The translations under genes and the position numbers were made by a program. This document shows positions 1 through 64,000 of a stretch of 64,000 nucleotides of DNA, piece after piece. The first letter of the stretch is position 1; the number at the start of each line of letters is the position of its first letter. The notes under the pieces are model-generated. The model saw only the letters and a list, made by a program, of their open reading frames with translations. It ran no database searches and was not told where the DNA came from. The DNA is from Halorussus gelatinilyticus (lineage in GTDB: Archaea; Halobacteriota; Halobacteria; Halobacteriales; Haladaptataceae), in contig NZ_CP096658.1 of the NCBI RefSeq assembly GCF_023238445.1, forward strand, positions 930,001 to 994,000, written 5' to 3'.

Positions 1-1
1 C

Positions 2-529
2 GAACCCAAGCCCGTCCCCGAGGACCGCGTTGTCGAACTCAACGGCGGCGACACCATCGAACTCGGCGACCACCGCCTCGACGTGTACCACGCGCCGGGC
101 CACGCGCCCCACCAAGTCCTCTTTCACGACCGCGACGACGACGCGGTGTTCACCGCCGACGCCGCCGGCATCTGGGTGCCTTCGGTCGAGGAGATTCGCC
201 AGACGTCGCCGCCCTCGAACTTCGACCTCGACCAGTGCCTCGCCGACCTCGAAACCATCCGGGACCTCGACCCCGAGACCCTGCTCTACCCGCACTTCGG
301 CCCGCGAGAGTACGAGCAGGGCGTGATGGACGAGTACGCCGACGTGCTTCGGGAGTGGGTCGAGACGGTCGAAGCGAAGTACGACGAGTTGGGCGACGCC
401 GACGCGGTGGAGGACTACTTCGCGGAGCGCGCCGACTTGGTGGACGTGTGGGGCGAGCGCAAGGCCAGCGAGGAGGCCCGCCTGAACGTCCGCGGCGTCG
501 TGACCTATCTCGACCGTCGTGAGGAGTGA
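2..529 (+). CDS. MBL-fold metallo-hydrolase, C-terminal part (5' end outside window)
   Basis: The reading frame is open from base 2, so the start lies upstream and 175 residues are visible. Motifs HAPGHAPHQ (about residues 30-38), FTADAAG (about 48-54) and PHFGP fit the second half of a metallo-beta-lactamase fold, in which these His and Asp residues complete the two-metal site. The first metal motif (HxHxDH) must be in the missing N-terminus. The TAD triplet replaces the more usual TGD. The substrate cannot be told from this part. The protein ends in a helical region rich in Glu and Asp, as usual in haloarchaea. Confidence 0.85.
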   Translation, partial: EPKPVPEDRVVELNGGDTIELGDHRLDVYHAPGHAPHQVLFHDRDDDAVFTADAAGIWVPSVEEIRQTSPPSNFDLDQCLADLETIRDLDPETLLYPHFGPREYEQGVMDEYADVLREWVETVEAKYDELGDADAVEDYFAERADLVDVWGERKASEEARLNVRGVVTYLDRREE

Positions 530-574
530 GTAGTCTCCAATCGTCGTCGGGCGACTGCCGGTTCGCAGCACCAG

Positions 575-1069
575 CTATTCGGCGGGAGTAACTCGGAAAT
601 CTGCTGCCAGACGGGGGTCGGTTTCGAGGAGGACGAACCGATGCCGACCGGGTCGGAGTTCCCCGAGGAGGTCCCCGGTCTGGGTCTCTAACTTCTCTTT
701 GGACATCGTAGCGGTCTCGATGCGGGACTCTCCGGGCGGTAGTTCGAGCGCACACATCTGGTAGTGACTCCGCGGCGTGTCCGTAACGCCTCGCCACTCA
801 CCGTCCGAATACGTCTGAACGATCCACGCGTTGTCGCATCCGAGGACGACCGTCGAATCGCCGGTGTTGGTGACCTCGAACCGTACCGTCTCTCCGAGAC
901 TGACGCTGTCCCGAAGCGTCTCCAGTCGGAGGTCCTCGTGTTCGTAGACGACGGGTGTGCGCTGGTTTTCCGAACCCTCCGAGCCGTTTTCGGACCGCTT
1001 CAGCACGATACCGCCGGAGAACGCGGCGGCACCGACACCGATAGAGCCGAGATACGTTCGACGTTTCAC
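575..1069 (-). CDS. Tat-exported or membrane-anchored Ig-like protein of unknown function
   Basis: I chose the GTG start at 1069, giving 164 aa. It places a twin-arginine motif (KRRTYLGS) and a hydrophobic stretch at the N-terminus, and a TATA-like element (minus strand GATATTTATCC, 1092-1102) lies about 27 bp upstream, as in leaderless haloarchaeal transcripts. A longer frame from 1186 runs through that promoter and is less likely. After a polar linker, the rest reads as a beta-sandwich (LGETVRFEVTNTGDS) with two cysteines (about residues 78 and 106) that could form a disulphide outside the cell. I do not recognise the family; the fold resembles BsuPI or Ig-like extracellular domains. A perfect 20-bp palindrome lies just upstream of the TATA element. 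Confidence 0.65.
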   Translation of the reverse strand: MKRRTYLGSIGVGAAAFSGGIVLKRSENGSEGSENQRTPVVYEHEDLRLETLRDSVSLGETVRFEVTNTGDSTVVLGCDNAWIVQTYSDGEWRGVTDTPRSHYQMCALELPPGESRIETATMSKEKLETQTGDLLGELRPGRHRFVLLETDPRLAADFRVTPAE

Positions 1070-1110
1070 GTCGCGTCGTTGCGTATCGAACGGATAAATA
1101 TCATCGCAAA

Positions 1111-1130
1111 GGTGAAACGTACGTTTCACC
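1111..1130. promoter_or_regulatory. Perfect 20-bp palindrome, candidate operator
   Basis: The sequence GGTGAAACGT followed by ACGTTTCACC is a perfect inverted repeat with no spacer. It lies about 9 bp upstream of the TATA-like element (1092-1102) of the minus-strand Tat protein gene. A further half-site GTGAAACGT overlaps that gene's GTG start (1061-1069). Position and symmetry suit a dimeric activator or repressor. The factor is unknown. Confidence 0.55.
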
Positions 1131-1259
1131 GACTCGCGCGTTTCGGACCGCTTCGTCTGCGAATCGGACGCGTACCCGGTCGTCACCCGTCGAAATCCGA
1201 CTCCGGCGGGTCTCTCGACCTCGAAGATAGAAGAATCTAGCCGAGTGTCACGCCGACGG

Positions 1260-1988
1260 TCAGTTTTCGGACGCGAGGAACGGCTGGATGGCTTTCATGA
1301 TCTCCTCGGGCGGTTTCGCCTCGTCGAACGCTCGCGGGAACGGCGACTTCCCGGTCAGTCCGTTGAGATACGCCGAGTGGCGGCCTTCGACCGTAGCGAT
1401 GGTCGCCGCCGCGGTCAGCAGTTGGTCGCTCCCGCTCAGCAGGTTTATCGCACCGTCGTAGGCCGAGACGCCGGTTGTCTCGAGCGTCTGGGCCGTTTCG
1501 ATGAACCCCTCGGGGCTTTCGAGCGAGAACTGGAACTCGAGTTCGTCCTCGCCGATGGGGTCGCCGCCGAGGTCGTTTATCGTCTTCACGAGCGTCTCGA
1601 CGTGGGCCTTCTCGTGGTCCCGAATCGTCGCGAGTTGCTCTTGGATGGACGATTGGACCTTCTCCCCGAACTGCTGGCCGATCTCCGAGTCCTCGATTTC
1701 CGACTCGCTGAACTTCTGTAGCCCCTCCACGTAGAACGTCGCCTCGAGTCGTTCGAGCGTGAGCGCGTAGTTGAGCGTATCGACGTACTTCTGGCTGCCC
1801 TCGCCCTCCGTCGTGGTTTCGTCGTCGGCCGCCACGGCGCTGCCGGTGCCCGCCGAAAGTCCGAGACCGACCGCCGACGCGGTCGCTCCCTTCTTCAGGA
1901 AGCCTCGCCGGGACTCGAAGGCGCTTCCGAGGTCGTTGGTCAGCGATTCGATTCGCTCGTTTCCGCCGTAGTCGTGTTCGTCTGTCAT
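1260..1988 (-). CDS. Tat-secreted ferritin-like domain protein
   Basis: This is a 242-aa protein starting at ATG 1988; the longer frame to 2132 is upstream noise. A Tat signal (SRRGFLKKGA, about residues 27-36) is followed by an Ala/Gly-rich hydrophobic segment. The mature part is a four-helix bundle of the ferritin-like type: ALTLERLEATFYVEGL, then IRDHEKAHVETL, and late ATVEGRHSAYLN. These carry the E, ExxH and ExxH ligands expected for a di-metal site. Such proteins are secreted and related to the desiccation-associated PCC13-62 family. An oxidoreductase or metal-storage role is possible but unproven. It is transcribed away from the oxidoreductase gene at 2334. Confidence 0.85.
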   Translation of the reverse strand: MTDEHDYGGNERIESLTNDLGSAFESRRGFLKKGATASAVGLGLSAGTGSAVAADDETTTEGEGSQKYVDTLNYALTLERLEATFYVEGLQKFSESEIEDSEIGQQFGEKVQSSIQEQLATIRDHEKAHVETLVKTINDLGGDPIGEDELEFQFSLESPEGFIETAQTLETTGVSAYDGAINLLSGSDQLLTAAATIATVEGRHSAYLNGLTGKSPFPRAFDEAKPPEEIMKAIQPFLASEN

Positions 1989-2333
1989 GAATTGAACGCT
2001 CCGTTTCCGCGTGCCGTCTCTCGGCGGCATCCGCCTCGCTGCGTCCGTAGGTGCGGCTATACGTACAAAAGGGCCATCGCACGTTTCAGCCGTCACGAAG
2101 CGGTTTCTCGCGATAAGCCAGAGATAGGGCACCGTCGTCCTGCGAATCGGGGGCTCGCCGCCGCCGAAACGCCGCGCCGCTCGGAACAGTCGGTCGGCGC
2201 GCGGAACGACCCGCGAACGCGCCGTTACGGTCGAGAAATCAGGAAGTGGCTGCCGGTACCGGCCGGACTCGGGTTCGGGTCGTGGCGACCATCAGCGGTT
2301 TAGGGGTCCGCGTCGCACGACTGTCTGATTCTG
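1989..2333. other. Intergenic region between divergent genes (345 bp)
   Basis: It separates the ferritin-like gene (minus) from the Gfo/Idh/MocA gene (plus). I see no RNA gene or credible small ORF. A minus-strand AT-rich patch around 2060-2072 could be the ferritin gene promoter. The short palindrome GCCGGTACCGGC occurs at about 2251-2262. Confidence 0.4.
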
Positions 2334-3626
2334 ATGGGAGCGAACCTCACCGAACCAGTCCGAATCGGTATCGTCGGCGCGGGCAATCGCGGCCGGAACC
2401 ACGCGGCGCGCTACGAGACGATTCCCGGCACGGAAGTCGTCGCCGTCGCGGACGTGGACGAACCCAAAGCGCAGGCGCTCGCCGAGCGGTACGGCGCGGA
2501 GAGCTACCCGGCCCACGCCGCGATGCTCGCCGAGTCGGACCTCGACGCGGTGAACGTCTGCGTCCACGCGACCCTGCACGCCGACATCGCGGTGGACGCC
2601 CTCGAAGCGGGCGCGGCCGTCTTCTGCGAGAAGCCGATGGCCGACGACTACGCCGCGGCCCGGCGGATGGCCGACGCCGCCGACCGGACCGGCAACGCGC
2701 TCGCGGTCCAGAACCAGTTGCTCTACACGAAGGAGACGCTGGCCGCGAAGTCGCTGGCCGACGCCGGGGCGCTCGGTGAAGTGTACCACGGCACCGCGGC
2801 CCGGTCGCCGGGGCTGGCGTTCTCTGGCGAGGGCCACCCCGAGGCGGTTCCGCTCGGAGCGCGCCGCCGCGGGACGCCCTACGTGGACGGTTACGGGTCG
2901 CCGGCGTTCCTCGACGAGTCGGCGGCGGGCGGCGGCGTCGTCCTCGACCTTGGGAGCTACACCGTCGGGCAACTGCTCTACCTGATGGGGTCGGCGAAGC
3001 GGTCGGCGGGCGATACGGCGGGCGACGCGTCGCCCGCCGACCGCTCGTCCGCCCTCGAAATTCCCGAAGTCGAGCGCGTCCGGGCCGAGACGTTCCGGAC
3101 CGTGCCCGACCGGTTCGAGCGAACGGCCGACGCCGACCGCGGCGAGCAGGCCAGCGAGTACCGGCGCCGCATCGACGAGACCGGGTACGACGTGGAGGAC
3201 GTGGCCGTCGCCTTCGTCACCTTGGCGGACGGGTCGGTCCTCTCGGTCCGGACGAGTTGGTCGCGCTACATGGAGGGCGAGTCGAGCGCCCTCGTCGGCA
3301 CCCGCGGCGGCGTCCGCTTGGACCCCTTCGAGTACTACGCGACGGTCGGCGACGTGGAGATGCGCGCCAGCGCCGACCTCGAAGAGTACCTGTTCCGCCG
3401 TCAGTACCTCCGGGGCGAGCGGGGCGAAGCGGCCTACGACGCCGGGTTGTGGGCCGACCCGCTCTACCACTGGGTCGCGGACCTGCTGGGCCACCGCGAG
3501 GCCCCGCCGACCGCCGACCTCGCGCTGGAGTCGATGGCCGTCACCGACGGCATCTACCGCTCGGCGGACCTCGGCCGGGAGGTGACGCGGGAGGAAATCG
3601 TGGCTCCCGGCGACGCCGAGGACTGA
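2334..3626 (+). CDS. Gfo/Idh/MocA family NAD(P)-dependent oxidoreductase
   Basis: The protein has 430 aa. The N-terminal Rossmann fold starts with IGIVGAGNRGRNHA (about residues 11-24), followed by the family's EKP motif (FCEKPMA, about residue 100), whose lysine is catalytic in the family. The C-terminal alpha/beta domain contains GGGVVLDLGSY (about 202-212), the usual substrate-domain signature. An Arg/Asp-rich insertion (about residues 222-280) is longer than in many relatives. The family oxidises or reduces sugars and cyclitols with NAD(P); the actual substrate cannot be inferred here. It stands alone, with no sugar transporter or kinase beside it. Confidence 0.88.
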   Translation: MGANLTEPVRIGIVGAGNRGRNHAARYETIPGTEVVAVADVDEPKAQALAERYGAESYPAHAAMLAESDLDAVNVCVHATLHADIAVDALEAGAAVFCEKPMADDYAAARRMADAADRTGNALAVQNQLLYTKETLAAKSLADAGALGEVYHGTAARSPGLAFSGEGHPEAVPLGARRRGTPYVDGYGSPAFLDESAAGGGVVLDLGSYTVGQLLYLMGSAKRSAGDTAGDASPADRSSALEIPEVERVRAETFRTVPDRFERTADADRGEQASEYRRRIDETGYDVEDVAVAFVTLADGSVLSVRTSWSRYMEGESSALVGTRGGVRLDPFEYYATVGDVEMRASADLEEYLFRRQYLRGERGEAAYDAGLWADPLYHWVADLLGHREAPPTADLALESMAVTDGIYRSADLGREVTREEIVAPGDAED

Positions 3627-3699
3627 GGCCTGATAAACGCGATTCAACGCCCCGGAAGTTCGGGAGTACCTTAATGTCACGGGGTTCTGATTGAATGGT

Positions 3700-5763
3700 A
3701 TGGAGTGGCGTGATGCCGAACGGGAGTACGACGACGAAGTGGTCGGCCGGTCCACGATGTCGCGGCTGTTCGAGGAGAGCGCGGCCCGACACGAGAACCG
3801 TCCGGCACAGCAGTACAAGGGCGGGGTGTACGACCGAACGCTCGTCGGGTCGGCCGTCACCGCGGCCGCCGACGGGGAGTTTCGGTCGCTCTCGTACGCA
3901 GAGATGCGCGACATCGTCCGGTCGCTCTCGGCCGGGTTCCGCGAGTTGGGCGTCGAAGCGGACGACCGCGTGGGCATCTTCGCCGACACGCGGATGGAGT
4001 GGGCGCAGGCGGACTTCGGCCTGCTGGCGGCCGGCGCGGTCGTGACGACGGTCTACCGCGGGTCGTCGCCGAGTCAGGTCGAGTACCTGCTGGGCGACCC
4101 GGACGCCGACGGCGTGGTCGTGGAGAACGCCGAACTGCTCGACAGGGTCGTCCGAGTGCAGGACTCGCTGGACCTCGACTTCGCGGTCGTGATGGACGAA
4201 CTCGGCTCCGACGGCGAGGCCACCGCCGACGACGCCGACTTCGAGGTCCACACGCTCGGCGACCTCTACGAGCGCGGGAGCGAGGCGTTCGACTCGGAGG
4301 AGTACGAGTCGTGGCTCGATTCGCGGGACCCCGAGGACCTCGCCACGCTCATCTACACCTCCGGCACGACGGGCCAACCGAAGGGCGTCGAACTCACCCA
4401 CTGGAACTTCCGGTCGAACGTCAACCAGTGTTACCGGCGCTTCGGTCCCCGACCCGACAAGGGCGACCTGCCGGTCATCGACGAGAACGCCAGCACGGTC
4501 TCGTTCCTGCCGCTCGCGCACGTCCTCGAACGACTCGCGGGCCACTTCCTGATGTTCGCGGCGGGCGCGACGGTGGCCTACGCCGAGGACCCCGAGACCC
4601 TACAGGAGGACTTCCAGAAGGTCGAACCGACCACCGGCACCAGCGTCCCGCGCGTCTACGAACGCATGTACGACGCCATCCGCGAGCAGGCCGAGTCCTC
4701 GCCGGTCTCCGAGCGCCTCTTCGAGTGGGCCACCGAGGTCGGCCGCGAGTACTTCGAGACCGAGAGTCCGGGGATGGCGCTCCGGGCCAAGCGCGCCGTC
4801 GCGGACAAACTCGTCTTCCGGAAGGTCCGGAACGGACTCGGCGGGAACATCGACTTCCTCATCAGCGGCGGCGGGAGCCTCTCGCCCGAACTCTGTGCGC
4901 TGTATCACGGGATGGGGCTGCCGATTCTGGAGGGGTACGGCCTGACCGAGACCGCGCCCGTCGTCGCGGTCAACCCGCCCGAAGAGCCGAAGGCCGGCAC
5001 CATCGGGACACCCGTGGTGGACGAGGAGGTGCGAGTCGATAGCTCGGTCGTCGGCGAGGACACCTTCGAGGACTCGGACGGCGAGGTCGGGGAGTTGCTC
5101 GTCCGGGGACCGAACGTCACCGACGGCTACTGGGAGATGCCCGACGCGACCGACCGGGCGTTCGTCGGCGACGACGAACTCGACGGGAGCGGCGACGGCG
5201 ACGCGGCGGACGGCGACGCCGGTTCTGCGCAGAGTCGCGGCGACGGCGGCGACTCGGGTGGACGGTGGTTCCGAACCGGCGACATCGTGGAACTGCGACC
5301 CGACGACTACATCGAGTTCCGCGAGCGCGCCAAGGAACTGCTGGTCCTCTCGACCGGGAAGAACGTCGCGCCCGGTCCCATCGAGGACGCCTTCGCGGCC
5401 AGCGACGTCGTGGAGCAGGTGGTCGTCGTCGGCGACGGCCACAAGTTCGTCTCCGCCCTCGTCGTTCCGAACTTCGAGGGCGTTCGGAAGCGCGCCGAGA
5501 GCGAGGGCATCGCGTTGCCCGACGACGACCGGGAACTCACCCGCCACGAGACGGTCCGCGAGTGGATGGACGAGGAGGTGGACGCGGTCAACGAACGCTT
5601 CGAGTCACACGAGCAGATAAAGCAGTTCCGCGTGGTCGGCGAGGAGTTCACCGAGGACAACGACCTACTGACGCCGACGATGAAGAAGAAGCGCCGCAAC
5701 ATCTTGGAGCGGTTCGCCGACGAGATAGACGCCATCTACGGGCGCGAGTACGAGGAAGCCTGA
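3700..5763 (+). CDS. Long-chain fatty-acid--CoA ligase (AMP-forming)
   Basis: The protein has 687 aa from ATG 3700; a TTG three codons earlier is possible but weaker. It activates a fatty acid to acyl-AMP and then to acyl-CoA. The adenylation motifs are YTSGTTGQPKG (about 221-231), EGYGLTETAP (about 412-421), FRTGDIV (about 523-529) and the catalytic-lysine region STGKNVAPG (about 550). The tail (LTPTMKKKRRNI) fits FAA1-type long-chain enzymes. A low-complexity Gly/Asp/Ser stretch (about 487-518, just before the FRTGD motif) is an acidic insertion, probably a surface loop. It is convergent with the methyltransferase gene, with a 45-bp gap. Confidence 0.92.
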   Translation: MEWRDAEREYDDEVVGRSTMSRLFEESAARHENRPAQQYKGGVYDRTLVGSAVTAAADGEFRSLSYAEMRDIVRSLSAGFRELGVEADDRVGIFADTRMEWAQADFGLLAAGAVVTTVYRGSSPSQVEYLLGDPDADGVVVENAELLDRVVRVQDSLDLDFAVVMDELGSDGEATADDADFEVHTLGDLYERGSEAFDSEEYESWLDSRDPEDLATLIYTSGTTGQPKGVELTHWNFRSNVNQCYRRFGPRPDKGDLPVIDENASTVSFLPLAHVLERLAGHFLMFAAGATVAYAEDPETLQEDFQKVEPTTGTSVPRVYERMYDAIREQAESSPVSERLFEWATEVGREYFETESPGMALRAKRAVADKLVFRKVRNGLGGNIDFLISGGGSLSPELCALYHGMGLPILEGYGLTETAPVVAVNPPEEPKAGTIGTPVVDEEVRVDSSVVGEDTFEDSDGEVGELLVRGPNVTDGYWEMPDATDRAFVGDDELDGSGDGDAADGDAGSAQSRGDGGDSGGRWFRTGDIVELRPDDYIEFRERAKELLVLSTGKNVAPGPIEDAFAASDVVEQVVVVGDGHKFVSALVVPNFEGVRKRAESEGIALPDDDRELTRHETVREWMDEEVDAVNERFESHEQIKQFRVVGEEFTEDNDLLTPTMKKKRRNILERFADEIDAIYGREYEEA

Positions 5764-5808
5764 CGGCGCGAGCGCGGCGGTCCCCTCTCCATCGTTCGCG
5801 CTTCCGTC

Positions 5809-8142
5809 TCAAGAGCTTTCGGCTCGGAAGAAAGCAGCGTCCGGATGCTCGCCGTCCTCGTCTCTCGCCAGCGTCTCCTCCACGAGTCGGTCGATTTCGG
5901 CCTGTATCGACTCCAGTTCGGGAATCGTCTGCCGGTTGTAGGCGCGCTTGGAGGTGTCGGTGTGTTCGGGCACGATTTCGTGAGCCTCCTTCGAGAGGTC
6001 GGCGAGTCGTCGCTGGGTCGCCGTGGCGCGCCACTCGGGGAGCGCGAGGTTCGAGACGACCGACTTCGAGAGGCTGGCCTTCCCCTCGGAAGCGACGTGT
6101 CTCAGCGACCGCTGGTACGGCGCGGAGTTGAGCAGGGCACAGAGGAAGTGGGCCTCCGCCTCGCTGTCCGTGCCGACGAACATGAAGTGGTCGCCGGGCA
6201 CGACCGGTTTCTCGCCCACGTCCTCGTCCTCGACGGTCGAGACGACCGCGAAGTGGGGTTTGAATCCGAGCCGGCACCACGCGACCTTGTACTCGCTCCA
6301 CGTGTAGTCGCCGAGTCCGAAGACGTTGTAGAACGGTCCCTTGTCGAGCCACGACGACGACCGGGATTCGAGGCTCTCTCGGTGCGATTCGAGGTAGTCG
6401 TAGGTCTTCGGGTACTGGTCGCGCAGTTCCGCCTCGTTGTCCTCGTTGGCCTTCCGGAGGGGCACGAGGCGCAACTCGTGCCCGAACAGGCCGTACTTGA
6501 CGACGTGGCGCGACTTGACGTAGGGGTAGACGAACTCGTCTTCGAGGTCGGCCAACCGCTCGCGGTCGATGGAGAAGACGGCTTGGGCGTCGTCCTTGAC
6601 GCCGTGGCGAATTCGGTGGGCGCATTCGCCCAGCGCGGCGCGCTCGGCGTCGGCCCGGACCCACGCCGAGGTCGCGTCCCCCTCGTCCACCGGGACGAGC
6701 GCGGTCGCCTCGCGGTCGAGGCTCCGGGCCATCGCGTCGGCCGACGAGAAGTCGGGAGAGCGCTCGCTCCCCTCGGGTTCCGTCCACGCGGTCGTCTCGA
6801 CGGGGAACTCGGGGTCGGCGTCGGCCCGGAGCGCGTAGACGGCGGCGTTCGCACCGACCTGCTCGCCGAAGGGCCGGAGTCGGTCGAAGTCGTGGACTCG
6901 GGAGAGCGCGAGCGGTCGGTCGCCGACGCGGAGCGTCCGGAGGAGCTTCCCCGCGGGTCCCTTCGAGACGGCGCGCTTGAGGACGAAGCTCGCGCCGCCT
7001 CCGTCGTTCAGGTAGCGGTCGATGCAGACCCAGACGAAGGGCAGCGACACGTCGTCGTTGGCGAACCCGAGGCGGGACGCCGCGCCCTCGTGGGGGAGCA
7101 GGTCGGGCGCGTCGGGGTCGTCGTCCAACTCGCGCCAGCGGGCCTTCACCCGTTCGGGGAGGCGACTCCACGGAATCCACGGAGGGTTCCCGACGAGGTA
7201 GTCGGCGGCGGGGTCGAAGGCCTCGCCGTCGAGCGAGAGGTCGTCCTCGCGGGTCAGGCCGAGCGCGTCGGTCAGGAAGACCGGGAGTTCGATTTCTCGG
7301 GGCGCGTCCTCGCCGTCGGCCGCTTCGAGGACCGGCAACAGCGAGAGCAGGTAGTGCAACTTCGTGCTGGTGACCGCGACGGGGTTCAGGTCGATACCGA
7401 CGACGGTGGACGTAACGTTCGCCAGAATCTCCTCGGGAGAGCGGTCGTCCATCGCCGCGATTTTGCGCTCGATGCAGACCGAGGGGAAGACGCCGGACCC
7501 GCAACCGGGGTCGAGGAACGTCGCGCCCTCGTAGTCGTCCACGTCGAGGGCGTCCACCGCGAGTTCGGCGACCCCTCGCGGCGTGTGGTACTCCCCGAGC
7601 GCGAGGCGCAACTCGCGGGAGACGACGCTCTCGTAGAGCGTCCGCAGGAAGTCGGCGTCGGCTACCCGGAGGTCGGCCGCGGTGAGCGCGTCCGCAATCG
7701 GGTCGGCGACGGTCTCGCTCCGTCGCTCGCGCTCGTCGGCGATGCGTGCATCGCCGGCGAGCGCGTCGATTTCCTCGACCACGCGGTCGTGCAACGCCCG
7801 AAAGCCGAACGACAGCGCGTCGGTGTTCGCCCGCGGTTCCCGGTTGGCGAGTCGGAAGTCGAACTCGCGCTCGGCGGCGGCGACGACGCGGTCCACCACG
7901 AAGTCGTAGTACAGCGAGTCCACGAACAACTCGTCCTCGGGTCGCTCGCTCGCGGCGTCCGGCCGGTCGCGCTCCACGTCCGCGAGGGCGTCGCCGTGGC
8001 TGGTCACGAAGAACTCCGCCCACTCCGACCGGGCGGCCCGAAACCGCTCGTCGGTCGCCAGCAGGTCCAACGCGACGCTTCGGAACGTCTCGTACAGCGC
8101 GCTCTCGCGGCCCCACCGCTCGGCGAGTCCGGCGTCGGTCAT
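5809..8142 (-). CDS. Solitary N6-adenine DNA methyltransferase-like protein (Eco57I/type IIG-like)
   Basis: The protein has 777 aa from ATG 8142. The AdoMet motif I is FLDPGCGSGVF (about residues 210-220), preceded by GEYHTPRGVAELA. The catalytic motif IV is GNPPW (about 308-312), typical of N6-adenine methylases of the gamma-like group. The C-terminal half carries a target-recognition-like region ending ALLNSAPYQRSL and SKSVVSNLALPEW, as in Eco57I/TaqI-type specificity domains. The N-terminal 170 residues are helical, and I see no PD-ExK nuclease motif there. No restriction, specificity or BREX/DISARM gene is adjacent, so it may be an orphan methylase or a nuclease-less type IIG. The next gene (8288) is divergent. 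Confidence 0.8.
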   Translation of the reverse strand: MTDAGLAERWGRESALYETFRSVALDLLATDERFRAARSEWAEFFVTSHGDALADVERDRPDAASERPEDELFVDSLYYDFVVDRVVAAAEREFDFRLANREPRANTDALSFGFRALHDRVVEEIDALAGDARIADERERRSETVADPIADALTAADLRVADADFLRTLYESVVSRELRLALGEYHTPRGVAELAVDALDVDDYEGATFLDPGCGSGVFPSVCIERKIAAMDDRSPEEILANVTSTVVGIDLNPVAVTSTKLHYLLSLLPVLEAADGEDAPREIELPVFLTDALGLTREDDLSLDGEAFDPAADYLVGNPPWIPWSRLPERVKARWRELDDDPDAPDLLPHEGAASRLGFANDDVSLPFVWVCIDRYLNDGGGASFVLKRAVSKGPAGKLLRTLRVGDRPLALSRVHDFDRLRPFGEQVGANAAVYALRADADPEFPVETTAWTEPEGSERSPDFSSADAMARSLDREATALVPVDEGDATSAWVRADAERAALGECAHRIRHGVKDDAQAVFSIDRERLADLEDEFVYPYVKSRHVVKYGLFGHELRLVPLRKANEDNEAELRDQYPKTYDYLESHRESLESRSSSWLDKGPFYNVFGLGDYTWSEYKVAWCRLGFKPHFAVVSTVEDEDVGEKPVVPGDHFMFVGTDSEAEAHFLCALLNSAPYQRSLRHVASEGKASLSKSVVSNLALPEWRATATQRRLADLSKEAHEIVPEHTDTSKRAYNRQTIPELESIQAEIDRLVEETLARDEDGEHPDAAFFRAESS

Positions 8143-8287
8143 TGCTGGTCGTGACGATGGAGCGGTCGGGTTATTTAAACATTGGTTCGAACGTCGCTTC
8201 GGGAACTCCGACAACCGCCAGTACCGACCGCGACCGACCGGTTTAAACACCCGTCCCCTCTTTACACGAACACGGAGGATTACCAGA

Positions 8288-10156
8288 GTGGCAGCAGGAA
8301 GTGGCGCGAATCTCGTCCCCATCGTCGCCGCAATCATCGGTCTGGGCGTCGTAGCGCAGGTGTTAGCCGACCGCTTTCAGGTGCCCAGCGTGCTGTTTCT
8401 CATCCTCGCTGGCATCGTCGTCGGGCCGGAGGGACTTCAGCTCATCACGCCCGAAGCGTTCGGAGGCGCGCTGTCGGCCATCGTCGGTCTCTCGGTGGCC
8501 ATCATCGTCTTCGAGGGCGCGTTCCACCTCACCGTCGAGAAGTTGCGCGAGGCTCCCTCGGCGACGATTCGGCTCGTGACCGTCGGTGCCGTCATCGCGT
8601 TCGTCGGCACCGCGGTCGTGGTCCGGTACGCGCTCGACCAGCCGTGGGACGTGTCGATGCTCGTCGGGTCGCTGCTGGTCGCCACGGGTCCGACGGTCAT
8701 CACGCCGATTCTGGAGGTCGTGCCGGTCCGGGACCGCGTGGCCATCGCCTTGGAGACCGAGGGCGTCGTCAACGACGTGACCGCGGCGATTCTGGCCGTC
8801 GTGACCTTCGAGGTCGTCGTTCTCGAAGACCCGACGGTGAACTCCGTCATCACGGACTTCGCCAGCAGACTCGGTATCGGTATCCTCATCGGCGTCGTCG
8901 TCGCCGCCGTCCTCTGGTACCTGCTCAGGTACGTGGACCTCTCGCCGGCCAACGCGCCCCAGAACGCGCGACTCATGACGCTCGCCGGTGCGCTGGTCGC
9001 GTTCGGTACCGCGAACACCTTGGCCGCGGAGGCCGGCATCGCGGCGGTCGCCACGGCCGGCATTCTGCTGGGGAACGCCGACCTCCCCTACAAGGAGGAC
9101 ATCGAGGCGTTCAAGGGCGACATCACCCTGCTGGTGCTGTCGTTCGTCTTCATCGCGCTCGCCGCGCTGCTCCAGTTCGACGACCTCCTCGCGCTCGGCG
9201 TCGGCGGCATCATCGTCACCGTCGCGGTCGCGCTGCTCATCCGTCCGGTCGGAGTCCTCATCTCGACCACGGGCGACCGCTACACGTTCGGCGAGCGGCT
9301 GTTCATGAGCGGGGTCGGTCCGCGGGGCATCATCCCCGCGTCGGTCGCCACCCTGTTCGCGGTGCAACTGCAGAACGCGAACATGACCGAGGCCGCGAAC
9401 GTGCTCGTCGGGACGGTGTTCCTCGTCATCCTCGCGACGGTCGTGTTCGAGGGCGGCTTCGCCAGACACATCGCGGAATATCTCGAAGTGATACCCATGC
9501 GTGTACTCGTAATCGGAGGCGGGAAGGTAGGCCGCGCGCTCGCCGAACGCCTCGAAGACCGCGGCGAAAACGTCGTCATCGTGGAGAAAGAGACGGACAT
9601 GGTAGAGCTCGCCCGCAACGAGGGCTTCACGGTCCACAAGGGCGACGGGAGCGACACCGAAGTCCTGCGGAAAGCGGGCGCGGGCAACGCGAAAATCGTC
9701 GTGGCCGCGACCGGCGACGACGACGTCAACCTGCTGGTCTCGCAACTCGCCGACTCGAAGTTCGACGTCGAGACCATCATCGCGCGGGCCAACAACCCCG
9801 ACAACGTGGACGCGTTCGAGGACCTCGGGGTCCGCACCATCTCGTCGTCGATGGCGACCGCGTGGGCCATCGACAACGTCATCGAGCGCCCCGCGCTCTC
9901 GAACTGGATGACCGAACTCGGGCGCTCGGGCGACGTCCAAGAGATAGAGGTCACGGCCGACGACCTCGTGGGCAAGACCATCGCGGAACTGGACGACGAA
10001 CTCCCGAACGGCGTCCTCATCGCGCTGGTCGGCCGCGACGGCGAGACCGAGGTTCCCGAGGAGAACTTCACGCTCCAGCACGGCGACCACGTCACCTTCC
10101 TCGGCCGGAAGGAGTCGGTCCATCAGGCCATCAACCGCTGTCACCCGCGGGCGTGA
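8288..10156 (+). CDS. CPA2-type cation:proton antiporter with C-terminal RCK (TrkA-N/TrkA-C) domains
   Basis: The protein has 622 aa with a GTG start preceded by a good ribosome site (GGAGG, about 8 bp upstream). Residues 1 to about 400 form a 12-13 helix sodium/proton exchanger-type membrane domain (for example ATGPTVITPI and GPRGIIPASVATLF). From about 403 follows a cytosolic RCK module: MRVLVIGGGKVGRALAE, a GxGxxG-type NAD(H)-binding fold, then a TrkA-C domain (IEVTADDLVGKTIAEL to the end). The family exchanges K+ or Na+ for H+ under nucleotide control. This suits a salt-in haloarchaeon, but ion specificity cannot be read from the sequence. Confidence 0.92.
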   Translation: MAAGSGANLVPIVAAIIGLGVVAQVLADRFQVPSVLFLILAGIVVGPEGLQLITPEAFGGALSAIVGLSVAIIVFEGAFHLTVEKLREAPSATIRLVTVGAVIAFVGTAVVVRYALDQPWDVSMLVGSLLVATGPTVITPILEVVPVRDRVAIALETEGVVNDVTAAILAVVTFEVVVLEDPTVNSVITDFASRLGIGILIGVVVAAVLWYLLRYVDLSPANAPQNARLMTLAGALVAFGTANTLAAEAGIAAVATAGILLGNADLPYKEDIEAFKGDITLLVLSFVFIALAALLQFDDLLALGVGGIIVTVAVALLIRPVGVLISTTGDRYTFGERLFMSGVGPRGIIPASVATLFAVQLQNANMTEAANVLVGTVFLVILATVVFEGGFARHIAEYLEVIPMRVLVIGGGKVGRALAERLEDRGENVVIVEKETDMVELARNEGFTVHKGDGSDTEVLRKAGAGNAKIVVAATGDDDVNLLVSQLADSKFDVETIIARANNPDNVDAFEDLGVRTISSSMATAWAIDNVIERPALSNWMTELGRSGDVQEIEVTADDLVGKTIAELDDELPNGVLIALVGRDGETEVPEENFTLQHGDHVTFLGRKESVHQAINRCHPRA

Positions 10157-10428
10157 GTCGGTCGTCGCTCGGAGGACGGACCCCCACGAGCGATTTTACG
10201 GTTACTCTACAACTGTAGGCTGCCGTTAGCAACGAGGTCGTTTCTCGGTCGCCGCTCTTCGGTTCTCCGTCGCCTATCTTCCGTTCTCCGTCGGCCGCCG
10301 CGCGCGCGCGGCGTCGCCGCGAGCGCGGCGGCCAGCGGTCCTGCGCAGTCGGCGGCGGTCCTGCACGGTCGGCGGCGGTCCTGCACGGTCGGCGGCGGTC
10401 CTGCACGGTCGGCGGCGGTCCCGTACCG
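10157..10428. other. Repeat-rich spacer between convergent genes
   Basis: It lies between the antiporter gene and the sugar dehydrogenase gene. The first part (about 10225-10300) has imperfect copies of a TTCTCCGTCG-like word. It is followed by a G/C-only alternating stretch (about 10300-10333) able to form hairpins, then by the 20-bp tandem repeats listed separately. I see no coding signal. Confidence 0.5.
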
Positions 10429-10450
10429 TCAGCGGTCCTGCGCGGCCGTC
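10331..10450. repeat. 20-bp tandem repeat, about six units, crossing the 3' end of the sugar dehydrogenase gene
   Basis: The unit GGCGGCGGTCCTGCACGGTC is exact at 10351-10370, 10371-10390 and 10391-10410. Degenerate copies lie at 10331-10350, 10411-10430 and 10431-10450. Read on the minus strand, each unit contains GCAGGACCGC, which is also the last coding sequence before the dehydrogenase stop codon (10429-10431). The array therefore looks like serial duplication of the gene end. Confidence 0.8.
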
Positions 10451-12351
10451 GTCGTCTCGTCGGTATCGACGGTCGTGGTCTCGCCGCCTGCCTGGGTCGC
10501 GGTCTCCGCCGCTCCTTGCGTCGTCTCGCCGTCCGCCTGCGTGGTCTGTCCGGCGTCGCCCTGTCCGGGCGGCACCAACTTCAGCACCGCGCCGGTGTCG
10601 CCCTCCGGGACGCCGCGCTTGTTCACGAGGACGTAGATTTCGCCGTCCGCGCCCCGACCGAACATGCGGACGAACCAGTCGAACCCGCCGGTGATCTGGA
10701 GTTCGCGCATCTCCCAGAGTTCGTCGCGCGGGACGACCTGCGGGCCTTCGGGCGGAACGTCGTCCTCGCCGCCGCCGGCCGTGGTCGTCACGTCGCCCGG
10801 CGTGCCGGTCTCGGCCGGTGCCTTCTCGACGTTCTCGGTCTCGGCCGGTTCGACCGTCGGCGTGCCGGTCTCGTTGGCGGTCGTGGTGGTCTCGTCCTGA
10901 AGCGCGCCCTCCTGCGTGGTCGTCTCGCCGCCCGCCGTCGTCTCGCCGCCCGCCGTCGTCTGCGTCCCGCCGCCCTGTCCGAAACTCTCGGGCGGGTCGG
11001 CGGTCAGAATCCGGCCCGCGGGCTCCCGCCGGGTCGGGTCCTCGGTCCAGATGCCGTAGACGTACTTGCCCTGCATGCCGGAGATGGTCGACTGTTCGTA
11101 GCGGTGGCCGCCGATGACGGTGATACCGACCCACCCGCCCTCGTACTCGTGGGGGAACTCGACGATGGGGTCCCGAAGCGGTCCGCCGCCGTACGGTTGG
11201 TCGGGCGCGTTCGAGGGGCAGTCCGTGATGGCCTCCGGACTGCTAGGTCGCTCCGTGCTGAAGCAGTGGGTGCCCTCCTTGACGTTCCACCCGTAGTTGC
11301 CGCCCTTCTCGACCACGTCGGCCTCCTCCCAGAGGTTCTGGCCCGCATCCGCGACGAACATGTTTCCGTCGCTGTCGAACGAGATGCCGAACGGGTTGCG
11401 GAACCCGTAGGCCCATATCTCGTCTCGCCCCGGTGCCTCGCCCGCGAAGGGGTTGTCCTCCGGGATTCCGTACGGCGTGTCCTCACCTTCGCTGTCTACG
11501 TCGATGCGGAGAACGTCGCCGAGCAGGTTGTGGACGATGTCCTGCCCGTTGCCGCCCGTGTTGCGGTCGTACCAGTCGGGGACGTGGCCGTACATGTTGT
11601 CGTTCGCGCCCCCGCCGTCGCCCATCGGAACGTAGAGGTAGCCGTCCGGTCCGAACGCCATCGGCCCGGCGTCGTGGTTGTACTGAGGCGACGGGATGCG
11701 GAGCAGTTGGCGCTCGGAGTCCGGATTGCCCGACGAGAAGTCCTCGGTCGCCTGGAACTCCGAGACGACCTCGATGTGGTCCCAGTTGATTGTCCGCAGT
11801 TCGTCGGTCGGCGGCGCGCTGTAGTGGAGGTAGAACTTCCGGTTCTCCTGGAAGTTCGGGTGGAAGTCGATGCCGAGCAGTCCGCGCTCGTCGTAGTTCT
11901 GCTGAGCGTCGGCGTACAGGCCGTAGAACCGGCCCAGTTCGACCATCCGGTCGGTGATGTCCACGAACGGTTCGTCCCGGAGGCCGTCCTCCGTGATGAC
12001 GTACACCTGTCCGGTCTGGTCCGTGACGTACTGGCGCTGGTTCTGGCCCTGCGCGACCGCGAAGTCGGTCGGCGCGGTCAGGTCGCCGTTCGCGACCATC
12101 TGCGTCCCGACTTCGGTTCCCTGCTCGAAGAAACCGTCCCGTCCGCCCTGCTGTGTCGTCGTCTCCTGTCTGGCTGCCGCGTCCCCGCCGTCCCGTCCGG
12201 CCGCGAGACCGCCCAGTCCGACGACGGAGCCGGCGGCGACCCCCTGCAGGACTGTTCGGCGCGAGGTGTTCGCTCGGTGCTGGTCGTCCGCTCGGTTCGC
12301 ATCGTCGATTCGATTCTCGTCGTTGATTCGATTCTCGTCGTTGTCGCTCAT
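10429..12351 (-). CDS. PQQ-dependent sugar dehydrogenase (glucose/sorbosone dehydrogenase family), Tat-exported
   Basis: The protein has 640 aa. A Tat signal (SRRTVLQGVAAG, about 30-41) follows an Asp/Asn-rich N-terminus. The core is a six-bladed propeller of the GSDH family: RGLLGIDFHPNF, DGYLYVPMGDGGG, GLRDEP and IWAYGFRNPFG are characteristic stretches around the PQQ and calcium sites. The enzyme would oxidise sugars or alcohols at the cell surface. It is unusual in carrying Thr/Gly/Glu-rich linkers late in the propeller (about 458-545) and at the C-terminus (about 600-640), likely O-glycosylated spacers. Its 3' end is part of a 20-bp tandem repeat. Confidence 0.88.
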   Translation of the reverse strand: MSDNDENRINDENRIDDANRADDQHRANTSRRTVLQGVAAGSVVGLGGLAAGRDGGDAAARQETTTQQGGRDGFFEQGTEVGTQMVANGDLTAPTDFAVAQGQNQRQYVTDQTGQVYVITEDGLRDEPFVDITDRMVELGRFYGLYADAQQNYDERGLLGIDFHPNFQENRKFYLHYSAPPTDELRTINWDHIEVVSEFQATEDFSSGNPDSERQLLRIPSPQYNHDAGPMAFGPDGYLYVPMGDGGGANDNMYGHVPDWYDRNTGGNGQDIVHNLLGDVLRIDVDSEGEDTPYGIPEDNPFAGEAPGRDEIWAYGFRNPFGISFDSDGNMFVADAGQNLWEEADVVEKGGNYGWNVKEGTHCFSTERPSSPEAITDCPSNAPDQPYGGGPLRDPIVEFPHEYEGGWVGITVIGGHRYEQSTISGMQGKYVYGIWTEDPTRREPAGRILTADPPESFGQGGGTQTTAGGETTAGGETTTQEGALQDETTTTANETGTPTVEPAETENVEKAPAETGTPGDVTTTAGGGEDDVPPEGPQVVPRDELWEMRELQITGGFDWFVRMFGRGADGEIYVLVNKRGVPEGDTGAVLKLVPPGQGDAGQTTQADGETTQGAAETATQAGGETTTVDTDETTTAAQDR

Positions 12352-12713
12352 GGGAAACCCCTCGAATCGAGTCGGGGTCCACCGGGATAAGGGAACGCGA
12401 TAGTTCGCCCCCGCGGGAGCGGCTTTCCCGCGAGTAGTGGGAATTACTACAACGAGGGTCGGGTGGAACGCGAGCGTTCGCAGGCTATCCCCGAACTATA
12501 GCGCGAAAAAGGAGATATTTCCGAGGTGAAGTCCGCCGCCGCCGTCTCCGTGTTCGCAGTCTCCGTCGCCGCGTCGTAGTAGATGCTATACACTTCGCGA
12601 GCCGATGACGAACGGTGAGCGCCGCGAGCGTCTCGAAGTCCGAACGGGCGACGCCCGCGGGAACGCGAGCGACCGAGCGCGGGAAAACGACCGAGGAAAC
12701 GACCGCGACCCGG
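12352..12713. other. Intergenic region (362 bp)
   Basis: It lies between the thiolase stop and the sugar dehydrogenase start, both on the minus strand, so it should hold the dehydrogenase promoter. An A-rich patch (about 12495-12520) is the only clear low-GC stretch. A short inverted repeat (CGGGAGCGGCTTTCCCG) occurs at about 12415-12431. I found no RNA gene or convincing ORF. Confidence 0.4.
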
Positions 12714-13856
<1,143 letters not shown>

Positions 13857-14115
13857 ACTCCCTTGTCGGGTCTCTATGCTCTTAAATGACAGTAGAACTC
13901 GCCCCGCGTGGCGCGGAGTTTCCGACCGATTCTCGACCGGCCTCGACTCTAACTGAAACTTCGGACCGCTTCGACCCGACCAGCAGAACGCGTCGGTCCA
14001 GAAACTATTTGTCCGAACCCGCGGCTATAACTGTGCAATGACTACCGCCGCTCGCGTCGCCCCCAGACCGCCCGCCCTCCGCCGCTCGCCCGCGTGGGGC
14101 ACCGAAACCTGAACC

Positions 14116-15921
14116 ATGGCATCGCAAACAGAGACCTCCGACACCACCGCCTCGGCCGCGGACGCCCGCGAGACGCTGACGGCGTACGCCTCCCGGACTC
14201 AGTTGGTCGTGGTCGGCATCGCCGTCGTCGCGCTCCTCGCGCGGTTCGTGGAACTCGGGGCGCGCGTCGCCCACCAAGACGAGGCCCGCGTCGCGTACTG
14301 GGCGTACCGCTTCATGGAGAACGGCGTCTACGAGTACCGGCCCATCGTCCACGGCCCCTTCCTGACCATCGTTGACGGCTACCTCTTCGGTCTGTTCGGA
14401 GCTTCGGACTTTACGATGCGCTTCGTCGTCGCGCTGGTCGGCGGCCTGCTCCCGCTCGGGGCGCTGCTGTTCCGCCAGCGCCTCCGGGACTCCGAGACCG
14501 TCGCGCTCGCGCTGTTGCTGGCGTTCAACCCCGTCCTGCTCTACTACTCGCGGTTCTACCGCAACGACCTCCTGCTGGCGGGGTTCATGCTGGTCGCGTT
14601 CGGCTTCTTCGTTCGGGCGTACGACCACCGCCGGCCCGCCGCGCTCTACGCCGGGACCGCCGCGTTCGCGCTGGCGTTCACGACCAAGGAGAACGCGCTG
14701 GTCTACCCGGTCTGCTGGCTCGGAGCCGTGGCCCTGCTGTGGGACCACCGCCTGTTCGTCGAGCGCGCCGGCGAGCGCGGTCTGCTGTCGGTCGTCGCCG
14801 ACCGACTCCGCGTGACCGGACGCGGTCTCCTGCGCTGGTGGCCCCACCTCACGCTCGCGGTCTTCGAGTTCTTCGCCATCGTCGTGTTCTTCTACGCGCC
14901 GCGCAACACCGACCGTATCGCCGGACTGGACGTGCCGGGTCTCTACGAGGCGCTGGGCAATCCCGCGCTCCTGCCGGCGGTAATCGGCCACGCGACCCTC
15001 GGGTCGTGGGACGACTTCGTGAGCCAGTGGGGCGGCGGCAACCACGAGTCGTACCTCTCGGCACTGAAGGCGCTCTGGCCCGTCCTCGAATCCGGCGCTA
15101 TCGTCCTGCTCGCGCTGGCGATTCTCGGATTCGTCGTGGACCGCTACGTCGGCGAGCGCCCGAGCGACGTGGTGTCGTTCGCGGCCTACTGGGGCTTCGC
15201 CAGCGTGCTGGGCTACCCCGTCATCGTGGACAACCCGTTCCCGTGGGAGGTCATCCACATGATCGTCCCGCTGGCGATTCCGGCCGCAGTCGGTCTCGCG
15301 CTAATCGGCCGCCTCGGCTTCGAGAGTGTGACCGACGGCGACGCCGTCTCCGCGACGGCCGCCGCGCTGGTCCTGTTGCTCGTCGTCGGGCAGGTCGGCG
15401 CGACGGCGGTCGGCACCTCGTATCTCGACGCCCAGAGCGAGGAGAACGAACTGGTCCAGTACGCCCAGTCGTCCTCCGAGATGAAGCCGATCCTCCACGA
15501 GATTCGAGACGCCGCAAAATCCAACGAGGGCGTGGACGTGCTGTACTACGGCGACGACCCCAACTTCGACGGCGACAACCTCTACGCGCCCGACCCCTCG
15601 ACCCACGACGCGCCGCCCGCGGGCGACGGCTGGTTCGCCCGGCTTCCCTTCGCGTGGTACATGGAGGTTTTCGACGCCGAGACCGACAGCGTGAACCGAC
15701 CCGAACTCGTCCAGCAGGAACTGAACGACGGCCAGAAGCCGCCGGTCATCATCACGCTCGGCCAGACCGACACCTGCTCGGACGACTACGACAACGCCGG
15801 CGACATCCAGCAGTACGTGGACGGCTACGAGCGCTACGAGGTCCAGCGCTACCTCCACGACAGCGGCTGTGTCATCAGCACGACGGTCGTCTACGTGAAC
15901 GAGAACGCGACCGGGAACTGA
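14116..15921 (+). CDS. agl23: Agl23-like flippase activity-associated membrane protein (TIGR03663 family)
   Basis: The protein has 601 aa with about 12 predicted transmembrane helices (for example residues 31-48, 90-115 and 330-350) and a soluble C-terminal part with aromatic and acidic residues. The conserved first loop (HQDEARVAYWAYRF, then YEYRPIVHGPFL) is the signature of the haloarchaeal family named Agl23. The acidic pair in this loop resembles GT-C glycosyltransferases. The family is linked to N-glycosylation of surface proteins, but the exact reaction is not established. No other agl gene is adjacent. The ATG at 14116 is preceded by about 260 bp of non-coding DNA. Confidence 0.85.
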   Translation: MASQTETSDTTASAADARETLTAYASRTQLVVVGIAVVALLARFVELGARVAHQDEARVAYWAYRFMENGVYEYRPIVHGPFLTIVDGYLFGLFGASDFTMRFVVALVGGLLPLGALLFRQRLRDSETVALALLLAFNPVLLYYSRFYRNDLLLAGFMLVAFGFFVRAYDHRRPAALYAGTAAFALAFTTKENALVYPVCWLGAVALLWDHRLFVERAGERGLLSVVADRLRVTGRGLLRWWPHLTLAVFEFFAIVVFFYAPRNTDRIAGLDVPGLYEALGNPALLPAVIGHATLGSWDDFVSQWGGGNHESYLSALKALWPVLESGAIVLLALAILGFVVDRYVGERPSDVVSFAAYWGFASVLGYPVIVDNPFPWEVIHMIVPLAIPAAVGLALIGRLGFESVTDGDAVSATAAALVLLLVVGQVGATAVGTSYLDAQSEENELVQYAQSSSEMKPILHEIRDAAKSNEGVDVLYYGDDPNFDGDNLYAPDPSTHDAPPAGDGWFARLPFAWYMEVFDAETDSVNRPELVQQELNDGQKPPVIITLGQTDTCSDDYDNAGDIQQYVDGYERYEVQRYLHDSGCVISTTVVYVNENATGN

Positions 15922-16031
15922 GCGAGAGCGAGGACGCTCCCGGCCGACCGCCGAGGAATCCCCGGCTCCCGGTTTCGAGGTGGCGACGCCTTCGACGCGC
16001 TTAAGCACCTTTAGCGTCAAAACTCCGGGGA

Positions 16032-17429
16032 ATGAGCGACGCGGCACTGGACGTCGTCGAGTTTCTGCTCACCGCGAGCCTCTACAACGACAACCGAGAG
16101 TTAGACGAGAACGACCTTCCCCCGCGCTACCGACAGGTGTTCTGGCCCGACGGAACCACCGATACCGGCCCGGACCGGCCGGGGAGCGACGACTCACCGC
16201 TGGGCATCGAGCGCCCGATTCGGGCGACCATCGACACCGCCCGGCGAGCCACTGGGGTCGAGAACCCGTGGAGCGCGATTTCCGAACTCATGTTCAGCGA
16301 CCGCGACGAGTTCTCGGGGTCGCTCGAACTCACCCAGCGGGACATGGCCGAGGAGTGGTTCCTCGAACGCGGCGAGGAGCGCGTCCTCCACAACCCCGTG
16401 CTGGCCCACGCCTTCGGCGAGGAGGTAGACGGGGCGGACTACGAGGCGGCCCGCGAGGCCAACCGGCCCGTGCAGGCCGACCGCGCGTGGATCGACGGCC
16501 TGCTCGCGCAGTACTTCGCCGACGAGGAGGAAGAGGAGATGCTCGACCTCGTGGACATCCGCGCGCCCGAGGAGATAGAGACCACGCTGGACGACCTCGT
16601 GCTGACCGAGGACCAGGAGGCCGAGATTCACAAGATAGTGAAGGCCATCGAACACCGCGAGTACCTCGCGCAAATCGGCCTGCGCGAAATCGGGAAACTC
16701 CTGTTCGTCGGTCCGCCGGGAACCGGGAAGACCTCGACCGCGAGAGCGCTGGCCTACGACCTCGACCTGCCGTTCGTGGAGGTCAAACTCTCGATGATTA
16801 CCAGCCAGTACCTCGGCGAGACCGCCAAGAACGTCGAGAAGGTCTTCGAGGTGGCGAAACGGCTCTCGCCGTGCATCCTCTTCATGGACGAGTTCGACTT
16901 CGTGGCCAAGACCCGTGCGAGCGACGAACACGCCGCCATCAAACGCGCGGTCAACACGCTCCTGAAGTCCATCGACAACATCAGCCTGATTCAGGACGAC
17001 GTACTCCTCATCGGCGCGACCAACCACCCCGACCAACTCGACGCCGCGGCGTGGCGGCGCTTCGACGAGATCGTCAACTTCCCGAAACCCGACACGGGGA
17101 TGCGCTCGGACATCCTGCGACTCATCACCCGGCCGATGGACATCGTGGACTTCGACCCCGACGAGTTGGCCGCCGAGACCGAGGGCCTGACCGGGAGCGA
17201 CCTCCGGATGGTCCTGCGCGAGGCGGTGCTGGACGCCCTGACCGAGGAGCGGACCGCGCTCACGCAGGAGGACTTCGTGGACGCCATCAAGGACTTCGAG
17301 GAGCGGGACAACCTCAAGGACCTCGACATGATAGAGGGCGACCACGACGCGCTGGTGGCCGGCGGCGACATCTCAGGGTCCGGCGACGCGAGCGCCGACG
17401 GCGGACACAGCCACGACCACGACCACTGA
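16032..17429 (+). CDS. AAA-family ATPase (single AAA module)
   Basis: The protein has 465 aa. An N-terminal region of about 190 residues with no motif I recognise is followed by one AAA core: Walker A GPPGTGKTS (about 221-229), Walker B CILFMDEFD (about 281-289), sensor GATNHPDQLD (about 329-338) and an arginine-finger-like AAWRRFDE. The C-terminal lid runs to about 440. The last residues are GGHSHDHDH, a histidine/aspartate tail that might bind metal. The single module and unknown N-domain suggest a substrate-remodelling ATPase of undetermined target. It is convergent with the HEAT-like gene, with 15 bp between. Confidence 0.85.
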   Translation: MSDAALDVVEFLLTASLYNDNRELDENDLPPRYRQVFWPDGTTDTGPDRPGSDDSPLGIERPIRATIDTARRATGVENPWSAISELMFSDRDEFSGSLELTQRDMAEEWFLERGEERVLHNPVLAHAFGEEVDGADYEAAREANRPVQADRAWIDGLLAQYFADEEEEEMLDLVDIRAPEEIETTLDDLVLTEDQEAEIHKIVKAIEHREYLAQIGLREIGKLLFVGPPGTGKTSTARALAYDLDLPFVEVKLSMITSQYLGETAKNVEKVFEVAKRLSPCILFMDEFDFVAKTRASDEHAAIKRAVNTLLKSIDNISLIQDDVLLIGATNHPDQLDAAAWRRFDEIVNFPKPDTGMRSDILRLITRPMDIVDFDPDELAAETEGLTGSDLRMVLREAVLDALTEERTALTQEDFVDAIKDFEERDNLKDLDMIEGDHDALVAGGDISGSGDASADGGHSHDHDH

Positions 17430-17444
17430 CGCCCGAGCGCCGAC

Positions 17445-17744
17445 CTACGGTCCCGCACCGGCGTCGTCGGGGATCTCGTCGAGCAGCGAGTCGGCCTGCT
17501 CGCGGAGCGAGTCCGGCAGATTGTCGCCCTCCGCGAGTTCTCGTAGCACCGGTTTACACTGCGGATGCGCCAATCCGGTCAGCGATCGCTCGCGGTACTC
17601 CTCGGCCAGATCGTCCGACCGAGCGATGTCGGCGAGCTTGTCGCACTCGTTCGCGGTTTCGAGTTCGCCGATGGCCGCTTCGCGAACGCCGTCGTCGGCC
17701 GAATCGTCCATCGCGGTCTCGTAGTTCTGCGCTGGCGTACTCAT
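17445..17744 (-). CDS. Small HEAT-repeat-like protein
   Basis: The protein has 99 aa from ATG 17744; a longer frame begins upstream but includes the divergent promoter region. It is all helical and acidic with short repeats (VREAAIGELE, YRERSLTGLA, LREQADSLLD) spaced about 30 residues apart, like HEAT or PBS-lyase repeats. It is probably a small protein-interaction scaffold. It diverges from the PhnP-like gene at 17858 with a 113-bp shared promoter region. Confidence 0.65.
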   Translation of the reverse strand: MSTPAQNYETAMDDSADDGVREAAIGELETANECDKLADIARSDDLAEEYRERSLTGLAHPQCKPVLRELAEGDNLPDSLREQADSLLDEIPDDAGAGP

Positions 17745-17857
17745 GCGAGCCAACGGTCGTTCGCGCTCCACCACAATGGTACTGCGGGCCGACGCGGGGT
17801 CGGCGTCCGGACCGCGCGTGAGTACTGTTTTGTACCCCAAGCGACTACCCCCGACAG

Positions 17858-18733
17858 ATGCAGGTCACGTTGCTCGGCACCGGTGACACGACCGGCACGC
17901 CCACGCCGGACTGCGACTGCGACACCTGCCGCGAGGCCAGAGCGCCGGGCGACGCCACGCGTCGCCGAATGCGCGAGCGCGGAATCGACGCGACCGAAGG
18001 CGTCGAGCGCTCCCGGTTCTCGGTCCACGTCCGCAACGAACGCACCGGCGAAGCACTGCTGATAGACGCCAGCCCCGACTTCCGCCACCAGTTTCTGACC
18101 CACGAGGTCGGCCTGCCGGACGAGGCGCTGATAACCCACGTTCACTTCGACCACTTGGACGGACTCGGCAACGCCTACCGGCTGTTCGACGACCTGCCGG
18201 TCCACGCCGCGAACGAAGTGGACCCCCTGACCGACGAGAGCGTCGCAGACACGATTCGCTCGAAGTACGACTACCTCGACCGAGTGACCGTCTTCGACCA
18301 CGCGCCCTTCGAACCCTTCGAGACCTGCGGCTTCGAGGTGACGCTGGTGCCGGTCGAACACCCGCCGATGCTCTGTTACGGCGTCGCCGTCGAGGACCCC
18401 GAGACCGGCGCGAAGCTCTCGCTGACCGGCGACACGAACTACGCGATTCCCGACGAGAGCCGCGACGCGCTGGCCGACGCCGACCTCCTGCTGGCCGACG
18501 GACTCGTGCCCGCCCACCTCTGCGACCACCACCCGCTCGGGGGCGACCACCACGACGGCGACGGCGTCCCGCGGACGTTCGGCACCAAGCACATGACCCG
18601 CGAGGGCGCGCTCGACCTCGGCGACGAGTTGGATGCCGTTGAGACGCGACTCGTCCACGTCTCGCACTTCTACCCCGCGGACGAGGCGTTCGCCGAACCG
18701 CTCGCGGTGGACGGCGAACGGTACGAACTCTGA
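17858..18733 (+). CDS. PhnP-like MBL-fold phosphodiesterase/hydrolase
   Basis: The protein has 291 aa. The N-terminus LLGTGDTTGTP is followed by a cysteine cluster (CDCDTCREAR, about 22-31), which in PhnP relatives binds a structural zinc. The catalytic two-metal site is marked by HVHFDHLDG (about 95-103) and the later TGDTNY and HVSHFYP stretches. Family members cleave cyclic phosphodiesters or small phosphonate-derived substrates; no phosphonate genes are near. A His/Asp-rich loop (about 223-235) lies late in the fold. I infer a cytosolic metal-dependent hydrolase of unknown substrate. Confidence 0.85.
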   Translation: MQVTLLGTGDTTGTPTPDCDCDTCREARAPGDATRRRMRERGIDATEGVERSRFSVHVRNERTGEALLIDASPDFRHQFLTHEVGLPDEALITHVHFDHLDGLGNAYRLFDDLPVHAANEVDPLTDESVADTIRSKYDYLDRVTVFDHAPFEPFETCGFEVTLVPVEHPPMLCYGVAVEDPETGAKLSLTGDTNYAIPDESRDALADADLLLADGLVPAHLCDHHPLGGDHHDGDGVPRTFGTKHMTREGALDLGDELDAVETRLVHVSHFYPADEAFAEPLAVDGERYEL

Positions 18734-18778
18734 GAAGGAGAAAAGGCAGTTCGGCGGGCGTTTCGACGCCGACGGACG

Positions 18779-20308
18779 CTACCGACGCCGACGGACGCCG
18801 ATGCCGAGCGCGACGAACAGGCCCGCGAGCGCCGTGAACGGGCCGAATCCGGGGACCCCGCCGGTCGCGTCGGCGGGGTCGCCGACCTCGCTCTCGGTTC
18901 CGGCGGCGTTCTCGCTCGTCGCGTCCGCCCCGGTGTCGCTCTCGTCGGACGTGTCGCTCTCGCCGGACGCGTCGTCCATCGCGCTCTGGTCGGTCGTGTC
19001 GGTCGCTCCGGCGTCGCTCGCGGGCGACGCGGTCTCGCCGGCGGCGAGACCGCTGATATTCTGAAGAAGTTGGTGACACCGGCTCAGTTCGCTCTGGTTC
19101 CGGTGGATATCGCTGTCGCCGTGGACTTCGTAGGTCCCGCTCGCGTTCAGGTCGGTCGCGGTCGGGCCGCCGTGTTCGCCGGCGGGGATGCGCGCGGCGT
19201 CGTAGACTAGCCACGGCGCGTAGACCTCCCAGACGACCGTCCCTTTCGGAGTCACTTCCAGCACGCGGTGGTTACTGGAGTCGGTGACGAGGGTGTTGCC
19301 GTTGGGCAGGCGGTCGGCGTCGCGGGGCCAACTCAGGTCGCCCTTCAGGGTCCACGTCCGGTTCCATCCGCTGCCGTTCGTCAGGTCGCCGTCCGGGTTC
19401 GCGTACTCCGCGATGCGGTCGTTCTCGCTGTCGCCCACCAGCAGGGTCGGCGTCCCGTTTCGACTTTCGAGGTAGTCGGGGTTGTGCTGTTCGGAGAGGA
19501 TGTTCTTCTTCCCGTCCTCGCCCAGTTTCATCACTATTTCGTTCGTCGAGCGGTTGACGACGATGGCTTGGTCGAAGTTCCGCGGCGAAGCGAGGTAGAG
19601 ACCGTCGCCGATCTTGTCCACGTCGTTGACGTGGGTCCAGTCGTCGGTGTAGTTCTCTTCGAGGTTCCGGCGGTCGTAGTGGTCGTCGAAGCGCCACTGC
19701 CACTCGATTCGCTCGGTCGTGCGGTTGTAGACGAAGATGCGATCGTCGTTGCGCTCGGCGGTCGCGTTGTAGTTGCGCATGTTCGCCAGCAGAATCTCGG
19801 TTCCGTTGTTGATGAGGTCGGCGTCGTGGGTGTCCCCGAGGTCGAACGTCTTCGCCCAGACGCGCTCCTGCGTCTCGGGATTAAATTCGTAGACCAGCGT
19901 CTTGTGGCCTTTCACCGTGGCGGTGACGAAGAGGTTCCCGTTGTCCATCGGGTCCACGTCGTAGCCCCAGACCACGTCGTACTTCTCGGCGCTCTGGTGG
20001 ACCCACCGGATTTCGCCGCTCGGGCCGACGCCGACGAGTTTCGCCGGGCGCTTGCCGCCGTCCTTCCCGAACTGGAACCCCTGCACGCTGATGACGGTCG
20101 TCCCGTTCGCGGGCGAGGTCATCGTCCCGACGCAGGGATTGGGAGCGTCGGTCGCGTTCTGAGCGAACGCGGCCGCCCCCGAGTCGGCCGGGGCGGTTCC
20201 GTTCGTCACGGCCGTGACGGGCGCGACCATAGAGAGACAACACAACACGGCGAACGCGACGGCGAGTGGCCGCCGGGCGGTCGATTGCATGGATTCTGGT
20301 ATCGGCAT
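18779..20308 (-). CDS. Arylsulfotransferase (ASST)-like secreted propeller protein with PGF-CTERM tail
   Basis: The protein has 509 aa (ATG 20308; ATG 20290 is an alternative). A Sec signal (about residues 12-35) leads into a propeller with ASST-like repeats: DPMDNGNLFVT, HDADLINNGTE, HVNDVDKIGDGLYL, EQHNPDYL and WPRDADRLPNGNTLVTDSSNHRV. These His/Asp/Asn motifs line the central site in the family. After a Thr/Ser/Asp-rich stalk (about 420-480) comes VPGFGPFTALAG, a hydrophobic helix and RRRR. This is a PGF-CTERM signal for archaeosortase processing and lipid anchoring. It is therefore a cell-surface protein. A sulfotransferase activity is possible but not shown. Confidence 0.85.
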   Translation of the reverse strand: MPIPESMQSTARRPLAVAFAVLCCLSMVAPVTAVTNGTAPADSGAAAFAQNATDAPNPCVGTMTSPANGTTVISVQGFQFGKDGGKRPAKLVGVGPSGEIRWVHQSAEKYDVVWGYDVDPMDNGNLFVTATVKGHKTLVYEFNPETQERVWAKTFDLGDTHDADLINNGTEILLANMRNYNATAERNDDRIFVYNRTTERIEWQWRFDDHYDRRNLEENYTDDWTHVNDVDKIGDGLYLASPRNFDQAIVVNRSTNEIVMKLGEDGKKNILSEQHNPDYLESRNGTPTLLVGDSENDRIAEYANPDGDLTNGSGWNRTWTLKGDLSWPRDADRLPNGNTLVTDSSNHRVLEVTPKGTVVWEVYAPWLVYDAARIPAGEHGGPTATDLNASGTYEVHGDSDIHRNQSELSRCHQLLQNISGLAAGETASPASDAGATDTTDQSAMDDASGESDTSDESDTGADATSENAAGTESEVGDPADATGGVPGFGPFTALAGLFVALGIGVRRRR

Positions 20309-20406
20309 TGGTCGATTTACCGCTACTGGTTAGGGCGCGCTTACTCGGCCGGAGGTGTCCTCCTACCGACGTGAGTGTTTCGTGGTCTCCCGCGGTATTC
20401 GGGCGC

Positions 20407-20856
20407 ATGGCTTCCGCCCTCCGGCGACGCCTCGCCGACGCCGACTTCTGGGAGCGCCACGAGCATCCGGCGTCGGGGTGGTCGCGCGTGCCGACCGGTC
20501 CGCTCCTGCGGTACGCCGTCTACGCGCGGAACTGGAGGCTCTTCGCGGCGACGGTGGCGTTCGTCGCGGTCAACCCCGTCCTCTTTCCGGAACCCGGTCC
20601 CGGGGCCGACGACAGTTGGATGACCCGCGGCGTCTGCGGCGAGCGACTGTGGGTGCAGGGGGCCGACGCGGGCCGGGCGGGACTCCTGAACGCGGTCAAC
20701 GTACCGGTCTTCTGCTGGGCGGTCTACGCCGCGATTCGGCGGCGACCCGCCCGGACCGCGCTGTTCACGGCGCTGTCGATGGCGCTGAAACTCGCGTTCG
20801 TCAACGAGATGGCGAAGCTCTACGACCGCGAGGGGGCGAGGGCAGAAGAGCGATGA
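20407..20856 (+). CDS. DUF6653 family membrane protein
   Basis: The protein has 149 aa from ATG 20407; an in-frame GTG at 20371 is an alternative. The start (FWERHEHPASGWSR) and the following YAVYARNWRL are typical of the haloarchaeal DUF6653 family. Three hydrophobic segments (about residues 45-60, 95-108 and 118-130) suggest an integral membrane protein. The function is unknown. It diverges from the arylsulfotransferase-like gene (98-bp gap) and converges with the universal stress protein gene (32-bp gap). Confidence 0.7.
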   Translation: MASALRRRLADADFWERHEHPASGWSRVPTGPLLRYAVYARNWRLFAATVAFVAVNPVLFPEPGPGADDSWMTRGVCGERLWVQGADAGRAGLLNAVNVPVFCWAVYAAIRRRPARTALFTALSMALKLAFVNEMAKLYDREGARAEER

Positions 20857-20888
20857 CGCTCCGACCGTAAACCGGCCCCTTTTCCGCC

Positions 20889-21530
20889 TCACTTCCCGAT
20901 GCGCGCGAGTCGCGCTTCGCCGGACGCGGCGTCGATGTGGACGTTGAACGTCTCGCCGTCTTCCGTCTCGACCCGGACGAGCCACGTGTTGCTCTCCCGA
21001 TACGGATCCTCGGGCACGTCGGCGACCGCGTGGCCCTCGTCGGCGAGGACCTGCTTGGCGCGCTCGACGGCGGTCTCGTCGTCGCGGACCGCCCGGCGCT
21101 GGCGGGCGAGGTTGACCGTCAGCACGGGCACCTCGCTGGTCCGGACGACCTGCTCGGTCACGCTCCCGAGGACGTAGCGGTCCACGCCCGACCGGCCGTG
21201 AGTGCCCATCACGACCACGTCCACGTCCTCGGCGTCGGCGTACTCGACGATGGCTTGCGCGGGCGTCCCCTCCTCGATGGCGGTGACTACTTCGACGCCG
21301 CGGTCTTCGCCAGCCTCGGCGACGTGTTGGGTCGCCGCTTCGCCTTCCTCGCGGCGCGCGTCACGGGTCTCCTCGCGTCCGGACTCGGAGGGCTGGTAGT
21401 CCAGCGCGCGCTCGTCCACGACGTAGAGCGCGTGGACCGTGGCGTCGGCGAGTTCCGCGAGGTTCATCGCCTGCGTGACCACCGCGTGCTGTTCGCTCCC
21501 GTCGGTCGGCACCAGAATCCGGTCGTACAT
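20889..21530 (-). CDS. Universal stress protein with C-terminal PepSY-like extension
   Basis: The protein has 213 aa from ATG 21530. Residues 1-142 are a UspA domain: start MYDRILVPTDGSE, ATP-binding loop GTHGRSGVDRYVLGS (G-x2-G-x9-GS pattern) and VPVLTV strand. The remaining 70 residues (about 145-213) are additional; the end, TWLVRVETEDGETFNVHIDA followed by SGEARLARIGK, resembles a PepSY-type beta hairpin. Most single-domain USPs stop near 145. The domain pairing suggests a stress protein with an added binding or regulatory module. Confidence 0.85.
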   Translation of the reverse strand: MYDRILVPTDGSEQHAVVTQAMNLAELADATVHALYVVDERALDYQPSESGREETRDARREEGEAATQHVAEAGEDRGVEVVTAIEEGTPAQAIVEYADAEDVDVVVMGTHGRSGVDRYVLGSVTEQVVRTSEVPVLTVNLARQRRAVRDDETAVERAKQVLADEGHAVADVPEDPYRESNTWLVRVETEDGETFNVHIDAASGEARLARIGK

Positions 21531-21571
21531 GTCCGGACGTTCGACCCTCGGCCAAAAATACCCTCGGGCGT

Positions 21572-22534
21572 TCACCCGAACCGGTCGAGGCCGGACTGCC
21601 GTCTGGCCTTTCCCTCGGGGTCCGCGACCCACGGCGTCCGGCCGGCGCGCGCCGCCTCGGGGTCCACCTCCGGCGGGTCCGCGGGGTCGTGGCCCGGACA
21701 GTCCGGCCCGCAGCGCGCGGGGTTGACGACCCGGTCCTTCCAGCGGCAGAACGGCAGGCCCTCGCTCCCCTCTCGGGCGACCGGTTCGACCTCGGCGCAG
21801 GCCGGGAACGCGTCGGGTCGCCACCCCTTGCCGTAGGCGCGTTCGGCCGTCCGCCGGCGCTGGCGGGCCTTCGCTTCGGGTGGAACCGCGGCCACGTCGG
21901 TCCGGAGCGGGTGTTCGTCCAGCAGTTCGAGCCCCCAGCCGTCGGCGTCGAGCGGGGTCGGTTCCCGGACTTCCTCGCGGTCGCCCGACTCTGGATCGAA
22001 GCGCCAGACGCCGACCTCCTCGGGGATGCGGTTGAGGTGCGCGCCCGTGACGTAGCTCTCGGTGGCGAGGATTACCTCGTCGGCGAGCGCGAGGCTCGCG
22101 TCCTTCCGGAGTTGGGTCCGGAGGTCGCCGGGGTCGCCGAGGTCGGGCTTGTTCTCTATCGCGACCAGCTTTCCGAACCAGTCGTCGGGGTAGCGCGCGA
22201 CCCGCCGGACGCCGCCGCCGACCCCGCGCTCGAAGAAGCCGATTTCGACCGCGCGCTCGGCGACGCTCCGGGCACGCTCAGGCCGGGCGTCGATGGCCGC
22301 GACGGGGTCGCGCGCCCGCCCGACGCCCACGTCGCTCTCGACGGCGAGGTCCGGAATCGTCGAGGGCGTCAGGTCGGCCCGCGCGTCCATCTCCGGGCCG
22401 GGTTCGACGCACACCACGTCGAGGACCCGGTTCGACGGCGCGCGGACCCCGCCGCCGATTTGCCGGGCGACGACGGTCTCTTCGTTGGCTTCGAGGTGCG
22501 CGCACAGCGCCAACTCGAAGGGGTACTCTCGCAC
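21572..22534 (-). CDS. DUF5787 family protein
   Basis: The protein has 320 aa with a GTG start at 22534. That start puts the conserved REYPFELALCAHLE segment at the N-terminus; the frame upstream to 22738 lacks coding character. It continues with VVARQIGGGVRAP and NRVLDVV, family features. There is a nuclease-like core segment (KLVAIENKPDL, about 129-139, then DEVILATESY) that resembles an E/K-containing restriction-fold strand. Near the C-terminus, cysteines (CAEVEP, CRWKDR, CGPDCPGH) may bind a metal or cluster. The function is unknown. An endonuclease-like fold is my inference only. Confidence 0.7.
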   Translation of the reverse strand: MREYPFELALCAHLEANEETVVARQIGGGVRAPSNRVLDVVCVEPGPEMDARADLTPSTIPDLAVESDVGVGRARDPVAAIDARPERARSVAERAVEIGFFERGVGGGVRRVARYPDDWFGKLVAIENKPDLGDPGDLRTQLRKDASLALADEVILATESYVTGAHLNRIPEEVGVWRFDPESGDREEVREPTPLDADGWGLELLDEHPLRTDVAAVPPEAKARQRRRTAERAYGKGWRPDAFPACAEVEPVAREGSEGLPFCRWKDRVVNPARCGPDCPGHDPADPPEVDPEAARAGRTPWVADPEGKARRQSGLDRFG

Positions 22535-22653
22535 GACCCCGACTCGGGGCGCGGGGGAGAAAAAGTCTCGCTCGTCCCTTCGTAGCCGTGAGGTGAGCGA
22601 ACCGGCGGCGAAAAACGAGGCGACTGGCGGCGGTCGATTCGCGTGCGGTTCCG

Positions 22654-22935
22654 CTACTGCGACCGTTCGAGCAGTGCGACGACGCCGCGGACGACCAACA
22701 CCGGCAGCGCGAACGTCGCGCCGATGCTGGCGACCCACCCGACCAGCAGGACCGGGAGCGTGAGCTGCACGAGGTCCACCGCGGTGGCGAAGACCGCGCC
22801 CGTGGCCAGCGCCGAGACGACGAACGCCAGCAGCGCGGCGACCGGGAGCGTGAACCGAGTGAGTCCCGCGGCGATGCGACCGTGCCGAGTGCGGGCCGAA
22901 GGCGCGACCCGCCGGAGATTTGCGTTCAGTTTCAT
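22654..22935 (-). CDS. Small two-helix membrane protein
   Basis: The protein has 93 aa from ATG 22935. A basic N-terminus (MKLNANLRRVAPSARTRHGR) precedes two long hydrophobic helices (about 23-47 and 50-82), with a short cytosolic tail. An AT-rich promoter-like stretch (about 22977-22998) lies upstream. I do not recognise the family. The topology suits a small integral membrane protein. Confidence 0.6.
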   Translation of the reverse strand: MKLNANLRRVAPSARTRHGRIAAGLTRFTLPVAALLAFVVSALATGAVFATAVDLVQLTLPVLLVGWVASIGATFALPVLVVRGVVALLERSQ

Positions 22936-23064
22936 CGGTCTGTCCTCACGCGTAAGTTGGGACGCCGACCCCAAAAGTGTAATATGAATAATATTTCTGT
23001 AGTCGGCGTTACTGGAATCGCGTTCTGTAGGATAGGTGTCGTTTAGCGGTCGTCGCGTCCCCGG

Positions 23065-23607
23065 CTACTCGCGCGGGTCCCGGTCCGGACCGGGGTACTC
23101 GCCGTTCGCCACGGCTTCGTACAGCGATTCGGGGTCGAACAGCGCGGCGAACCCCTCGGGCGTCTTGACGCTCACGTTCAGGCGCGACCCGAACGTCGCG
23201 CTCGCCTCCGCGCTCCGGAGTCCCTCGTCGTAGCTCAGAACGTGGGCGGCCTGCCCCCGATACGCGCTCGCCAGCGCCGGATGGTCGCCGCGGGGATGCT
23301 CGACCTCGACGCGCAACTCCTCGATTCGCTCGCGCCACGCCGCCGCGAGGTCGGCGTCCGCGAGTTCCGCGACGACGGCCTCGGCGTCGTCGAGCAGGTG
23401 GTCGCTGGCGACCAGTTCGACCCACGAGTGGGCGCGAATCGCGTCCATCGCCTCGCGTGCGGCGTTTCCGTCTCGCGGGTCGCTTTGCTCTCCGCTCGCG
23501 TTCACCGGGGCGCTCTGCGCCTCGCTCCCGCCGGAGAGGAGGTCCGCGGCCAGCACGTCGGCGTCTGCGACGATTCGAGCCGGATTCGTCTCGGGCGTCT
23601 CAGGCAT
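23065..23607 (-). CDS. DUF7384 family PIN-like protein
   Basis: The protein has 180 aa from ATG 23607. The N-terminal ADADVLAADLL contains acidic residues at the place of the first PIN-domain aspartate. HSWVELVASDHLLDDAE and GDHPALASAYRGQAAHVLSYDE follow in the order seen in PIN nucleases (about residues 61-77 and 104-125), with conserved D/E. A Ser/Asn/Gln-rich insertion lies at about 30-48. The ATG lies within the last codons of a 38-codon gene, so the two overlap by 8 nt and are probably translationally coupled. The arrangement recalls small-antitoxin/PIN-toxin pairs, but activity is unknown. Confidence 0.72.
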   Translation of the reverse strand: MPETPETNPARIVADADVLAADLLSGGSEAQSAPVNASGEQSDPRDGNAAREAMDAIRAHSWVELVASDHLLDDAEAVVAELADADLAAAWRERIEELRVEVEHPRGDHPALASAYRGQAAHVLSYDEGLRSAEASATFGSRLNVSVKTPEGFAALFDPESLYEAVANGEYPGPDRDPRE

Positions 23608-23716
23608 CGTCGGCCTCCTCGTCGGCGGATTCTCGGCGGTCGGCGAGCGCCGCACGTATCGACGCTACGTCGGTCTCGTACGCCTCGGCGCGCTCGAAGA
23701 GGTCGGCCCAGTTCAT
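23600..23716 (-). CDS. 38-aa ORF overlapping the DUF7384 gene
   Basis: The ORF runs from ATG 23716 to TGA 23602-23600 and encodes a single amphipathic helix, beginning MNWADLFERAEAYETDV and ending in an acidic tail. Its stop overlaps the start of the PIN-like gene (shared ATGCCTGA), typical of coupled genes. Aspartate and glutamate are enriched as in other proteins here. It could be an antitoxin-like partner or a small structural protein. It is too short to place in a family by eye. Confidence 0.6.
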   Translation of the reverse strand: MNWADLFERAEAYETDVASIRAALADRRESADEEADDA

Positions 23717-23849
23717 GCTCGGAGGGTGGGTTCGCGCGGTGAAAAGTCTGCTCGACTCGCTACGAACTGCCGGAAAGTGGGGAATCTCACGGGGAGTAAA
23801 GCCGGCGCTTCAGAAAGCCCTGACCGCTCGCAAAAAAGCGTCGGAGGAG

Positions 23850-25664
23850 TTACGCGCTTCCGAAGGCGTTCGTCTCGATGGTGTCGGTGTAGCTCATCCC
23901 GTCCAGTTGGACCGTGAACTGCTGGCCGCGGTACTCCACCACGACGTAGTAGGACACCGACAGTTTGGTCCGCTCGCCGCGGTTCAGGTGGCTGACCCAC
24001 CACGCGGGAATCTTCTCGTTGTCGAGGTAGCCCGTCGTCTCGATGCGCCGGGTCGCCTTCCCCGGAATCGTCGTGCCGACCCGCGACTCGTCGTCGGCCA
24101 GCACCACGTCGTTCGCCGTCACGCGGTAGCCGAACTTCTTCACCGTCAGCGGGCGACTCCGTTCGTTGGTCACGTCGCCCGAGATCTCCATCGGCGTCCG
24201 CTCCATCGTCGCGTCGCCCCACGTCGAGTTCATATCGTGGAGTCTGGCGACGGTCCGGCCGCGAACCGAGACGGTCTGGTCGGTCTTCGAGAACCCGGCG
24301 AGCATGTCGGTCTCGAACGTCCGGTTCTCGCCGGGGAGCGGAACCGGGAGTTTGGCGAAGCCGAGGTCGGCGGTCGCGCCGCCCGCGGTCGTGAGTCGGG
24401 TCCGCTCGCCGTTCTCGACGTGGCTTATCCACCACTTCGTGATGGTCCGGTCGCTCACCTCGCCGGAGAACTTCAGTTGGTTCTCGCCCGGTCCGAGCGT
24501 GGTCTGCGTGCCGTCCTCGACCAGCGTTACGTCGTTGAGCGCCACGCGGTAGTTCGCGTCGAGACCGACCTCGCCGAGCGCGGAGTCGGCGGGGTTGGGG
24601 TTGTTCACGACGACGCGCGTCGAAAACTGGGTGCCCGAATCGGTCGCCGACCAGTCGCGCTCGACCGACCCGACCCGCGGCGGTTCGAAGCCGAATCCGT
24701 CGGAGGACTCGACGGTTCGAGTCGTCGCCTGCCCGCCAGCGAGGATGTCGGTCTCGAAGACGACCCGCTGGCTCAGGAACGGAAGCGGGACGCGCTCGGT
24801 GCCCGAATCGGTCTCGGCGACCGCGAACACCGAGACGTTCAGCCGCGTCGTCTCGTCGTTCCGGAGGTGGCTGACCCACCACTCGTCCAACTTCCGGTTG
24901 TCGAGCGTGGCGTTGATTCGAATCGTGTCGGTCGAGTTCGCCGCGATTTCGACCGGTTCGCCGGTCGTCCCCTCCGCGACCGTCACGTCGTTCATCGAGA
25001 CCTCGTAGCCGAGTTTCGAGAACTCGACGGGCGCGCCGTTGGGGTTGCGGACCGTGCCCGTGAACTGCAGGGGCGTCTCGTTACGGGTCGCCCGTCCCCA
25101 CGAGGCGTCGGTCTCCTCGACGGCGAGGACGGTCTGGCCGTTCACCTCGACCGACTGGCCGGACTGGCTCTCGAACGACGAGAGCATGTCGGTCTCGAAC
25201 GTCCGGTTCTGCGCGGGCAGTCCCTTCGAGAGGAACGCCGCCTTCACCGAGGGGTCCACCGAGAGCGTCGTCTTCTCGCCGTTGTTGATGTGGCTGGCCC
25301 ACCACGCCGGAATCTTCTCGTTGTCGATGTGCGTCTGGAGCGTCAACTCGTTGCGACCGGGCGACAGCGAGACGCCGCCGGTCTTCCCCGAGGCCATCTG
25401 CACGTCGTTCATCGACACGTCGTAGGAGACGCCGACGACGCCGGGGACGCCGACGCCGTTCGGATTGTTCACGACGACGGTCGTGTCGATGCCCGTGCGC
25501 TCGGCGGAAATCTCGCCCCACTCGTTCTCGACCGATTCGACCGTCGGCGGCTGGGGGCTGACGACGCCCGTCGAGAGCGCCGCGCCGACCCCCGCGGCCG
25601 AGACGACCAGTCCGACCGCGAAGACGGCCGCCACCTTGCCGAGCGTGCCACCCACGATGCTCAC
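23850..25664 (-). CDS. Secreted/membrane-anchored protein with four LEA-14 (WHy) units
   Basis: The protein has 604 aa. An N-terminal hydrophobic segment (about 8-30) is followed by four homologous units of about 145 residues. Each ends in a WW-containing signature: IPAWWASH (118-125), LDEWWVSH (260-267), ITKWWISH (409-416) and IPAWWVSH (553-560). Each also has an NPN/NDV beta-strand pattern (VNNPNG, MNDV, LNDV, ANDV) and a TFETDM/VFETDI connector. This matches the LEA type 2 / WHy beta-sandwich, normally one or two per protein. Known family members are linked to desiccation and stress. Here the probable location is the outer face of the membrane. Confidence 0.82.
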   Translation of the reverse strand: MSIVGGTLGKVAAVFAVGLVVSAAGVGAALSTGVVSPQPPTVESVENEWGEISAERTGIDTTVVVNNPNGVGVPGVVGVSYDVSMNDVQMASGKTGGVSLSPGRNELTLQTHIDNEKIPAWWASHINNGEKTTLSVDPSVKAAFLSKGLPAQNRTFETDMLSSFESQSGQSVEVNGQTVLAVEETDASWGRATRNETPLQFTGTVRNPNGAPVEFSKLGYEVSMNDVTVAEGTTGEPVEIAANSTDTIRINATLDNRKLDEWWVSHLRNDETTRLNVSVFAVAETDSGTERVPLPFLSQRVVFETDILAGGQATTRTVESSDGFGFEPPRVGSVERDWSATDSGTQFSTRVVVNNPNPADSALGEVGLDANYRVALNDVTLVEDGTQTTLGPGENQLKFSGEVSDRTITKWWISHVENGERTRLTTAGGATADLGFAKLPVPLPGENRTFETDMLAGFSKTDQTVSVRGRTVARLHDMNSTWGDATMERTPMEISGDVTNERSRPLTVKKFGYRVTANDVVLADDESRVGTTIPGKATRRIETTGYLDNEKIPAWWVSHLNRGERTKLSVSYYVVVEYRGQQFTVQLDGMSYTDTIETNAFGSA

Positions 25665-25754
25665 CGTACCACCCGGATTCGCTGTTCGCGTGCCATGCGG
25701 GAGGGTTCCAAATGCTCTCGTAAGTAATTTTTTCGCCGCGAGGCGACAGAATAC

Positions 25755-26843
25755 CTATCTGTCAGAAAGCACGGTCACTCGGTCGCGGGGGAGCGCGACC
25801 CCGACCGCCTCTCCCGTGCCGGAGGCACCGCCGTCGGCGCGCTCGCGGCCGGAGGTATCACTGCCGGAGGAACCACTGCCGGACTGTTCACTGCCGGACC
25901 GCTCGCTGACGAGCGGTCCGGCGGTATCGGCGTAGGCGTCGAGTCGCTGGCCCGCCACGTCGAGCGCGACGCGGTCCCGGCCGTCCTCGCGGACGACGCG
26001 CTCTACCGGGGCCGAGAAGTCGGGGTTCGGGGGGTCGAGTTCGACGTGTTCGGGCCGGACCGCGAGGTGGGTCGCGTCGCCCTCGCCCTCCCCGTCGCCG
26101 TCGAACGAGAGCGACCCGCCGGGGACCGCGAGTTCGCCGGCCTCCAGTTCGAGGCAGTTCGCGCCCGTGAACCGCGCGACGAACGGGGACTCGGGCCGCT
26201 CGAATATCTCCTCGCTACTGCCGATCTGGACGATTCGGCCGTCGCGGATGACCGCCACGCGGTCGGCGATGGCCCGCGCGGTCGTCCGATTGTGCGTGAC
26301 GTACATCGCGGTCTCGTCGGCCAGCACGTCGGCCAGTACCTCCCGGAGCGTCTGGCGGGTCGGCACGTCGAGCGCCGAGAGCGGTTCGTCCAGCAGGAAG
26401 GCGTCGGGCCGGACCGCCAGCGCGCGGGCCAGCGCGACCCGCTGGGACTCCCCGCCCGAGAGCGTCGGCGGGTAGCGGTCGGCGAGGTCCGCGACGCCGA
26501 ACTCCGCCAGCAACTCGTCGGAGTCGCGGGTGTCGTGGTACCGCCCGCCGAACGCGACGTTCTCTCGGACCGACATGTGCGGGAACAACGCGTAGTCCTG
26601 AAAGACGAAGCCGAGACCGCGCTCCTCGGGCGGTTCGTCGGTCAGGTCCCGACCCGACAGCGCGACCCGGCCCTCGTGGTCGTGGAACCCCGCGACGGTT
26701 TCGAGCAGGAGGCTCTTGCCCGACCCGCTCGGCCCGAGGACGACCAGCGTCTCGCCGTCCGCGACCGAGAGGTCGGCCGCGACGCGGAACCGGTCCGCGC
26801 CCTCGGCGGTGAACGCCGCGGCCACGTCGATGTCGAGCGTCAC
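25755..26843 (-). CDS. wtpC: Tungstate/molybdate ABC transporter ATP-binding protein
   Basis: The protein has 362 aa. The ABC motifs are Walker A GPSGSGKSLL (about 36-45), Q-loop FVFQDYALFPHMS (about 79-91), signature LSGGESQRVALARAL (about 129-143), Walker B FLLDEPLSALD (about 152-162) and switch His in VTHNRTTA. A TOBE-like C-terminal domain (about 230-300) fits molybdate/sulfate-type ATPases. A Ser/Gly-rich insertion (about 312-345) is low complexity. It is the last gene of wtpA-wtpB-wtpC; the start is 43 bp downstream of the permease stop. Confidence 0.9.
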   Translation of the reverse strand: MTLDIDVAAAFTAEGADRFRVAADLSVADGETLVVLGPSGSGKSLLLETVAGFHDHEGRVALSGRDLTDEPPEERGLGFVFQDYALFPHMSVRENVAFGGRYHDTRDSDELLAEFGVADLADRYPPTLSGGESQRVALARALAVRPDAFLLDEPLSALDVPTRQTLREVLADVLADETAMYVTHNRTTARAIADRVAVIRDGRIVQIGSSEEIFERPESPFVARFTGANCLELEAGELAVPGGSLSFDGDGEGEGDATHLAVRPEHVELDPPNPDFSAPVERVVREDGRDRVALDVAGQRLDAYADTAGPLVSERSGSEQSGSGSSGSDTSGRERADGGASGTGEAVGVALPRDRVTVLSDR

Positions 26844-26886
26844 GGCCGACCACCTCCGGCGGCCGGCCGGAGCGAAGCGGTCGGTC

Positions 26887-27960
26887 TCACGGCCACCCTC
26901 CGTCGTCGTACGCCACCGTTCGCACGAGCAGGAAGATGAGCGCCGAGAGCGCCAGCAGGAGGACCGCGACCGCGCCCGACTCTTCGAGACCCGCCGAGAG
27001 GTACGTGTTGTAGATGAAGACGGGCGCGTGCTGGGCGCTCACGGTCTCGCCCTCGGGCAGGTAGAAGAAGTCCACGCTGTAGGCGACGATGGCGACAGCG
27101 CCGAACTCCGAGACCGCCCGCGCCCACGCCAGCACCCCGCCGGTCAGGACGCCGCGCCACGCCAGCGGCGCGGTCACGCGCCGGAACGTCTCCAAGCGGT
27201 TCGCGCCGAGGGTCCGGGCGGCCCACTCGACGCGGGTCGGGACCGACTCGAACGCCTCGCGGGCCGCGTTCACGGCGAACGGCGCGGAGACGAACGTCAT
27301 CGCCAGCACCATCCCGAGCATCGTCTGGAGGACGGTGAATTTGAAGGTGAAGTCGATAATCGGGATGGTGAACTGCACGCCGCCGAAGGCTCCGCCCTCC
27401 CCGAACCCGAAGAGGATGGCGAGTCCCGCGACGCTGTGGGGGACGACGAGCGGGAGGTCCACCAGACTCTCGACCAATTGCTGTCCCGGAAAGCCGCGAG
27501 CGAGGACCAACGCGAGGGGAACTCCGAGCGCGACGCTGGCGGTTGCGGCGAGGAGCGGGGCGTACACCGAGAGGTAGAGCGCCCGCTGGACGCCGGGGTC
27601 GGTCGCCATCTCCGCGACCAGTCCGAGGTCTTGGCGCGCGACCATCATCAACAGCGGGAGTCCGAGCGCGACCAGCAGGACGGTCCCGAGCGTCGCCGCG
27701 AGGACGCCGAAGGTGCCGCGGTTCCGGGCGGCCGCGATGGCCGCCGCCGAGAGGACCGCGAACCCGGCGTACGCGCCGGGGTAGCCGACCGCCAGCGCGG
27801 CCGCGAACGCGACGAGTTGGACCGAGACGACCGCCAGCACGGTCGTCCCCGCCCCGATTCGGCCGCCGAGAGTCTCGGCGGCCGAATCGGTCTCTCGCCG
27901 GGCGGCGGTCGCGTCGCCCCGGCGTCCCGACTCGCCCTGCGTCTCCGTGTCTGTACTCAC
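26887..27960 (-). CDS. wtpB: Tungstate/molybdate ABC transporter permease
   Basis: The protein has 357 aa from a GTG start at 27960. A polar N-terminus (about 40 residues) precedes two hydrophobic helices not seen in short ModB proteins, then the permease core with six helices. The coupling EAA-like motif is EWAARTLGANRLETFRRVTAPLA (about 229-251), followed by AWARAVSEFGAVAIVAY, a classic molybdate/tungstate permease signature. The start is 4 bp past the wtpA stop, so the genes are probably cotranscribed. Confidence 0.9.
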   Translation of the reverse strand: MSTDTETQGESGRRGDATAARRETDSAAETLGGRIGAGTTVLAVVSVQLVAFAAALAVGYPGAYAGFAVLSAAAIAAARNRGTFGVLAATLGTVLLVALGLPLLMMVARQDLGLVAEMATDPGVQRALYLSVYAPLLAATASVALGVPLALVLARGFPGQQLVESLVDLPLVVPHSVAGLAILFGFGEGGAFGGVQFTIPIIDFTFKFTVLQTMLGMVLAMTFVSAPFAVNAAREAFESVPTRVEWAARTLGANRLETFRRVTAPLAWRGVLTGGVLAWARAVSEFGAVAIVAYSVDFFYLPEGETVSAQHAPVFIYNTYLSAGLEESGAVAVLLLALSALIFLLVRTVAYDDGGWP

Positions 27961-27964
27961 GGCT

Positions 27965-29035
27965 TCACAGTTCGAGCGGACCCACTGAAGTCTTTGCCTC
28001 CGCGCGTCTCGCCACGCGAGCGGGCACGTCGCCGTCCTTCGTGACGACGGCCGGTTCCTTCGGAATCAGGCCCGTCTCCTTCAGAATCTTCCGGCCCGGT
28101 TCGGTCGTCATGTACTCGACCCACATCGCGCCCAGAACGGGGGCCTCGGCCACGCTCGGCACCGTGATGCCGTAGGCGATGGGCGCGCCGGTGAACGTCC
28201 CGGCGCTGGTCTCGACCTCCGCCTTGGCGTAGTGGTTGGCGTACTTCGTCGTCAGTTTCGAGAGGTCCACGTGGGGCTGGAGGTCCACGTAGGGCATCCC
28301 CGACTGGGAGGCGATGGAGCGGTAGTAGAGCGCGTAGTCGAGTTTACCGGACTCGAGTTGGCCCTCCAACTTGGTCTCGGTCCCGGTCGGGACGGTCATG
28401 TTGTCCCGAATCTTCTCGAAGGTCTGCTGGCCGTAGAGTCGCGTTCCGTCGAGTTTCTCCTTGCCCAACTGCATCGCCATGACCGCCCGGTAGCCGCCGG
28501 GGTCGATGGCGGGGTCGCTGTGGCCGACTTTCACGCCGTCGCGCGAGAGGACCTCCCACCAGTTGTCCGGGCCGATTTCGCCCGCGCCGGGCGAGTCCTC
28601 GCGGTACTGGAGCGACATCGCGTTGGCGGCGAAGATGGCGTACCAACTGCCGTACTCCGGCAGGACGCGGTCCCGGATGAGTCGGAAGTCCGAGACGCCC
28701 AACACGTCGGCGCTCCGGCCCTGCGTCGTTATCTTCTTCGTTGACGCGACCGACCCCTTGGCCTCCCGGTTGACCGTGACGCCGTACTCGTCTTCGAACT
28801 TCGGTTCGGCCGCGCCGAACGGCGGCGCGAGGCTCCCCGCGTGGAAGACGGTCATCGAGTCCGAGGTCGGCGTCGGGGTGCCCGACGCCTCGGTCGCGTT
28901 CGCCCCGTCGCTCGCCGTCGTTCCGGTGGTCGTCCCCCCACCGGTCGATTCCCCGCCGACGCACCCCGCGAGTCCGGCGACGCCGAGCGCACCCGTCGCC
29001 TTCAGCAGATCCCTGCGCGAGCGTTGTTCCCTCAT
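27965..29035 (-). CDS. wtpA: Tungstate/molybdate-binding lipoprotein of ABC transporter
   Basis: The protein has 356 aa from ATG 29035. A Tat motif (SRRDLLKATG) and lipobox (LAGC, about residue 22) indicate an exported lipoprotein. A Thr/Ser/Gly linker follows, then the oxyanion-binding fold: MTVFHAGSLAPPF (about 57-69), GSVASTKKITTQGR and DPAIDPGGYRAVMAMQLG, where Ser and Asp residues bind WO4 or MoO4 in WtpA relatives. It captures the oxyanion for WtpB/WtpC. Tungsten suits haloarchaeal aldehyde oxidoreductases. Tungstate versus molybdate preference is not resolvable here. Confidence 0.9.
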   Translation of the reverse strand: MREQRSRRDLLKATGALGVAGLAGCVGGESTGGGTTTGTTASDGANATEASGTPTPTSDSMTVFHAGSLAPPFGAAEPKFEDEYGVTVNREAKGSVASTKKITTQGRSADVLGVSDFRLIRDRVLPEYGSWYAIFAANAMSLQYREDSPGAGEIGPDNWWEVLSRDGVKVGHSDPAIDPGGYRAVMAMQLGKEKLDGTRLYGQQTFEKIRDNMTVPTGTETKLEGQLESGKLDYALYYRSIASQSGMPYVDLQPHVDLSKLTTKYANHYAKAEVETSAGTFTGAPIAYGITVPSVAEAPVLGAMWVEYMTTEPGRKILKETGLIPKEPAVVTKDGDVPARVARRAEAKTSVGPLEL

Positions 29036-29101
29036 AGACACAACCCCGGTTCTATCGCACCAGACATAACGGTTTTGACTGCTCGCGCTCTGGTTCGGGG
29101 C
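29036..29101. promoter_or_regulatory. Divergent wtpA / ModE-like promoter region
   Basis: These 66 bp carry both promoters. The AT-richest part is about 29055-29078 (contains CATAACGG). ACCAGA at 29059-29064 and TCTGGT at 29089-29094 form a 6-bp inverted repeat with a 24-bp spacer, a possible site for the divergent ModE-like protein. Confidence 0.4.
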
Positions 29102-29848
29102 ATGGACGCCGGATTCGAGGCCCACCTCCGGGCCGGCGAGGTGGAGTTCGACGCCAGCGACGCCGACCTCCTGCGCGCCGTGGACGAAGAAGGGTCGCTG
29201 AACCGCGCGGCCGACGCGCTCGACCGGTCGTACTCCCGCGCCCACCAGCGTCTGACCGCGCTCGAAGACGCGCTCGGCCCGCTGGTGGTCCGCCAGCGCG
29301 GCGGGTCGGGCGGCGGCGGGTCGCGACTCACCGACGAGGCCCGCGACCTGCTGGCACGCTTCGAGCGCCTGCGGGCGGAGTTCACCGGCACGGCGGAGGT
29401 CGAGGAGGCGGTCCTCTCCGGCGAGGTCGTCGCCCGCGACGGCGAGTTGGCCACCGTCGAGACCCCGGCGGGGCGGGTCCGTGCGCTCGCACCCCCGGCG
29501 GAATCCGGGACCGAGCGCGCGCCGGACGCCGACGCGGAGGGCGTGCGGGTCGCCGACGCCGACGCCGACGCCGTGCAGGTCGCCGTTCGAGCGGACGCGG
29601 TGACGCTCCACGCGCCCGACGCCGCCCCGGCCGCGGAGGCGACCAGCGCGCGGAATCGGTTCTCGGGGAGCGTCGCGGCCATCGACGCCGGCGAGCAGGT
29701 CGCGCGCGTCCTCGTGGACGTGGGGACGGACGCGACCCTCGCGGCACTGGTCACGATGTCGAGCGTCGAGACGTTGGACTTGGACGAGGGGTCGGCCGTG
29801 GTCGCGTCGTTCAAAGCGACCGCGACGCGGGCGAGTCCGGGGGAGTGA
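29102..29848 (+). CDS. ModE-like regulator with TOBE domains
   Basis: The protein has 248 aa from ATG 29102. A winged helix-turn-helix of the ModE/LysR-like type occupies about residues 20-85 (DADLLRAVDEEGSLNRAADALDRSYSRAHQRL). The C-terminal part has two TOBE-like segments (about 100-160 and 178-240, the second beginning NRFSGSVAAIDAGEQ), which bind molybdate or tungstate in the family. It is divergent from wtpA across 66 bp. It is therefore the likely metal-responsive regulator of the transporter and perhaps of itself. The region between the domains is Asp/Ala-rich. Confidence 0.85.
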   Translation: MDAGFEAHLRAGEVEFDASDADLLRAVDEEGSLNRAADALDRSYSRAHQRLTALEDALGPLVVRQRGGSGGGGSRLTDEARDLLARFERLRAEFTGTAEVEEAVLSGEVVARDGELATVETPAGRVRALAPPAESGTERAPDADAEGVRVADADADAVQVAVRADAVTLHAPDAAPAAEATSARNRFSGSVAAIDAGEQVARVLVDVGTDATLAALVTMSSVETLDLDEGSAVVASFKATATRASPGE

Positions 29849-30074
29849 GCCGGTCGGGAAACATTCGTACGGCTTAAAGACTCCTCTATCAACGTTAAAA
29901 TATTGTACACCTGTCTGTGGTGTCTCAGAACCGGACCGACGAACGCGCCGGTCACGGATTACCGTCGGCGAGAGCTACGCATCACGAAACCCGTCGGCGG
30001 AGGTGAAACGCCGAGGGAGTCGTCAGTGGAAGTACTCGTCAGCGCAAGCGGGTCGGTGGAGAGGAGTGTTCGGT

Positions 30075-31106
30075 CTACTTCCCGTTACCCTTCCCCTTGC
30101 CGTTCTTGCCCTTCTTCGAGTCGTCTCCGTCGTCGGACTCCTCGCCGGAGTCGCCGCCGTTTCCTGCGTTGTCGGGCGGACCGGCCGAACCGCCGTCGGT
30201 GCCGTTCTCCGGCGCGTCAGTGCCGTTCTCCGGTTCGTCGGTACCGTTCCGGGTCTCGTCGTTCGGACCCGCGTGGTCGGGTTTGCCCTTATCGCCGGAC
30301 TTGCCGGCGTGGTCGGGGCGCTTCTCGTCGGCGTTGCCGGGGTTGTTCTCGGTCACGAACTCCGAGATGACCTGTCCGATGGGACCGCCGTCGTCGCCCG
30401 CGTCCATCATCTTGTTGACGAACGAGGAGACGAGGTCACCGAAGGACTTCCCGCTCTCGTTGCCCGAGCTGACGGTGAGCGCGGCCGTTTCGGTGCCGGT
30501 CGCGTTGCCCTTCTCCGCGGTGACCTCGACGGTCACGTTCTCGCTGGGGGCGGGCAGGGCCACCGTACCGCTCTCGTCGGTGACGTAGCTGCCAGCGCCC
30601 TCGTAGGTCGCGTTCTCGTCCGTGACTGCGACCGTGACGGAGGCGTTGGCGACGGCCGAGCCGTCGTCGGTCACGGACACCGTGGCACCGCCGTCGGTCT
30701 GGTCCACGGCGACCGCGAGCGACCCGTCGTCGGACTCCTCGGCGACGAGCGTGACCGTCGTCGTGCTGGTCGCGTTACCGGTCTCCGCCGTCACCGAGAC
30801 GGTGACGTTCGCGTCGGGCTCGGGGAGCGCGACGGTTCCGTTCTGGTCGGTCGCGTAGTCGCCCGCACCCGCGTACGTGACGTTCTCGTCGGCGACGCCG
30901 ACCGTCACGCTGGCGTTCGCGACCGCCGACCCGTTTCGAGTCACCGTCACGGTCGCGCCGTCGTCGCCGACCTGTTCGACCGAGACGGAGAGTGAATTGG
31001 CGGTTTCGTTCGCCGCTGCGGTACTCGCCGCGCCCGCGGCCGCGACGCTCGACAGGACGAGGAGTCCCGCGAGGGCGACCGCGATGGTTCGTTGTGTCGA
31101 TGTCAT
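30075..31106 (-). CDS. Secreted protein with two Ig-like repeats and a charged low-complexity tail
   Basis: The protein has 343 aa. A Sec signal (about 8-32) ends in Ala residues. Two homologous beta-sandwich units follow (about 38-122 and 130-212), each with NGSAVANASV or DGSAVANASV, a YAGAG/YEGAG turn and a VTVSVTAETGNA/VTVEVTAEKGNA end. After a short helix (about 218-255), the C-terminus is Asp/Glu/Asn/Gly-rich with 'ENGT' repeats and closes with a Lys/Gly run (GKNGKGKGNGK). No anchor is visible, so it may be released or bound by charge to the envelope. The same Ig unit occurs in the lipoprotein at 40760-41749. I do not recognise the overall family. Confidence 0.7.
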   Translation of the reverse strand: MTSTQRTIAVALAGLLVLSSVAAAGAASTAAANETANSLSVSVEQVGDDGATVTVTRNGSAVANASVTVGVADENVTYAGAGDYATDQNGTVALPEPDANVTVSVTAETGNATSTTTVTLVAEESDDGSLAVAVDQTDGGATVSVTDDGSAVANASVTVAVTDENATYEGAGSYVTDESGTVALPAPSENVTVEVTAEKGNATGTETAALTVSSGNESGKSFGDLVSSFVNKMMDAGDDGGPIGQVISEFVTENNPGNADEKRPDHAGKSGDKGKPDHAGPNDETRNGTDEPENGTDAPENGTDGGSAGPPDNAGNGGDSGEESDDGDDSKKGKNGKGKGNGK

Positions 31107-31205
31107 GCACTCGTCTCTTTGGGAAATGAGAGATTAAACCCCGCTTGCCGTCCACTCTGTTTTCGCAGTTCAATCTAGACGATAGAAAGTCTCGTAGACG
31201 TCGAT

Positions 31206-31249
31206 AAAGTTTAAAAACTGTTCTTACCGTTCAACGGAATCGTTCAACG
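31206..31249. promoter_or_regulatory. TATA-like element with two CGTTCAACG palindromes
   Basis: Two 9-bp palindromes CGTTCAACG (31228-31236, extended to CCGTTCAACGG at 31227-31237; and 31241-31249) sit next to the AT-rich stretch 31206-31220 on the upstream side of the secreted Ig-like gene (minus strand). They are 13 bp apart start to start. A closely related word lies in the promoter region of the related gene at 41749. Confidence 0.45.
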
Positions 31250-31313
31250 TTACGTTTCCCGAGCGGATTCGACCGAATCCGCTCGGAGTTCTGGTAGCTC
31301 CGGCGTCCCAGCG

Positions 31314-32612
31314 CTACTCCGCGCGCTCGACGGCGGCCGCGGCGCGTTCCTCGGCGCGCTCCCGCACGTCTTCGGCGTCCATCGTCAGCACCTCGCGGTC
31401 GCGCATCAGGACCGCGCCGTCGCAGAGCGTGTGGCGCACGTCCGACCCGCGGGCCGCGTAGACGAGGTGGCTCACGAGGTCGTGGTGGGGCGTCAGATGG
31501 GGCGCGTCGAGGTCCACGACCGCGAGGTCGGCGTTCGCGCCTTCCGCGACGCGACCGCTGTCGAATCCGAGCGCGTCGGCGCTCCCCTCGGTGGCCATCC
31601 GGACGACGCTCTCGGCGGGGACCGCGCTGGCGTCGTTCGCGGCCAACTTGCCGACCATCGCGGCGTCGCGCATCTCGTCGAACAAGTCGAGGTCGTTGTT
31701 CGAGGCCGCGCCGTCGGTGCCGAGACCGACGGTCACGCCCGCGTCGAGCATATCTTGGACCGGGGCCATCCCGCTGGCGAGTTTCATGTTCGACGCCGGG
31801 CAGTGGACGACCGCGGTGCCCGTCTCGGCCAGCAGGTCGATTTCGGTCCCGTCGAGGTGGACGCCGTGGGCCACGGAGTCCGACGCGCCGGTCATGTCCA
31901 GTTCGCGGGCGTATTCCAGCGGACGCTCGCCCTCCGCCTCGACTATCGGGTCCACTTCGTCTTCGGTCTCGTTGGCGTGGTAGTGGAGCGGAATCCCGTC
32001 GTCTCGGGCTTTCGAGACGTACTCTCGAAGGTACTCCTCGCCGACGGTCGTCAGGCTGTGGGGCATGAACGCCGTCTTCACGCGACCCGCCGCCGCGCCG
32101 TCGAACTTCCGGGCGGTAGCGAGGCTCTGCTCGCAGTCCTCGCGCGCGCCATCCTCGTCCTTCCCGACCGTCACGATGCCGTAGCCCAACCGCGCGCGCA
32201 GTCCGGCGTCCTCCACCGCGTCCACGACCTGCTCCTCGTGGAAGTACATGTCCGCGAACGCCGTGGTGCCCGACCGAATCATCTCCAGCAGGCCGAGGTC
32301 GGTCCCGGCGCGCACGTCCTCGGGGGTCAGTTCGGCCTCGACCGGCCAGATGTCCTCCTGCAACCACGCGTCGAGTTCCTTGTCGTCGGCGTAGCCCCGC
32401 AGGAGCGTCATCGCGGCGTGGGTGTGAGCGTTGACCAGTCCCGGCATCACGAGACCGTCCTCGGCGGAGAGCGTCTCGTCGCCCTCGGGAACCTCGTCGG
32501 GGTCCCCGACCGCCGTAATCGTGCCGGACTCGGAATCGACCAGTACGTCGGCGCGCTCGACGGTCGCGTCGGGGCGAAGAACCCGGCCGCCCGCGATTCG
32601 GAGTGTCGTCAT
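31314..32612 (-). CDS. 5'-methylthioadenosine/S-adenosylhomocysteine deaminase-like amidohydrolase
   Basis: The protein has 432 aa from ATG 32612. The amidohydrolase metal site is marked by GLVNAHTHAAMTLLRG (about 53-68), where the HxH pair binds metal. Later come MPHSLTTVGEEYL, YHANETEDEVD and VVHCPASNMKLASG (about 271-284) and LGTDGAASNNDLD, the catalytic Asp region. This set is typical of MtaD/DadD enzymes that deaminate MTA, SAH or 5'-deoxyadenosine in purine and methionine salvage. The monocistronic context does not decide the substrate. Confidence 0.88.
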   Translation of the reverse strand: MTTLRIAGGRVLRPDATVERADVLVDSESGTITAVGDPDEVPEGDETLSAEDGLVMPGLVNAHTHAAMTLLRGYADDKELDAWLQEDIWPVEAELTPEDVRAGTDLGLLEMIRSGTTAFADMYFHEEQVVDAVEDAGLRARLGYGIVTVGKDEDGAREDCEQSLATARKFDGAAAGRVKTAFMPHSLTTVGEEYLREYVSKARDDGIPLHYHANETEDEVDPIVEAEGERPLEYARELDMTGASDSVAHGVHLDGTEIDLLAETGTAVVHCPASNMKLASGMAPVQDMLDAGVTVGLGTDGAASNNDLDLFDEMRDAAMVGKLAANDASAVPAESVVRMATEGSADALGFDSGRVAEGANADLAVVDLDAPHLTPHHDLVSHLVYAARGSDVRHTLCDGAVLMRDREVLTMDAEDVRERAEERAAAAVERAE

Positions 32613-32748
32613 GGGGAATCGTTCTCCCGCCCGGCGTGTCAATCCATCGGGTTCGGTCCCGACTCGCGTCGAACGCCCCGCGCCGCCGACGGCCCGCCTG
32701 AATCCGAACCCCGAACAGCTAAATCCAAGCGGTCAGATACCTCGAAGG

Positions 32749-33306
32749 ATGCTCGACTCCGCGGCGTTCTGGGCGGCCGTCGCCGTCCTCGTGCCGGTGC
32801 TGAAGATGCTCTACTTCCCGCTCGCCAACCGAGTGCTGGGCGCGGTCAGCGACGCGCTCGGCGACCCGCGAGGCTACGTGATGTACAAGTACGCCCTGTT
32901 CGTCTCGGGCCTCGCGGTCGAACGGTCGTTCGGCGGGCGCGTACTTGCCGACCATCGCCTCCCGGAGGTCGTCGAGTCTCACCGCGACCGCCCTCCAGCG
33001 AGACCCGCAGACGACGAGTCGAGTCCTGACGAATCGGCGTGCATCTCCCGCTCGATGGTCGGACCCGAGGCTCAAAGAGTTTTCTACCGGGCCGCTCTGT
33101 CGCTGGAAAAAGGGTCAGTCGGCCGTTACCGCCACGGCACGAGGAAGTCTATCGAACAGACGTACCCGCCGGGGTGGCCGGTGGACGAACAGCCGCCGTT
33201 CATCTCCTCGGTCGTCTCGTCGGAGTCGTTGACGTTGAGTTCCATCGTGATCCATCGAGAACATCGTTACCGATTGGCATGTAATTTTTTCCGGTATAAT
33301 ATTTAA
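32749..33306 (+). CDS. Membrane ORF, coding-like only in its first third; possibly decayed
   Basis: From ATG 32749 the first 65 codons show strong third-position G/C and encode two hydrophobic helices (about 5-35 and 44-60) joined by FPLANRVLGAVSDALGDPRG. After about 32940 the codon bias collapses (codons such as gta ctt cat cct cca) and the product turns into random-looking polar sequence, although the frame stays open to 33306. The 3' part overlaps, antisense, a well-biased 39-codon gene. The likely explanation is a truncated or frame-disrupted membrane gene. I do not recognise the family. Confidence 0.4.
   Translation: MLDSAAFWAAVAVLVPVLKMLYFPLANRVLGAVSDALGDPRGYVMYKYALFVSGLAVERSFGGRVLADHRLPEVVESHRDRPPARPADDESSPDESACISRSMVGPEAQRVFYRAALSLEKGSVGRYRHGTRKSIEQTYPPGWPVDEQPPFISSVVSSESLTLSSIVIHREHRYRLACNFFRYNI
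33126..33245 (-). CDS. 39-aa peptide gene with acidic leader, double-glycine motif and Cys-containing core
   Basis: ATG 33245 to TAA 33126. The leader-like half is Asp/Glu-rich (MELNVNDSDETTEE) and ends MNGG. The remaining 21 residues start CSSTGHPGGYVC and end SIDFLVPWR, with two cysteines 11 residues apart and a hydrophobic end. About 34 of 38 sense codons end in G or C, far above positions 1 and 2, a strong coding sign in this AT-richer neighbourhood. A strong TATA-like stretch (33293-33307) lies about 50-60 bp upstream of the ATG. The leader/GG/core plan resembles secreted bacteriocin or RiPP precursors, but no modification or export gene is adjacent. A simple small metal-binding protein remains possible. 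Confidence 0.6.
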   Translation of the reverse strand: MELNVNDSDETTEEMNGGCSSTGHPGGYVCSIDFLVPWR

Positions 33307-33310
33307 ATTA
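33287..33310 (-). promoter_or_regulatory. AT-rich promoter of the 39-aa peptide gene
   Basis: On the minus strand the stretch TAATTTAAATATTATACCGG has a clear TATA box with an adjacent A-run downstream. A start of transcription about 25 bp below would leave an untranslated leader of about 25-30 nt before ATG 33245. It is the AT-richest spot within several kilobases. Confidence 0.5.
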
Positions 33311-33327
33311 TGTCGGTGTCGGTTCCA

Positions 33328-34593
33328 TCATGTATCGAACGGCACGGCGTCGGCGACGGCGGAGGCGGTCGGTTCGACGGTCGGAGACTCGCCCACGGCG
33401 CTCGCGGTCTTCTCGGGCCACGCGACCCCCGCGCCGGTTCCCACCACGACCACGCTGTCGGCCTCGCCGACCACGCCGTCCTCGACCGCCTGAGAGACCA
33501 CGGCGGGCGCGAGCGCCGAGGCCGGTTCGAGGAAGACGCCCTCGCGTCCGACCGTCCGGACGGCTTCCTCGACCGCCTCGCGGTCGGCGGCGTAGGCCGC
33601 GCCGCCGGAGGCCCGGACCGCTCCGAGCGCGTGGTCGCCGGAGGTCGTACCCATCGTGGAGGTGCTGAGCGGTTCCGGGCCGTCGTCGCGCCCGACCGAC
33701 TCGGCGTCCGCCTCGAACGCCGCGGCGAGGGGGTGGCGCTCCTCGCTCTCGGCGCTTATCATCCGGGGCTTGTCGGCGACGACGCCGCGGGCCGCGAGTT
33801 CCCGGAACCCCTTCCAGATGCCGTAGAGACCGTCGCCCGCGCCGACCGGGACGACCACGGCGTCGGGGACCTCGCCCAACTGCTCGACCAACTCGTACGC
33901 GATGGTCTTGTAGCCCTCGTAGACGTACGGTTGCCCGGTGAACTCGCCGTCGAGGTCGTACGCGACGACCCACCCCGAATCGGCGAGGTCGGCGAGCAGG
34001 GTCTTGCGCTCGCCGTAGTCGGTCAGCCGGAGGGCTTCCGCTCCGTAGGCCCGAATCTGGCGGTGGTGCGGCGGTTCGCTCGACGGCGAGAGGAAGGCGA
34101 GGACGCGCTCGACGCCCGCCCGCGAGGCGTAGGCCGCGACGGCGCTGGCGTGGTTCCCCGTCGAGGCGGCGGCGATGCGGTCAGCGCCGTGGGAGACGAG
34201 GCGGGGCACGACCACCGCGGCGAGGCGGTCCTTCCACGACCACGTGGGGTTGGTGGTCTCGTTCTTCAGATAGAGGTCGGGACTCGCATCCTCGAACTCG
34301 GCCGCCGCGGTCGCGCCGAGTCGCGGCGTCTCGACCAGCGGGGTCCACCCCTCGCCCATCGGGACGGGCGCGTCGGCGGACGCGTCCGGTTGGGACGCGT
34401 CCGCCGCGGAATCGCCCGGAACGGGAAGCCAGTCGGCGTAGCGCCGGAGGTCGGTCCGGTCGTTCTCGGGGAGCGCGTCGGGGAGGTCGTCGTAGGCGAC
34501 TTCGAGGGGGCCGCCGCAGCGGGGACAGTCCGCGGGGCGCTCGGCGGGGTCGGTCGTCGCGCCGCACGACAGGCACTCGAAGACGTAGGTCAT
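33328..34593 (-). CDS. thrC: Threonine synthase (PLP-dependent)
   Basis: The protein has 421 aa from ATG 34593. The N-terminal CLSCG and CPRCGG (about 7-11 and 24-29) form a zinc-ribbon seen in many archaeal threonine synthases. The PLP lysine lies in TWSWKDRLAA (about 118-127), and the phosphate-binding and Asn/Ser motifs are AASTGNHASAVAAYAS (about 142-157) and VPVGAGDGLYGIWKG. It converts O-phosphohomoserine to threonine. The C-terminal GTGAGV closes the PLP site. Related PLP lyases share this fold, so the exact substrate is inferred. Confidence 0.85.
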   Translation of the reverse strand: MTYVFECLSCGATTDPAERPADCPRCGGPLEVAYDDLPDALPENDRTDLRRYADWLPVPGDSAADASQPDASADAPVPMGEGWTPLVETPRLGATAAAEFEDASPDLYLKNETTNPTWSWKDRLAAVVVPRLVSHGADRIAAASTGNHASAVAAYASRAGVERVLAFLSPSSEPPHHRQIRAYGAEALRLTDYGERKTLLADLADSGWVVAYDLDGEFTGQPYVYEGYKTIAYELVEQLGEVPDAVVVPVGAGDGLYGIWKGFRELAARGVVADKPRMISAESEERHPLAAAFEADAESVGRDDGPEPLSTSTMGTTSGDHALGAVRASGGAAYAADREAVEEAVRTVGREGVFLEPASALAPAVVSQAVEDGVVGEADSVVVVGTGAGVAWPEKTASAVGESPTVEPTASAVADAVPFDT

Positions 34594-34648
34594 GGCGTCG
34601 TGTTGGTCCGGTGGACGGTTAGTGATTCGGGAAACGGCCAGACGCGCC

Positions 34649-34704
34649 GTCAGCGGCCGGGTCGTCAGCCGTCGGACTGTCAGCGGCCGGGCCGTCAGCC
34701 GTCG
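34649..34704. repeat. 30-nt-period direct repeat spanning a stop codon
   Basis: A 26-nt word (GTCAGCGGCCGGG-Y-CGTCAGCCGTCG) occurs at 34649-34674 and 34679-34704 with one mismatch. The second copy covers the last codons and stop of the phosphotransferase gene (stop at 34695-34697), so the first copy repeats the gene end outside the reading frame. Confidence 0.75.
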
Positions 34705-35759
34705 AGGAGGCCCCGCACGTCGCTCTCGATTCGTTCCATCACGGCGGGTTCGGTCCCGTCGGGCAGGTCGAGGTGGCGGAAGTCGTTCATGATTCGGACC
34801 ATCGCCAGCGCCTCGTAGAGCGGTTCTGGAGCCGAGACCCGCTCGGCGCGGTCCGGTGCCGTCGCCCGGTAGCCCGAGAGCATCGCCTCGCGGACGAGGT
34901 CGCGGCGGTCCGACGCGTCGGGGAGACCCGCGAGGAAAGCCCCGCCGTAGAGGTAGACGGCGAACTCGAAGTCGAAGGCGGCCGGGACGGCGAGCGTGTA
35001 CCCCCAGTCGAGCATCGCGGTGATTTCGCCGGTTTCGGGGTCGATGAGGAGGTTGTGGAGTCCGTGGTCGTTGCGCCCCAACACGGGGTCGAACGGGCCG
35101 TCCAAGTCGTCGATTCGTGACTCGACCCACCGCTCCAGTTCGGGCGTCAAGTCCGAGAACCGGGAGTCGGCGTGGCGGTCGAGTTCGCGGGCGGCGTAGT
35201 CCCGGAGGTAGGACGGCCACTGCTCGTGGGGGTCGCCGACGGTCAGCGTCGCCGGGTCGCCCTCTGGCGGTTCGTCGGTCAGGGCGGGGCCGTCGTGGCG
35301 GACGTGCCCGAAGCGTTCGACCGCCGGCACCGAGTGGAGTTGCGCCAAGTACTCGCCGGTCTCTCGGGCGAGTCGCCGGAGCGCGTCGTCCCCGAGTCGG
35401 CCGACGCGCTCGTAGGCCACCTCCTCGCCGGAGAGTGCGCGCATGAGGTAGTAGGGCGTCGGACGCTCGTCGTGGTTGTCGGTGACGCCGAGGACCTCGG
35501 GGACGGGAATCGACGTGTTGGCGTCGAGGACCGCCTGCAGTCTGGCCTCGGTGGAGAGGCCCCACGCTTGGCCGTCGGGCGAGGCTTTCAGGTACAGTTC
35601 GCGGGACTCCTCGCCGTCGGCGACCGCGACCCGGTAGACCGAACAGAATCCGCGCTCGGCCGGGACCGCTTCTTCGAGTTCCCACGACGGCTCGACCGAC
35701 CGGACCAACTCTCGGAGCGTCGCGTCCGTAATCTCGCGCGCCTCGGGAACCTCGTCCAT
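34695..35759 (-). CDS. Aminoglycoside-phosphotransferase-fold kinase (APH family)
   Basis: The protein has 354 aa from ATG 35759. It has the protein-kinase-like fold: an N-lobe with ELYLKASP (lysine, about residue 59), the catalytic segment VLGRNDHGLHNLLIDPETG (about 231-249; Asp and Asn in the DHGxxN pattern) and the metal site MLDWGYTLAVPAAFDFE (about 255-271). The family phosphorylates small molecules such as aminoglycosides, homoserine, choline or sugars. It lies 101 bp upstream of thrC on the same strand; if cotranscribed, a role in amino-acid metabolism is conceivable but unsupported. Confidence 0.8.
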   Translation of the reverse strand: MDEVPEAREITDATLRELVRSVEPSWELEEAVPAERGFCSVYRVAVADGEESRELYLKASPDGQAWGLSTEARLQAVLDANTSIPVPEVLGVTDNHDERPTPYYLMRALSGEEVAYERVGRLGDDALRRLARETGEYLAQLHSVPAVERFGHVRHDGPALTDEPPEGDPATLTVGDPHEQWPSYLRDYAARELDRHADSRFSDLTPELERWVESRIDDLDGPFDPVLGRNDHGLHNLLIDPETGEITAMLDWGYTLAVPAAFDFEFAVYLYGGAFLAGLPDASDRRDLVREAMLSGYRATAPDRAERVSAPEPLYEALAMVRIMNDFRHLDLPDGTEPAVMERIESDVRGLLDG

Positions 35760-35893
35760 ACCCCGGCTACCGCGTCGCCAGTTAGAATCGTTTCGGTGGT
35801 TTGGTCCGGAGTGGCACGCTCCTCGGCGAGAAGTGGACACAGGGACGCGGGATGACGAAAGGTAGTTGCCCGAAGAGCTCCAACATCGCCAGT

Positions 35894-36760
35894 ATGAGAA
35901 TCGCCGTCCCGAACAAGGGCCGACTCCACGACCCGGCGATGGAACTGCTCGAACGCGCCGGACTCCACGCGGTAGACGGTGCCGACCGGAAGCTGTACGC
36001 CGACACGGTGGACCCCGACGTGACCCTGCTGTTCGCTCGCGCCGCGGACATCCCCGAGTACGTCAGCGACGGCGCGGCCGACGCGGGCATCACGGGCTTG
36101 GACCAGGTTCGGGAGGCCGACCCCGGCAACGTCTCGGACCTGCTCGACCTCGAATTCGGCCGGTGCCGACTCGTCCTCGCGGCCCCCGAGGACGGCGACA
36201 TCGAGTCGGTCGCCGACGTGGCGGGCAAGACCGTCGCCACTGAGTTCCCCCACATCGCCGAGCAGTACTTCGCCGAACAGGACGTCGAGACCGACATCGT
36301 GGAGGTCAGCGGCGCGACCGAACTCACGCCGCACGTCGAGATGGCCGACGCCATCATCGACATCACCTCGACGGGAACGACGCTGAAGGTCAACAGCCTC
36401 GCAGTCGTGGACGAGGTGCTGGCGAGTTCGGCACACCTGTTCGCCCGCGACGACGTGGCCGACGACGAGAAAGTCCAGCAGGTCGTGATGGCGCTCCAGT
36501 CGGTCCTCGCGGCCGACGGTAAACGCTACCTGATGATGAACGCGCCCGAGGACCGCCTCGCGGAGGTCCGCGACGTAATTCCCGGATTGGGCGGCCCGAC
36601 CGTGATGAACGTCGAGAGCGAGGCGGGCGGCGAGAAGGACGGAACGGTCGCGGTCCACGCCGTCGTGGACGAGCGCGACGTGTTCGAGACCATCAACGAA
36701 CTGAAGTCGGTCGGCGCGAGCGGGATTCTGGTGACCGAAATCGAGCGGTTGGTGGAGTAG
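35894..36760 (+). CDS. hisG: ATP phosphoribosyltransferase, long form
   Basis: The protein has 288 aa from ATG 35894, where the conserved [12 protein letters not shown] begins. It catalyses the first step of histidine synthesis, joining ATP and PRPP. The phosphate-binding region is [19 protein letters not shown] (about 155-173). The C-terminal 75 residues (about 212-288; [12 protein letters not shown] to VTEIERLVE) are the PII-like regulatory domain of the HisG-long type, which binds histidine for feedback control and works without HisZ. It stands alone, with no other his gene in the window. Confidence 0.95.
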
Positions 36761-36787
36761 TCGCCGCCCGACGAGACGGAGCGTTGC

Positions 36788-37132
36788 TCAGGTCGGCGCG
36801 GTCGAGAGCAGGCGGACGATGTTCAGAACCGTGATTCCAGCGATGGCGCTCACGGTGTAGTGGACCAGCGTGACCAGCCCCGCGGTCCGAAGTCGCAGGC
36901 GGTACACGCCCCGAATGGCGAAGAAGTCCGCCGTGGCGCTGACGAGGATGACGACCAACGGGCCGTACGCCTGCAACGCGAACGAGATGAGCGCGGGGAC
37001 GAGACCGACGACGAACGCGCGCAGTATCGGCACGTCGCCGAGGACGTACCGGGCGGCGATGTGGGCGGTGACGCCGTAGAACAGCACCGCCAGGAGGAAC
37101 GTTCCAATCAGCGCGACGACGGGAACTGCCAT
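36788..37132 (-). CDS. Small membrane protein (possibly DUF7473)
   Basis: The protein has 114 aa with four hydrophobic helices (about 5-25, 35-52, 55-70 and 85-108). A polar loop (YRLRLRTAGLV) separates the last two. The sequence pattern FYGVTAHIAARYVLGDVP is one I associate with a haloarchaeal family of unknown function, but the family number is from memory. It is convergent with hisG (27-bp gap). Confidence 0.65.
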   Translation of the reverse strand: MAVPVVALIGTFLLAVLFYGVTAHIAARYVLGDVPILRAFVVGLVPALISFALQAYGPLVVILVSATADFFAIRGVYRLRLRTAGLVTLVHYTVSAIAGITVLNIVRLLSTAPT

Positions 37133-37308
37133 GGTCGGGCGTTACGGCGGCGGTCGCTTGTGCCTGCCGGTTCGAAGCGCGCGGAAACGCTCCGAGAGCG
37201 GCGAGGGGGTCGCTCGCCGTCGAGTCGGCGGCCGTCCCGGTCGCGCAGTCGCTACCGTTCCGGGTCGCCAAAGAAGGAGTCACGCGGACGCGAACGCGAG
37301 CGTGAAGG

Positions 37309-37869
37309 TTACTCCAGCAGGCCGAGTTCTTCGAGGCGCGAGACGATCTTATCGACCGCCTGCTCCGCGTCTTCGGGTTTCTTGCCGCCGGTGATGACGA
37401 GCTTGCCGGACCCGAACAGGAGCGCGACGACTTCGGGTTCGTCGAGGCGGTAGACGAGACCGGGGAACTGCTCGGGCTCGTACTCGATGTTCTCGAGTCC
37501 GAGACCGATGGCGATGGCGTTGAGGTTGAGGTTGCGACCGAGGTCCGCGGACGTGACGATGTTCTGGACGACGATCTCGGGGTCCTCGTTCACGTCGATC
37601 TGGAGTTCGCGGAGCTTGTCGAAGACGATTTCGAGGCTCTCGTGGACGTCGGCCGTACTCTTCGCGCCGGTACAGACGATCTTGCCGGACCGGAAGATGA
37701 GCGCCGCGGACTTGGGATTCTGGGTCCGATAGACGAGACCGGGGAACTGCTCCGGGTCGTAGTCGGCCCCCTCGAGGTCCATCGCCACGCTCTGCAGGTC
37801 GAGTTCCTGCCCGATACCGGTGGAGGCGACCACGTTTTCAATGTTGATGGTCTCCTTTGGGTCGGTCAT
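37309..37869 (-). CDS. tbp: TATA-box-binding protein
   Basis: The protein has 186 aa. It is the general transcription factor that bends the TATA element with TFB. Two direct repeats of about 90 residues each contain the signature pairs IENVVASTGIG / VQNIVTSADLG and YDPEQFPGLVYR / YEPEQFPGLVYR. The phenylalanines in the QFPGLVY and LIFRSG/LLFGSG stretches insert into DNA. An acidic C-terminus follows. Haloarchaea often have several TBPs; this one has the standard full form. The promoter carries an inverted repeat that may be used for control. Confidence 0.97.
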   Translation of the reverse strand: MTDPKETINIENVVASTGIGQELDLQSVAMDLEGADYDPEQFPGLVYRTQNPKSAALIFRSGKIVCTGAKSTADVHESLEIVFDKLRELQIDVNEDPEIVVQNIVTSADLGRNLNLNAIAIGLGLENIEYEPEQFPGLVYRLDEPEVVALLFGSGKLVITGGKKPEDAEQAVDKIVSRLEELGLLE

Positions 37870-37875
37870 GTGCGA

Positions 37876-37903
37876 CTTAAATGTCGTATTTAAGGTTTAT
37901 AAA
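37876..37903 (-). promoter_or_regulatory. tbp promoter: TATA box followed by inverted repeat
   Basis: The palindromic TATA element TTTATAAA is at 37896-37903. The inverted repeat CTTAAAT-5 nt-ATTTAAG (37876-37894) fills the space between TATA and the ATG at 37869. The expected transcription start (about 37874) is nearly leaderless, so a protein on the repeat would block initiation. The AT-rich arms could also be a second TBP site, suggesting autoregulation. Confidence 0.6.
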
Positions 37904-38017
37904 GGTTGGTACTCTCTACTGATAGGTGTGGAACTAGTTTTTATGCGTTCAGGCGGCCGGAGAGCAGCCCCGACCGCAGACGAAACCCCCAAGAGCCACC
38001 GCCGAGTCCGGTAGACC

Positions 38018-39121
38018 GTGTACGCGCTCGAACTCGGCGGTGAGGACGACCAGTTCGCGGCCGCGGAAGCGGCGAGCGCCGCGACCGGCGTCGAAGTCGT
38101 CGCGCCCGGACTCGCCACCGCGACCGCGATCACCGACCGCGTGCGGACGCTGGCCTATACTCACCGCGCCAGCGAAGTGGTCGGGCGGACCGACGCGACG
38201 CTCGCGTCGGCGCGCGCGCTCCTCGACGCGGCCGGAATCGACCGCGAGGGCACCGTCGCGGTCCGCGCCCGCGACGTGCGCGAGACGGCCGACATCGACA
38301 CCCAACGCGTCGAACGCGAACTCGGGAGCGTCCTCACCGACCGCGGGTTCGCGGTGGACTTGGACGACCCCGACCACGAGCTTCGAGCGCTGTTTAGCGA
38401 GGCGCGAAGCGCCTCGGAAGGGTCGAGCGACGAGCCGCGAGACGACACCTGCCTACTCGGGTGGCTCGCCGCCGAGAGCGTCCGGGACTTCGGCACGCGG
38501 AAGCCGACCGACCGACCCTTCTTCCAGCCCGGCGGGATGGACCCCCTGCTGGCCCGCGCGCTCGTCAACCTCGCCGGTGCCCGACCGGGCGCGACCGTGC
38601 TGGACCCGATGTGCGGCACCGGCGGCGTCCTCATCGAGGCCGGACTCGTCGGGGCTGAGGTCCTCGGCGCGGACGCCCAGCGCAAGATGGCCCGCGGCGC
38701 GGCCGAGAATCTGGCGCACTACCTCGGGGGCGAGCGCGCGGACAGCGGGACTATCGACGGGCGAGCCGCGGGCGACTGGGCGACCTTACTGGGCGACGCG
38801 ACTCACCTGCCGTTCCCCGACGGGTCGGTAGACGCCGTGGTCTTCGACGCGCCCTACGGCCGCCAGTCGAAGATAGCGAACTTGGAGTTGGACGACCTCG
38901 TGGCCGGTGCGCTCGCGGAGGCCCGCCGGGTCGCCGACCGCGCCGTCGTCGTGGGCGACCGGTCGTGGGCCGACGCCGCGCGCGACGCGGGGTGGGCCGT
39001 CGAAGATGAGTTCGAGCGTCGCGTCCATCGCTCGCTAGTCCGGCACGTCGTGGTGCTGTCCGACGACGCGACGCCGGGCGACCCCGACTCGTTCGATGCC
39101 GAACGAGGAGCGAGCGAGTAG
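38018..39121 (+). CDS. tRNA (guanine(10)-N2)-dimethyltransferase (Trm-G10)
   Basis: The protein has 367 aa with a GTG start. The N-terminal THUMP-containing half (about 1-160) leads into FQPGGMDPLLARALVNLAG (about 170-188). The AdoMet motif I is LDPMCGTGGVLIEA (about 195-208), and the catalytic motif is FDAPYG (about 283-288), a D-PPY-type variant for exocyclic N2 of guanosine. This fits the archaeal Trm11/Trm-G10 family. The enzyme dimethylates G10 in tRNA. It ends directly against the convergent thioesterase gene, with no gap. Confidence 0.9.
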   Translation: MYALELGGEDDQFAAAEAASAATGVEVVAPGLATATAITDRVRTLAYTHRASEVVGRTDATLASARALLDAAGIDREGTVAVRARDVRETADIDTQRVERELGSVLTDRGFAVDLDDPDHELRALFSEARSASEGSSDEPRDDTCLLGWLAAESVRDFGTRKPTDRPFFQPGGMDPLLARALVNLAGARPGATVLDPMCGTGGVLIEAGLVGAEVLGADAQRKMARGAAENLAHYLGGERADSGTIDGRAAGDWATLLGDATHLPFPDGSVDAVVFDAPYGRQSKIANLELDDLVAGALAEARRVADRAVVVGDRSWADAARDAGWAVEDEFERRVHRSLVRHVVVLSDDATPGDPDSFDAERGASE

Positions 39122-39559
39122 CTAGCTCTCGGCGTCGCGGGCGTGCTCCCGGAGTTCTCGCTCTTCTTCCGTCTCGACGGTGAGTTCGGGGACCGGAACC
39201 GGCGTGCCCTCCTCGCCGAGCGCGACGAAGGTGAACGTCGAACCGGTGGTGCGCTCGGCGTCGCCGGTCCGGGGGTCCTCGCGCCACGCCCGGAGGCGGA
39301 CCTTGACGCTGGTCTTCCCGGCGGCGTAGACGTAGGCCTCGATGAGCGCGATGTTCCCGACCGGGACCGGCCGGTGAAACGAGAGGTCGTCCACGCCGGC
39401 TGTAACGCAGGTCTCGCCCGCGAAGCGCATCGCGGACATCGCGCCGAGTTCGTCCATCCACTTCATCAACTCGCCGCCGTGGAGCGTCTCGTAATTGTTG
39501 GCGTCGTTGGGCTGGACGCGGTAACGGTTCCGAATCTGAGTGTCCGAGAGCGTCGGCAT
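39122..39559 (-). CDS. Hotdog-fold acyl-CoA thioesterase
   Basis: The protein has 145 aa. The hotdog signature ANNYETLHGGELMKWMDELGAM (about 19-40) contains the helix with the Asp used by acyl-CoA hydrolases of the YciA/BACH type. LSFHRPVPVGNIALIEAYV follows. It hydrolyses acyl-CoA to free acid and CoA. The C-terminus is a Glu-rich tail. It sits 47 bp downstream of the RFC-like gene on the same strand, possibly cotranscribed. Confidence 0.88.
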   Translation of the reverse strand: MPTLSDTQIRNRYRVQPNDANNYETLHGGELMKWMDELGAMSAMRFAGETCVTAGVDDLSFHRPVPVGNIALIEAYVYAAGKTSVKVRLRAWREDPRTGDAERTTGSTFTFVALGEEGTPVPVPELTVETEEERELREHARDAES

Positions 39560-39606
39560 GGCCGTTGCTTCGCGGGCGACGGGGAAGAAACGTGGGCCGG
39601 CGCTCG

Positions 39607-40623
39607 CTACGCGTGCGTCGCACCGAGTTCCGCAAGCAGGTGGCCGATGTGGACGCGGTCGTTCGCGCCCTCGGCGAGGTCAGCGTCTATCTCGCCCGCG
39701 AGACGGGTCAGTTCGGCGAGTTCGTCGCCGGAGTACCGCCCGGAGTGAGCCACGTCCAGAATCTCCCGGAGGACTTCCTCGCCGCTGAATCCCTCGTCGA
39801 TGAGCAGGTCGTCCAAGGTCTTGCGAGCGTCGGAGAACTCGCCCGCCTCGGCGGCGTCGAGCATCGATTCGATTTCGGCCGCGACGCCCACGTCGCCCAG
39901 CACCTCGTAGGCGGCGTTCATCGTGACCTCGCCCTCCTGCTGGGCGGTGGTCTGGGCGCCCAGGATGGCCTTCCGGAGGTCGCCGCTGGCGTACCCCGCG
40001 ACGTATTCGAGACCGTTCTCGTCGTACTCGACACCCTCGGCCTCCACGATGCCCTCCAGTACACTGACGATTTCCTCGACCGAGGGCGCGCGCATCGCCA
40101 CCGGGAAACAGCGCGATTTGATGGGCGGGATGAGTTTGGTCGGCTGGCGCGTCGTGATGACGAACTGGGTCGCCTCGTGGTGGCGCTCCATCACCCGGCG
40201 CAGCGCCTGCTGGAAGTCCTCGCGGATGGCCTCGGCGTTGTCCAGCACGACGGTCTTGTACGTCCCCGAGACCGGCGAGTAGCTCGCCGATTCCTTGAGG
40301 ACGTGGTTGATGAGGTCGGCCTTCGAGGAGTTGCGGCGGCGCTTGCTGTCGATGAACGACGCGAAGCGCGGGTCGTTGGCTATCTCCTTTTTCGTCATCC
40401 CGAAGAAGTCCGCGACGTTTATCTCCACGAGGTCGTTGTCCGGGTCGGCGTGGGCTTCGCGGGCCAGCGCCCGCACTGCCGCGGTCTTGCCCGCTCCGGC
40501 CGGGCCGTGGATGACGAGGTTGATGGGTTCCTCGACGGCCTTCTGGAGGTAGTCGCGGACCTCCGCCTGAGGAAGGTCGGCGAGGTCGGGGGCGTAGCGT
40601 TCGGTCCACAGCGGCGCGTCCAT
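39607..40623 (-). CDS. Replication factor C small-subunit paralogue with altered Walker B
   Basis: The protein has 338 aa with clamp-loader architecture: WTERYAPDLADLPQ at the start, Walker A GPAGAGKTAAV (about 40-50), sensor and SRC motif IKSRCFPVAM (about 148-158) and a C-terminal collar domain (about 230-338). Walker B reads VVLDNAEAI (about 112-120), where canonical small subunits have DEAD: the catalytic Glu is replaced by Asn. This is a feature of the third haloarchaeal RFC protein (RfcC-like). It probably helps load PCNA but hydrolyses ATP poorly. Confidence 0.85.
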   Translation of the reverse strand: MDAPLWTERYAPDLADLPQAEVRDYLQKAVEEPINLVIHGPAGAGKTAAVRALAREAHADPDNDLVEINVADFFGMTKKEIANDPRFASFIDSKRRRNSSKADLINHVLKESASYSPVSGTYKTVVLDNAEAIREDFQQALRRVMERHHEATQFVITTRQPTKLIPPIKSRCFPVAMRAPSVEEIVSVLEGIVEAEGVEYDENGLEYVAGYASGDLRKAILGAQTTAQQEGEVTMNAAYEVLGDVGVAAEIESMLDAAEAGEFSDARKTLDDLLIDEGFSGEEVLREILDVAHSGRYSGDELAELTRLAGEIDADLAEGANDRVHIGHLLAELGATHA

Positions 40624-40725
40624 TAGCGGCCGGTAGGGTGTCGGCGGGTAAGAATCGGTCGGTCCCGAACGGACCCACGTAGCCCGTGACGCTCGCGTAC
40701 GGACTCGGTAGATTCGGTCCTTCCA

Positions 40726-40746
40726 GGTCGGCTCTCTGAGCCGACC
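40726..40746. terminator. 9-bp hairpin 13 nt after the DUF4382 stop
   Basis: GGTCGGCTC (40726-40734), loop TCT, GAGCCGACC (40738-40746). The perfect stem lies downstream of the minus-strand gene ending at 40760. No U-run follows, so a role in 3'-end formation or RNA stability is a guess. Confidence 0.4.
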
Positions 40747-40759
40747 GCCGGATATCGCG

Positions 40760-41749
40760 TTATTTCCCGCCGTTGCCTTGCTTTCCGTTGCCCTGCTTTC
40801 CGTTATTCCCGTCGTTCTTCTCCTCGAACTCGACGCTCAGTTTGGCCGACCCGTTCTCGGTCTCGACTTCGACTTCGAGTTCGTCGGCGTCGGGCACCGC
40901 GAACGTGAGGTTCCCGTCGGCCGCCGTCTCGCCGACGCGCTCGCCGTTCACCGCGACCGTGGCGTTCGCCACGGCGCTTCCGTTCTGCGTGACCGAGACG
41001 GCGACGTTCTCGCCGCGCGTGACGTTGCCGAGGAGCGTCGCGTTCAGCGCCGTCTCGTCGTTCTCTTTGGTTTTGTTTTCGTCCTCGCCGCCCTTCTCGT
41101 CGCGTTCGTCGCCCTTCTCGTCCCCGTCATCGACCGATTCGATTTTCTTGTCGGTCCCCGACTCGCTGATGACGGGTTTGAGGATGTACTTCCCGCTCTT
41201 GCCCGCTTCGAACACGGAGATGTCGAAGACGTAATCGACCGACTCGTTCGCGCCGACCGTGAACGACTGGTGAATCTGGAGCTTCTCGCTCGGGAGTTTG
41301 ACCCGGACCTCCTCGCCGGTCGTCAGCGTCCCGTTGACCTCGGCGACGTGGACGAAGACGGTGTCGTAGGTGCCGTTGGCCACGTCGAAGGTACCGAGTC
41401 GGGTCGCGTTCGCGCCCGGAAGCGTGGTCAGGTCCACGGTGCGATTGGCGACGTCGTGGTTCGTCCAGCTGCCGTCGGCGCGCTTCATCCCGACCCGAGT
41501 GACGGTGACGTTCAGGTGTTCGAAGTCGCCCATAGCGTTGCGCTCGTCGCTCAGGTAGAAGTTCACTGCACTGGCGTCGGTAGCGCCGCCGCCGCTCGCG
41601 GTCGTTTCGTCGGTCGTGGTCTCGCCGGGTGTGGTTTCGGCGAGCGTGGTTTCGCCGTTCGTCGTGGGCGTTGCCGTTCCACCCTGCCCGCCGACACAAC
41701 CGGCGAGGAGTAGCATTACTGCGAGACAGACTGCCGTGTAGCGTCTCAT
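40760..41749 (-). CDS. DUF4382 lipoprotein with C-terminal Ig-like module
   Basis: The protein has 329 aa from ATG 41749. The signal peptide ends in a lipobox (LLLAGC, about 14-19). A Thr/Glu-rich linker (about 25-55) precedes a DUF4382 domain (about 62-200; NFYLSDERNAMGDFEHLNVTVTRVG). A charged Glu/Lys/Asp linker (about 205-240) leads to an Ig-like unit (NGSAVANATVAVNGERVGET, then ADGNLTFAVPDADE), and the end is Asn/Gly/Lys-rich (repeated GKQGNG). It would be anchored on the outer membrane face. The Ig unit and tail resemble those of the protein at 30075-31106. Confidence 0.8.
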   Translation of the reverse strand: MRRYTAVCLAVMLLLAGCVGGQGGTATPTTNGETTLAETTPGETTTDETTASGGGATDASAVNFYLSDERNAMGDFEHLNVTVTRVGMKRADGSWTNHDVANRTVDLTTLPGANATRLGTFDVANGTYDTVFVHVAEVNGTLTTGEEVRVKLPSEKLQIHQSFTVGANESVDYVFDISVFEAGKSGKYILKPVISESGTDKKIESVDDGDEKGDERDEKGGEDENKTKENDETALNATLLGNVTRGENVAVSVTQNGSAVANATVAVNGERVGETAADGNLTFAVPDADELEVEVETENGSAKLSVEFEEKNDGNNGKQGNGKQGNGGK

Positions 41750-41829
41750 GACAGTCACTTCGGACTCAACGGCGGTTGATAAATATCGGTTCCCGTTCGG
41801 AATCGTTTCCACCCCGCTCTCTTCCTGCG

Positions 41830-41845
41830 GTTCAACGGTTTGAAC
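41830..41845. promoter_or_regulatory. Inverted repeat GTTCAA-4 nt-TTGAAC upstream of the DUF4382 gene
   Basis: It lies about 80-95 bp upstream of ATG 41749 and about 40 bp upstream of a TATA-like stretch (minus GATATTTATC, about 41783-41793). On the minus strand it includes CCGTTGAACCG, almost the same as CCGTTGAACGG in front of the secreted Ig-like gene at 31106. Confidence 0.4.
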
Positions 41846-41897
41846 GATGAAAATAGTAGGAATTCGAATCGTCCGCGCCGAATCGCCGGAATCGAGA

Positions 41898-43703
41898 CTA
41901 CGCGGCGGAGGTGGTGGTCTCGTTACCGGCGGCGGCGGTAGTCGTCGCTTGGCTCGAATCCTCCAGCACGATGACTCCGAGTTCGCCGAAGTTGCGGGTG
42001 TACACGCCGTGGATGTACTGGCGCGCCGGCACGCCTTCGGTGTCTATCTCGAACTCGACGGTGGTCTGCTCGCCCGCGTCGAGCGTGACGTTCTGGCGAG
42101 CGATGACCGTCCCCTCCAGCCGGAAGGCGACCTCTTGGGTCGCCTGCTGGTCGTTGGGGTTGCTGACCGTGGCGCTCACCGTGATGGTGTCACCGGTGGT
42201 CGCGCTGTCGGGCGCGTCGAGTCCCGAGACCTCGAAGGAACTGAGTTCGGCCGCCGTCACGTCGCCGTCCTCAGCCGTCGTGGTGGTCTCCTCGACCACG
42301 TCTTCGGTGGTCGTGGTCTCTTCGACTTCTTCAGTCGTGGTGGTCTCCTCGACTTCTTCAGTCGTGGTGGTCTCCTCGACTTCTTCAGTCGTGGTGGTCT
42401 CCTCGACTTCTTCAGTCGTGGTGGTTTCCTCAATTTCTTCAGTCGTGGTGGTCTCTTCGACCTCCTCGGTCGTGGTCGTCTCTTCCACCACGTCTTCGGT
42501 GGTCGTCGTCTCCTCGACCTCTTCCTCAGTCGTGGTGGTTTCCTCGACTTCTTCGGTCGTGGTCGTCTCTTCGGGTTCCGCCGTCGTGGTCGTCATCGGC
42601 GGCTCGGGCATCTCGATGTCCTCGGGAGCCGTGACGACGAACGTCACGTTCTCGATGCTAACGTCGGTGATGACGTACCGGACGGTCTGGAGGTCCTTCG
42701 AGAGGTTCTCCTCGATTATCTCCTCGGCCTGCTCCGGACTCACGGTCGTCATCGGACCGGCCTGCTGCTGGGCCATCGCGCCCTGACGGAGCAGTTTGCT
42801 CAGGTTGATGGTGACGCGGCGGTCGGAGATGGTGAGGTTGCCGACTCGCTGAGTGCGGTCGGGCGTCTCTTCGTCACCGACGACGAAGGACCAGCGGTCG
42901 ATCTGCATCTGCTCGATCTTGAAGACGAACCGCTGCATGTCAGCGGGCGTTTCCCCGGTCGTGGTCGTCTCGCCGACCACTTCCTCGGTGGTGGTCTCTT
43001 CGATCACTTCTTCTTCGGTAGTCGTCGTGGTCTCTTCGACTTCCTCTTCGGTCGTGGTCGTAGTCGTCTCCTCGACCGCTTCCTCGGTGGTCGTGGTCTC
43101 TTCGACTTCCTCTTCGGTCGTGGTCGTAGTCGTCTCCTCGACCGCCTCCTCAGTCGTAGTCGTCTCCTCGACTTCCTCGGTGGTCGTGGTCGTCTCCTGT
43201 GCGACCGTCACGTTGGCTTGGTCGATGAGGACCTGCCCGTCCGTGGTGTAGGGACCGTCGAGTTCGCCGGTCGAGAGGACGAAGTCGTAGACCTCGTTGT
43301 TGTTCGTGTCGAGGTGCGGCATGGCGACGAGCGTCTGGCTCTCGGTGATGGGCCGGGCGAGCGTGATAGTCACGTTCTCGTGAGTGCCCGCTTCGAGGTA
43401 CACCGAGTTACCGAGGACGCTCGACAGCGGTGCCTCGGCGACCGACGAGTCGTGGATGGCGATGAACCCGCCCTCCGGCAGGGTCGCCGACTCCACGACG
43501 ATCTGTTCGCCGCTAGATTCCTGCTCGTTTATCGTTATGTTCGCTTCGCCGTCGGCGGCAGTGGTCGTCTCTTGAACCCCCACGGCGTTCGTTCCCGCAT
43601 CTGTCGGACTACTCGTCACGGCGAGCGATACGGCCGTTCCGCTCGCCAGAACCAGCAACACCGCCATGAAGACGGCGCTAAGTGTCTTTGTATCACGTGT
43701 CAT
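41898..43703 (-). CDS. Secreted DUF7282 protein with long Thr/Glu repeat linkers
   Basis: The protein has 601 aa. A Sec signal (about 8-30) is followed by a DUF7282 domain (about 55-160: ITINEQESSGEQIVVES, then GFIAIHDSS and YDFVLSTGELDGPYT). A first Thr/Glu-rich linker (about 168-250), a beta-rich domain (about 255-365) and a second, longer linker of 9-residue units (VEETTTTEE, about 370-475) come next. A CARDB-like Ig domain (about 482-575: FEVSGLDAPDSATTGDTITVS) ends in Thr/Ala residues. The linkers are presumably O-glycosylated stalks. There is no membrane anchor at the C-terminus. Repeat expansion probably varies between strains. Confidence 0.75.
   Translation of the reverse strand: MTRDTKTLSAVFMAVLLVLASGTAVSLAVTSSPTDAGTNAVGVQETTTAADGEANITINEQESSGEQIVVESATLPEGGFIAIHDSSVAEAPLSSVLGNSVYLEAGTHENVTITLARPITESQTLVAMPHLDTNNNEVYDFVLSTGELDGPYTTDGQVLIDQANVTVAQETTTTTEEVEETTTTEEAVEETTTTTTEEEVEETTTTEEAVEETTTTTTEEEVEETTTTTEEEVIEETTTEEVVGETTTTGETPADMQRFVFKIEQMQIDRWSFVVGDEETPDRTQRVGNLTISDRRVTINLSKLLRQGAMAQQQAGPMTTVSPEQAEEIIEENLSKDLQTVRYVITDVSIENVTFVVTAPEDIEMPEPPMTTTTAEPEETTTTEEVEETTTTEEEVEETTTTEDVVEETTTTEEVEETTTTEEIEETTTTEEVEETTTTEEVEETTTTEEVEETTTTEEVEETTTTEDVVEETTTTAEDGDVTAAELSSFEVSGLDAPDSATTGDTITVSATVSNPNDQQATQEVAFRLEGTVIARQNVTLDAGEQTTVEFEIDTEGVPARQYIHGVYTRNFGELGVIVLEDSSQATTTAAAGNETTTSAA
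42283..42590. repeat. 27-bp tandem repeat encoding VEETTTTEE units
   Basis: Copies beginning GACTTCTTCA on the plus strand occur at 42324, 42351, 42378 and 42405, with variants at 42432 and 42459: an exact 27-bp period. The low-complexity open frame on the opposite strand is a shadow. Confidence 0.85.
42955..43197. repeat. Thr/Glu-coding repeat block with 66-bp duplication
   Basis: Within the first linker of the DUF7282 protein, a 66-bp segment at 43038-43103 is repeated at 43104-43169 with few changes (22 residues per unit). Shorter GTGGTCGT words pervade the block. Confidence 0.75.
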
Positions 43704-43927
43704 TTGTAACCCCCATTCGGCAGGAAAAGCGACGGTGAGGCCGCGAATAAACGGGCGCGACCGTTCACGGGCGTAACAGACAGATACGGTGGTTTAGGCC
43801 TTGACTATCGGCGAATTTTCGGATTCGTCCTCGCCTCGTAATCCCTTGTTTCTGCGACGGTAACGGCGCGTACTTCGCTCGGGATTTCGAAGGCGCTTTC
43901 CCACCCGCCCCCGGAGTATCATCGAGG

Positions 43928-44854
43928 ATGTCGATGCGCGTTACCTTTCTCGGAACCGGCGGGGCAGTGCCGACTACAGAGCGAAACCCGAGTTCGGTGC
44001 TGGTCAACCGGGAGGGCGACCGGTTGCTGTTCGACGCCGGCGAGGGGACCCAACGCCAGATGATGCGCTTCGGCACCGGGTTCACCGTCTCGGACATCTT
44101 CGTTACGCACCTCCACGGCGACCACGTACTGGGGATTCCCGGACTGATACAGACGCTCGACTTCAACGACCGCGAGGAGGCGCTGACCGTCTACACCCCG
44201 TCCGGAACCGAGGAGGACATCGACCAACTCGTCCACGCCGCCGACAACCGCCCGTCGTTCCCGGTCAACGTCTACGGCGTCGGTCCCAGCGAGGCCGCGG
44301 TCCGGCGCGACGACTACGAGGTCCGGACGTTCCGGACCGACCACGACACCAACTCGCTGGGCTACGCGCTGATAGAGGACGACCGCAAAGGCCGGTTCGA
44401 CCGGGAGAAGGCCGAGGAACTGGGCGTCCCGGTCGGCCCGAAGTTCTCGCGACTCCACGAGGGCAACCCGGTCGAACTGGACGACGGGACCGTCATCGAA
44501 CCCGACCGAGTGGTCGGCGACCCGCGGCCCGGCCGCCGGTTCGTCTACACCGGCGACACGCGGCCGAGCGCGACGGTCGCGGAAGTCGCCGACGACGCCG
44601 ACCTGCTGGTCCACGACGCGACCTTCGCCGACGACCGCGCCGACCGCGCCGCCGACACCGCTCACTCGACCGCGCGACAGGCCGCCGAAATCGCCGGCCG
44701 CGCCGACGTCGAGCGCCTCGCGCTGACTCACATCTCCTCGCGGTACGCGGGCGACGTGTCGGCCCACCTCGAAGAGGCCCGCGAGGTCTTCGACGGCGAA
44801 GCGTTCGTCCCCGACGACGGCGAGACCATCGACGTTCCGTATCCGGACGAGTAG
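43928..44854 (+). CDS. rnz: Ribonuclease Z (tRNA 3'-endonuclease)
   Basis: The protein has 308 aa, the short RNase Z form. It cleaves 3' trailers from pre-tRNA. The two-zinc site is THLHGDHVLGIPGL (about 59-72), with further ligands in YTGDTRPS and the late LTHISSRY (about 265-272). The N-terminal FLGTGGAVPTTERN is characteristic. A disordered-looking exosite-like segment (KGRFDREKAEELGVPVGPKF, about 157-176) fits RNase Z. It starts 224 bp from the divergent DUF7282 gene. Confidence 0.93.
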   Translation: MSMRVTFLGTGGAVPTTERNPSSVLVNREGDRLLFDAGEGTQRQMMRFGTGFTVSDIFVTHLHGDHVLGIPGLIQTLDFNDREEALTVYTPSGTEEDIDQLVHAADNRPSFPVNVYGVGPSEAAVRRDDYEVRTFRTDHDTNSLGYALIEDDRKGRFDREKAEELGVPVGPKFSRLHEGNPVELDDGTVIEPDRVVGDPRPGRRFVYTGDTRPSATVAEVADDADLLVHDATFADDRADRAADTAHSTARQAAEIAGRADVERLALTHISSRYAGDVSAHLEEAREVFDGEAFVPDDGETIDVPYPDE

Positions 44855-44951
44855 CTTTCGTCCGACGGATTAAATTCCCACTATGTTATAGTTTGACGAA
44901 TGGTTAGAAAATAGCTGGTTTTATCCAGACGTTGTACTACCAAGCGGACGT

Positions 44952-47066
44952 ATGCGTCAATCCGCATCGCTGCTACTGATTCTCTGCCTCGTCGTCGCGG
45001 GCGCGGTACCGCCCGCCGCGGCGAGCGGCTCCAGCACGCACGGCCAGACGGGGACCGCTGCGCCCGCACCGACCGCGGCGCAGGCCCCGACGAATAACTC
45101 GACGACCGTCACCATCATGTCGTACAACGACGTACAGACCGCGGCCGCCGAGAACGGCACGCTGCCGCGGATGGTCACGCTCCTCAACCAGCGTCGCGCC
45201 GCCCACGACAACCCGACCGTCGTGGTCGGCGGCGGCGACGAGGTCAGTCCCCACGCGCTCTCGCCGCTCAGTCAGTGGCGAGTGCCGGTGAAGGCCCTGA
45301 ACGTCATCGACCCGGCCGCCGAGGTCGTCGGTAACCACGACCTCGACTACGGGTTCGACGCCGTGGCGAACTTCAGCAACGCCTCGGAGTTCCCGTGGCT
45401 GATGGCCAATATCGTGGACTCGGAGACCGGCGAGCCGATTCCGGGCACCAAGCCCTACACCGTCGTGGAGCGACAGGGCGTGAAGGTCGGCATCGTCGGC
45501 GTGGCCGACGAGAAGATCAAGTCCAAGACCGCGGTGGACTTCGCCGAGCAGGGCTACGAACTCAAGAACTACTCGGACACCGCGAGCAAGTACGCCACGA
45601 TGCTCAAAGAGGAGAAGAACGTCGACGTGGTGGTCGTCTCGGCTCACCTCGGCGTTCCTGTGGCGAAGAACCTCGCTAACACCACCGAGAACGTCGATGC
45701 CATCGTCGTCGGCGACGACGAAATCGAGTATCCGCCCGCGGAGACCGGCGGCGCGGTCATCATGGAGGCCGAGGCCCGCGCGGAACACGTCGCGGAACTC
45801 AACCTGACCGTCGAGAACGGCAACGTGACCGAGTGGAACGGCCGCCTCCTCGACGTGACGAAGAACGTCTCGAAGAACGAGACGGTCTCGAACATCATCA
45901 CGAACGCTCGCAAGGAGGAGCTATCGAGGGTCGCCGGGAAGACGGAAGTCGAACTCGACTCCCGGTTCGCCTCGAACTACCACGACGAGACCGCGCTCGG
46001 TAACATGATCGGCGACTCCTTCCGCGCCCAGACCGGTGCCGATGTCGCCATCACGAACGCGGGCGGTATCCGCTCGAACAGCATCTACGGTCCCGGCAAC
46101 CTCACGGTCGGCGACGTGTACAACATGCTCCCCTTCCAGAACACGCTCGTCACCGTCGAACTGACCGGCGAGCAACTGGAGCAACTTCTCGCCAGCCAAA
46201 TCGTCACCCTCGAAAGCGAGGAGGGCCAGCAGTACGGCGCAGAGGCGAAGCTACAGGTCAGCGGCGTCACCTACGAGTGGGTCGGCCACAACGGCACCGA
46301 CGACCCGGTTCGAGACGTCTGGGTCAACGGCGAACCCCTCGACGGCGACGCGACCTACAACGTCACCGTCAACTCCTATATGGCCGGCTGGGACGACTCG
46401 GTGTTGTCGAACGCCACCGTGACCAGCGAGTCCCACATGCTCTACGGGACGGCCCTGCTGAAGTACGTCCAGCGGAACAGTCCGGTCTCGCCGACCGACG
46501 AGAACCGCATCCGGCGCGTGGACGCGGAAGTCGAAACGCAGTCCGTCAGCGTGAGCGACGGGACCGCGACGGTCGAACTCGCCGCGCCCAACGGAACGCA
46601 GAACGTGAGCGACTTCTACGCGACCACCGGAAACGCGAGCGACCACCTCGCGGCCGAGTCGGCCTCGCTGTCGAACGGCACCGTGACGGTCGCGTTCGAC
46701 GTCGCCGACCTCCGTAAACTCTCGGCGGGCGGGACCGTCCAGATTTACGGCGGTTACAACACCTCCGCCTACGAGCGCGTCTACTTCGCGGACTCGGTGC
46801 TGAACGCCGAAGTGTCGGCCAGCGACGTCGGAGCCGAGACCACGACGACAGCGACCACCACGACCGAAACCGAGACTCGGACCGAGACCACGACGTCCGG
46901 CGACGAGACGACCGATACCACCGCCGAGACGACCGAGAAGGCGGTCAGTGACGAGACCGAGACCGCGACCACGGGTGGGACCTCCGGCGGTGTCCCCGGC
47001 TTCACTCCGGCCACCGCGGTCGTCGCGCTCGTCGCGGCCGCGCTCCTCGCGCACCGCCGCGACTGA
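44952..47066 (+). CDS. Secreted 5'-nucleotidase/metallophosphoesterase with PGF-CTERM tail
   Basis: The protein has 704 aa. A Sec signal (about 4-24) is followed by a metallophosphatase domain (about 50-290): IMSYNDVQTAAA, GGGDEVSPHALS, VVGNHDLDYG and VVSAHLGVP. The usual D-H at the first metal site is replaced here by YND. The 5'-nucleotidase C-terminal domain (about 330-515) has ITNAGGIRSNSIYGPGNLTVGDV. A Thr/Glu stalk (about 630-675) leads to VPGFTPATAVVALVAAALL and HRRD, a PGF-CTERM processing signal. It is probably a lipid-anchored surface enzyme that dephosphorylates nucleotides. Confidence 0.85.
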   Translation: MRQSASLLLILCLVVAGAVPPAAASGSSTHGQTGTAAPAPTAAQAPTNNSTTVTIMSYNDVQTAAAENGTLPRMVTLLNQRRAAHDNPTVVVGGGDEVSPHALSPLSQWRVPVKALNVIDPAAEVVGNHDLDYGFDAVANFSNASEFPWLMANIVDSETGEPIPGTKPYTVVERQGVKVGIVGVADEKIKSKTAVDFAEQGYELKNYSDTASKYATMLKEEKNVDVVVVSAHLGVPVAKNLANTTENVDAIVVGDDEIEYPPAETGGAVIMEAEARAEHVAELNLTVENGNVTEWNGRLLDVTKNVSKNETVSNIITNARKEELSRVAGKTEVELDSRFASNYHDETALGNMIGDSFRAQTGADVAITNAGGIRSNSIYGPGNLTVGDVYNMLPFQNTLVTVELTGEQLEQLLASQIVTLESEEGQQYGAEAKLQVSGVTYEWVGHNGTDDPVRDVWVNGEPLDGDATYNVTVNSYMAGWDDSVLSNATVTSESHMLYGTALLKYVQRNSPVSPTDENRIRRVDAEVETQSVSVSDGTATVELAAPNGTQNVSDFYATTGNASDHLAAESASLSNGTVTVAFDVADLRKLSAGGTVQIYGGYNTSAYERVYFADSVLNAEVSASDVGAETTTTATTTTETETRTETTTSGDETTDTTAETTEKAVSDETETATTGGTSGGVPGFTPATAVVALVAAALLAHRRD

Positions 47067-47177
47067 TCGGCGACTTCGCCGACGCTCGCGGTCGAACGTT
47101 CGCTTTCTCTTCTGCGTTCGCACCGACCGAGAGTGCCCCGCGTCGGATTTATATCTGCCCGCCGCCTACCCGTGTTC

Positions 47178-49184
47178 GTGAACGCCCGCACGAGTGCCCT
47201 CGACACGCTCGTCTTCGGCGTGGACGTCCAGAGCGGGGACGTCCGCGGCGACGCACCCTCCTACGCGCTCGTCGCGTTCGACGGGGAGAACATCGACCGC
47301 GACGTGGTGTCACACCGCAAGCTCCGCCGACTCGTGGACCGCGAGGAACCCGCCCTCGTGGCGACCGACAACATGTACGAGTTGGCCGCCGACAAGGACG
47401 CGCTGGTCCACTTCCTGCGCGAACTTCCCGACGGGACTCGGCTGGTGCAGGTCACCGGAGCGGAGCGGCCCGAACCCCTCTCGCGAGTCGCCTCGCGCCA
47501 CGGCGTCCCCTACGGCAAGAAGCCGATGAAGGAGGCCGAGGCCGCCGCGCGACTCGCGGCCGGGAACGTCGGCTACGAGGTCTCTGCCTTCACGAATACC
47601 ACGGAGATAAAGGTCTCGCGGGGGCGCTCGACCGGGAAGGGCGGGTGGAGCGAGGACCGCTTCACCCGCCGCATCCACGGGTCGGTCAAGACCAAGACGC
47701 GGGAAGTCGAGAGCGACCTCGACGCCGCCGGTCTCGACTACGAGCGCGACGTGACCGAGAAGTACGGCGGGTTCTCGAACGCCGTCTTCGAGGTCGAGGG
47801 CAGACCCGAGGACATCCCGGTGTCGAACGAGCGCTCCGGTGACGTGCGCGTCGAGGTCGAGCGCCAGCGCCGGGACGGCATCGAGTTCGAACCGCTCGCC
47901 AAGCGCCGCGACCACGTGCTGGTGGGCATCGATCCCGGCACGACGACCGCGGTCGCCGTGGCGGACTTGGACGGCAACCTACTCGACGTACTGAGTACTC
48001 GGACCGCGGGCACCGCCGACGTCATCGAGTGGATAATCGAGCGCGGGCGGCCGGTCGTCGTCGCCGCCGACGTGGAGCCGATGCCCGAGACCGTCGAGAA
48101 GATACGCCGGAGCTTCGACGCCGAGGGGTGGATTCCCGCCTCGGACCTCCCGGTGGACGAGAAGCAACACCGGACCCGCGACCACGACTACGACAACGAC
48201 CACGAGCGCGACGCGATGGCGGCCGCGCTCTACGCCTTCGACGACCACGAAGACCAGTTCGCCCGCATCGCCGAGAAGGTGCCCCCGCGGATGGACCGGG
48301 GCGAGGTGACCGCCCGCGTGGTCGCCGGCGAGGACTCCGTGGAGACCGCGCTGGCCGCGCTCTCGGACGACGAGGAGAACGAAGAAGAAGAGACCGAACA
48401 CACCGAGCGCGAACTGACCGACGACGAGAAGCGCATCAAGCAGTTGGAGTCGCAGGTCGAGCGCCTCGAAGCCCACGTCGAGGAGCTGAACGACACCATC
48501 GAGAGCAAGGAGGGTCGCATCGGGCAGCTGAAAGGCGACCTCGAAGCCGCCAGAAGCGAGGAGCGAAAGGAGGTCCGCGAGCGCCGCGAGGTCTCGCGGC
48601 TCGAACGCGAGAACGAGCGACTGGAGCGACAACTCGACCAGAAGGACGAGCGAATCGAGGAGTTGGAGGGCAAACTCGCGCGACTCAAGGAACTCTGGAA
48701 GCTCGACCACTCGAACTTCAGCGACGTCTCCGAGAAGAAGGCCGGACTCACGCCCGTCAAGCCCGTCTCGAAGTTCACCAAGGACGCCATCGCCGAGGCC
48801 CACGAGAGCTTCGGGCTGGCCACCGGCGACGTGGTGTACCTCCGGGACGCCTCGGGCGCGGGGCGCTCGACCGCCGAGCGACTCGCCGAGGTGGAGCCGA
48901 AAGTCGTCCTGACGGGCGACGGCGGCCTCTCGGACGTGGCCGACGAGGTCCTCTTCGAGAACGAGATTCCGGTCGGGCCGGCCGACGACGTGACGATTCA
49001 GGAGGTGGACGAGTTGGCCGTCACCCGCGAGCGAGAGGTCGAGACGGTCATCGAGGACTGGGAGGCCCGCGCCGAGGAACGCCGGAAGGAGCAGAAGGCC
49101 GAGCAACTCGATAGGCTCATCAGCGAACACCGGGCCGACAGGAAGTACGACTCGCGGTCGGAGGCCAGCGGGCAGAGTCCGTAG
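47178..49184 (+). CDS. DUF460 family protein (RNase H-like fold plus long coiled coil)
   Basis: The protein has 668 aa from GTG 47178; this fits a leaderless transcript because a TATA element (GATTTATAT, 47146-47154) lies about 26 bp upstream. Earlier in-frame GTGs exist at 47172 and 47133. The N-terminal half contains LVFGVDVQSGD and VGIDPGTTTAVAVADLDG (about 252-269), with later Asp residues (DHERDAMAAAL), as in RuvC/RNase H-type folds. A Glu/Lys/Arg coiled coil spans about 405-530. The function is unknown; the fold suggests a nucleic-acid role. Confidence 0.8.
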   Translation: MNARTSALDTLVFGVDVQSGDVRGDAPSYALVAFDGENIDRDVVSHRKLRRLVDREEPALVATDNMYELAADKDALVHFLRELPDGTRLVQVTGAERPEPLSRVASRHGVPYGKKPMKEAEAAARLAAGNVGYEVSAFTNTTEIKVSRGRSTGKGGWSEDRFTRRIHGSVKTKTREVESDLDAAGLDYERDVTEKYGGFSNAVFEVEGRPEDIPVSNERSGDVRVEVERQRRDGIEFEPLAKRRDHVLVGIDPGTTTAVAVADLDGNLLDVLSTRTAGTADVIEWIIERGRPVVVAADVEPMPETVEKIRRSFDAEGWIPASDLPVDEKQHRTRDHDYDNDHERDAMAAALYAFDDHEDQFARIAEKVPPRMDRGEVTARVVAGEDSVETALAALSDDEENEEEETEHTERELTDDEKRIKQLESQVERLEAHVEELNDTIESKEGRIGQLKGDLEAARSEERKEVRERREVSRLERENERLERQLDQKDERIEELEGKLARLKELWKLDHSNFSDVSEKKAGLTPVKPVSKFTKDAIAEAHESFGLATGDVVYLRDASGAGRSTAERLAEVEPKVVLTGDGGLSDVADEVLFENEIPVGPADDVTIQEVDELAVTREREVETVIEDWEARAEERRKEQKAEQLDRLISEHRADRKYDSRSEASGQSP

Positions 49185-49296
49185 TCTAAATTTCTCTCTC
49201 GAAGATGGGATAAATACGACGAGAACCGCCGACGCGCGTCCGAACCGTTGGCACGGTCCCGGAACGCTAAAGCACCGCGCGGAACACAGACCGCGT

Positions 49297-50277
49297 ATGG
49301 ACGCCTACGAGTTGATTTCGAGGAACGTCGAGGAGGTCGTGACCGACGAGGAGGTCGAAGCGCTCGCCGAGGACCCCGAAGGCAAGCGCGTCTACGTCGG
49401 CTACGAGCCCTCCGGCGTGCTTCACATCGGGCACATGCTCGCGGCGAACAAGCTCATCGACCTGCAGGAGGCGGGCATGGAGGTCGTCATCCTGCTGGCC
49501 GACGTACACGCCTACCTCAACGACAAGGGCACCTTCGAGGAGATAGAGGAGACCGCCGAGAAGATGCGCAAGCAGTTCCTCGCCTACGGGCTGGACGAGG
49601 ACAAGACCGAGTTCGTCTACGGTTCCGACTACCAGTTGGACGACGATTACGTGCTGGACCTTCACAAGCTGGAACTCGACACGACGCTCAACCGGGCCCA
49701 GCGCGCCATGGCCGAGATTCAGGGCGGCGAGACCGCGAAGGTCAGCCACGTCGTCTACCCCCTGATGCAGGCGCTGGACATCGAGTACCTCGACCTCGAC
49801 TTGGCGGTCGGCGGACTGGACCAGCGCAAGGTCCACATGCTGATGCGCGAGGAGTTGCCCGAAATCGGGTACGACGCTCGGCCCTGTCTCCACACGCCCA
49901 TCATCGCGGACCTCGGCACGGGCGAAGGCAAGATGTCCAGTAGCTCGGGCGTCACCATCTCGATGGAGGACAGCACGGAAGACATCGAGGAGAAGGTCAA
50001 CTCGGCGTTCTGCCCGCCGACCCGCGAACCGGAGGGCGACCTCGAAAACCCGGTGCTCGAAATATTCCAGTACCACGTCTTCCCGCGCTTCGAGACGGTC
50101 GTCGTGGAGCGCCCCGACGAGTACGGCGGGAACCTGGAGTACGACGACTACGAGGCGCTGGCCGAGGACTTGGAGAGCGGCGAGTTGCATCCCGCCGACG
50201 CGAAGGGCGCGCTGGCGACGTACTTGGACGAGTTGATCGCGCCGGGCCGCGAGAAGTTGCGGGAACTCGAAGAGTAG
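49297..50277 (+). CDS. tyrS: Tyrosine--tRNA ligase
   Basis: The protein has 326 aa, the archaeal class I length. It attaches tyrosine to tRNA-Tyr. The HIGH-type motif is VLHIGHMLAA (about 41-50), the KMSKS-type motif is KMSSSSG (about 212-218), and substrate-binding stretches YEPSG and HVVYPLMQALDIEYLDLDLAVGGLDQRK are present. A TATA-like GCTAAAGC about 27 bp before the ATG suggests leaderless transcription. It heads a run of translation-related genes to 55154. Confidence 0.95.
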   Translation: MDAYELISRNVEEVVTDEEVEALAEDPEGKRVYVGYEPSGVLHIGHMLAANKLIDLQEAGMEVVILLADVHAYLNDKGTFEEIEETAEKMRKQFLAYGLDEDKTEFVYGSDYQLDDDYVLDLHKLELDTTLNRAQRAMAEIQGGETAKVSHVVYPLMQALDIEYLDLDLAVGGLDQRKVHMLMREELPEIGYDARPCLHTPIIADLGTGEGKMSSSSGVTISMEDSTEDIEEKVNSAFCPPTREPEGDLENPVLEIFQYHVFPRFETVVVERPDEYGGNLEYDDYEALAEDLESGELHPADAKGALATYLDELIAPGREKLRELEE

Positions 50278-50352
50278 CGGTCTATCCGTTTTTCGGTCGT
50301 CGAATCGTTCTATCGAGTGCCGAGCGACGCGAAGCGTGAAACGGGCGCAGTT

Positions 50353-50568
50353 CTATTGGAAGCCGCCGCCACCGCCGCCGCCCATCATGCCGCCGAGACC
50401 GAAACTCGCCATGAGACCCGAGACGAGACCCCACGCCGTCAGGACGAACCCGAGGACGACGAGACCGATACCGGCCGCGATGATCAAGTTCTGAAGGGCG
50501 ATGACCGCGATGCCTCCGAGCAGGAGCAACACCCCGACGATGCCTTTCGCTCCGAGTTTGTCGAGCAT
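50353..50568 (-). CDS. DUF7470-like small membrane protein
   Basis: The protein has 71 aa from ATG 50568; the frame upstream to 51105 is a shadow of aIF1A. Two hydrophobic helices (about 7-24 and 27-50) are followed by a Gly/Met tail (GLGGMMGGGGGGG). This pattern is a common small haloarchaeal membrane family of unknown function (number from memory). It lies between tyrS (75-bp gap, convergent) and aIF1A (divergent). Confidence 0.65.
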   Translation of the reverse strand: MLDKLGAKGIVGVLLLLGGIAVIALQNLIIAAGIGLVVLGFVLTAWGLVSGLMASFGLGGMMGGGGGGGFQ

Positions 50569-50667
50569 ACGACGGGGTGGGTTCGGGCGTAACTTAAACA
50601 CCCTTGCTCCGGCGACGGGGCGACGAACGACGGCGGATTTAAACCTCCCCGCCTCCAAACCGAAAAT

Positions 50668-50958
50668 ATGAGCGACAACGACGGCGGACGGCGGAAGAAC
50701 CTCCGCATGCCCGACGACGACGAGGTCTTCGCCACCGTCACGAACATGCTCGGAGCGAATCGTGTGAAAGTACGTTGCGCCGACGGGACCGAGCGCACCG
50801 CTCGGATTCCGGGCAAGATGCAAAAGCGCATCTGGATTCGAGAGGACGACGTGGTGCTGGTCGAACCGTGGGACTGGCAGGACGAGAAGGCCGACATCAA
50901 GTGGCGCTACGACAAGCAGGAAGCCGACCAGTTGCGCGACGAAGGCCACATTCAATAA
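50668..50958 (+). CDS. eif1A: Translation initiation factor aIF1A
   Basis: The protein has 96 aa, the usual length. The OB-fold core is [23 protein letters not shown] (about 17-39), followed by [35 protein letters not shown]. It binds the ribosomal A site during initiation with aIF1 and aIF2. With RIO1 and the KH protein nearby it belongs to a conserved archaeal translation and ribosome-maturation neighbourhood, here separated by a nitroreductase gene. Confidence 0.95.
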
Positions 50959-51288
50959 GAACGACCTTTCCAGCGGTCGTCGCGTCCGAGTCGCAGACTC
51001 GGACGCGTCCACCCTCGCAAAAACTCGACCAAAAACACCGGAGGGGCAACGTTCACCTTCCGCGCCGTCGGTCACTCCTCGGCTCGCGGTTTCACCGCTC
51101 ACCAATCGCGGCGCTTTGCGCCGTGCTATCGGTCGTTTACTCGCGGATTCGATAGAAGTACTCGGATTTTTCGGCGTTCCGGTAACACCGCTGTCGGGTG
51201 GTTACGTCTGCACAAGTACACCAGACCCCAATAGGCAAGAACGCGGGCTTGCGAGCGTGCATTAAACGCGTCTCCCGTATCGTTCGTC
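50959..51288. other. Intergenic region after aIF1A (330 bp)
   Basis: It begins with the 12-bp hairpin listed separately. An AT-rich patch with a T-run (about 51155-51175) and a TATA-like GCATTAAACG (about 51259-51268, about 25 bp before the nitroreductase GTG) follow. I see no tRNA-like cloverleaf and no ORF with coding bias. Confidence 0.45.
50981..51007. terminator. 12-bp perfect hairpin downstream of aIF1A
   Basis: CGCGTCCGAGTC (50981-50992), loop GCA, GACTCGGACGCG (50996-51007). It lies 22 nt after the aIF1A stop. It is followed by mixed sequence and an A-run rather than U-run, so it resembles a processing or stability hairpin more than a bacterial terminator. Confidence 0.5.
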
Positions 51289-51951
51289 GTGTCCTCTCAA
51301 CGAGTCACCGACGAAACCGACGTAGCGAACGACGAAGCGATTCCCGCCGTCGAGGCCATCCGGTCCCGGCGCTCGGGTCACAACTTCGACCCCGAGGCCG
51401 AACTCGACGACGAGACGCTGGAGGAACTGATTCGGGACGCCGCGCTCGCGCCCTCCTCGTACAACCTCCAGCCGTGGGAGTTCGTCGCCGTGCAGGACGA
51501 CGACCGACTCGCCGAAGTGGTCGAACTGGCCTACGGACAGGAACACATCGAGGAGGCCGGGACCGCGATTCTCGTGGTCGGCCACACCGAACCCGAGACG
51601 GCCGACCGCGTCTTCGAGGAGTGGGTCGAAGCGGGCCGCTTCGACGCGGAGACCGGCGAGCAGGTCAAAGAGCAGACGGTTGCCGGCTACCAGAGCGAGC
51701 AGGCCGGACGTGACTACGGCATCCGGAACGCCAGCCTCGCGGCCCAGAACCTGCTGCTGTCGGCGCACGCCCGCGGCCTGACCGCCACGCCGATGAGCGG
51801 GTTCGACTTCGAGGGGATGGCCGAGTTCCTCGACCTGCCCGAGGACAAGATTCCGGTGATGCTCGTCGCCGTCGGACCGAGCGGCGGCGAGGAACCCGCG
51901 CGACTCCCCCGACGCGACGTCGAGGAGATTCTCCACCGCGAGACGTACTGA
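51289..51951 (+). CDS. Nitroreductase-family flavoprotein
   Basis: The protein has 220 aa with a GTG start; a TATA-like element about 25 bp upstream supports it. FMN-binding signatures are RSRRSGHNF (about 25-33), APSSYNLQPWEFVAVQ (about 54-69) and the late NASLAAQNLLLSAHARGL (about 145-162) and ATPMSGFD. The family reduces nitro compounds, quinones or other acceptors with NAD(P)H and FMN. It sits between aIF1A and RIO1, with no visible link to translation. The N-terminus is Asp/Glu-rich. Confidence 0.88.
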   Translation: MSSQRVTDETDVANDEAIPAVEAIRSRRSGHNFDPEAELDDETLEELIRDAALAPSSYNLQPWEFVAVQDDDRLAEVVELAYGQEHIEEAGTAILVVGHTEPETADRVFEEWVEAGRFDAETGEQVKEQTVAGYQSEQAGRDYGIRNASLAAQNLLLSAHARGLTATPMSGFDFEGMAEFLDLPEDKIPVMLVAVGPSGGEEPARLPRRDVEEILHRETY

Positions 51952-52011
51952 CGTCTACTCTCTCGTACCGAAGCCCACCCTTTTATCGCTGGACGCGTTA
52001 AGTCCGGACAG

Positions 52012-52875
52012 ATGACGGAGGAGTACAGCCTGCTCGAACCCGAGAACGTCGAGGGCGTCGGGGACGAGTGGGAGGAGATAGACGTATCCGACACCGAGGC
52101 CGACAAAGTCCAGCGCCAGCGCGACCGGGAGTTCAACGAGTTCCGCGAGCGGTTGAAGAACACCGAGCAGTTCAAAGTCGAGCAGTCGGTGTTCGACGAC
52201 GCCACCCTGGCGGCCCTCTACAAACTGGTTCAGGACGGCTACGTGCAGGCGTTCGGCGGCCCCATCTCCTCGGGGAAGGAGGCGAACGTCTACACCGCGC
52301 TCGGGAGCGAGGAGCGCGGCGAGGTCGCGGTGAAGGTCTACCGCATCAACGCCTCGGACTTCCGGGACATGCGCGAGTACCTCGTCGGCGATCCCCGGTT
52401 CGAGGAGTTGGGTGGCAACAAGAAGCGGGTCGTCCTCGCGTGGACCCGCAAGGAGTTCGCCAACCTCAAGCGCGCCCGGAAGGCCGGCGTGCGCGTCCCC
52501 GAACCCATCGCGGTCCAGCGGAACGTCCTCGTCATGGAGTTTCTGGGGTCGGACGGCGACCGCGCCCCGACGCTCGACGACGCCCACCTCGAAAATCCCG
52601 AGACCACCTTCGAGGTGGTCCGCGAGTACATGCGGCGGCTCTACGACGCCGGACTGGTCCACGGCGACCTGAGCGAGTACAACATCGTCGTCCACGACGG
52701 CGAACTCGTCATCATCGACCTCGGACAGGCCGTGACGATTCACCACCCCAACAGCGACGACTTCCTAACGCGGGACTGCGCGAACGTCGCCTCCTTCTTC
52801 CAGCGACAGGGGATGGACGTCCACGGCGACGAGTTAGAAGAGTGGATTCGGGAGAACTCGGACCCCGACAAGTGA
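52012..52875 (+). CDS. rio1: RIO1-type serine kinase
   Basis: The protein has 287 aa. It has the RIO1 kinase fold: nucleotide loop GGPISSGKEANVY (about 82-94), lysine in VAVKVYR (about 107-113), catalytic loop VHGDLSEYNIVV (about 214-225) and metal site IIDLGQAV (about 232-239). STGKEANVYxA is the family signature and here is SSGKEANVYTA. RIO1 acts in late maturation of the small ribosomal subunit. The N-terminal 60 residues are acidic, and the C-terminal helix is DELEEWIRE. Confidence 0.94.
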   Translation: MTEEYSLLEPENVEGVGDEWEEIDVSDTEADKVQRQRDREFNEFRERLKNTEQFKVEQSVFDDATLAALYKLVQDGYVQAFGGPISSGKEANVYTALGSEERGEVAVKVYRINASDFRDMREYLVGDPRFEELGGNKKRVVLAWTRKEFANLKRARKAGVRVPEPIAVQRNVLVMEFLGSDGDRAPTLDDAHLENPETTFEVVREYMRRLYDAGLVHGDLSEYNIVVHDGELVIIDLGQAVTIHHPNSDDFLTRDCANVASFFQRQGMDVHGDELEEWIRENSDPDK

Positions 52876-52885
52876 CGGCGAAACG

Positions 52886-52893
52886 CTAATACG
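52886..52893 (+). promoter_or_regulatory. TATA-like element for the trpS leader transcript
   Basis: CTAATACG lies about 25 bp upstream of GTG 52914 and ATG 52917 of the short upstream ORF. There is no equally AT-rich element immediately before the trpS ATG (53073), so the transcript probably starts here and carries about 155 nt of leader. Confidence 0.45.
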
Positions 52894-52916
52894 GCGGGCC
52901 TCGCTACGTGGACGTG

Positions 52917-52976
52917 ATGGAGTCCGCTCTCTCGACTTGGCGCTGGCAGTCGCCCGGAGAGCGGACAGTGTCGTGA
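52917..52976 (+). CDS. 19-codon upstream ORF with two Trp codons in the trpS leader
   Basis: ATG 52917 to TGA 52974-52976; an in-frame GTG at 52914 directly precedes it. It encodes a 19-residue peptide beginning MESALS and containing Thr-Trp-Arg-Trp-Gln (TGG at 52938 and 52944). The Trp codons lie in the loop of the hairpin 52922-52966, whose formation would be affected by a stalled ribosome. The distance from the TATA-like element fits leaderless translation. It could act as a leader peptide for attenuation or translational control of trpS. Chance occurrence is not excluded. Confidence 0.45.
   Translation: MESALSTWRWQSPGERTVS
52922..52966 (+). promoter_or_regulatory. Hairpin and alternative pairing in the trpS leader
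   Basis: GTCCGCTCTC (52922-52931) pairs perfectly with GAGAGCGGAC (52957-52966), with a 25-nt loop. A competing 7-bp pairing is CGCCCGG (52951-52957) with CCGGGCG (52997-53003). The two cannot form together as nested stems. This is the arrangement seen in leader attenuators, and the Trp codons of the small ORF lie in the first loop. Confidence 0.45.
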
Positions 52977-53072
52977 CCGACGGCGCGCGGCCTTCACCGG
53001 GCGTCCGACGTGGCGGCGCTCACTCGCTTTCTCGCGCACCGACTTCCGAGCGCCAGCCACCGATTCAGACAC

Positions 53073-54251
53073 ATGCCAACAGATTCGACAGACCAGCAGT
53101 CAGAGTTCACCGTCACCCCCGACACCGTCGAGGGCGACATCGACTATCAGGACCTCTTGGACCGCTTCGGCGCGGACGAACTGACCGACGAGCAGGTCGC
53201 CAGATTTCCCGACCCGCACCCGATGGTCCGCCGGAAGGTGTTCTACGCTGGCCGGGACGTAGACCGGTTCTTGAGCGCGGCCGAGTCGGGCGAGACCGTC
53301 TCGCTCGTGACCGGCGTGGGTCCCTCGGGACCGATGCACATCGGCCACGCGATGCACTTCTACCACGCCAAGCACCTCCAAGAGCGGACGGGCGCGCACG
53401 TCTACGTCCCGCTCTCGGACGACGAGAAGTACTTCGGGAAGGACCTCTCGCTGGCCGAAATCGGCGAGTACGCCCGCGAGAACCTGCGGGACCTGCTCGC
53501 GGTCGGCTTCGACCCCGAGCGCACTCGCGTCGTCATCGACACCGCGGACGCGGACGTCGTCTACCCGCTCGCGGTGCAGTTCGGGAAACACGTCACCCAG
53601 TCCACGATGGAAGCGACCTACGGGGACCCCGGCAACGTCGGGCGTTCGTTCTATCCCGCGGTTCAAATCGCTCATCTGCTTCTGCCCCAACTGGTCCACG
53701 GGCGACACGCCAGCCTCGTCCCCATCGCGGCCGACCAAGACCCGCACGTCCGACTCGCGCGCGACGTCGCCGGGAAAGAGCGGTTCGACGTGGCCAAGCC
53801 CGCGGCCCTGCTGAGCAAGTTCCTGCCGACGCTCGACGGGCCGGGCAAGATGAGCAGTTCGGACGATGCGCCCGCCGTCCTGCTCACCGACGACCGCGAG
53901 ACGGTCGAGCGGAAGGTCCAGACACACGCCTACTCGGGCGGGAAGTCGAGCCTCGACGCTCACCGCGAACACGGCGGCGACCCCGAGGTGGACGTCGCCT
54001 ACCAACTGCTCGCGTTCTTCTTCGAGGACGACGACGCGACGCTCGACCGACTCGCTCGGGAGTACCGGGCGGGCGACCTTCTCAGCGGCGACCTCAAGGG
54101 CTACGCCGCCGAGAGAATCGCCGACTTCCTCGACGCCCACCGGGAGCGCCGCGAGCGAATCACCGACCTCGACGCCGAGTTGGCGAAGTACCGACTGACC
54201 GACGACGAACGCGAGCGCGCTCTCCCGGAGGGTGTCGGACAGTTCGGGTGA
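53073..54251 (+). CDS. trpS: Tryptophan--tRNA ligase
   Basis: The protein has 392 aa from ATG 53073; the open frame begins at 53010, but its earlier part lacks coding character. It charges tRNA-Trp. The HIGH-type motif is GPMHIGHAMHFYHA (about 88-101), and the KMSKS-type motif is PGKMSSSDDA (about 268-277). FADPHPMV-like N-terminal sequence (RFPDPHPMVRRKVF) and SDDEKYFGKDLS are archaeal TrpRS features. A long leader with a Trp-codon ORF precedes it. The gene sits between rio1 and the KH gene. Confidence 0.95.
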   Translation: MPTDSTDQQSEFTVTPDTVEGDIDYQDLLDRFGADELTDEQVARFPDPHPMVRRKVFYAGRDVDRFLSAAESGETVSLVTGVGPSGPMHIGHAMHFYHAKHLQERTGAHVYVPLSDDEKYFGKDLSLAEIGEYARENLRDLLAVGFDPERTRVVIDTADADVVYPLAVQFGKHVTQSTMEATYGDPGNVGRSFYPAVQIAHLLLPQLVHGRHASLVPIAADQDPHVRLARDVAGKERFDVAKPAALLSKFLPTLDGPGKMSSSDDAPAVLLTDDRETVERKVQTHAYSGGKSSLDAHREHGGDPEVDVAYQLLAFFFEDDDATLDRLAREYRAGDLLSGDLKGYAAERIADFLDAHRERRERITDLDAELAKYRLTDDERERALPEGVGQFG

Positions 54252-54605
54252 CGGTCCACCGGCGCGAAATCGGTCGCCGACCGATTTCGCGCCAACTGAC
54301 CAGCCGACCGATTTCGCGCCGACCGACCGGACCACCCCCTCGGCGGATAAAGGGCGAGGTCGGTGGACGAAGCACGACGAAGCGAGCACCGCAGGGAGGG
54401 AGCGAAGCGATCGACCGAGGAGCGCGGCGAGGCGCGCGAGTCCACCGACCGAGGGCTTTCGAGAACGTCGTGTTTTCGTCGCTGTTCGTGACGCGACCGG
54501 GAAACGTCTCGATTCCGACTGAGCTTGCATCTCTCCCGTCCGAGGTCACACAATCGTTCACGCGCGGACGAAGAGTTAAAAGACCCGGAGCGAGTACGTA
54601 ATCGC
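54252..54605. other. Repeat-bearing region between trpS and the KH gene (354 bp)
   Basis: It holds the 16-bp hairpin and its repeated arm at 54261-54320. The rest (54321-54605) shows no coding bias. A TATA-like AGTTAAAAGA (about 54571-54580) about 28 bp before ATG 54606 is the probable KH gene promoter. Confidence 0.5.
54261..54320. repeat. 16-bp hairpin plus third copy of its arm, after trpS
   Basis: GGCGCGAAATCGGTCG (54261-54276) and CGACCGATTTCGCGCC (54278-54293) form a near-perfect stem with one unpaired base, starting 9 nt after the trpS stop. The right arm is repeated exactly at 54305-54320, so two alternative stems are possible with the left arm. Confidence 0.75.
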
Positions 54606-55154
54606 ATGCAACACGTGAAGATTCCGCAGGACCGAATCGGTGTTCTCATCGGCGAAGGAGGTGAGACGATGCGCGAAATCGAAAGTCGCGCAGAGGTGCG
54701 ACTCGACATCGACTCCGAGAACGGGAAGGTCGAAGTCGAGAAGACCGGCGACCCCATCCGCGGCCTGAAGGGACCGGAAATCGTGAAGGCCATCGGCCGC
54801 GGCTTCGCGCCCGACGAAGCCCTCACGCTACTGGACGACGACATGATGATGTTCGACGTCATCGACATCGACGCCGCCGCCCGGAACAAGAACGACCTCG
54901 AACGCCAGAAGGGGCGACTCATCGGCGAGAACGGTCGGACTCGGGAACTCATGGAGGAGTTGACCGGCGCGAGCGTCGTCATCTACGGCACCACCATGGG
55001 CGTCATCGGCAGTCCCAAGCAGGTCGATGTCGTTCGGAGCGCCGCCGAGATGATTCTGGACGGCGCGCCCCACGGGTCGGTGTACTCGTTCCTCGAACGC
55101 AAGCGCAACGAGATGAAGCGCGAGGGGATGGAGTTCCACCAGTTCCCCGGCTAA
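54606..55154 (+). CDS. KH-domain RNA-binding protein (Dim2/Pno1-like)
   Basis: The protein has 182 aa from ATG 54606. The first KH domain (about 1-75) begins QHVKIPQDRIGVLIGEGGETMREIE, with the GxxG loop. The second (about 95-170) has KGRLIGENGRTRELMEELTGASVVIYG. The family is the archaeal relative of Pno1/Dim2, which binds the 3' end of small-subunit rRNA during maturation. This fits its neighbourhood with rio1 and aIF1A. The C-terminus is KRNEMKREGMEFHQFPG. Confidence 0.92.
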   Translation: MQHVKIPQDRIGVLIGEGGETMREIESRAEVRLDIDSENGKVEVEKTGDPIRGLKGPEIVKAIGRGFAPDEALTLLDDDMMMFDVIDIDAAARNKNDLERQKGRLIGENGRTRELMEELTGASVVIYGTTMGVIGSPKQVDVVRSAAEMILDGAPHGSVYSFLERKRNEMKREGMEFHQFPG

Positions 55155-55589
55155 GCGCGGCTTCTAGTTCTTTTATTGGCGCTTCGGTCGATACGGACGG
55201 CTCCGACGGGACGATTTCGACGACGATTATCGGAAACGTAGCGAGGAACGCTTCGACAGTCACAGTCCACGGAGTCCGGTCGGTCGAGCGCTCGTTGGTT
55301 GAATGCCTACTGACCGTTCGCCGATGGTCGGTATCCCCGAGTGCGGTTTTTGAGGACGGTCTCGGCGACCTGTCGCCGGTTGGACGTGTCAGGGAACGAT
55401 ACGTCCGGAGGTATCGGTATGCGAGGTCGGAATCGGCCGCAATTCTGGCCGAGCCGCCGGTTCGTATCATCCCTTATAAGAACCACTGTGAGAGGCGTTC
55501 CCATATCATGTGTCGGCTTCTGTGCATGGCGTTCTCGCGGCGTTTAGGGAAAGGTTTATGTAGAATGGCAATCAATCATTGCAACGAAC
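55155..55589. other. Long region upstream of the thermosome gene (435 bp)
   Basis: A T-rich stretch just after the KH stop (about 55162-55178) could end that transcript. The thermosome promoter is probably the TATA-like TTTATG at 55555-55560, about 32 bp before the ATG, preceded by a purine-rich BRE-like GGGAAAGG. A second TATA-like CTTATAAG is at 55473-55480. CGATAC and GTATCG form a small inverted repeat near 55397-55416. The spacer may hold heat-shock regulatory sites. No RNA gene is visible. Confidence 0.5.
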
Positions 55590-57284
55590 ATGGCACAACG
55601 AATGGGCAACCAGCCGATGATCGTACTTTCCGAGGACAGCCAGCGCACCTCCGGAAAGGACGCGCAGTCGATGAACATCACCGCCGGGACCGCCGTCGCC
55701 GAGGCCGTACGCACGACACTCGGTCCCAAAGGGATGGACAAGATGCTCGTGGACTCCACGGGCGAGGTCGTCGTCACGAACGACGGCGTCACCATCCTCA
55801 AGGAGATGGACATCGAGCACCCCGCGGCCAACATGGTCGTGGAAGTCTCCGAGACCCAAGAGAACGAGGTCGGCGACGGGACGACGACCGCCGTCGTCGT
55901 CGCCGGTGAGCTCCTGGAGAAGGCCGAGGACCTCCTCGAACAGGACATCCACGCGACCACGCTCGCGCAGGGGTACCGACAGGCCGCCGAGAAGGCCAAG
56001 GACATCCTCGAAGAGAAGGCTATCGACGTGGACGCCGACGACACCGAGTACCTCGAAAAGATCGCGTCCACCGCGATGACCGGCAAGGGCGCGGAGAACT
56101 CCAAGGAGTACCTCGCGGAACTCGTCGTCCGTGCGGTCCAGAACGTCGCCGACGAGGACGGCGTGGACACGGACAACGTCAAGGTCGAGACCGTCGTCGG
56201 CGGTTCCATCGACCAGTCCGAACTCGTCGAGGGCGTCATCGTGGACAAGGAGCGCGTCCACGAGAACATGCCCTACTTCGTCGAGGACGCGAACATCGCC
56301 CTGCTCGACGACGCCCTCGAAATCAAGGAGACCGAAATCGACGCGGAAGTCAACGTCACCGACCCCGACCAGCTCCAGCAGTTCCTCGACCAGGAAGAGG
56401 AGCAGCTCCGCGAGATGGTCGATACGCTCGACGACGTCGGCGCTGACGTCGTCTTCGTGGACGGCGGCATCGACGACATGGCCCAGCACTTCCTCGCGGA
56501 GAAGGGCATCATCGCGGTCCGCCGCGCGAAGTCCGACGACCTGAGCAAGCTCGCCCGCTCGACCGGCGCGAGCGTCGTCAGCAACGTCAGCGACATCGAA
56601 GAGGACGACCTCGGCTTCGCCGGCTCCGTCGCCCAGAAGGACGTCGGCGGCGACCAGCGCATCTTCGTCGAGGACGTCGAAGAGGCCAAGTCCGTGAGCC
56701 TCATCCTCCGCGGTGGTACGGAACACGTCGTGGACGAAGTCGAGCGCGCCATCGAGGACAGCCTCGGCGTCGTGCGCGTCACCCTCGAAGACGGCAAGGT
56801 CGTGCCCGGCGGCGGCGCGCCCGAGACGGAACTCGCGCTCGAACTGCGCGACTACGCCGACTCCGTCGGCGGCCGCGAACAGCTCGCGGTCGAAGCGTTC
56901 GCCGACACCCTCGAAGTCATCCCGCGGACCCTCGCCGAGAACGCGGGTCTCGACCCCATCGACTCGCTCGTCGACCTCCGCAGTCAGCACGACGGCGGTA
57001 AGTTCGAGTCGGGTCTCGACGCCTACACCGGCGAAGTCGTTGACATGGAGGAGGACGGCGTCGTCGAGCCGCTCCGAGTCAAGACCCAAGCCATCGAGTC
57101 CGCTACCGAGGCGGCCGTCATGCTGCTGCGCATCGACGACGTCATCGCCGCGGGCGACCTGAAAGGCGGTCAGGTCGACAGCGACGACGGCGGCGACCCC
57201 GGCGCTGGCGGCCCCGGCGGCGGCATGGGTGGCGGCATGGGTGGCGGCATGGGCGGCATGGGCGGTATGGGCGGCGCGATGTAA
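55590..57284 (+). CDS. Thermosome subunit (group II chaperonin)
   Basis: The protein has 564 aa. It forms the ATP-driven double-ring folding chamber in the cytosol. Signature stretches are [14 protein letters not shown] (about 42-55), [12 protein letters not shown] (about 62-73), [14 protein letters not shown] (about 90-103, catalytic Asp in GDGTT) and late [18 protein letters not shown]. The C-terminus ends in Gly-Gly-Met repeats (GGMGGGMGG), which extend into the cavity. A paralogue would be elsewhere in the genome, so subunit type (alpha/beta) is not assigned. The long upstream region suggests regulated expression. Confidence 0.97.
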
Positions 57285-57496
57285 GCTAGGCCCACCGCCT
57301 CGCTTCACTGCCAACCGACGCCCGGTCCGCACCGGCCGACCGACCATCCGATTCGAGTTGCGCTGTCGTCCGACATCGCGTCTCGGAACCCATTTCGTTC
57401 TACTTTCTTCGCACCTGCCGACCGAACAGCGGTCGCTGGGGCCAGCGCAGGCGACCCGAACGAACCGACCGTCGGCCGAATTCGAACGCCGTCCGG

Positions 57497-59056
57497 TCAG
57501 TCGTCGGGGTCTCCGTTGGCGTCGAACGTGTCGTCGTCCGCCACGAGGAGACTTCGGAGCAGGACGAGGACAGGGAACACTTCGAGCCGACCCGCCCACA
57601 TGACGACCACCAGCGTCAGCTTCGCCGACCCCGGCATTCCCGCGTCCGTGATGCCCGTCGAAAGCCCGACTGCACTGACGGCGCTGGCCACGTCGAAGAC
57701 GATTCGCACGAACGGAACCGAGTCCGGCATGAGTATCGCGAGGGCGAGGACGCCGAAGACGAACGTCCCGAACCACAGGACCGTCACGAACGACGCGTCG
57801 TCGTAGTTAGTCGTGGCGTGTCGGGTGACGATGGAACCGATGTACGACGACTCGCTGGCCGCCGCGTCTCGGTACCCGGTGTCACCGCCGGGGAAGAACA
57901 CGTTCGTCACCCGGTGCCACGTCCCCTCGACGAGGCTGAGACCCCGAATCACCTTGATGCCCGCCGTGGTCGAACCCATCGCGCCGCCGACGAACATCCC
58001 GAGAGTGACGACGACGAGCGCCGAGGTCGGCCACGAGCCCACCGATGCGGTCCCGAATCCGGCGCACGTCATCGCAGACACGAACTGAAACGTCCCGTAC
58101 AGGACCGCCGACTGGGCCGACGGGTACGTCGCGTCGAACGCGAGCAGTCCCGTGACCGCGACCGACCCGACGGCGAGCGACACCCACAGCCACCGCGACT
58201 GGAGGTCGACGTAGAACTCCCGGAGGTCGCCCCGGAGCGCGAGATAGTACACCGGAACCGGGAGCGCTCCGACCATCATGATCGGCATCAGCGCGACCTG
58301 CACGGGAACGCCGTAGGCCGCCGCGCTCGCGTCGGTTATCGTGAACCCACCGGTCGAGATGGCGGACAGGCCGTGGTTGAGCGCCGCCCACGCCGACATT
58401 CCGACCGCCCAGAGGACCGCTATCGACGCGAGCGTGACGACCGAGAACGCGAGCAGCATCGCGCGGGGGTCGGCCGGTTGCAACTCCATCTCGCCCACGG
58501 GAATCTCGTTCTCGTAGTAGTCGGCGAGCGGTCCGGTCGAGTCGAACACCGACACGACCAAGACGACGATTCCCACGCCGCCGACCCACTGGAGGAGCGA
58601 CCGCCAGAACTGGAGCGTCGCCGGGAGCCGACTCTCGCGGCGCGTCACCGTGAGACCCGTGCCGGTGAGTCCGCTGACCGCCTCGAACAGCGCGTTGGTC
58701 GGCGAGCGGAACGCCGCGAGGGTCGGAGAGAGCGGCGGGGCCGACGCCAGCGTCGGCCGTAGCGCGACCGTCCACGCCAGCGAGAGGAAGGGGAGCGCGC
58801 CGAACGCCCCGACGACTAGCCAGACGGCGGCGGCCGACGCGTAGCTCAGCGCCTTGTCGCTGGTCTCCGAGGGAGCGCCCGCCCGTTTGAACCCGACGCC
58901 CGCGAGGAACGTCGCGAGGGCGGACCCGAGAACGCCGGGCACGGCGTAGTACTCGCCGGCGGCGAGCGAGACGGTGACCAGCGATGCGGTGATGCAACTG
59001 AAGTACTCGAGCGCCCGGCCGACGTTCCAGCACGTGGCGCGCCGGTCCCACCCCAT
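57497..59056 (-). CDS. trkH: TrkH-family potassium uptake channel subunit
   Basis: The protein has 519 aa with about 10-12 helices. The four selectivity-filter loops are visible: SGLTGTGLTV, AISTGGFTIT, AMTCAGFGTAS and SAVGLSTGITD (about residues 126, 233, 325 and 452). This is the TrkH/KtrB potassium channel fold, normally paired with a TrkA/KtrA RCK subunit, which is absent nearby. The antiporter with its own RCK domain is 47 kb away. Potassium uptake is central for the salt-in strategy. Confidence 0.9.
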   Translation of the reverse strand: MGWDRRATCWNVGRALEYFSCITASLVTVSLAAGEYYAVPGVLGSALATFLAGVGFKRAGAPSETSDKALSYASAAAVWLVVGAFGALPFLSLAWTVALRPTLASAPPLSPTLAAFRSPTNALFEAVSGLTGTGLTVTRRESRLPATLQFWRSLLQWVGGVGIVVLVVSVFDSTGPLADYYENEIPVGEMELQPADPRAMLLAFSVVTLASIAVLWAVGMSAWAALNHGLSAISTGGFTITDASAAAYGVPVQVALMPIMMVGALPVPVYYLALRGDLREFYVDLQSRWLWVSLAVGSVAVTGLLAFDATYPSAQSAVLYGTFQFVSAMTCAGFGTASVGSWPTSALVVVTLGMFVGGAMGSTTAGIKVIRGLSLVEGTWHRVTNVFFPGGDTGYRDAAASESSYIGSIVTRHATTNYDDASFVTVLWFGTFVFGVLALAILMPDSVPFVRIVFDVASAVSAVGLSTGITDAGMPGSAKLTLVVVMWAGRLEVFPVLVLLRSLLVADDDTFDANGDPDD

Positions 59057-59107
59057 CGTCCATCCGGAGTTGGGGTTTGAGACTTGTAAACTGCGCGTCC
59101 GTCGAGC

Positions 59108-59761
59108 TTAGAAGTCGCTCAAGAGCGTGTTCGAGACGAGTTTCGAGACGCCCCGTCGGATGCGCTCGGAGGCCGACTGGCCGCTGATACCCAACTCCTC
59201 GCCCAACGCTTCGAGCGGAATCGCTCGCGGCACGTCGAAGTAGCCCTCGCGCTCGGCGGTCGTCAGCGCGTCTCGCTGTTCCGCGCTCAGGCCGAACTCG
59301 TCTTCGAGTTCCCCGTCGCCGGGCGTGTAGAGTCGCCGGAGTCGGAAGGTCACGTCTCGTTCGGCGCAGCATCTGCGCATCTCGACCACCGAGTCCCGGT
59401 CCGGAAATCGGACCCGTCGCTCCCACCCGTCGGCCGACCCGGTGGCGGCCATCGGCGACGCGCCGAGCCGTTGGTAGAGGGGGTAGATCGGGCGGAGGTT
59501 GTCGGGGTCGAGACGAATCCGGTAGAGCTTCCGGTCGCCGAGCGCTTCGATGGCGGCGCTCTCTCGGACCGACTCGTCGCGCTCGAGCCCGGTTTCGAGT
59601 CGGCCGAAGTCGCCGCCGAACGCCCAGAGCATCATCACGGGCACGTCGAACTCGGTGGCCATCTGCTGTTCGAGTTCGACGGTCACGTCCGGGGCCGCGT
59701 CCAGCGCAGCCGACAGCGCGAGTTCCGACGACCGGAGGGAGAACTCGGCAATAAGGCTCAT
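59108..59761 (-). CDS. HTH-10 (bacterio-opsin activator-like) regulator
   Basis: The protein has 217 aa. The C-terminal helix-turn-helix of the Bat type is LTTAEREGYFDVPRAIPLEALGEELGISGQSASERIRRG (about 160-205), the standard HTH-10 architecture. The N-terminal half (about 1-150) is the haloarchaeal sensory-like domain, with FRLRRLYTPGDG just before the DNA-binding part. Its target is unknown. It lies 51 bp upstream of trkH on the same strand, so the two may be cotranscribed. Confidence 0.88.
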   Translation of the reverse strand: MSLIAEFSLRSSELALSAALDAAPDVTVELEQQMATEFDVPVMMLWAFGGDFGRLETGLERDESVRESAAIEALGDRKLYRIRLDPDNLRPIYPLYQRLGASPMAATGSADGWERRVRFPDRDSVVEMRRCCAERDVTFRLRRLYTPGDGELEDEFGLSAEQRDALTTAEREGYFDVPRAIPLEALGEELGISGQSASERIRRGVSKLVSNTLLSDF

Positions 59762-59833
59762 TAGGGACCACTACTCTCGATTGCTTGAAAGCCTGTCGAT
59801 ACTAAATCAACTTCGCGTATACCCTAGTCGAAC

Positions 59834-60295
59834 TCACTTCTCCTCGATGTCGAGTTCGAACTGCTCGTGTTCGCTGGCCGCGTTCAGGACGACGCTGGTG
59901 TTGCTCTCTTTGATGTCCGGGTCGTTGAGCAGGGTCTTGATGCCGCGGTTCATCCCGTCGGTGTCGGCGAACTTGCCGACCGCGATGATGTCGTAGTCGC
60001 CCGTGACCTCGTAGACGCTTATCATCTGGTCGTGGCTCCGGAGGTTCTCGGTCACGTCGGCGAGCGCGTTGCCCTCGACCTTGAGTTGGATGATGGCGGT
60101 CACGTCGTAGCCGAGCGCGTCGTAGTCCACCTTCGGCGTGTAGCCGTCGATGATACCTTCGTCTTCGAGGTCCTTGAGGTGGTTCGAGACGGTCGTGACC
60201 GACACGTCGAGGTCCTCCGCGAGACTCCGGAGACTCGCTCGGCCGTCGCCCAATAGCGCATTCACCAACTTCGCGTCGAGGTTTTCGTACGTCAT
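59834..60295 (-). CDS. lrp: Lrp/AsnC-family transcription regulator
   Basis: The protein has 153 aa from ATG 60295. The N-terminal winged HTH ([40 protein letters not shown], about 4-43) is followed by the RAM effector domain (about 62-140: [15 protein letters not shown] and [16 protein letters not shown]). It is divergent from glutamine synthetase with 126 bp between. In haloarchaea this pairing is common, and the Lrp probably controls glnA in response to amino acids. Confidence 0.92.
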
Positions 60296-60421
60296 CACGT
60301 CCAACGACGGGAGCCGGCCTTTAGAATTTTACGAATATCCAGTTTTGAGGCAAGAAACTCAGACTTGCGCGGACCAATAACGTTTTAGTAATCCACGTAG
60401 TCGTGAAGAACGACGACAAAG
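60296..60421. promoter_or_regulatory. Divergent lrp/glnA control region
   Basis: The minus-strand TATA-like element for lrp is about 60319-60331 (AT-rich, near ATTTTACGAATAT). The plus-strand one for glnA is TTTTAGTA (60383-60390), about 34 bp before ATG 60422. The region in between is a likely binding place for Lrp. Confidence 0.5.
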
Positions 60422-61792
60422 ATGACGGATGGACAAATTGCAGCCAGCAAGGAATCGGAGTTGACCGACGCCGAACGGGACGTACTCGACAAGATAGACG
60501 CGGAGAACGTCGATTTCGTTCGCCTCCAGTTTACCGACATCACCGGGACCGTCAAGAACGTCAGCGTCCCCGCCTCGCAGGTCGAGAAGGCCTTCGAGGA
60601 GGGAATCTGGTTCGACGGCTCTTCTATCGAGGGATTCGTGCGCATCCAAGAGAGCGACATGCGTCTCGAACCCGACCCCGAGACGTTCGCCATCCTCCCG
60701 TGGCGCACCGACGGCGACACGGCGAGCGCCCGCCTCATCTGCGACGTGGTGAACACCGACGGGACGCCGTTCGAGGGCGGCCCCCGCCAAGTCCTCAAGA
60801 GCGTCCTCGCCGAGGCGGAGGAGATGGGCTACACGGTCAGCATCGGCCCCGAACCCGAGTTCTTCCTGTTCGAGAAGGACGAGGACGGGAAGGCGACGAC
60901 CATCCCCCACGACTCGGGCGGCTACTTCGACCTCGCGCCCAAGGACCTCGCCAGCGACGTGCGCCGCGAGATAATCTTCACCCTCGAACAGATGGGCTTC
61001 GAGGTCGAGGCCAGCCACCACGAAGTCGCCGACGGCCAGCACGAGATCAACTTCAAGTACGACGACGCGCTCACGGCCGCGGACAACATCGCGACCTTCC
61101 GGGCGGTCGTTCGCGCCGTCGCCGAGCAGAACGACATCCACGCGACGTTCATGCCCAAGCCCATCAGCGCCATCAACGGCTCGGGCATGCACAGCCACAT
61201 CAGCCTCTTCGACGAGGACGGCAACGCCTTCGCCGACGAGGACGACGAGTTCAACCTGAGCGAGACCGCCTACAAGTTCATGGGCGGCGTCCTCGACCAC
61301 GCCGAGGCGTTCACCGCCGTCACGAACCCGACGGTCAACTCCTACAAGCGTCTGGTCCCCGGCTACGAGGCCCCGGTCTACGTCGCGTGGTCCGACGTGA
61401 ACCGCTCGGCGCTCCTGCGCGTCCCCGACGCCGCCGGCGCGAGTTCCCGGTTCGAGATTCGGAGTCCCGACCCCTCGTGCAACCCCTATCTCGCGCTCGC
61501 CGTCGTCATCAAGGCGGGACTCGACGGCATCGAGAACGACGCCGACCCCGGCGAACCCGTCCGCGAGGACATCTACGAGTTCGACGAGGAGAAACGCGAC
61601 GAGTACGGCATCACGACGCTCCCCGGCAGTCTCGACACCGCGCTCGAAGCGCTCGAGGAGGACGACGTGGTTCGGGAGGCGCTCGGCGACCACGTCACCG
61701 AGAAGTTCGTGGAGGCCAAGCGCGCCGACTACGCCGACTACAAGACCCACGTCTCGTCGTGGGAGAAGGAGAAGTACCTCGAAAAGTTCTGA
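60422..61792 (+). CDS. glnA: Glutamine synthetase, type I
   Basis: The protein has 456 aa, typical of GSI-alpha. It makes glutamine from glutamate, ammonia and ATP. Signature motifs: [10 protein letters not shown] (about 61-70), the metal site [12 protein letters not shown] (about 139-150), the [12 protein letters not shown] (about 254-265) substrate and ATP site, and [32 protein letters not shown] (about 329-360). The adenylylation-loop Tyr of bacterial GSI-beta is not evident. It is divergent from its probable regulator Lrp. Confidence 0.97.
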
Positions 61793-61827
61793 ACCGCTCC
61801 GCGAATCGCATCTCCCGGCATTCCTTC

Positions 61828-62655
61828 TCAGGTCGGCGACGCCGACCGACCGCTCTTCGCGCGCTCGACCGCCAGCGGTAGCACCAGGATTCCCACCGGA
61901 ACCAGCGCGTTCAGCACGAACACCGCGGGGAGCGGGAGCGACAGTCGGTGGCCCACGTAGCCGACTCCGCCGAGTACCGCGAGACCGACGAGGGCGGCGG
62001 GCAGGTGGACCGCCCCGCTCGGTCGCGCGTCGAGCATCGACCACGTTACGCCGCCACCGACGACGCCGGCCACCGCGGAGACCGAATCCGGAGTCAACCC
62101 GTTCGTGGCGACCCCCGCCAGCGCGAGTCCGGCGGCGACGACGAATCCGCGGGACGGACTCCAGTCGGTGACGTACAGGAGCGCCGCGAGGTACGCCAGT
62201 CCGATGGCGATGCCGACCACCACGTCGGCGACGTAGTGGACGCCGATGACGAGCCGCGAGGTCGCCACGACGGCCACGACCGCTCCGGCCCCGATGGCCC
62301 GCCAGCGGTGGGAACCCCGTTCGAGGATGAGCGCGAGCAGTCCCCAGAGAACCGTCGCGCCGATGGCGTGGCCGCTCGGGAAGCCGTAGCCGCTGGCGTG
62401 ACCGATCTGCACCTCGACCGGCGGGCGCGGGAGCGCGAACAGTCCCTTGAGCGCGAGGGTCAGCGCCAGCGCGCCGAGGACCGCCGAGAGCGCGAACGCG
62501 CCGCGCCGCCGGTTGCCGAACCAGTAGACGAACGCGACCGCCGCGAAGAGGAACCACGCGTCTCCGAGTTGGGTTATCAGCGTGAACAGCTCGCGCATCC
62601 ACGGCGCGAGCAGTCGTTCGAGTGCCTGCGTGACGCCGACTCCTCGTCCGGGCAT
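61828..62655 (-). CDS. PAP2-family membrane phosphatase
   Basis: The protein has 275 aa. The three catalytic motifs of the PAP2 superfamily are KGLFALPRP (C1), GYGFPSGHAIGAT (C2, residues about 88-100) and TSRLVIGVHYVADVVVG (C3, about 131-147). About seven to eight helices surround them. It dephosphorylates lipid phosphates or polyprenyl pyrophosphates at the membrane. C-terminal helices beyond about residue 165 are additional to the minimal PAP2 domain. It is convergent with glnA (35-bp gap). Confidence 0.9.
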   Translation of the reverse strand: MPGRGVGVTQALERLLAPWMRELFTLITQLGDAWFLFAAVAFVYWFGNRRRGAFALSAVLGALALTLALKGLFALPRPPVEVQIGHASGYGFPSGHAIGATVLWGLLALILERGSHRWRAIGAGAVVAVVATSRLVIGVHYVADVVVGIAIGLAYLAALLYVTDWSPSRGFVVAAGLALAGVATNGLTPDSVSAVAGVVGGGVTWSMLDARPSGAVHLPAALVGLAVLGGVGYVGHRLSLPLPAVFVLNALVPVGILVLPLAVERAKSGRSASPT

Positions 62656-62739
62656 GAGCAGGGGCTAGTCGCGGGAGAAAGATATACGCTACGCCCGCCG
62701 AGATGGAACGGCCGAACCGACGGCGGGACCGGCCCCGCG

Positions 62740-63987
62740 CTACGACCGGAAGTTACCGATGCGGTCGCTGACGCGGCCGGGGAGACTCAGCACGCCGACG
62801 CCGAACCCGAGCATCACCATCAGGGCGTAGAGCCCGAGCGTCGAGAGCCAGACGACGGACATGGCGAAGATCGCCCAGAACTCTTCGAGCCAGAAGAAGG
62901 CTCCGAGCGTCATCGCGGTCCCGTACAGCAACACGAGATACGGACCCCAACCGCGGGCGTGGCCGCGACGCATCCGCTTGCGGACGTACTGCTTGAGTTC
63001 CGACTCGACCTCGGGCTTCTCCACGGTCCGGGTCTCGATGTCTTCTTCGAACGATTCGACGTCTGCTCGCAACTCCCGCAACTCGTCGCGGAGTTCCACG
63101 ATGTCGGGAGCGGATTCGTCGTCGGTCATGTATCGGGAGAGTAGTCGTTGTTTGCGTTCGATACGGTCGGTCTCTGATTCCTTCGTTCGTTCCGCATAGC
63201 TGCCGCGGTCGGCGAGGACGACGTTCACGACGCCGCCGAGCAGGACGAGGATGCTGGCGAAGTACAGCCACGTCACCAGCAGGAGCGCGGTGCCGAGAAA
63301 CTGCGAGGGGCCGGTCGAGGAGGCCGCGGCGTAGATTCGGAACAGCACCTGCAGTATCGTCCAACCGACGGTCGCGACCACGGCGCCGGGAAGCGCCTCG
63401 CGAATCGACACGCCGGCGTCCGGGAAGACGACGTACAGCGGGAGGAAGACGGGAACGAGCGCGACCAACTGAATCAGCGTCGTGACGACGCCGACGAACG
63501 GGAACTGCGGGAACAGCGCCGTCGCGGCACCGGTCAGCACCACCACCACCACGCCCGCGCCGATGGCGGCCAACACGAGCAGCGCGTCTTTCACCTGATC
63601 TGCGATTCCGGTCTTGGCGTCGGTCGCGTAGATTGCCGAGAAGGCCTCGTCGAACCCCCGGAACACCTTTATCGCGCTCCACGCCAGCAACACCAGTCCG
63701 ATGGCGGTCGTCCCGCCCTGCCCCTGCGGGTTGAGGATGAACTGGCGCAGTTGGTCCTCGCCCGTCGCCGTCAGCAGGCCGGACGCTCGGTTGACGACCT
63801 GCGTGGCGAACTGCTCGCCGGCCACGAACGAGACGACGACGAAGGCGAGCAGGAGCAGGGGAATGAGCGAGACGAAGGCGTAGTAAGCCGTACTCGCCGC
63901 GAGGAAGGTGATTTCCTGCTCTCGGGCCTCCTCGACGACCGAGCGACCGACGTCCACGGCGTTTCCGAGACTGGGCACGCGACTCAT
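62740..63987 (-). CDS. YihY/BrkB-family integral membrane protein
   Basis: The protein has 415 aa. The core of six helices begins EQEITFLAASTAYYAFVSLIPLLLL (about 24-48) and includes FRGFDEAFSAIY and the later FRIYAAASSTGPSQFLGTALLLVTWLYFASILVLLGGVVN (about 218-257), a YihY signature. A charged coiled segment follows (about 265-335), then two more helices (about 345-362 and 372-400) not present in short members. The biochemical role is unresolved in the family. It sits at the window end with a complete ATG. Confidence 0.88.
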   Translation of the reverse strand: MSRVPSLGNAVDVGRSVVEEAREQEITFLAASTAYYAFVSLIPLLLLAFVVVSFVAGEQFATQVVNRASGLLTATGEDQLRQFILNPQGQGGTTAIGLVLLAWSAIKVFRGFDEAFSAIYATDAKTGIADQVKDALLVLAAIGAGVVVVVLTGAATALFPQFPFVGVVTTLIQLVALVPVFLPLYVVFPDAGVSIREALPGAVVATVGWTILQVLFRIYAAASSTGPSQFLGTALLLVTWLYFASILVLLGGVVNVVLADRGSYAERTKESETDRIERKQRLLSRYMTDDESAPDIVELRDELRELRADVESFEEDIETRTVEKPEVESELKQYVRKRMRRGHARGWGPYLVLLYGTAMTLGAFFWLEEFWAIFAMSVVWLSTLGLYALMVMLGFGVGVLSLPGRVSDRIGNFRS

Positions 63988-64000
63988 TTCGCCAACGAGA

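Follow-up and report, generated by a model that had tools for sequence, protein, structure and literature searches.

A conserved Trp-codon leader resembling bacterial attenuators precedes the auxiliary tryptophan–tRNA ligase gene of haloarchaea

Organization of the trpS2 locus

The window (the whole 64,000-nucleotide stretch of Halorussus gelatinilyticus DNA analyzed here) contains trpS2, an archaeal/eukaryotic-type tryptophan–tRNA ligase gene (53073–54251; NF008927, above cut-off) whose best PDB match is the yeast-type TrpRS 2ip1. A second TrpRS gene, trpS1, is located at C1:1323821–1325503 of the same genome, making trpS2 the auxiliary TrpRS. The gene is flanked (window 52012–55154) by a RIO1-type kinase gene and a KH-domain gene (54525–55154). 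trpS2 and the leader features described below are all on the forward strand.

The region upstream of trpS2 is composed of a short ORF, two hairpins (P1 and P2) and a pyrimidine-rich tract. The ORF (52917–52976; MESALSTWRWQSPGERTVS) runs for 19 codons from ATG to TGA and is predicted to be leaderless. Its Trp-Arg-Trp codons, TGG CGC TGG (52938–52946, with the Trp codons at 52938–52940 and 52944–52946), are positioned in the loop of P1. The 5′ arm of P1 is referred to as region 1 (52922–52932) and the 3′ arm, which is common to an alternative pairing, as region 2 (52956–52966). Within these arms, 52922–52931 and 52957–52966 form 10 bp of perfect complementarity. P2 (AGTGTCG...CGGCGCT; 52967–53020) begins directly after region 2 and is followed by region 5 (about 53024–53032), a tract whose pyrimidine- and T-rich sequence is complementary to that of region 2. 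R1, a covariance model built from region 2, P2 and region 5, matches 52955–53037 with a score of 71 bits, the sole match in the genome. The 19-codon ORF with two Trp codons, their location in the loop of a perfect 10-bp hairpin and a TATA-like element further upstream had been described in a first-pass annotation of this DNA, and all three are borne out.

The predicted promoter (52879–52891) consists of a BRE-like CGAAA (52879–52883) and a TATA-like TAATA (52887–52891), which begin at −38 and −30 relative to the leader ATG. These are the consensus positions in 136 distinct related leaders, where C and AAA at −38 to −34 and a T/A-rich segment at −30 to −26 are locked to the leader start. The elements resemble the haloarchaeal promoter consensus, given as 'CGAAA' and 'TTWT', and 72% of the protein-coding transcripts of the haloarchaeon Haloferax volcanii are leaderless (PMC4983044). 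A transcription start immediately before the trpS2 ATG at 53073 had been named as grounds for abandoning the leader; the promoter instead indicates initiation at the leader ATG.

Conservation of the leader reading frame

We compared 152 oriented trpS2 upstream regions from many haloarchaeal genera, 71 of whose leaders share less than 90% identity and make up alignment A1. One further region (L180, G320) was left out, being a stretch without the leader motif in which the trpS2 match begins at residue 18. A short ORF with one to four in-frame Trp codons in a hairpin loop is present in 148 of the 152 regions. The Trp codons fall at about codons 5–20 and mostly encode WRW, with WQWRW, WRWW, WPWRW and WQWRWRW among the variants and a single Trp in eight leaders; one TGG codon is invariant in all 71 aligned sequences. 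Scans for cognate-codon clusters upstream of hisS and trpD, considered as further leader candidates, returned 2/30 and 1/30. Both were rejected as background and serve as controls. In one leader (L152, G239), TGA replaces a Trp codon (MTTALEWQ*, then CGC TGG), possibly representing a damaged sensor.

The frame of the Trp codons was examined by selecting the start codon solely by its position ahead of the first hairpin, blind to Trp. Among 164 leaders, 363 of the 376 TGG triplets in the loop are in the leader frame (363:1:12 over the three frames). The distance from the start to the first Trp codon takes ten different values, every one a multiple of three. Beyond the Trp codons the frame is lost: the Halorussus peptides end in GERTVS*, while most others read RADS, GADS or EVDS through the same conserved nucleotides. 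Retention of the frame up to the Trp cluster but not after it indicates selection on codons up to the cluster and on RNA thereafter. The frame bias, like the promoter spacing, favors a leader that is cotranscribed with trpS2 and translated. Taken together, the comparison leaves virtually no doubt that the leader is a real, functional element, and argues strongly that it senses through its Trp codons.

trpS2 is present in 149 of 392 haloarchaeal genomes and trpS1 in 380. Among 18 Halorussus genomes, trpS2 is missing from three (G003, G007 and G009) and disrupted in a fourth; the disrupted Halorussus gene at L017 (G001:C9) carries stops and a frame change, and its leader is intact. The four trpS2 regions that do not contain a leader (L014, L015, L016 and L116) belong to G005, G017, G015 and G357, and in none of these genomes was a trpS1 gene found. 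Three of the four are Halorussus, giving about two independent cases. Just one other genome, G150, has trpS2 and the leader but no detected trpS1, in an assembly that is only 72% complete. The leader is thus absent exactly where trpS2 is the sole TrpRS, and its presence accompanies the auxiliary status of the gene.

RNA structure of the leader

Both hairpins are maintained by compensatory change. In the 71 aligned leaders, P1 is paired in 82% of cells, compared with 35–48% for slid controls, and 47 cells carry double changes. P2 is paired in 89.8% of cells (slid controls, 31–61%) with 57 double-change cells, and none of 500 shuffles scored as high. An alignment of relatives had been proposed as the check on this element, and it reveals conserved Trp codons and a conserved first hairpin with compensatory changes across haloarchaeal genera. 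On its own, the H. gelatinilyticus leader does not stand out (its fold z-score, in GC-rich DNA, is −1.2); it is the comparison that lends it significance.

The earlier annotation had also proposed two competing structures, with a 7-bp pairing of 52951–52957 and 52997–53003 as the alternative to P1. Competition is supported, but with a different partner. The 7-bp pairing is present in this genome and is not conserved (51% of cells in the 71 leaders, against 86% for the first hairpin and 95% for region 2:5), and we reject it as a general switch. The competitor of P1 is instead the pairing of region 2 (52956–52964) with region 5, which encloses P2. Region 2:5 is paired in 94.7% of cells (slid controls, 56–69%), its covariation score is 0.388 compared with 0.321 for shuffles (0/500 as high), and RNAalifold proposed it unprompted. 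The region 5 motif mostly begins 69–75 nt past the last Trp codon. Region 5 and the trpS2 start are separated by a variable stretch of about 17 to 228 nt, and the position of the leader stop relative to P2 varies as well.

Predicted folds contain P1 in 65 of the 71 leaders when unconstrained and region 2:5 in 70 of 71 when region 1 is masked. Shuffled tracts also pair under masking (627/710, 88%), and the mean z of the 2:5 energy is −1.0, hardly better than for shuffled tract sequences. Energy-only tests of 2:5 were therefore rejected as non-discriminating, since region 2 is G-rich and will pair with any tract rich in pyrimidines; support for this pairing comes from its conserved register and modest covariation. 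Region 2 cannot pair with regions 1 and 5 together, so the leader is predicted to adopt two exclusive states: one with P1, P2 and a free tract, and one in which 2:5 forms a longer hairpin around P2.

The leader contains no bacterial-type terminator (a GC hairpin followed by a U-run); a conserved hairpin and then a pyrimidine-rich, weakly U-rich tract occur instead. Region 5 is about 37% T against a background of 17%, and its T runs are mostly 2–3 long, whereas known archaeal terminators have stronger tracts of U4–U7. A search of Rfam with 52600–53300 returned no match up to E = 1, T-box model included.

Leaders upstream of other genes

Strong matches to R1 occur in about 150 of the 392 haloarchaeal genomes searched; matches with E values of 0.001–0.1 were not used because chance alone would yield about 39 of them in this set. 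In several other genera, R1 and a Trp-codon leader are located before trpS1 (MASTSPDVRRWHPREVDS..., VSTSTDRWRWRWQAPEVDS...), and in G042 an R1 element with the leader MLSAFRSWSWRWYRSGKRTVS precedes trpD. Two genomes of genus g2 (apparently Haladaptatus) contain R1 before a second, auxiliary serS, and there the ORF (MESTSRSRSQSSFWEVDS...) has Ser codons in place of Trp. Of all the observations, this exchange of codons to match the downstream synthetase argues most strongly for codon sensing.

R1 elements also precede genes of other kinds. Five are positioned before GNAT acetyltransferase genes (L225, L260, L251, L254 and L243) with no obvious codon cluster, and some of these acetyltransferases are weakly similar to bleomycin acetyltransferases; perhaps these leaders sense ribosome-targeting inhibitors. 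Two more are found before an MsbA-like ABC exporter gene (L226; leader MMSATGLGPVLWHGSTVADSALA) and a class I methyltransferase gene (L227; leader MVSVSYLMRWLTFWEADSASNAVFRASLG), where again no obvious codon cluster was seen in the leaders. A stretch of a Haladaptatus halobius plasmid (H19, NZ_CP085339.1:226308–226434) is 83% identical in DNA sequence to the Haloferax mediterranei leader region with no annotated gene under the match, and is perhaps an orphan element.

Leaders of different construction were observed at two other kinds of synthetase gene. In 23 of 30 haloarchaea (L267–L296), a short ORF containing clustered Phe codons lies upstream of pheS. Many of these ORFs end in GFGFFF; that of H. 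gelatinilyticus itself (L284, G000:C1 about 1305376) is MPAESRLGGSARQPRHQRAGFGFFFAA. The layout is unlike that of the Trp leader, with hairpin arms (CCGAAYCCC/GGGRTTCGG) ahead of the Phe codons, and this is probably a second amino-acid-specific leader. In ten genus g2 regions (L034–L043), a different auxiliary TrpRS (37–39% identical) comes with a short ORF of its own, M....TAGGRFWPTTA*, whose one Trp codon lies in the loop of the hairpin GTGGTCG-ATTTTGG-CCGACCAC; the ten copies are nearly invariant.

A model for control of trpS2 by the leader

The first-pass annotation had suggested that ribosome stalling on the Trp codons tunes trpS, and the comparison supports such a scheme. A ribosome-sensing attenuator of the auxiliary TrpRS is the best explanation of the data and, in our judgment, quite a probable one. 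Transcription would begin at the leader ATG, with direct loading of a ribosome on the leaderless RNA. With ample Trp-tRNA, the ribosome would pass the Trp codons, allowing region 1 to pair with region 2; P2 would form, the tract would be left free and the transcript would end early, most likely through the termination factor FttA/aCPSF1. Under a shortage of charged tRNA-Trp, the ribosome would stall on the Trp codons, and because these lie in the loop of P1 it would cover region 1. Region 2 would then pair with region 5, lengthening P2 and hiding the tract, and transcription would continue into trpS2. The direction of the switch is deduced from the logic of its mutually exclusive, covarying pairings. 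FttA/aCPSF1 binds U-rich RNA after its exit from the polymerase, with an optimum at −30 to −36, and may terminate uncoupled transcription (PMC11616081, PMC8716108), so a lock by region 2 on the emerged tract could act in time.

Termination is the likely output of the switch, held with somewhat less assurance than the attenuator as a whole. The weak T content of region 5 also allows for a translational or stability output, in which the same sensing by P1 and 2:5 would govern the complete trpS2 mRNA through re-initiation, through coupling or by exposing a cleavage site. The structural and codon evidence fits this arrangement equally well and a weak U-tract favors it, but the 17–228 nt spacing makes direct hiding of the trpS start unlikely, and the leader stop is no more fixed relative to P2. 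Sequestration of the ribosome-binding site is rejected because of this variable spacing, and we regard an output at the level of translation or stability as rather unlikely overall.

The prevalence of WRW and the constancy of the frame as far as the Trp codons would also be expected of a TnaC-like arrest peptide that responds, within the ribosome tunnel, to free tryptophan or some other ligand and not to tRNA charging. What follows the Trp codons is difficult to reconcile with such a peptide: the residues differ in frame and sequence between genera, and several leaders end just past Trp (GRWRWH*, CWRWRWQ*, ARWRWR*). The number and spacing of Trp residues also vary (WRW, WQWRW, WRWW, WQWRWRW, RRWHP), and the serS version has Ser codons instead, making an arrest peptide improbable. 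Near the promoter, the P1 arms (GTCCGCTCTC/GAGAGCGGAC) make up a perfect inverted repeat, as would the operator site of a DNA-binding regulatory protein with an incidental ORF beside it. Yet the arms change with compensation among leaders (GCTCTC/GAGAGC, GCTCCC/GGGAGC, ACTTCC/GGAAGT, TACC/GGTA), the Trp codons stay in frame and region 5 continues to pair with region 2; we give an operator hardly any credence.

Relation to known systems

The two-state Trp leader looks like a bacterial amino-acid attenuator and is conserved across the haloarchaeal order. As in the bacterial trp attenuators (E. coli trpL and the Streptomyces trpS2 candidate), a short ORF with cognate codons is located upstream of a Trp gene and the pairings are exclusive, with one arm that a stalled ribosome would cover; in Streptomyces the gene downstream of the candidate is likewise an auxiliary trpS. 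That candidate, which precedes trpS2 in Streptomyces avermitilis (PMC1262725), is the nearest analogue. No sequence relation to the bacterial attenuators was found in the Rfam search. The archaeal leader differs from them in its predicted leaderless mRNA, transcribed from a BRE/TATA promoter, and in having no canonical hairpin and U-run, with the switch predicted to hide a pyrimidine-rich tract by lengthening the second hairpin. By analogy, it would work like the bacterial trp attenuators but without an intrinsic terminator of the bacterial type or a leadered leader mRNA.

T-box riboswitches reuse one RNA chassis with different amino-acid specificity before synthetase genes. The archaeal chassis is similarly reused before synthetase genes, for Trp and Ser, but would sense through the codons of a translated ORF and not by binding tRNA. 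Leader peptides of the TnaC and ermCL type likewise regulate by stalling a ribosome on a short ORF ahead of the gene, a stall that is predicted in the archaeal case. Unlike these, the archaeal leader has no conserved arrest peptide C-terminal of Trp and its codons match the downstream synthetase; the GNAT- and ABC-linked R1 members may be nearer to TnaC and ermCL.

Leaders of this kind may already be present in published data. A dRNA-seq study of H. volcanii (PMC4983044, Table 2) includes, among uORFs in 5′-UTRs of 150–250 nt, one of 23 aa (2743 Da) before the TrpRS gene HVO_A0127 and one of 26 aa before pheS (HVO_2948). The uORFs are listed there as small proteins, and the word attenuation is absent from the paper. 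The trpS2 leaders of H. mediterranei and Haloferax larsenii, which belong to the R1/Trp family, have 23 residues and masses of 2703 and 2728 Da, and the HVO_A0127 uORF, of equal length, is probably a leader of the same family. In the open-licence papers searched, ribosome-mediated attenuators are described from bacteria, and we found none from archaea.

We think it probable that these elements constitute a haloarchaeal family of ribosome-sensing leader attenuators, a counterpart of leader peptides and T-boxes, with one chassis that is swappable between Trp and Ser, a second for pheS and Phe, and GNAT, ABC and methyltransferase members that may sense inhibitors. Since the leader is predicted to be leaderless and its terminator is unlike the bacterial type, archaea would have arrived independently at a solution to the problem that bacterial attenuators solve. 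If the model is correct, archaea too would read the speed of translation to control gene expression, and the coupling of transcription to translation and FttA-dependent termination would become testable at a natural site. The leader would also provide a regulated part, responsive to tRNA charging, for haloarchaeal genetics.
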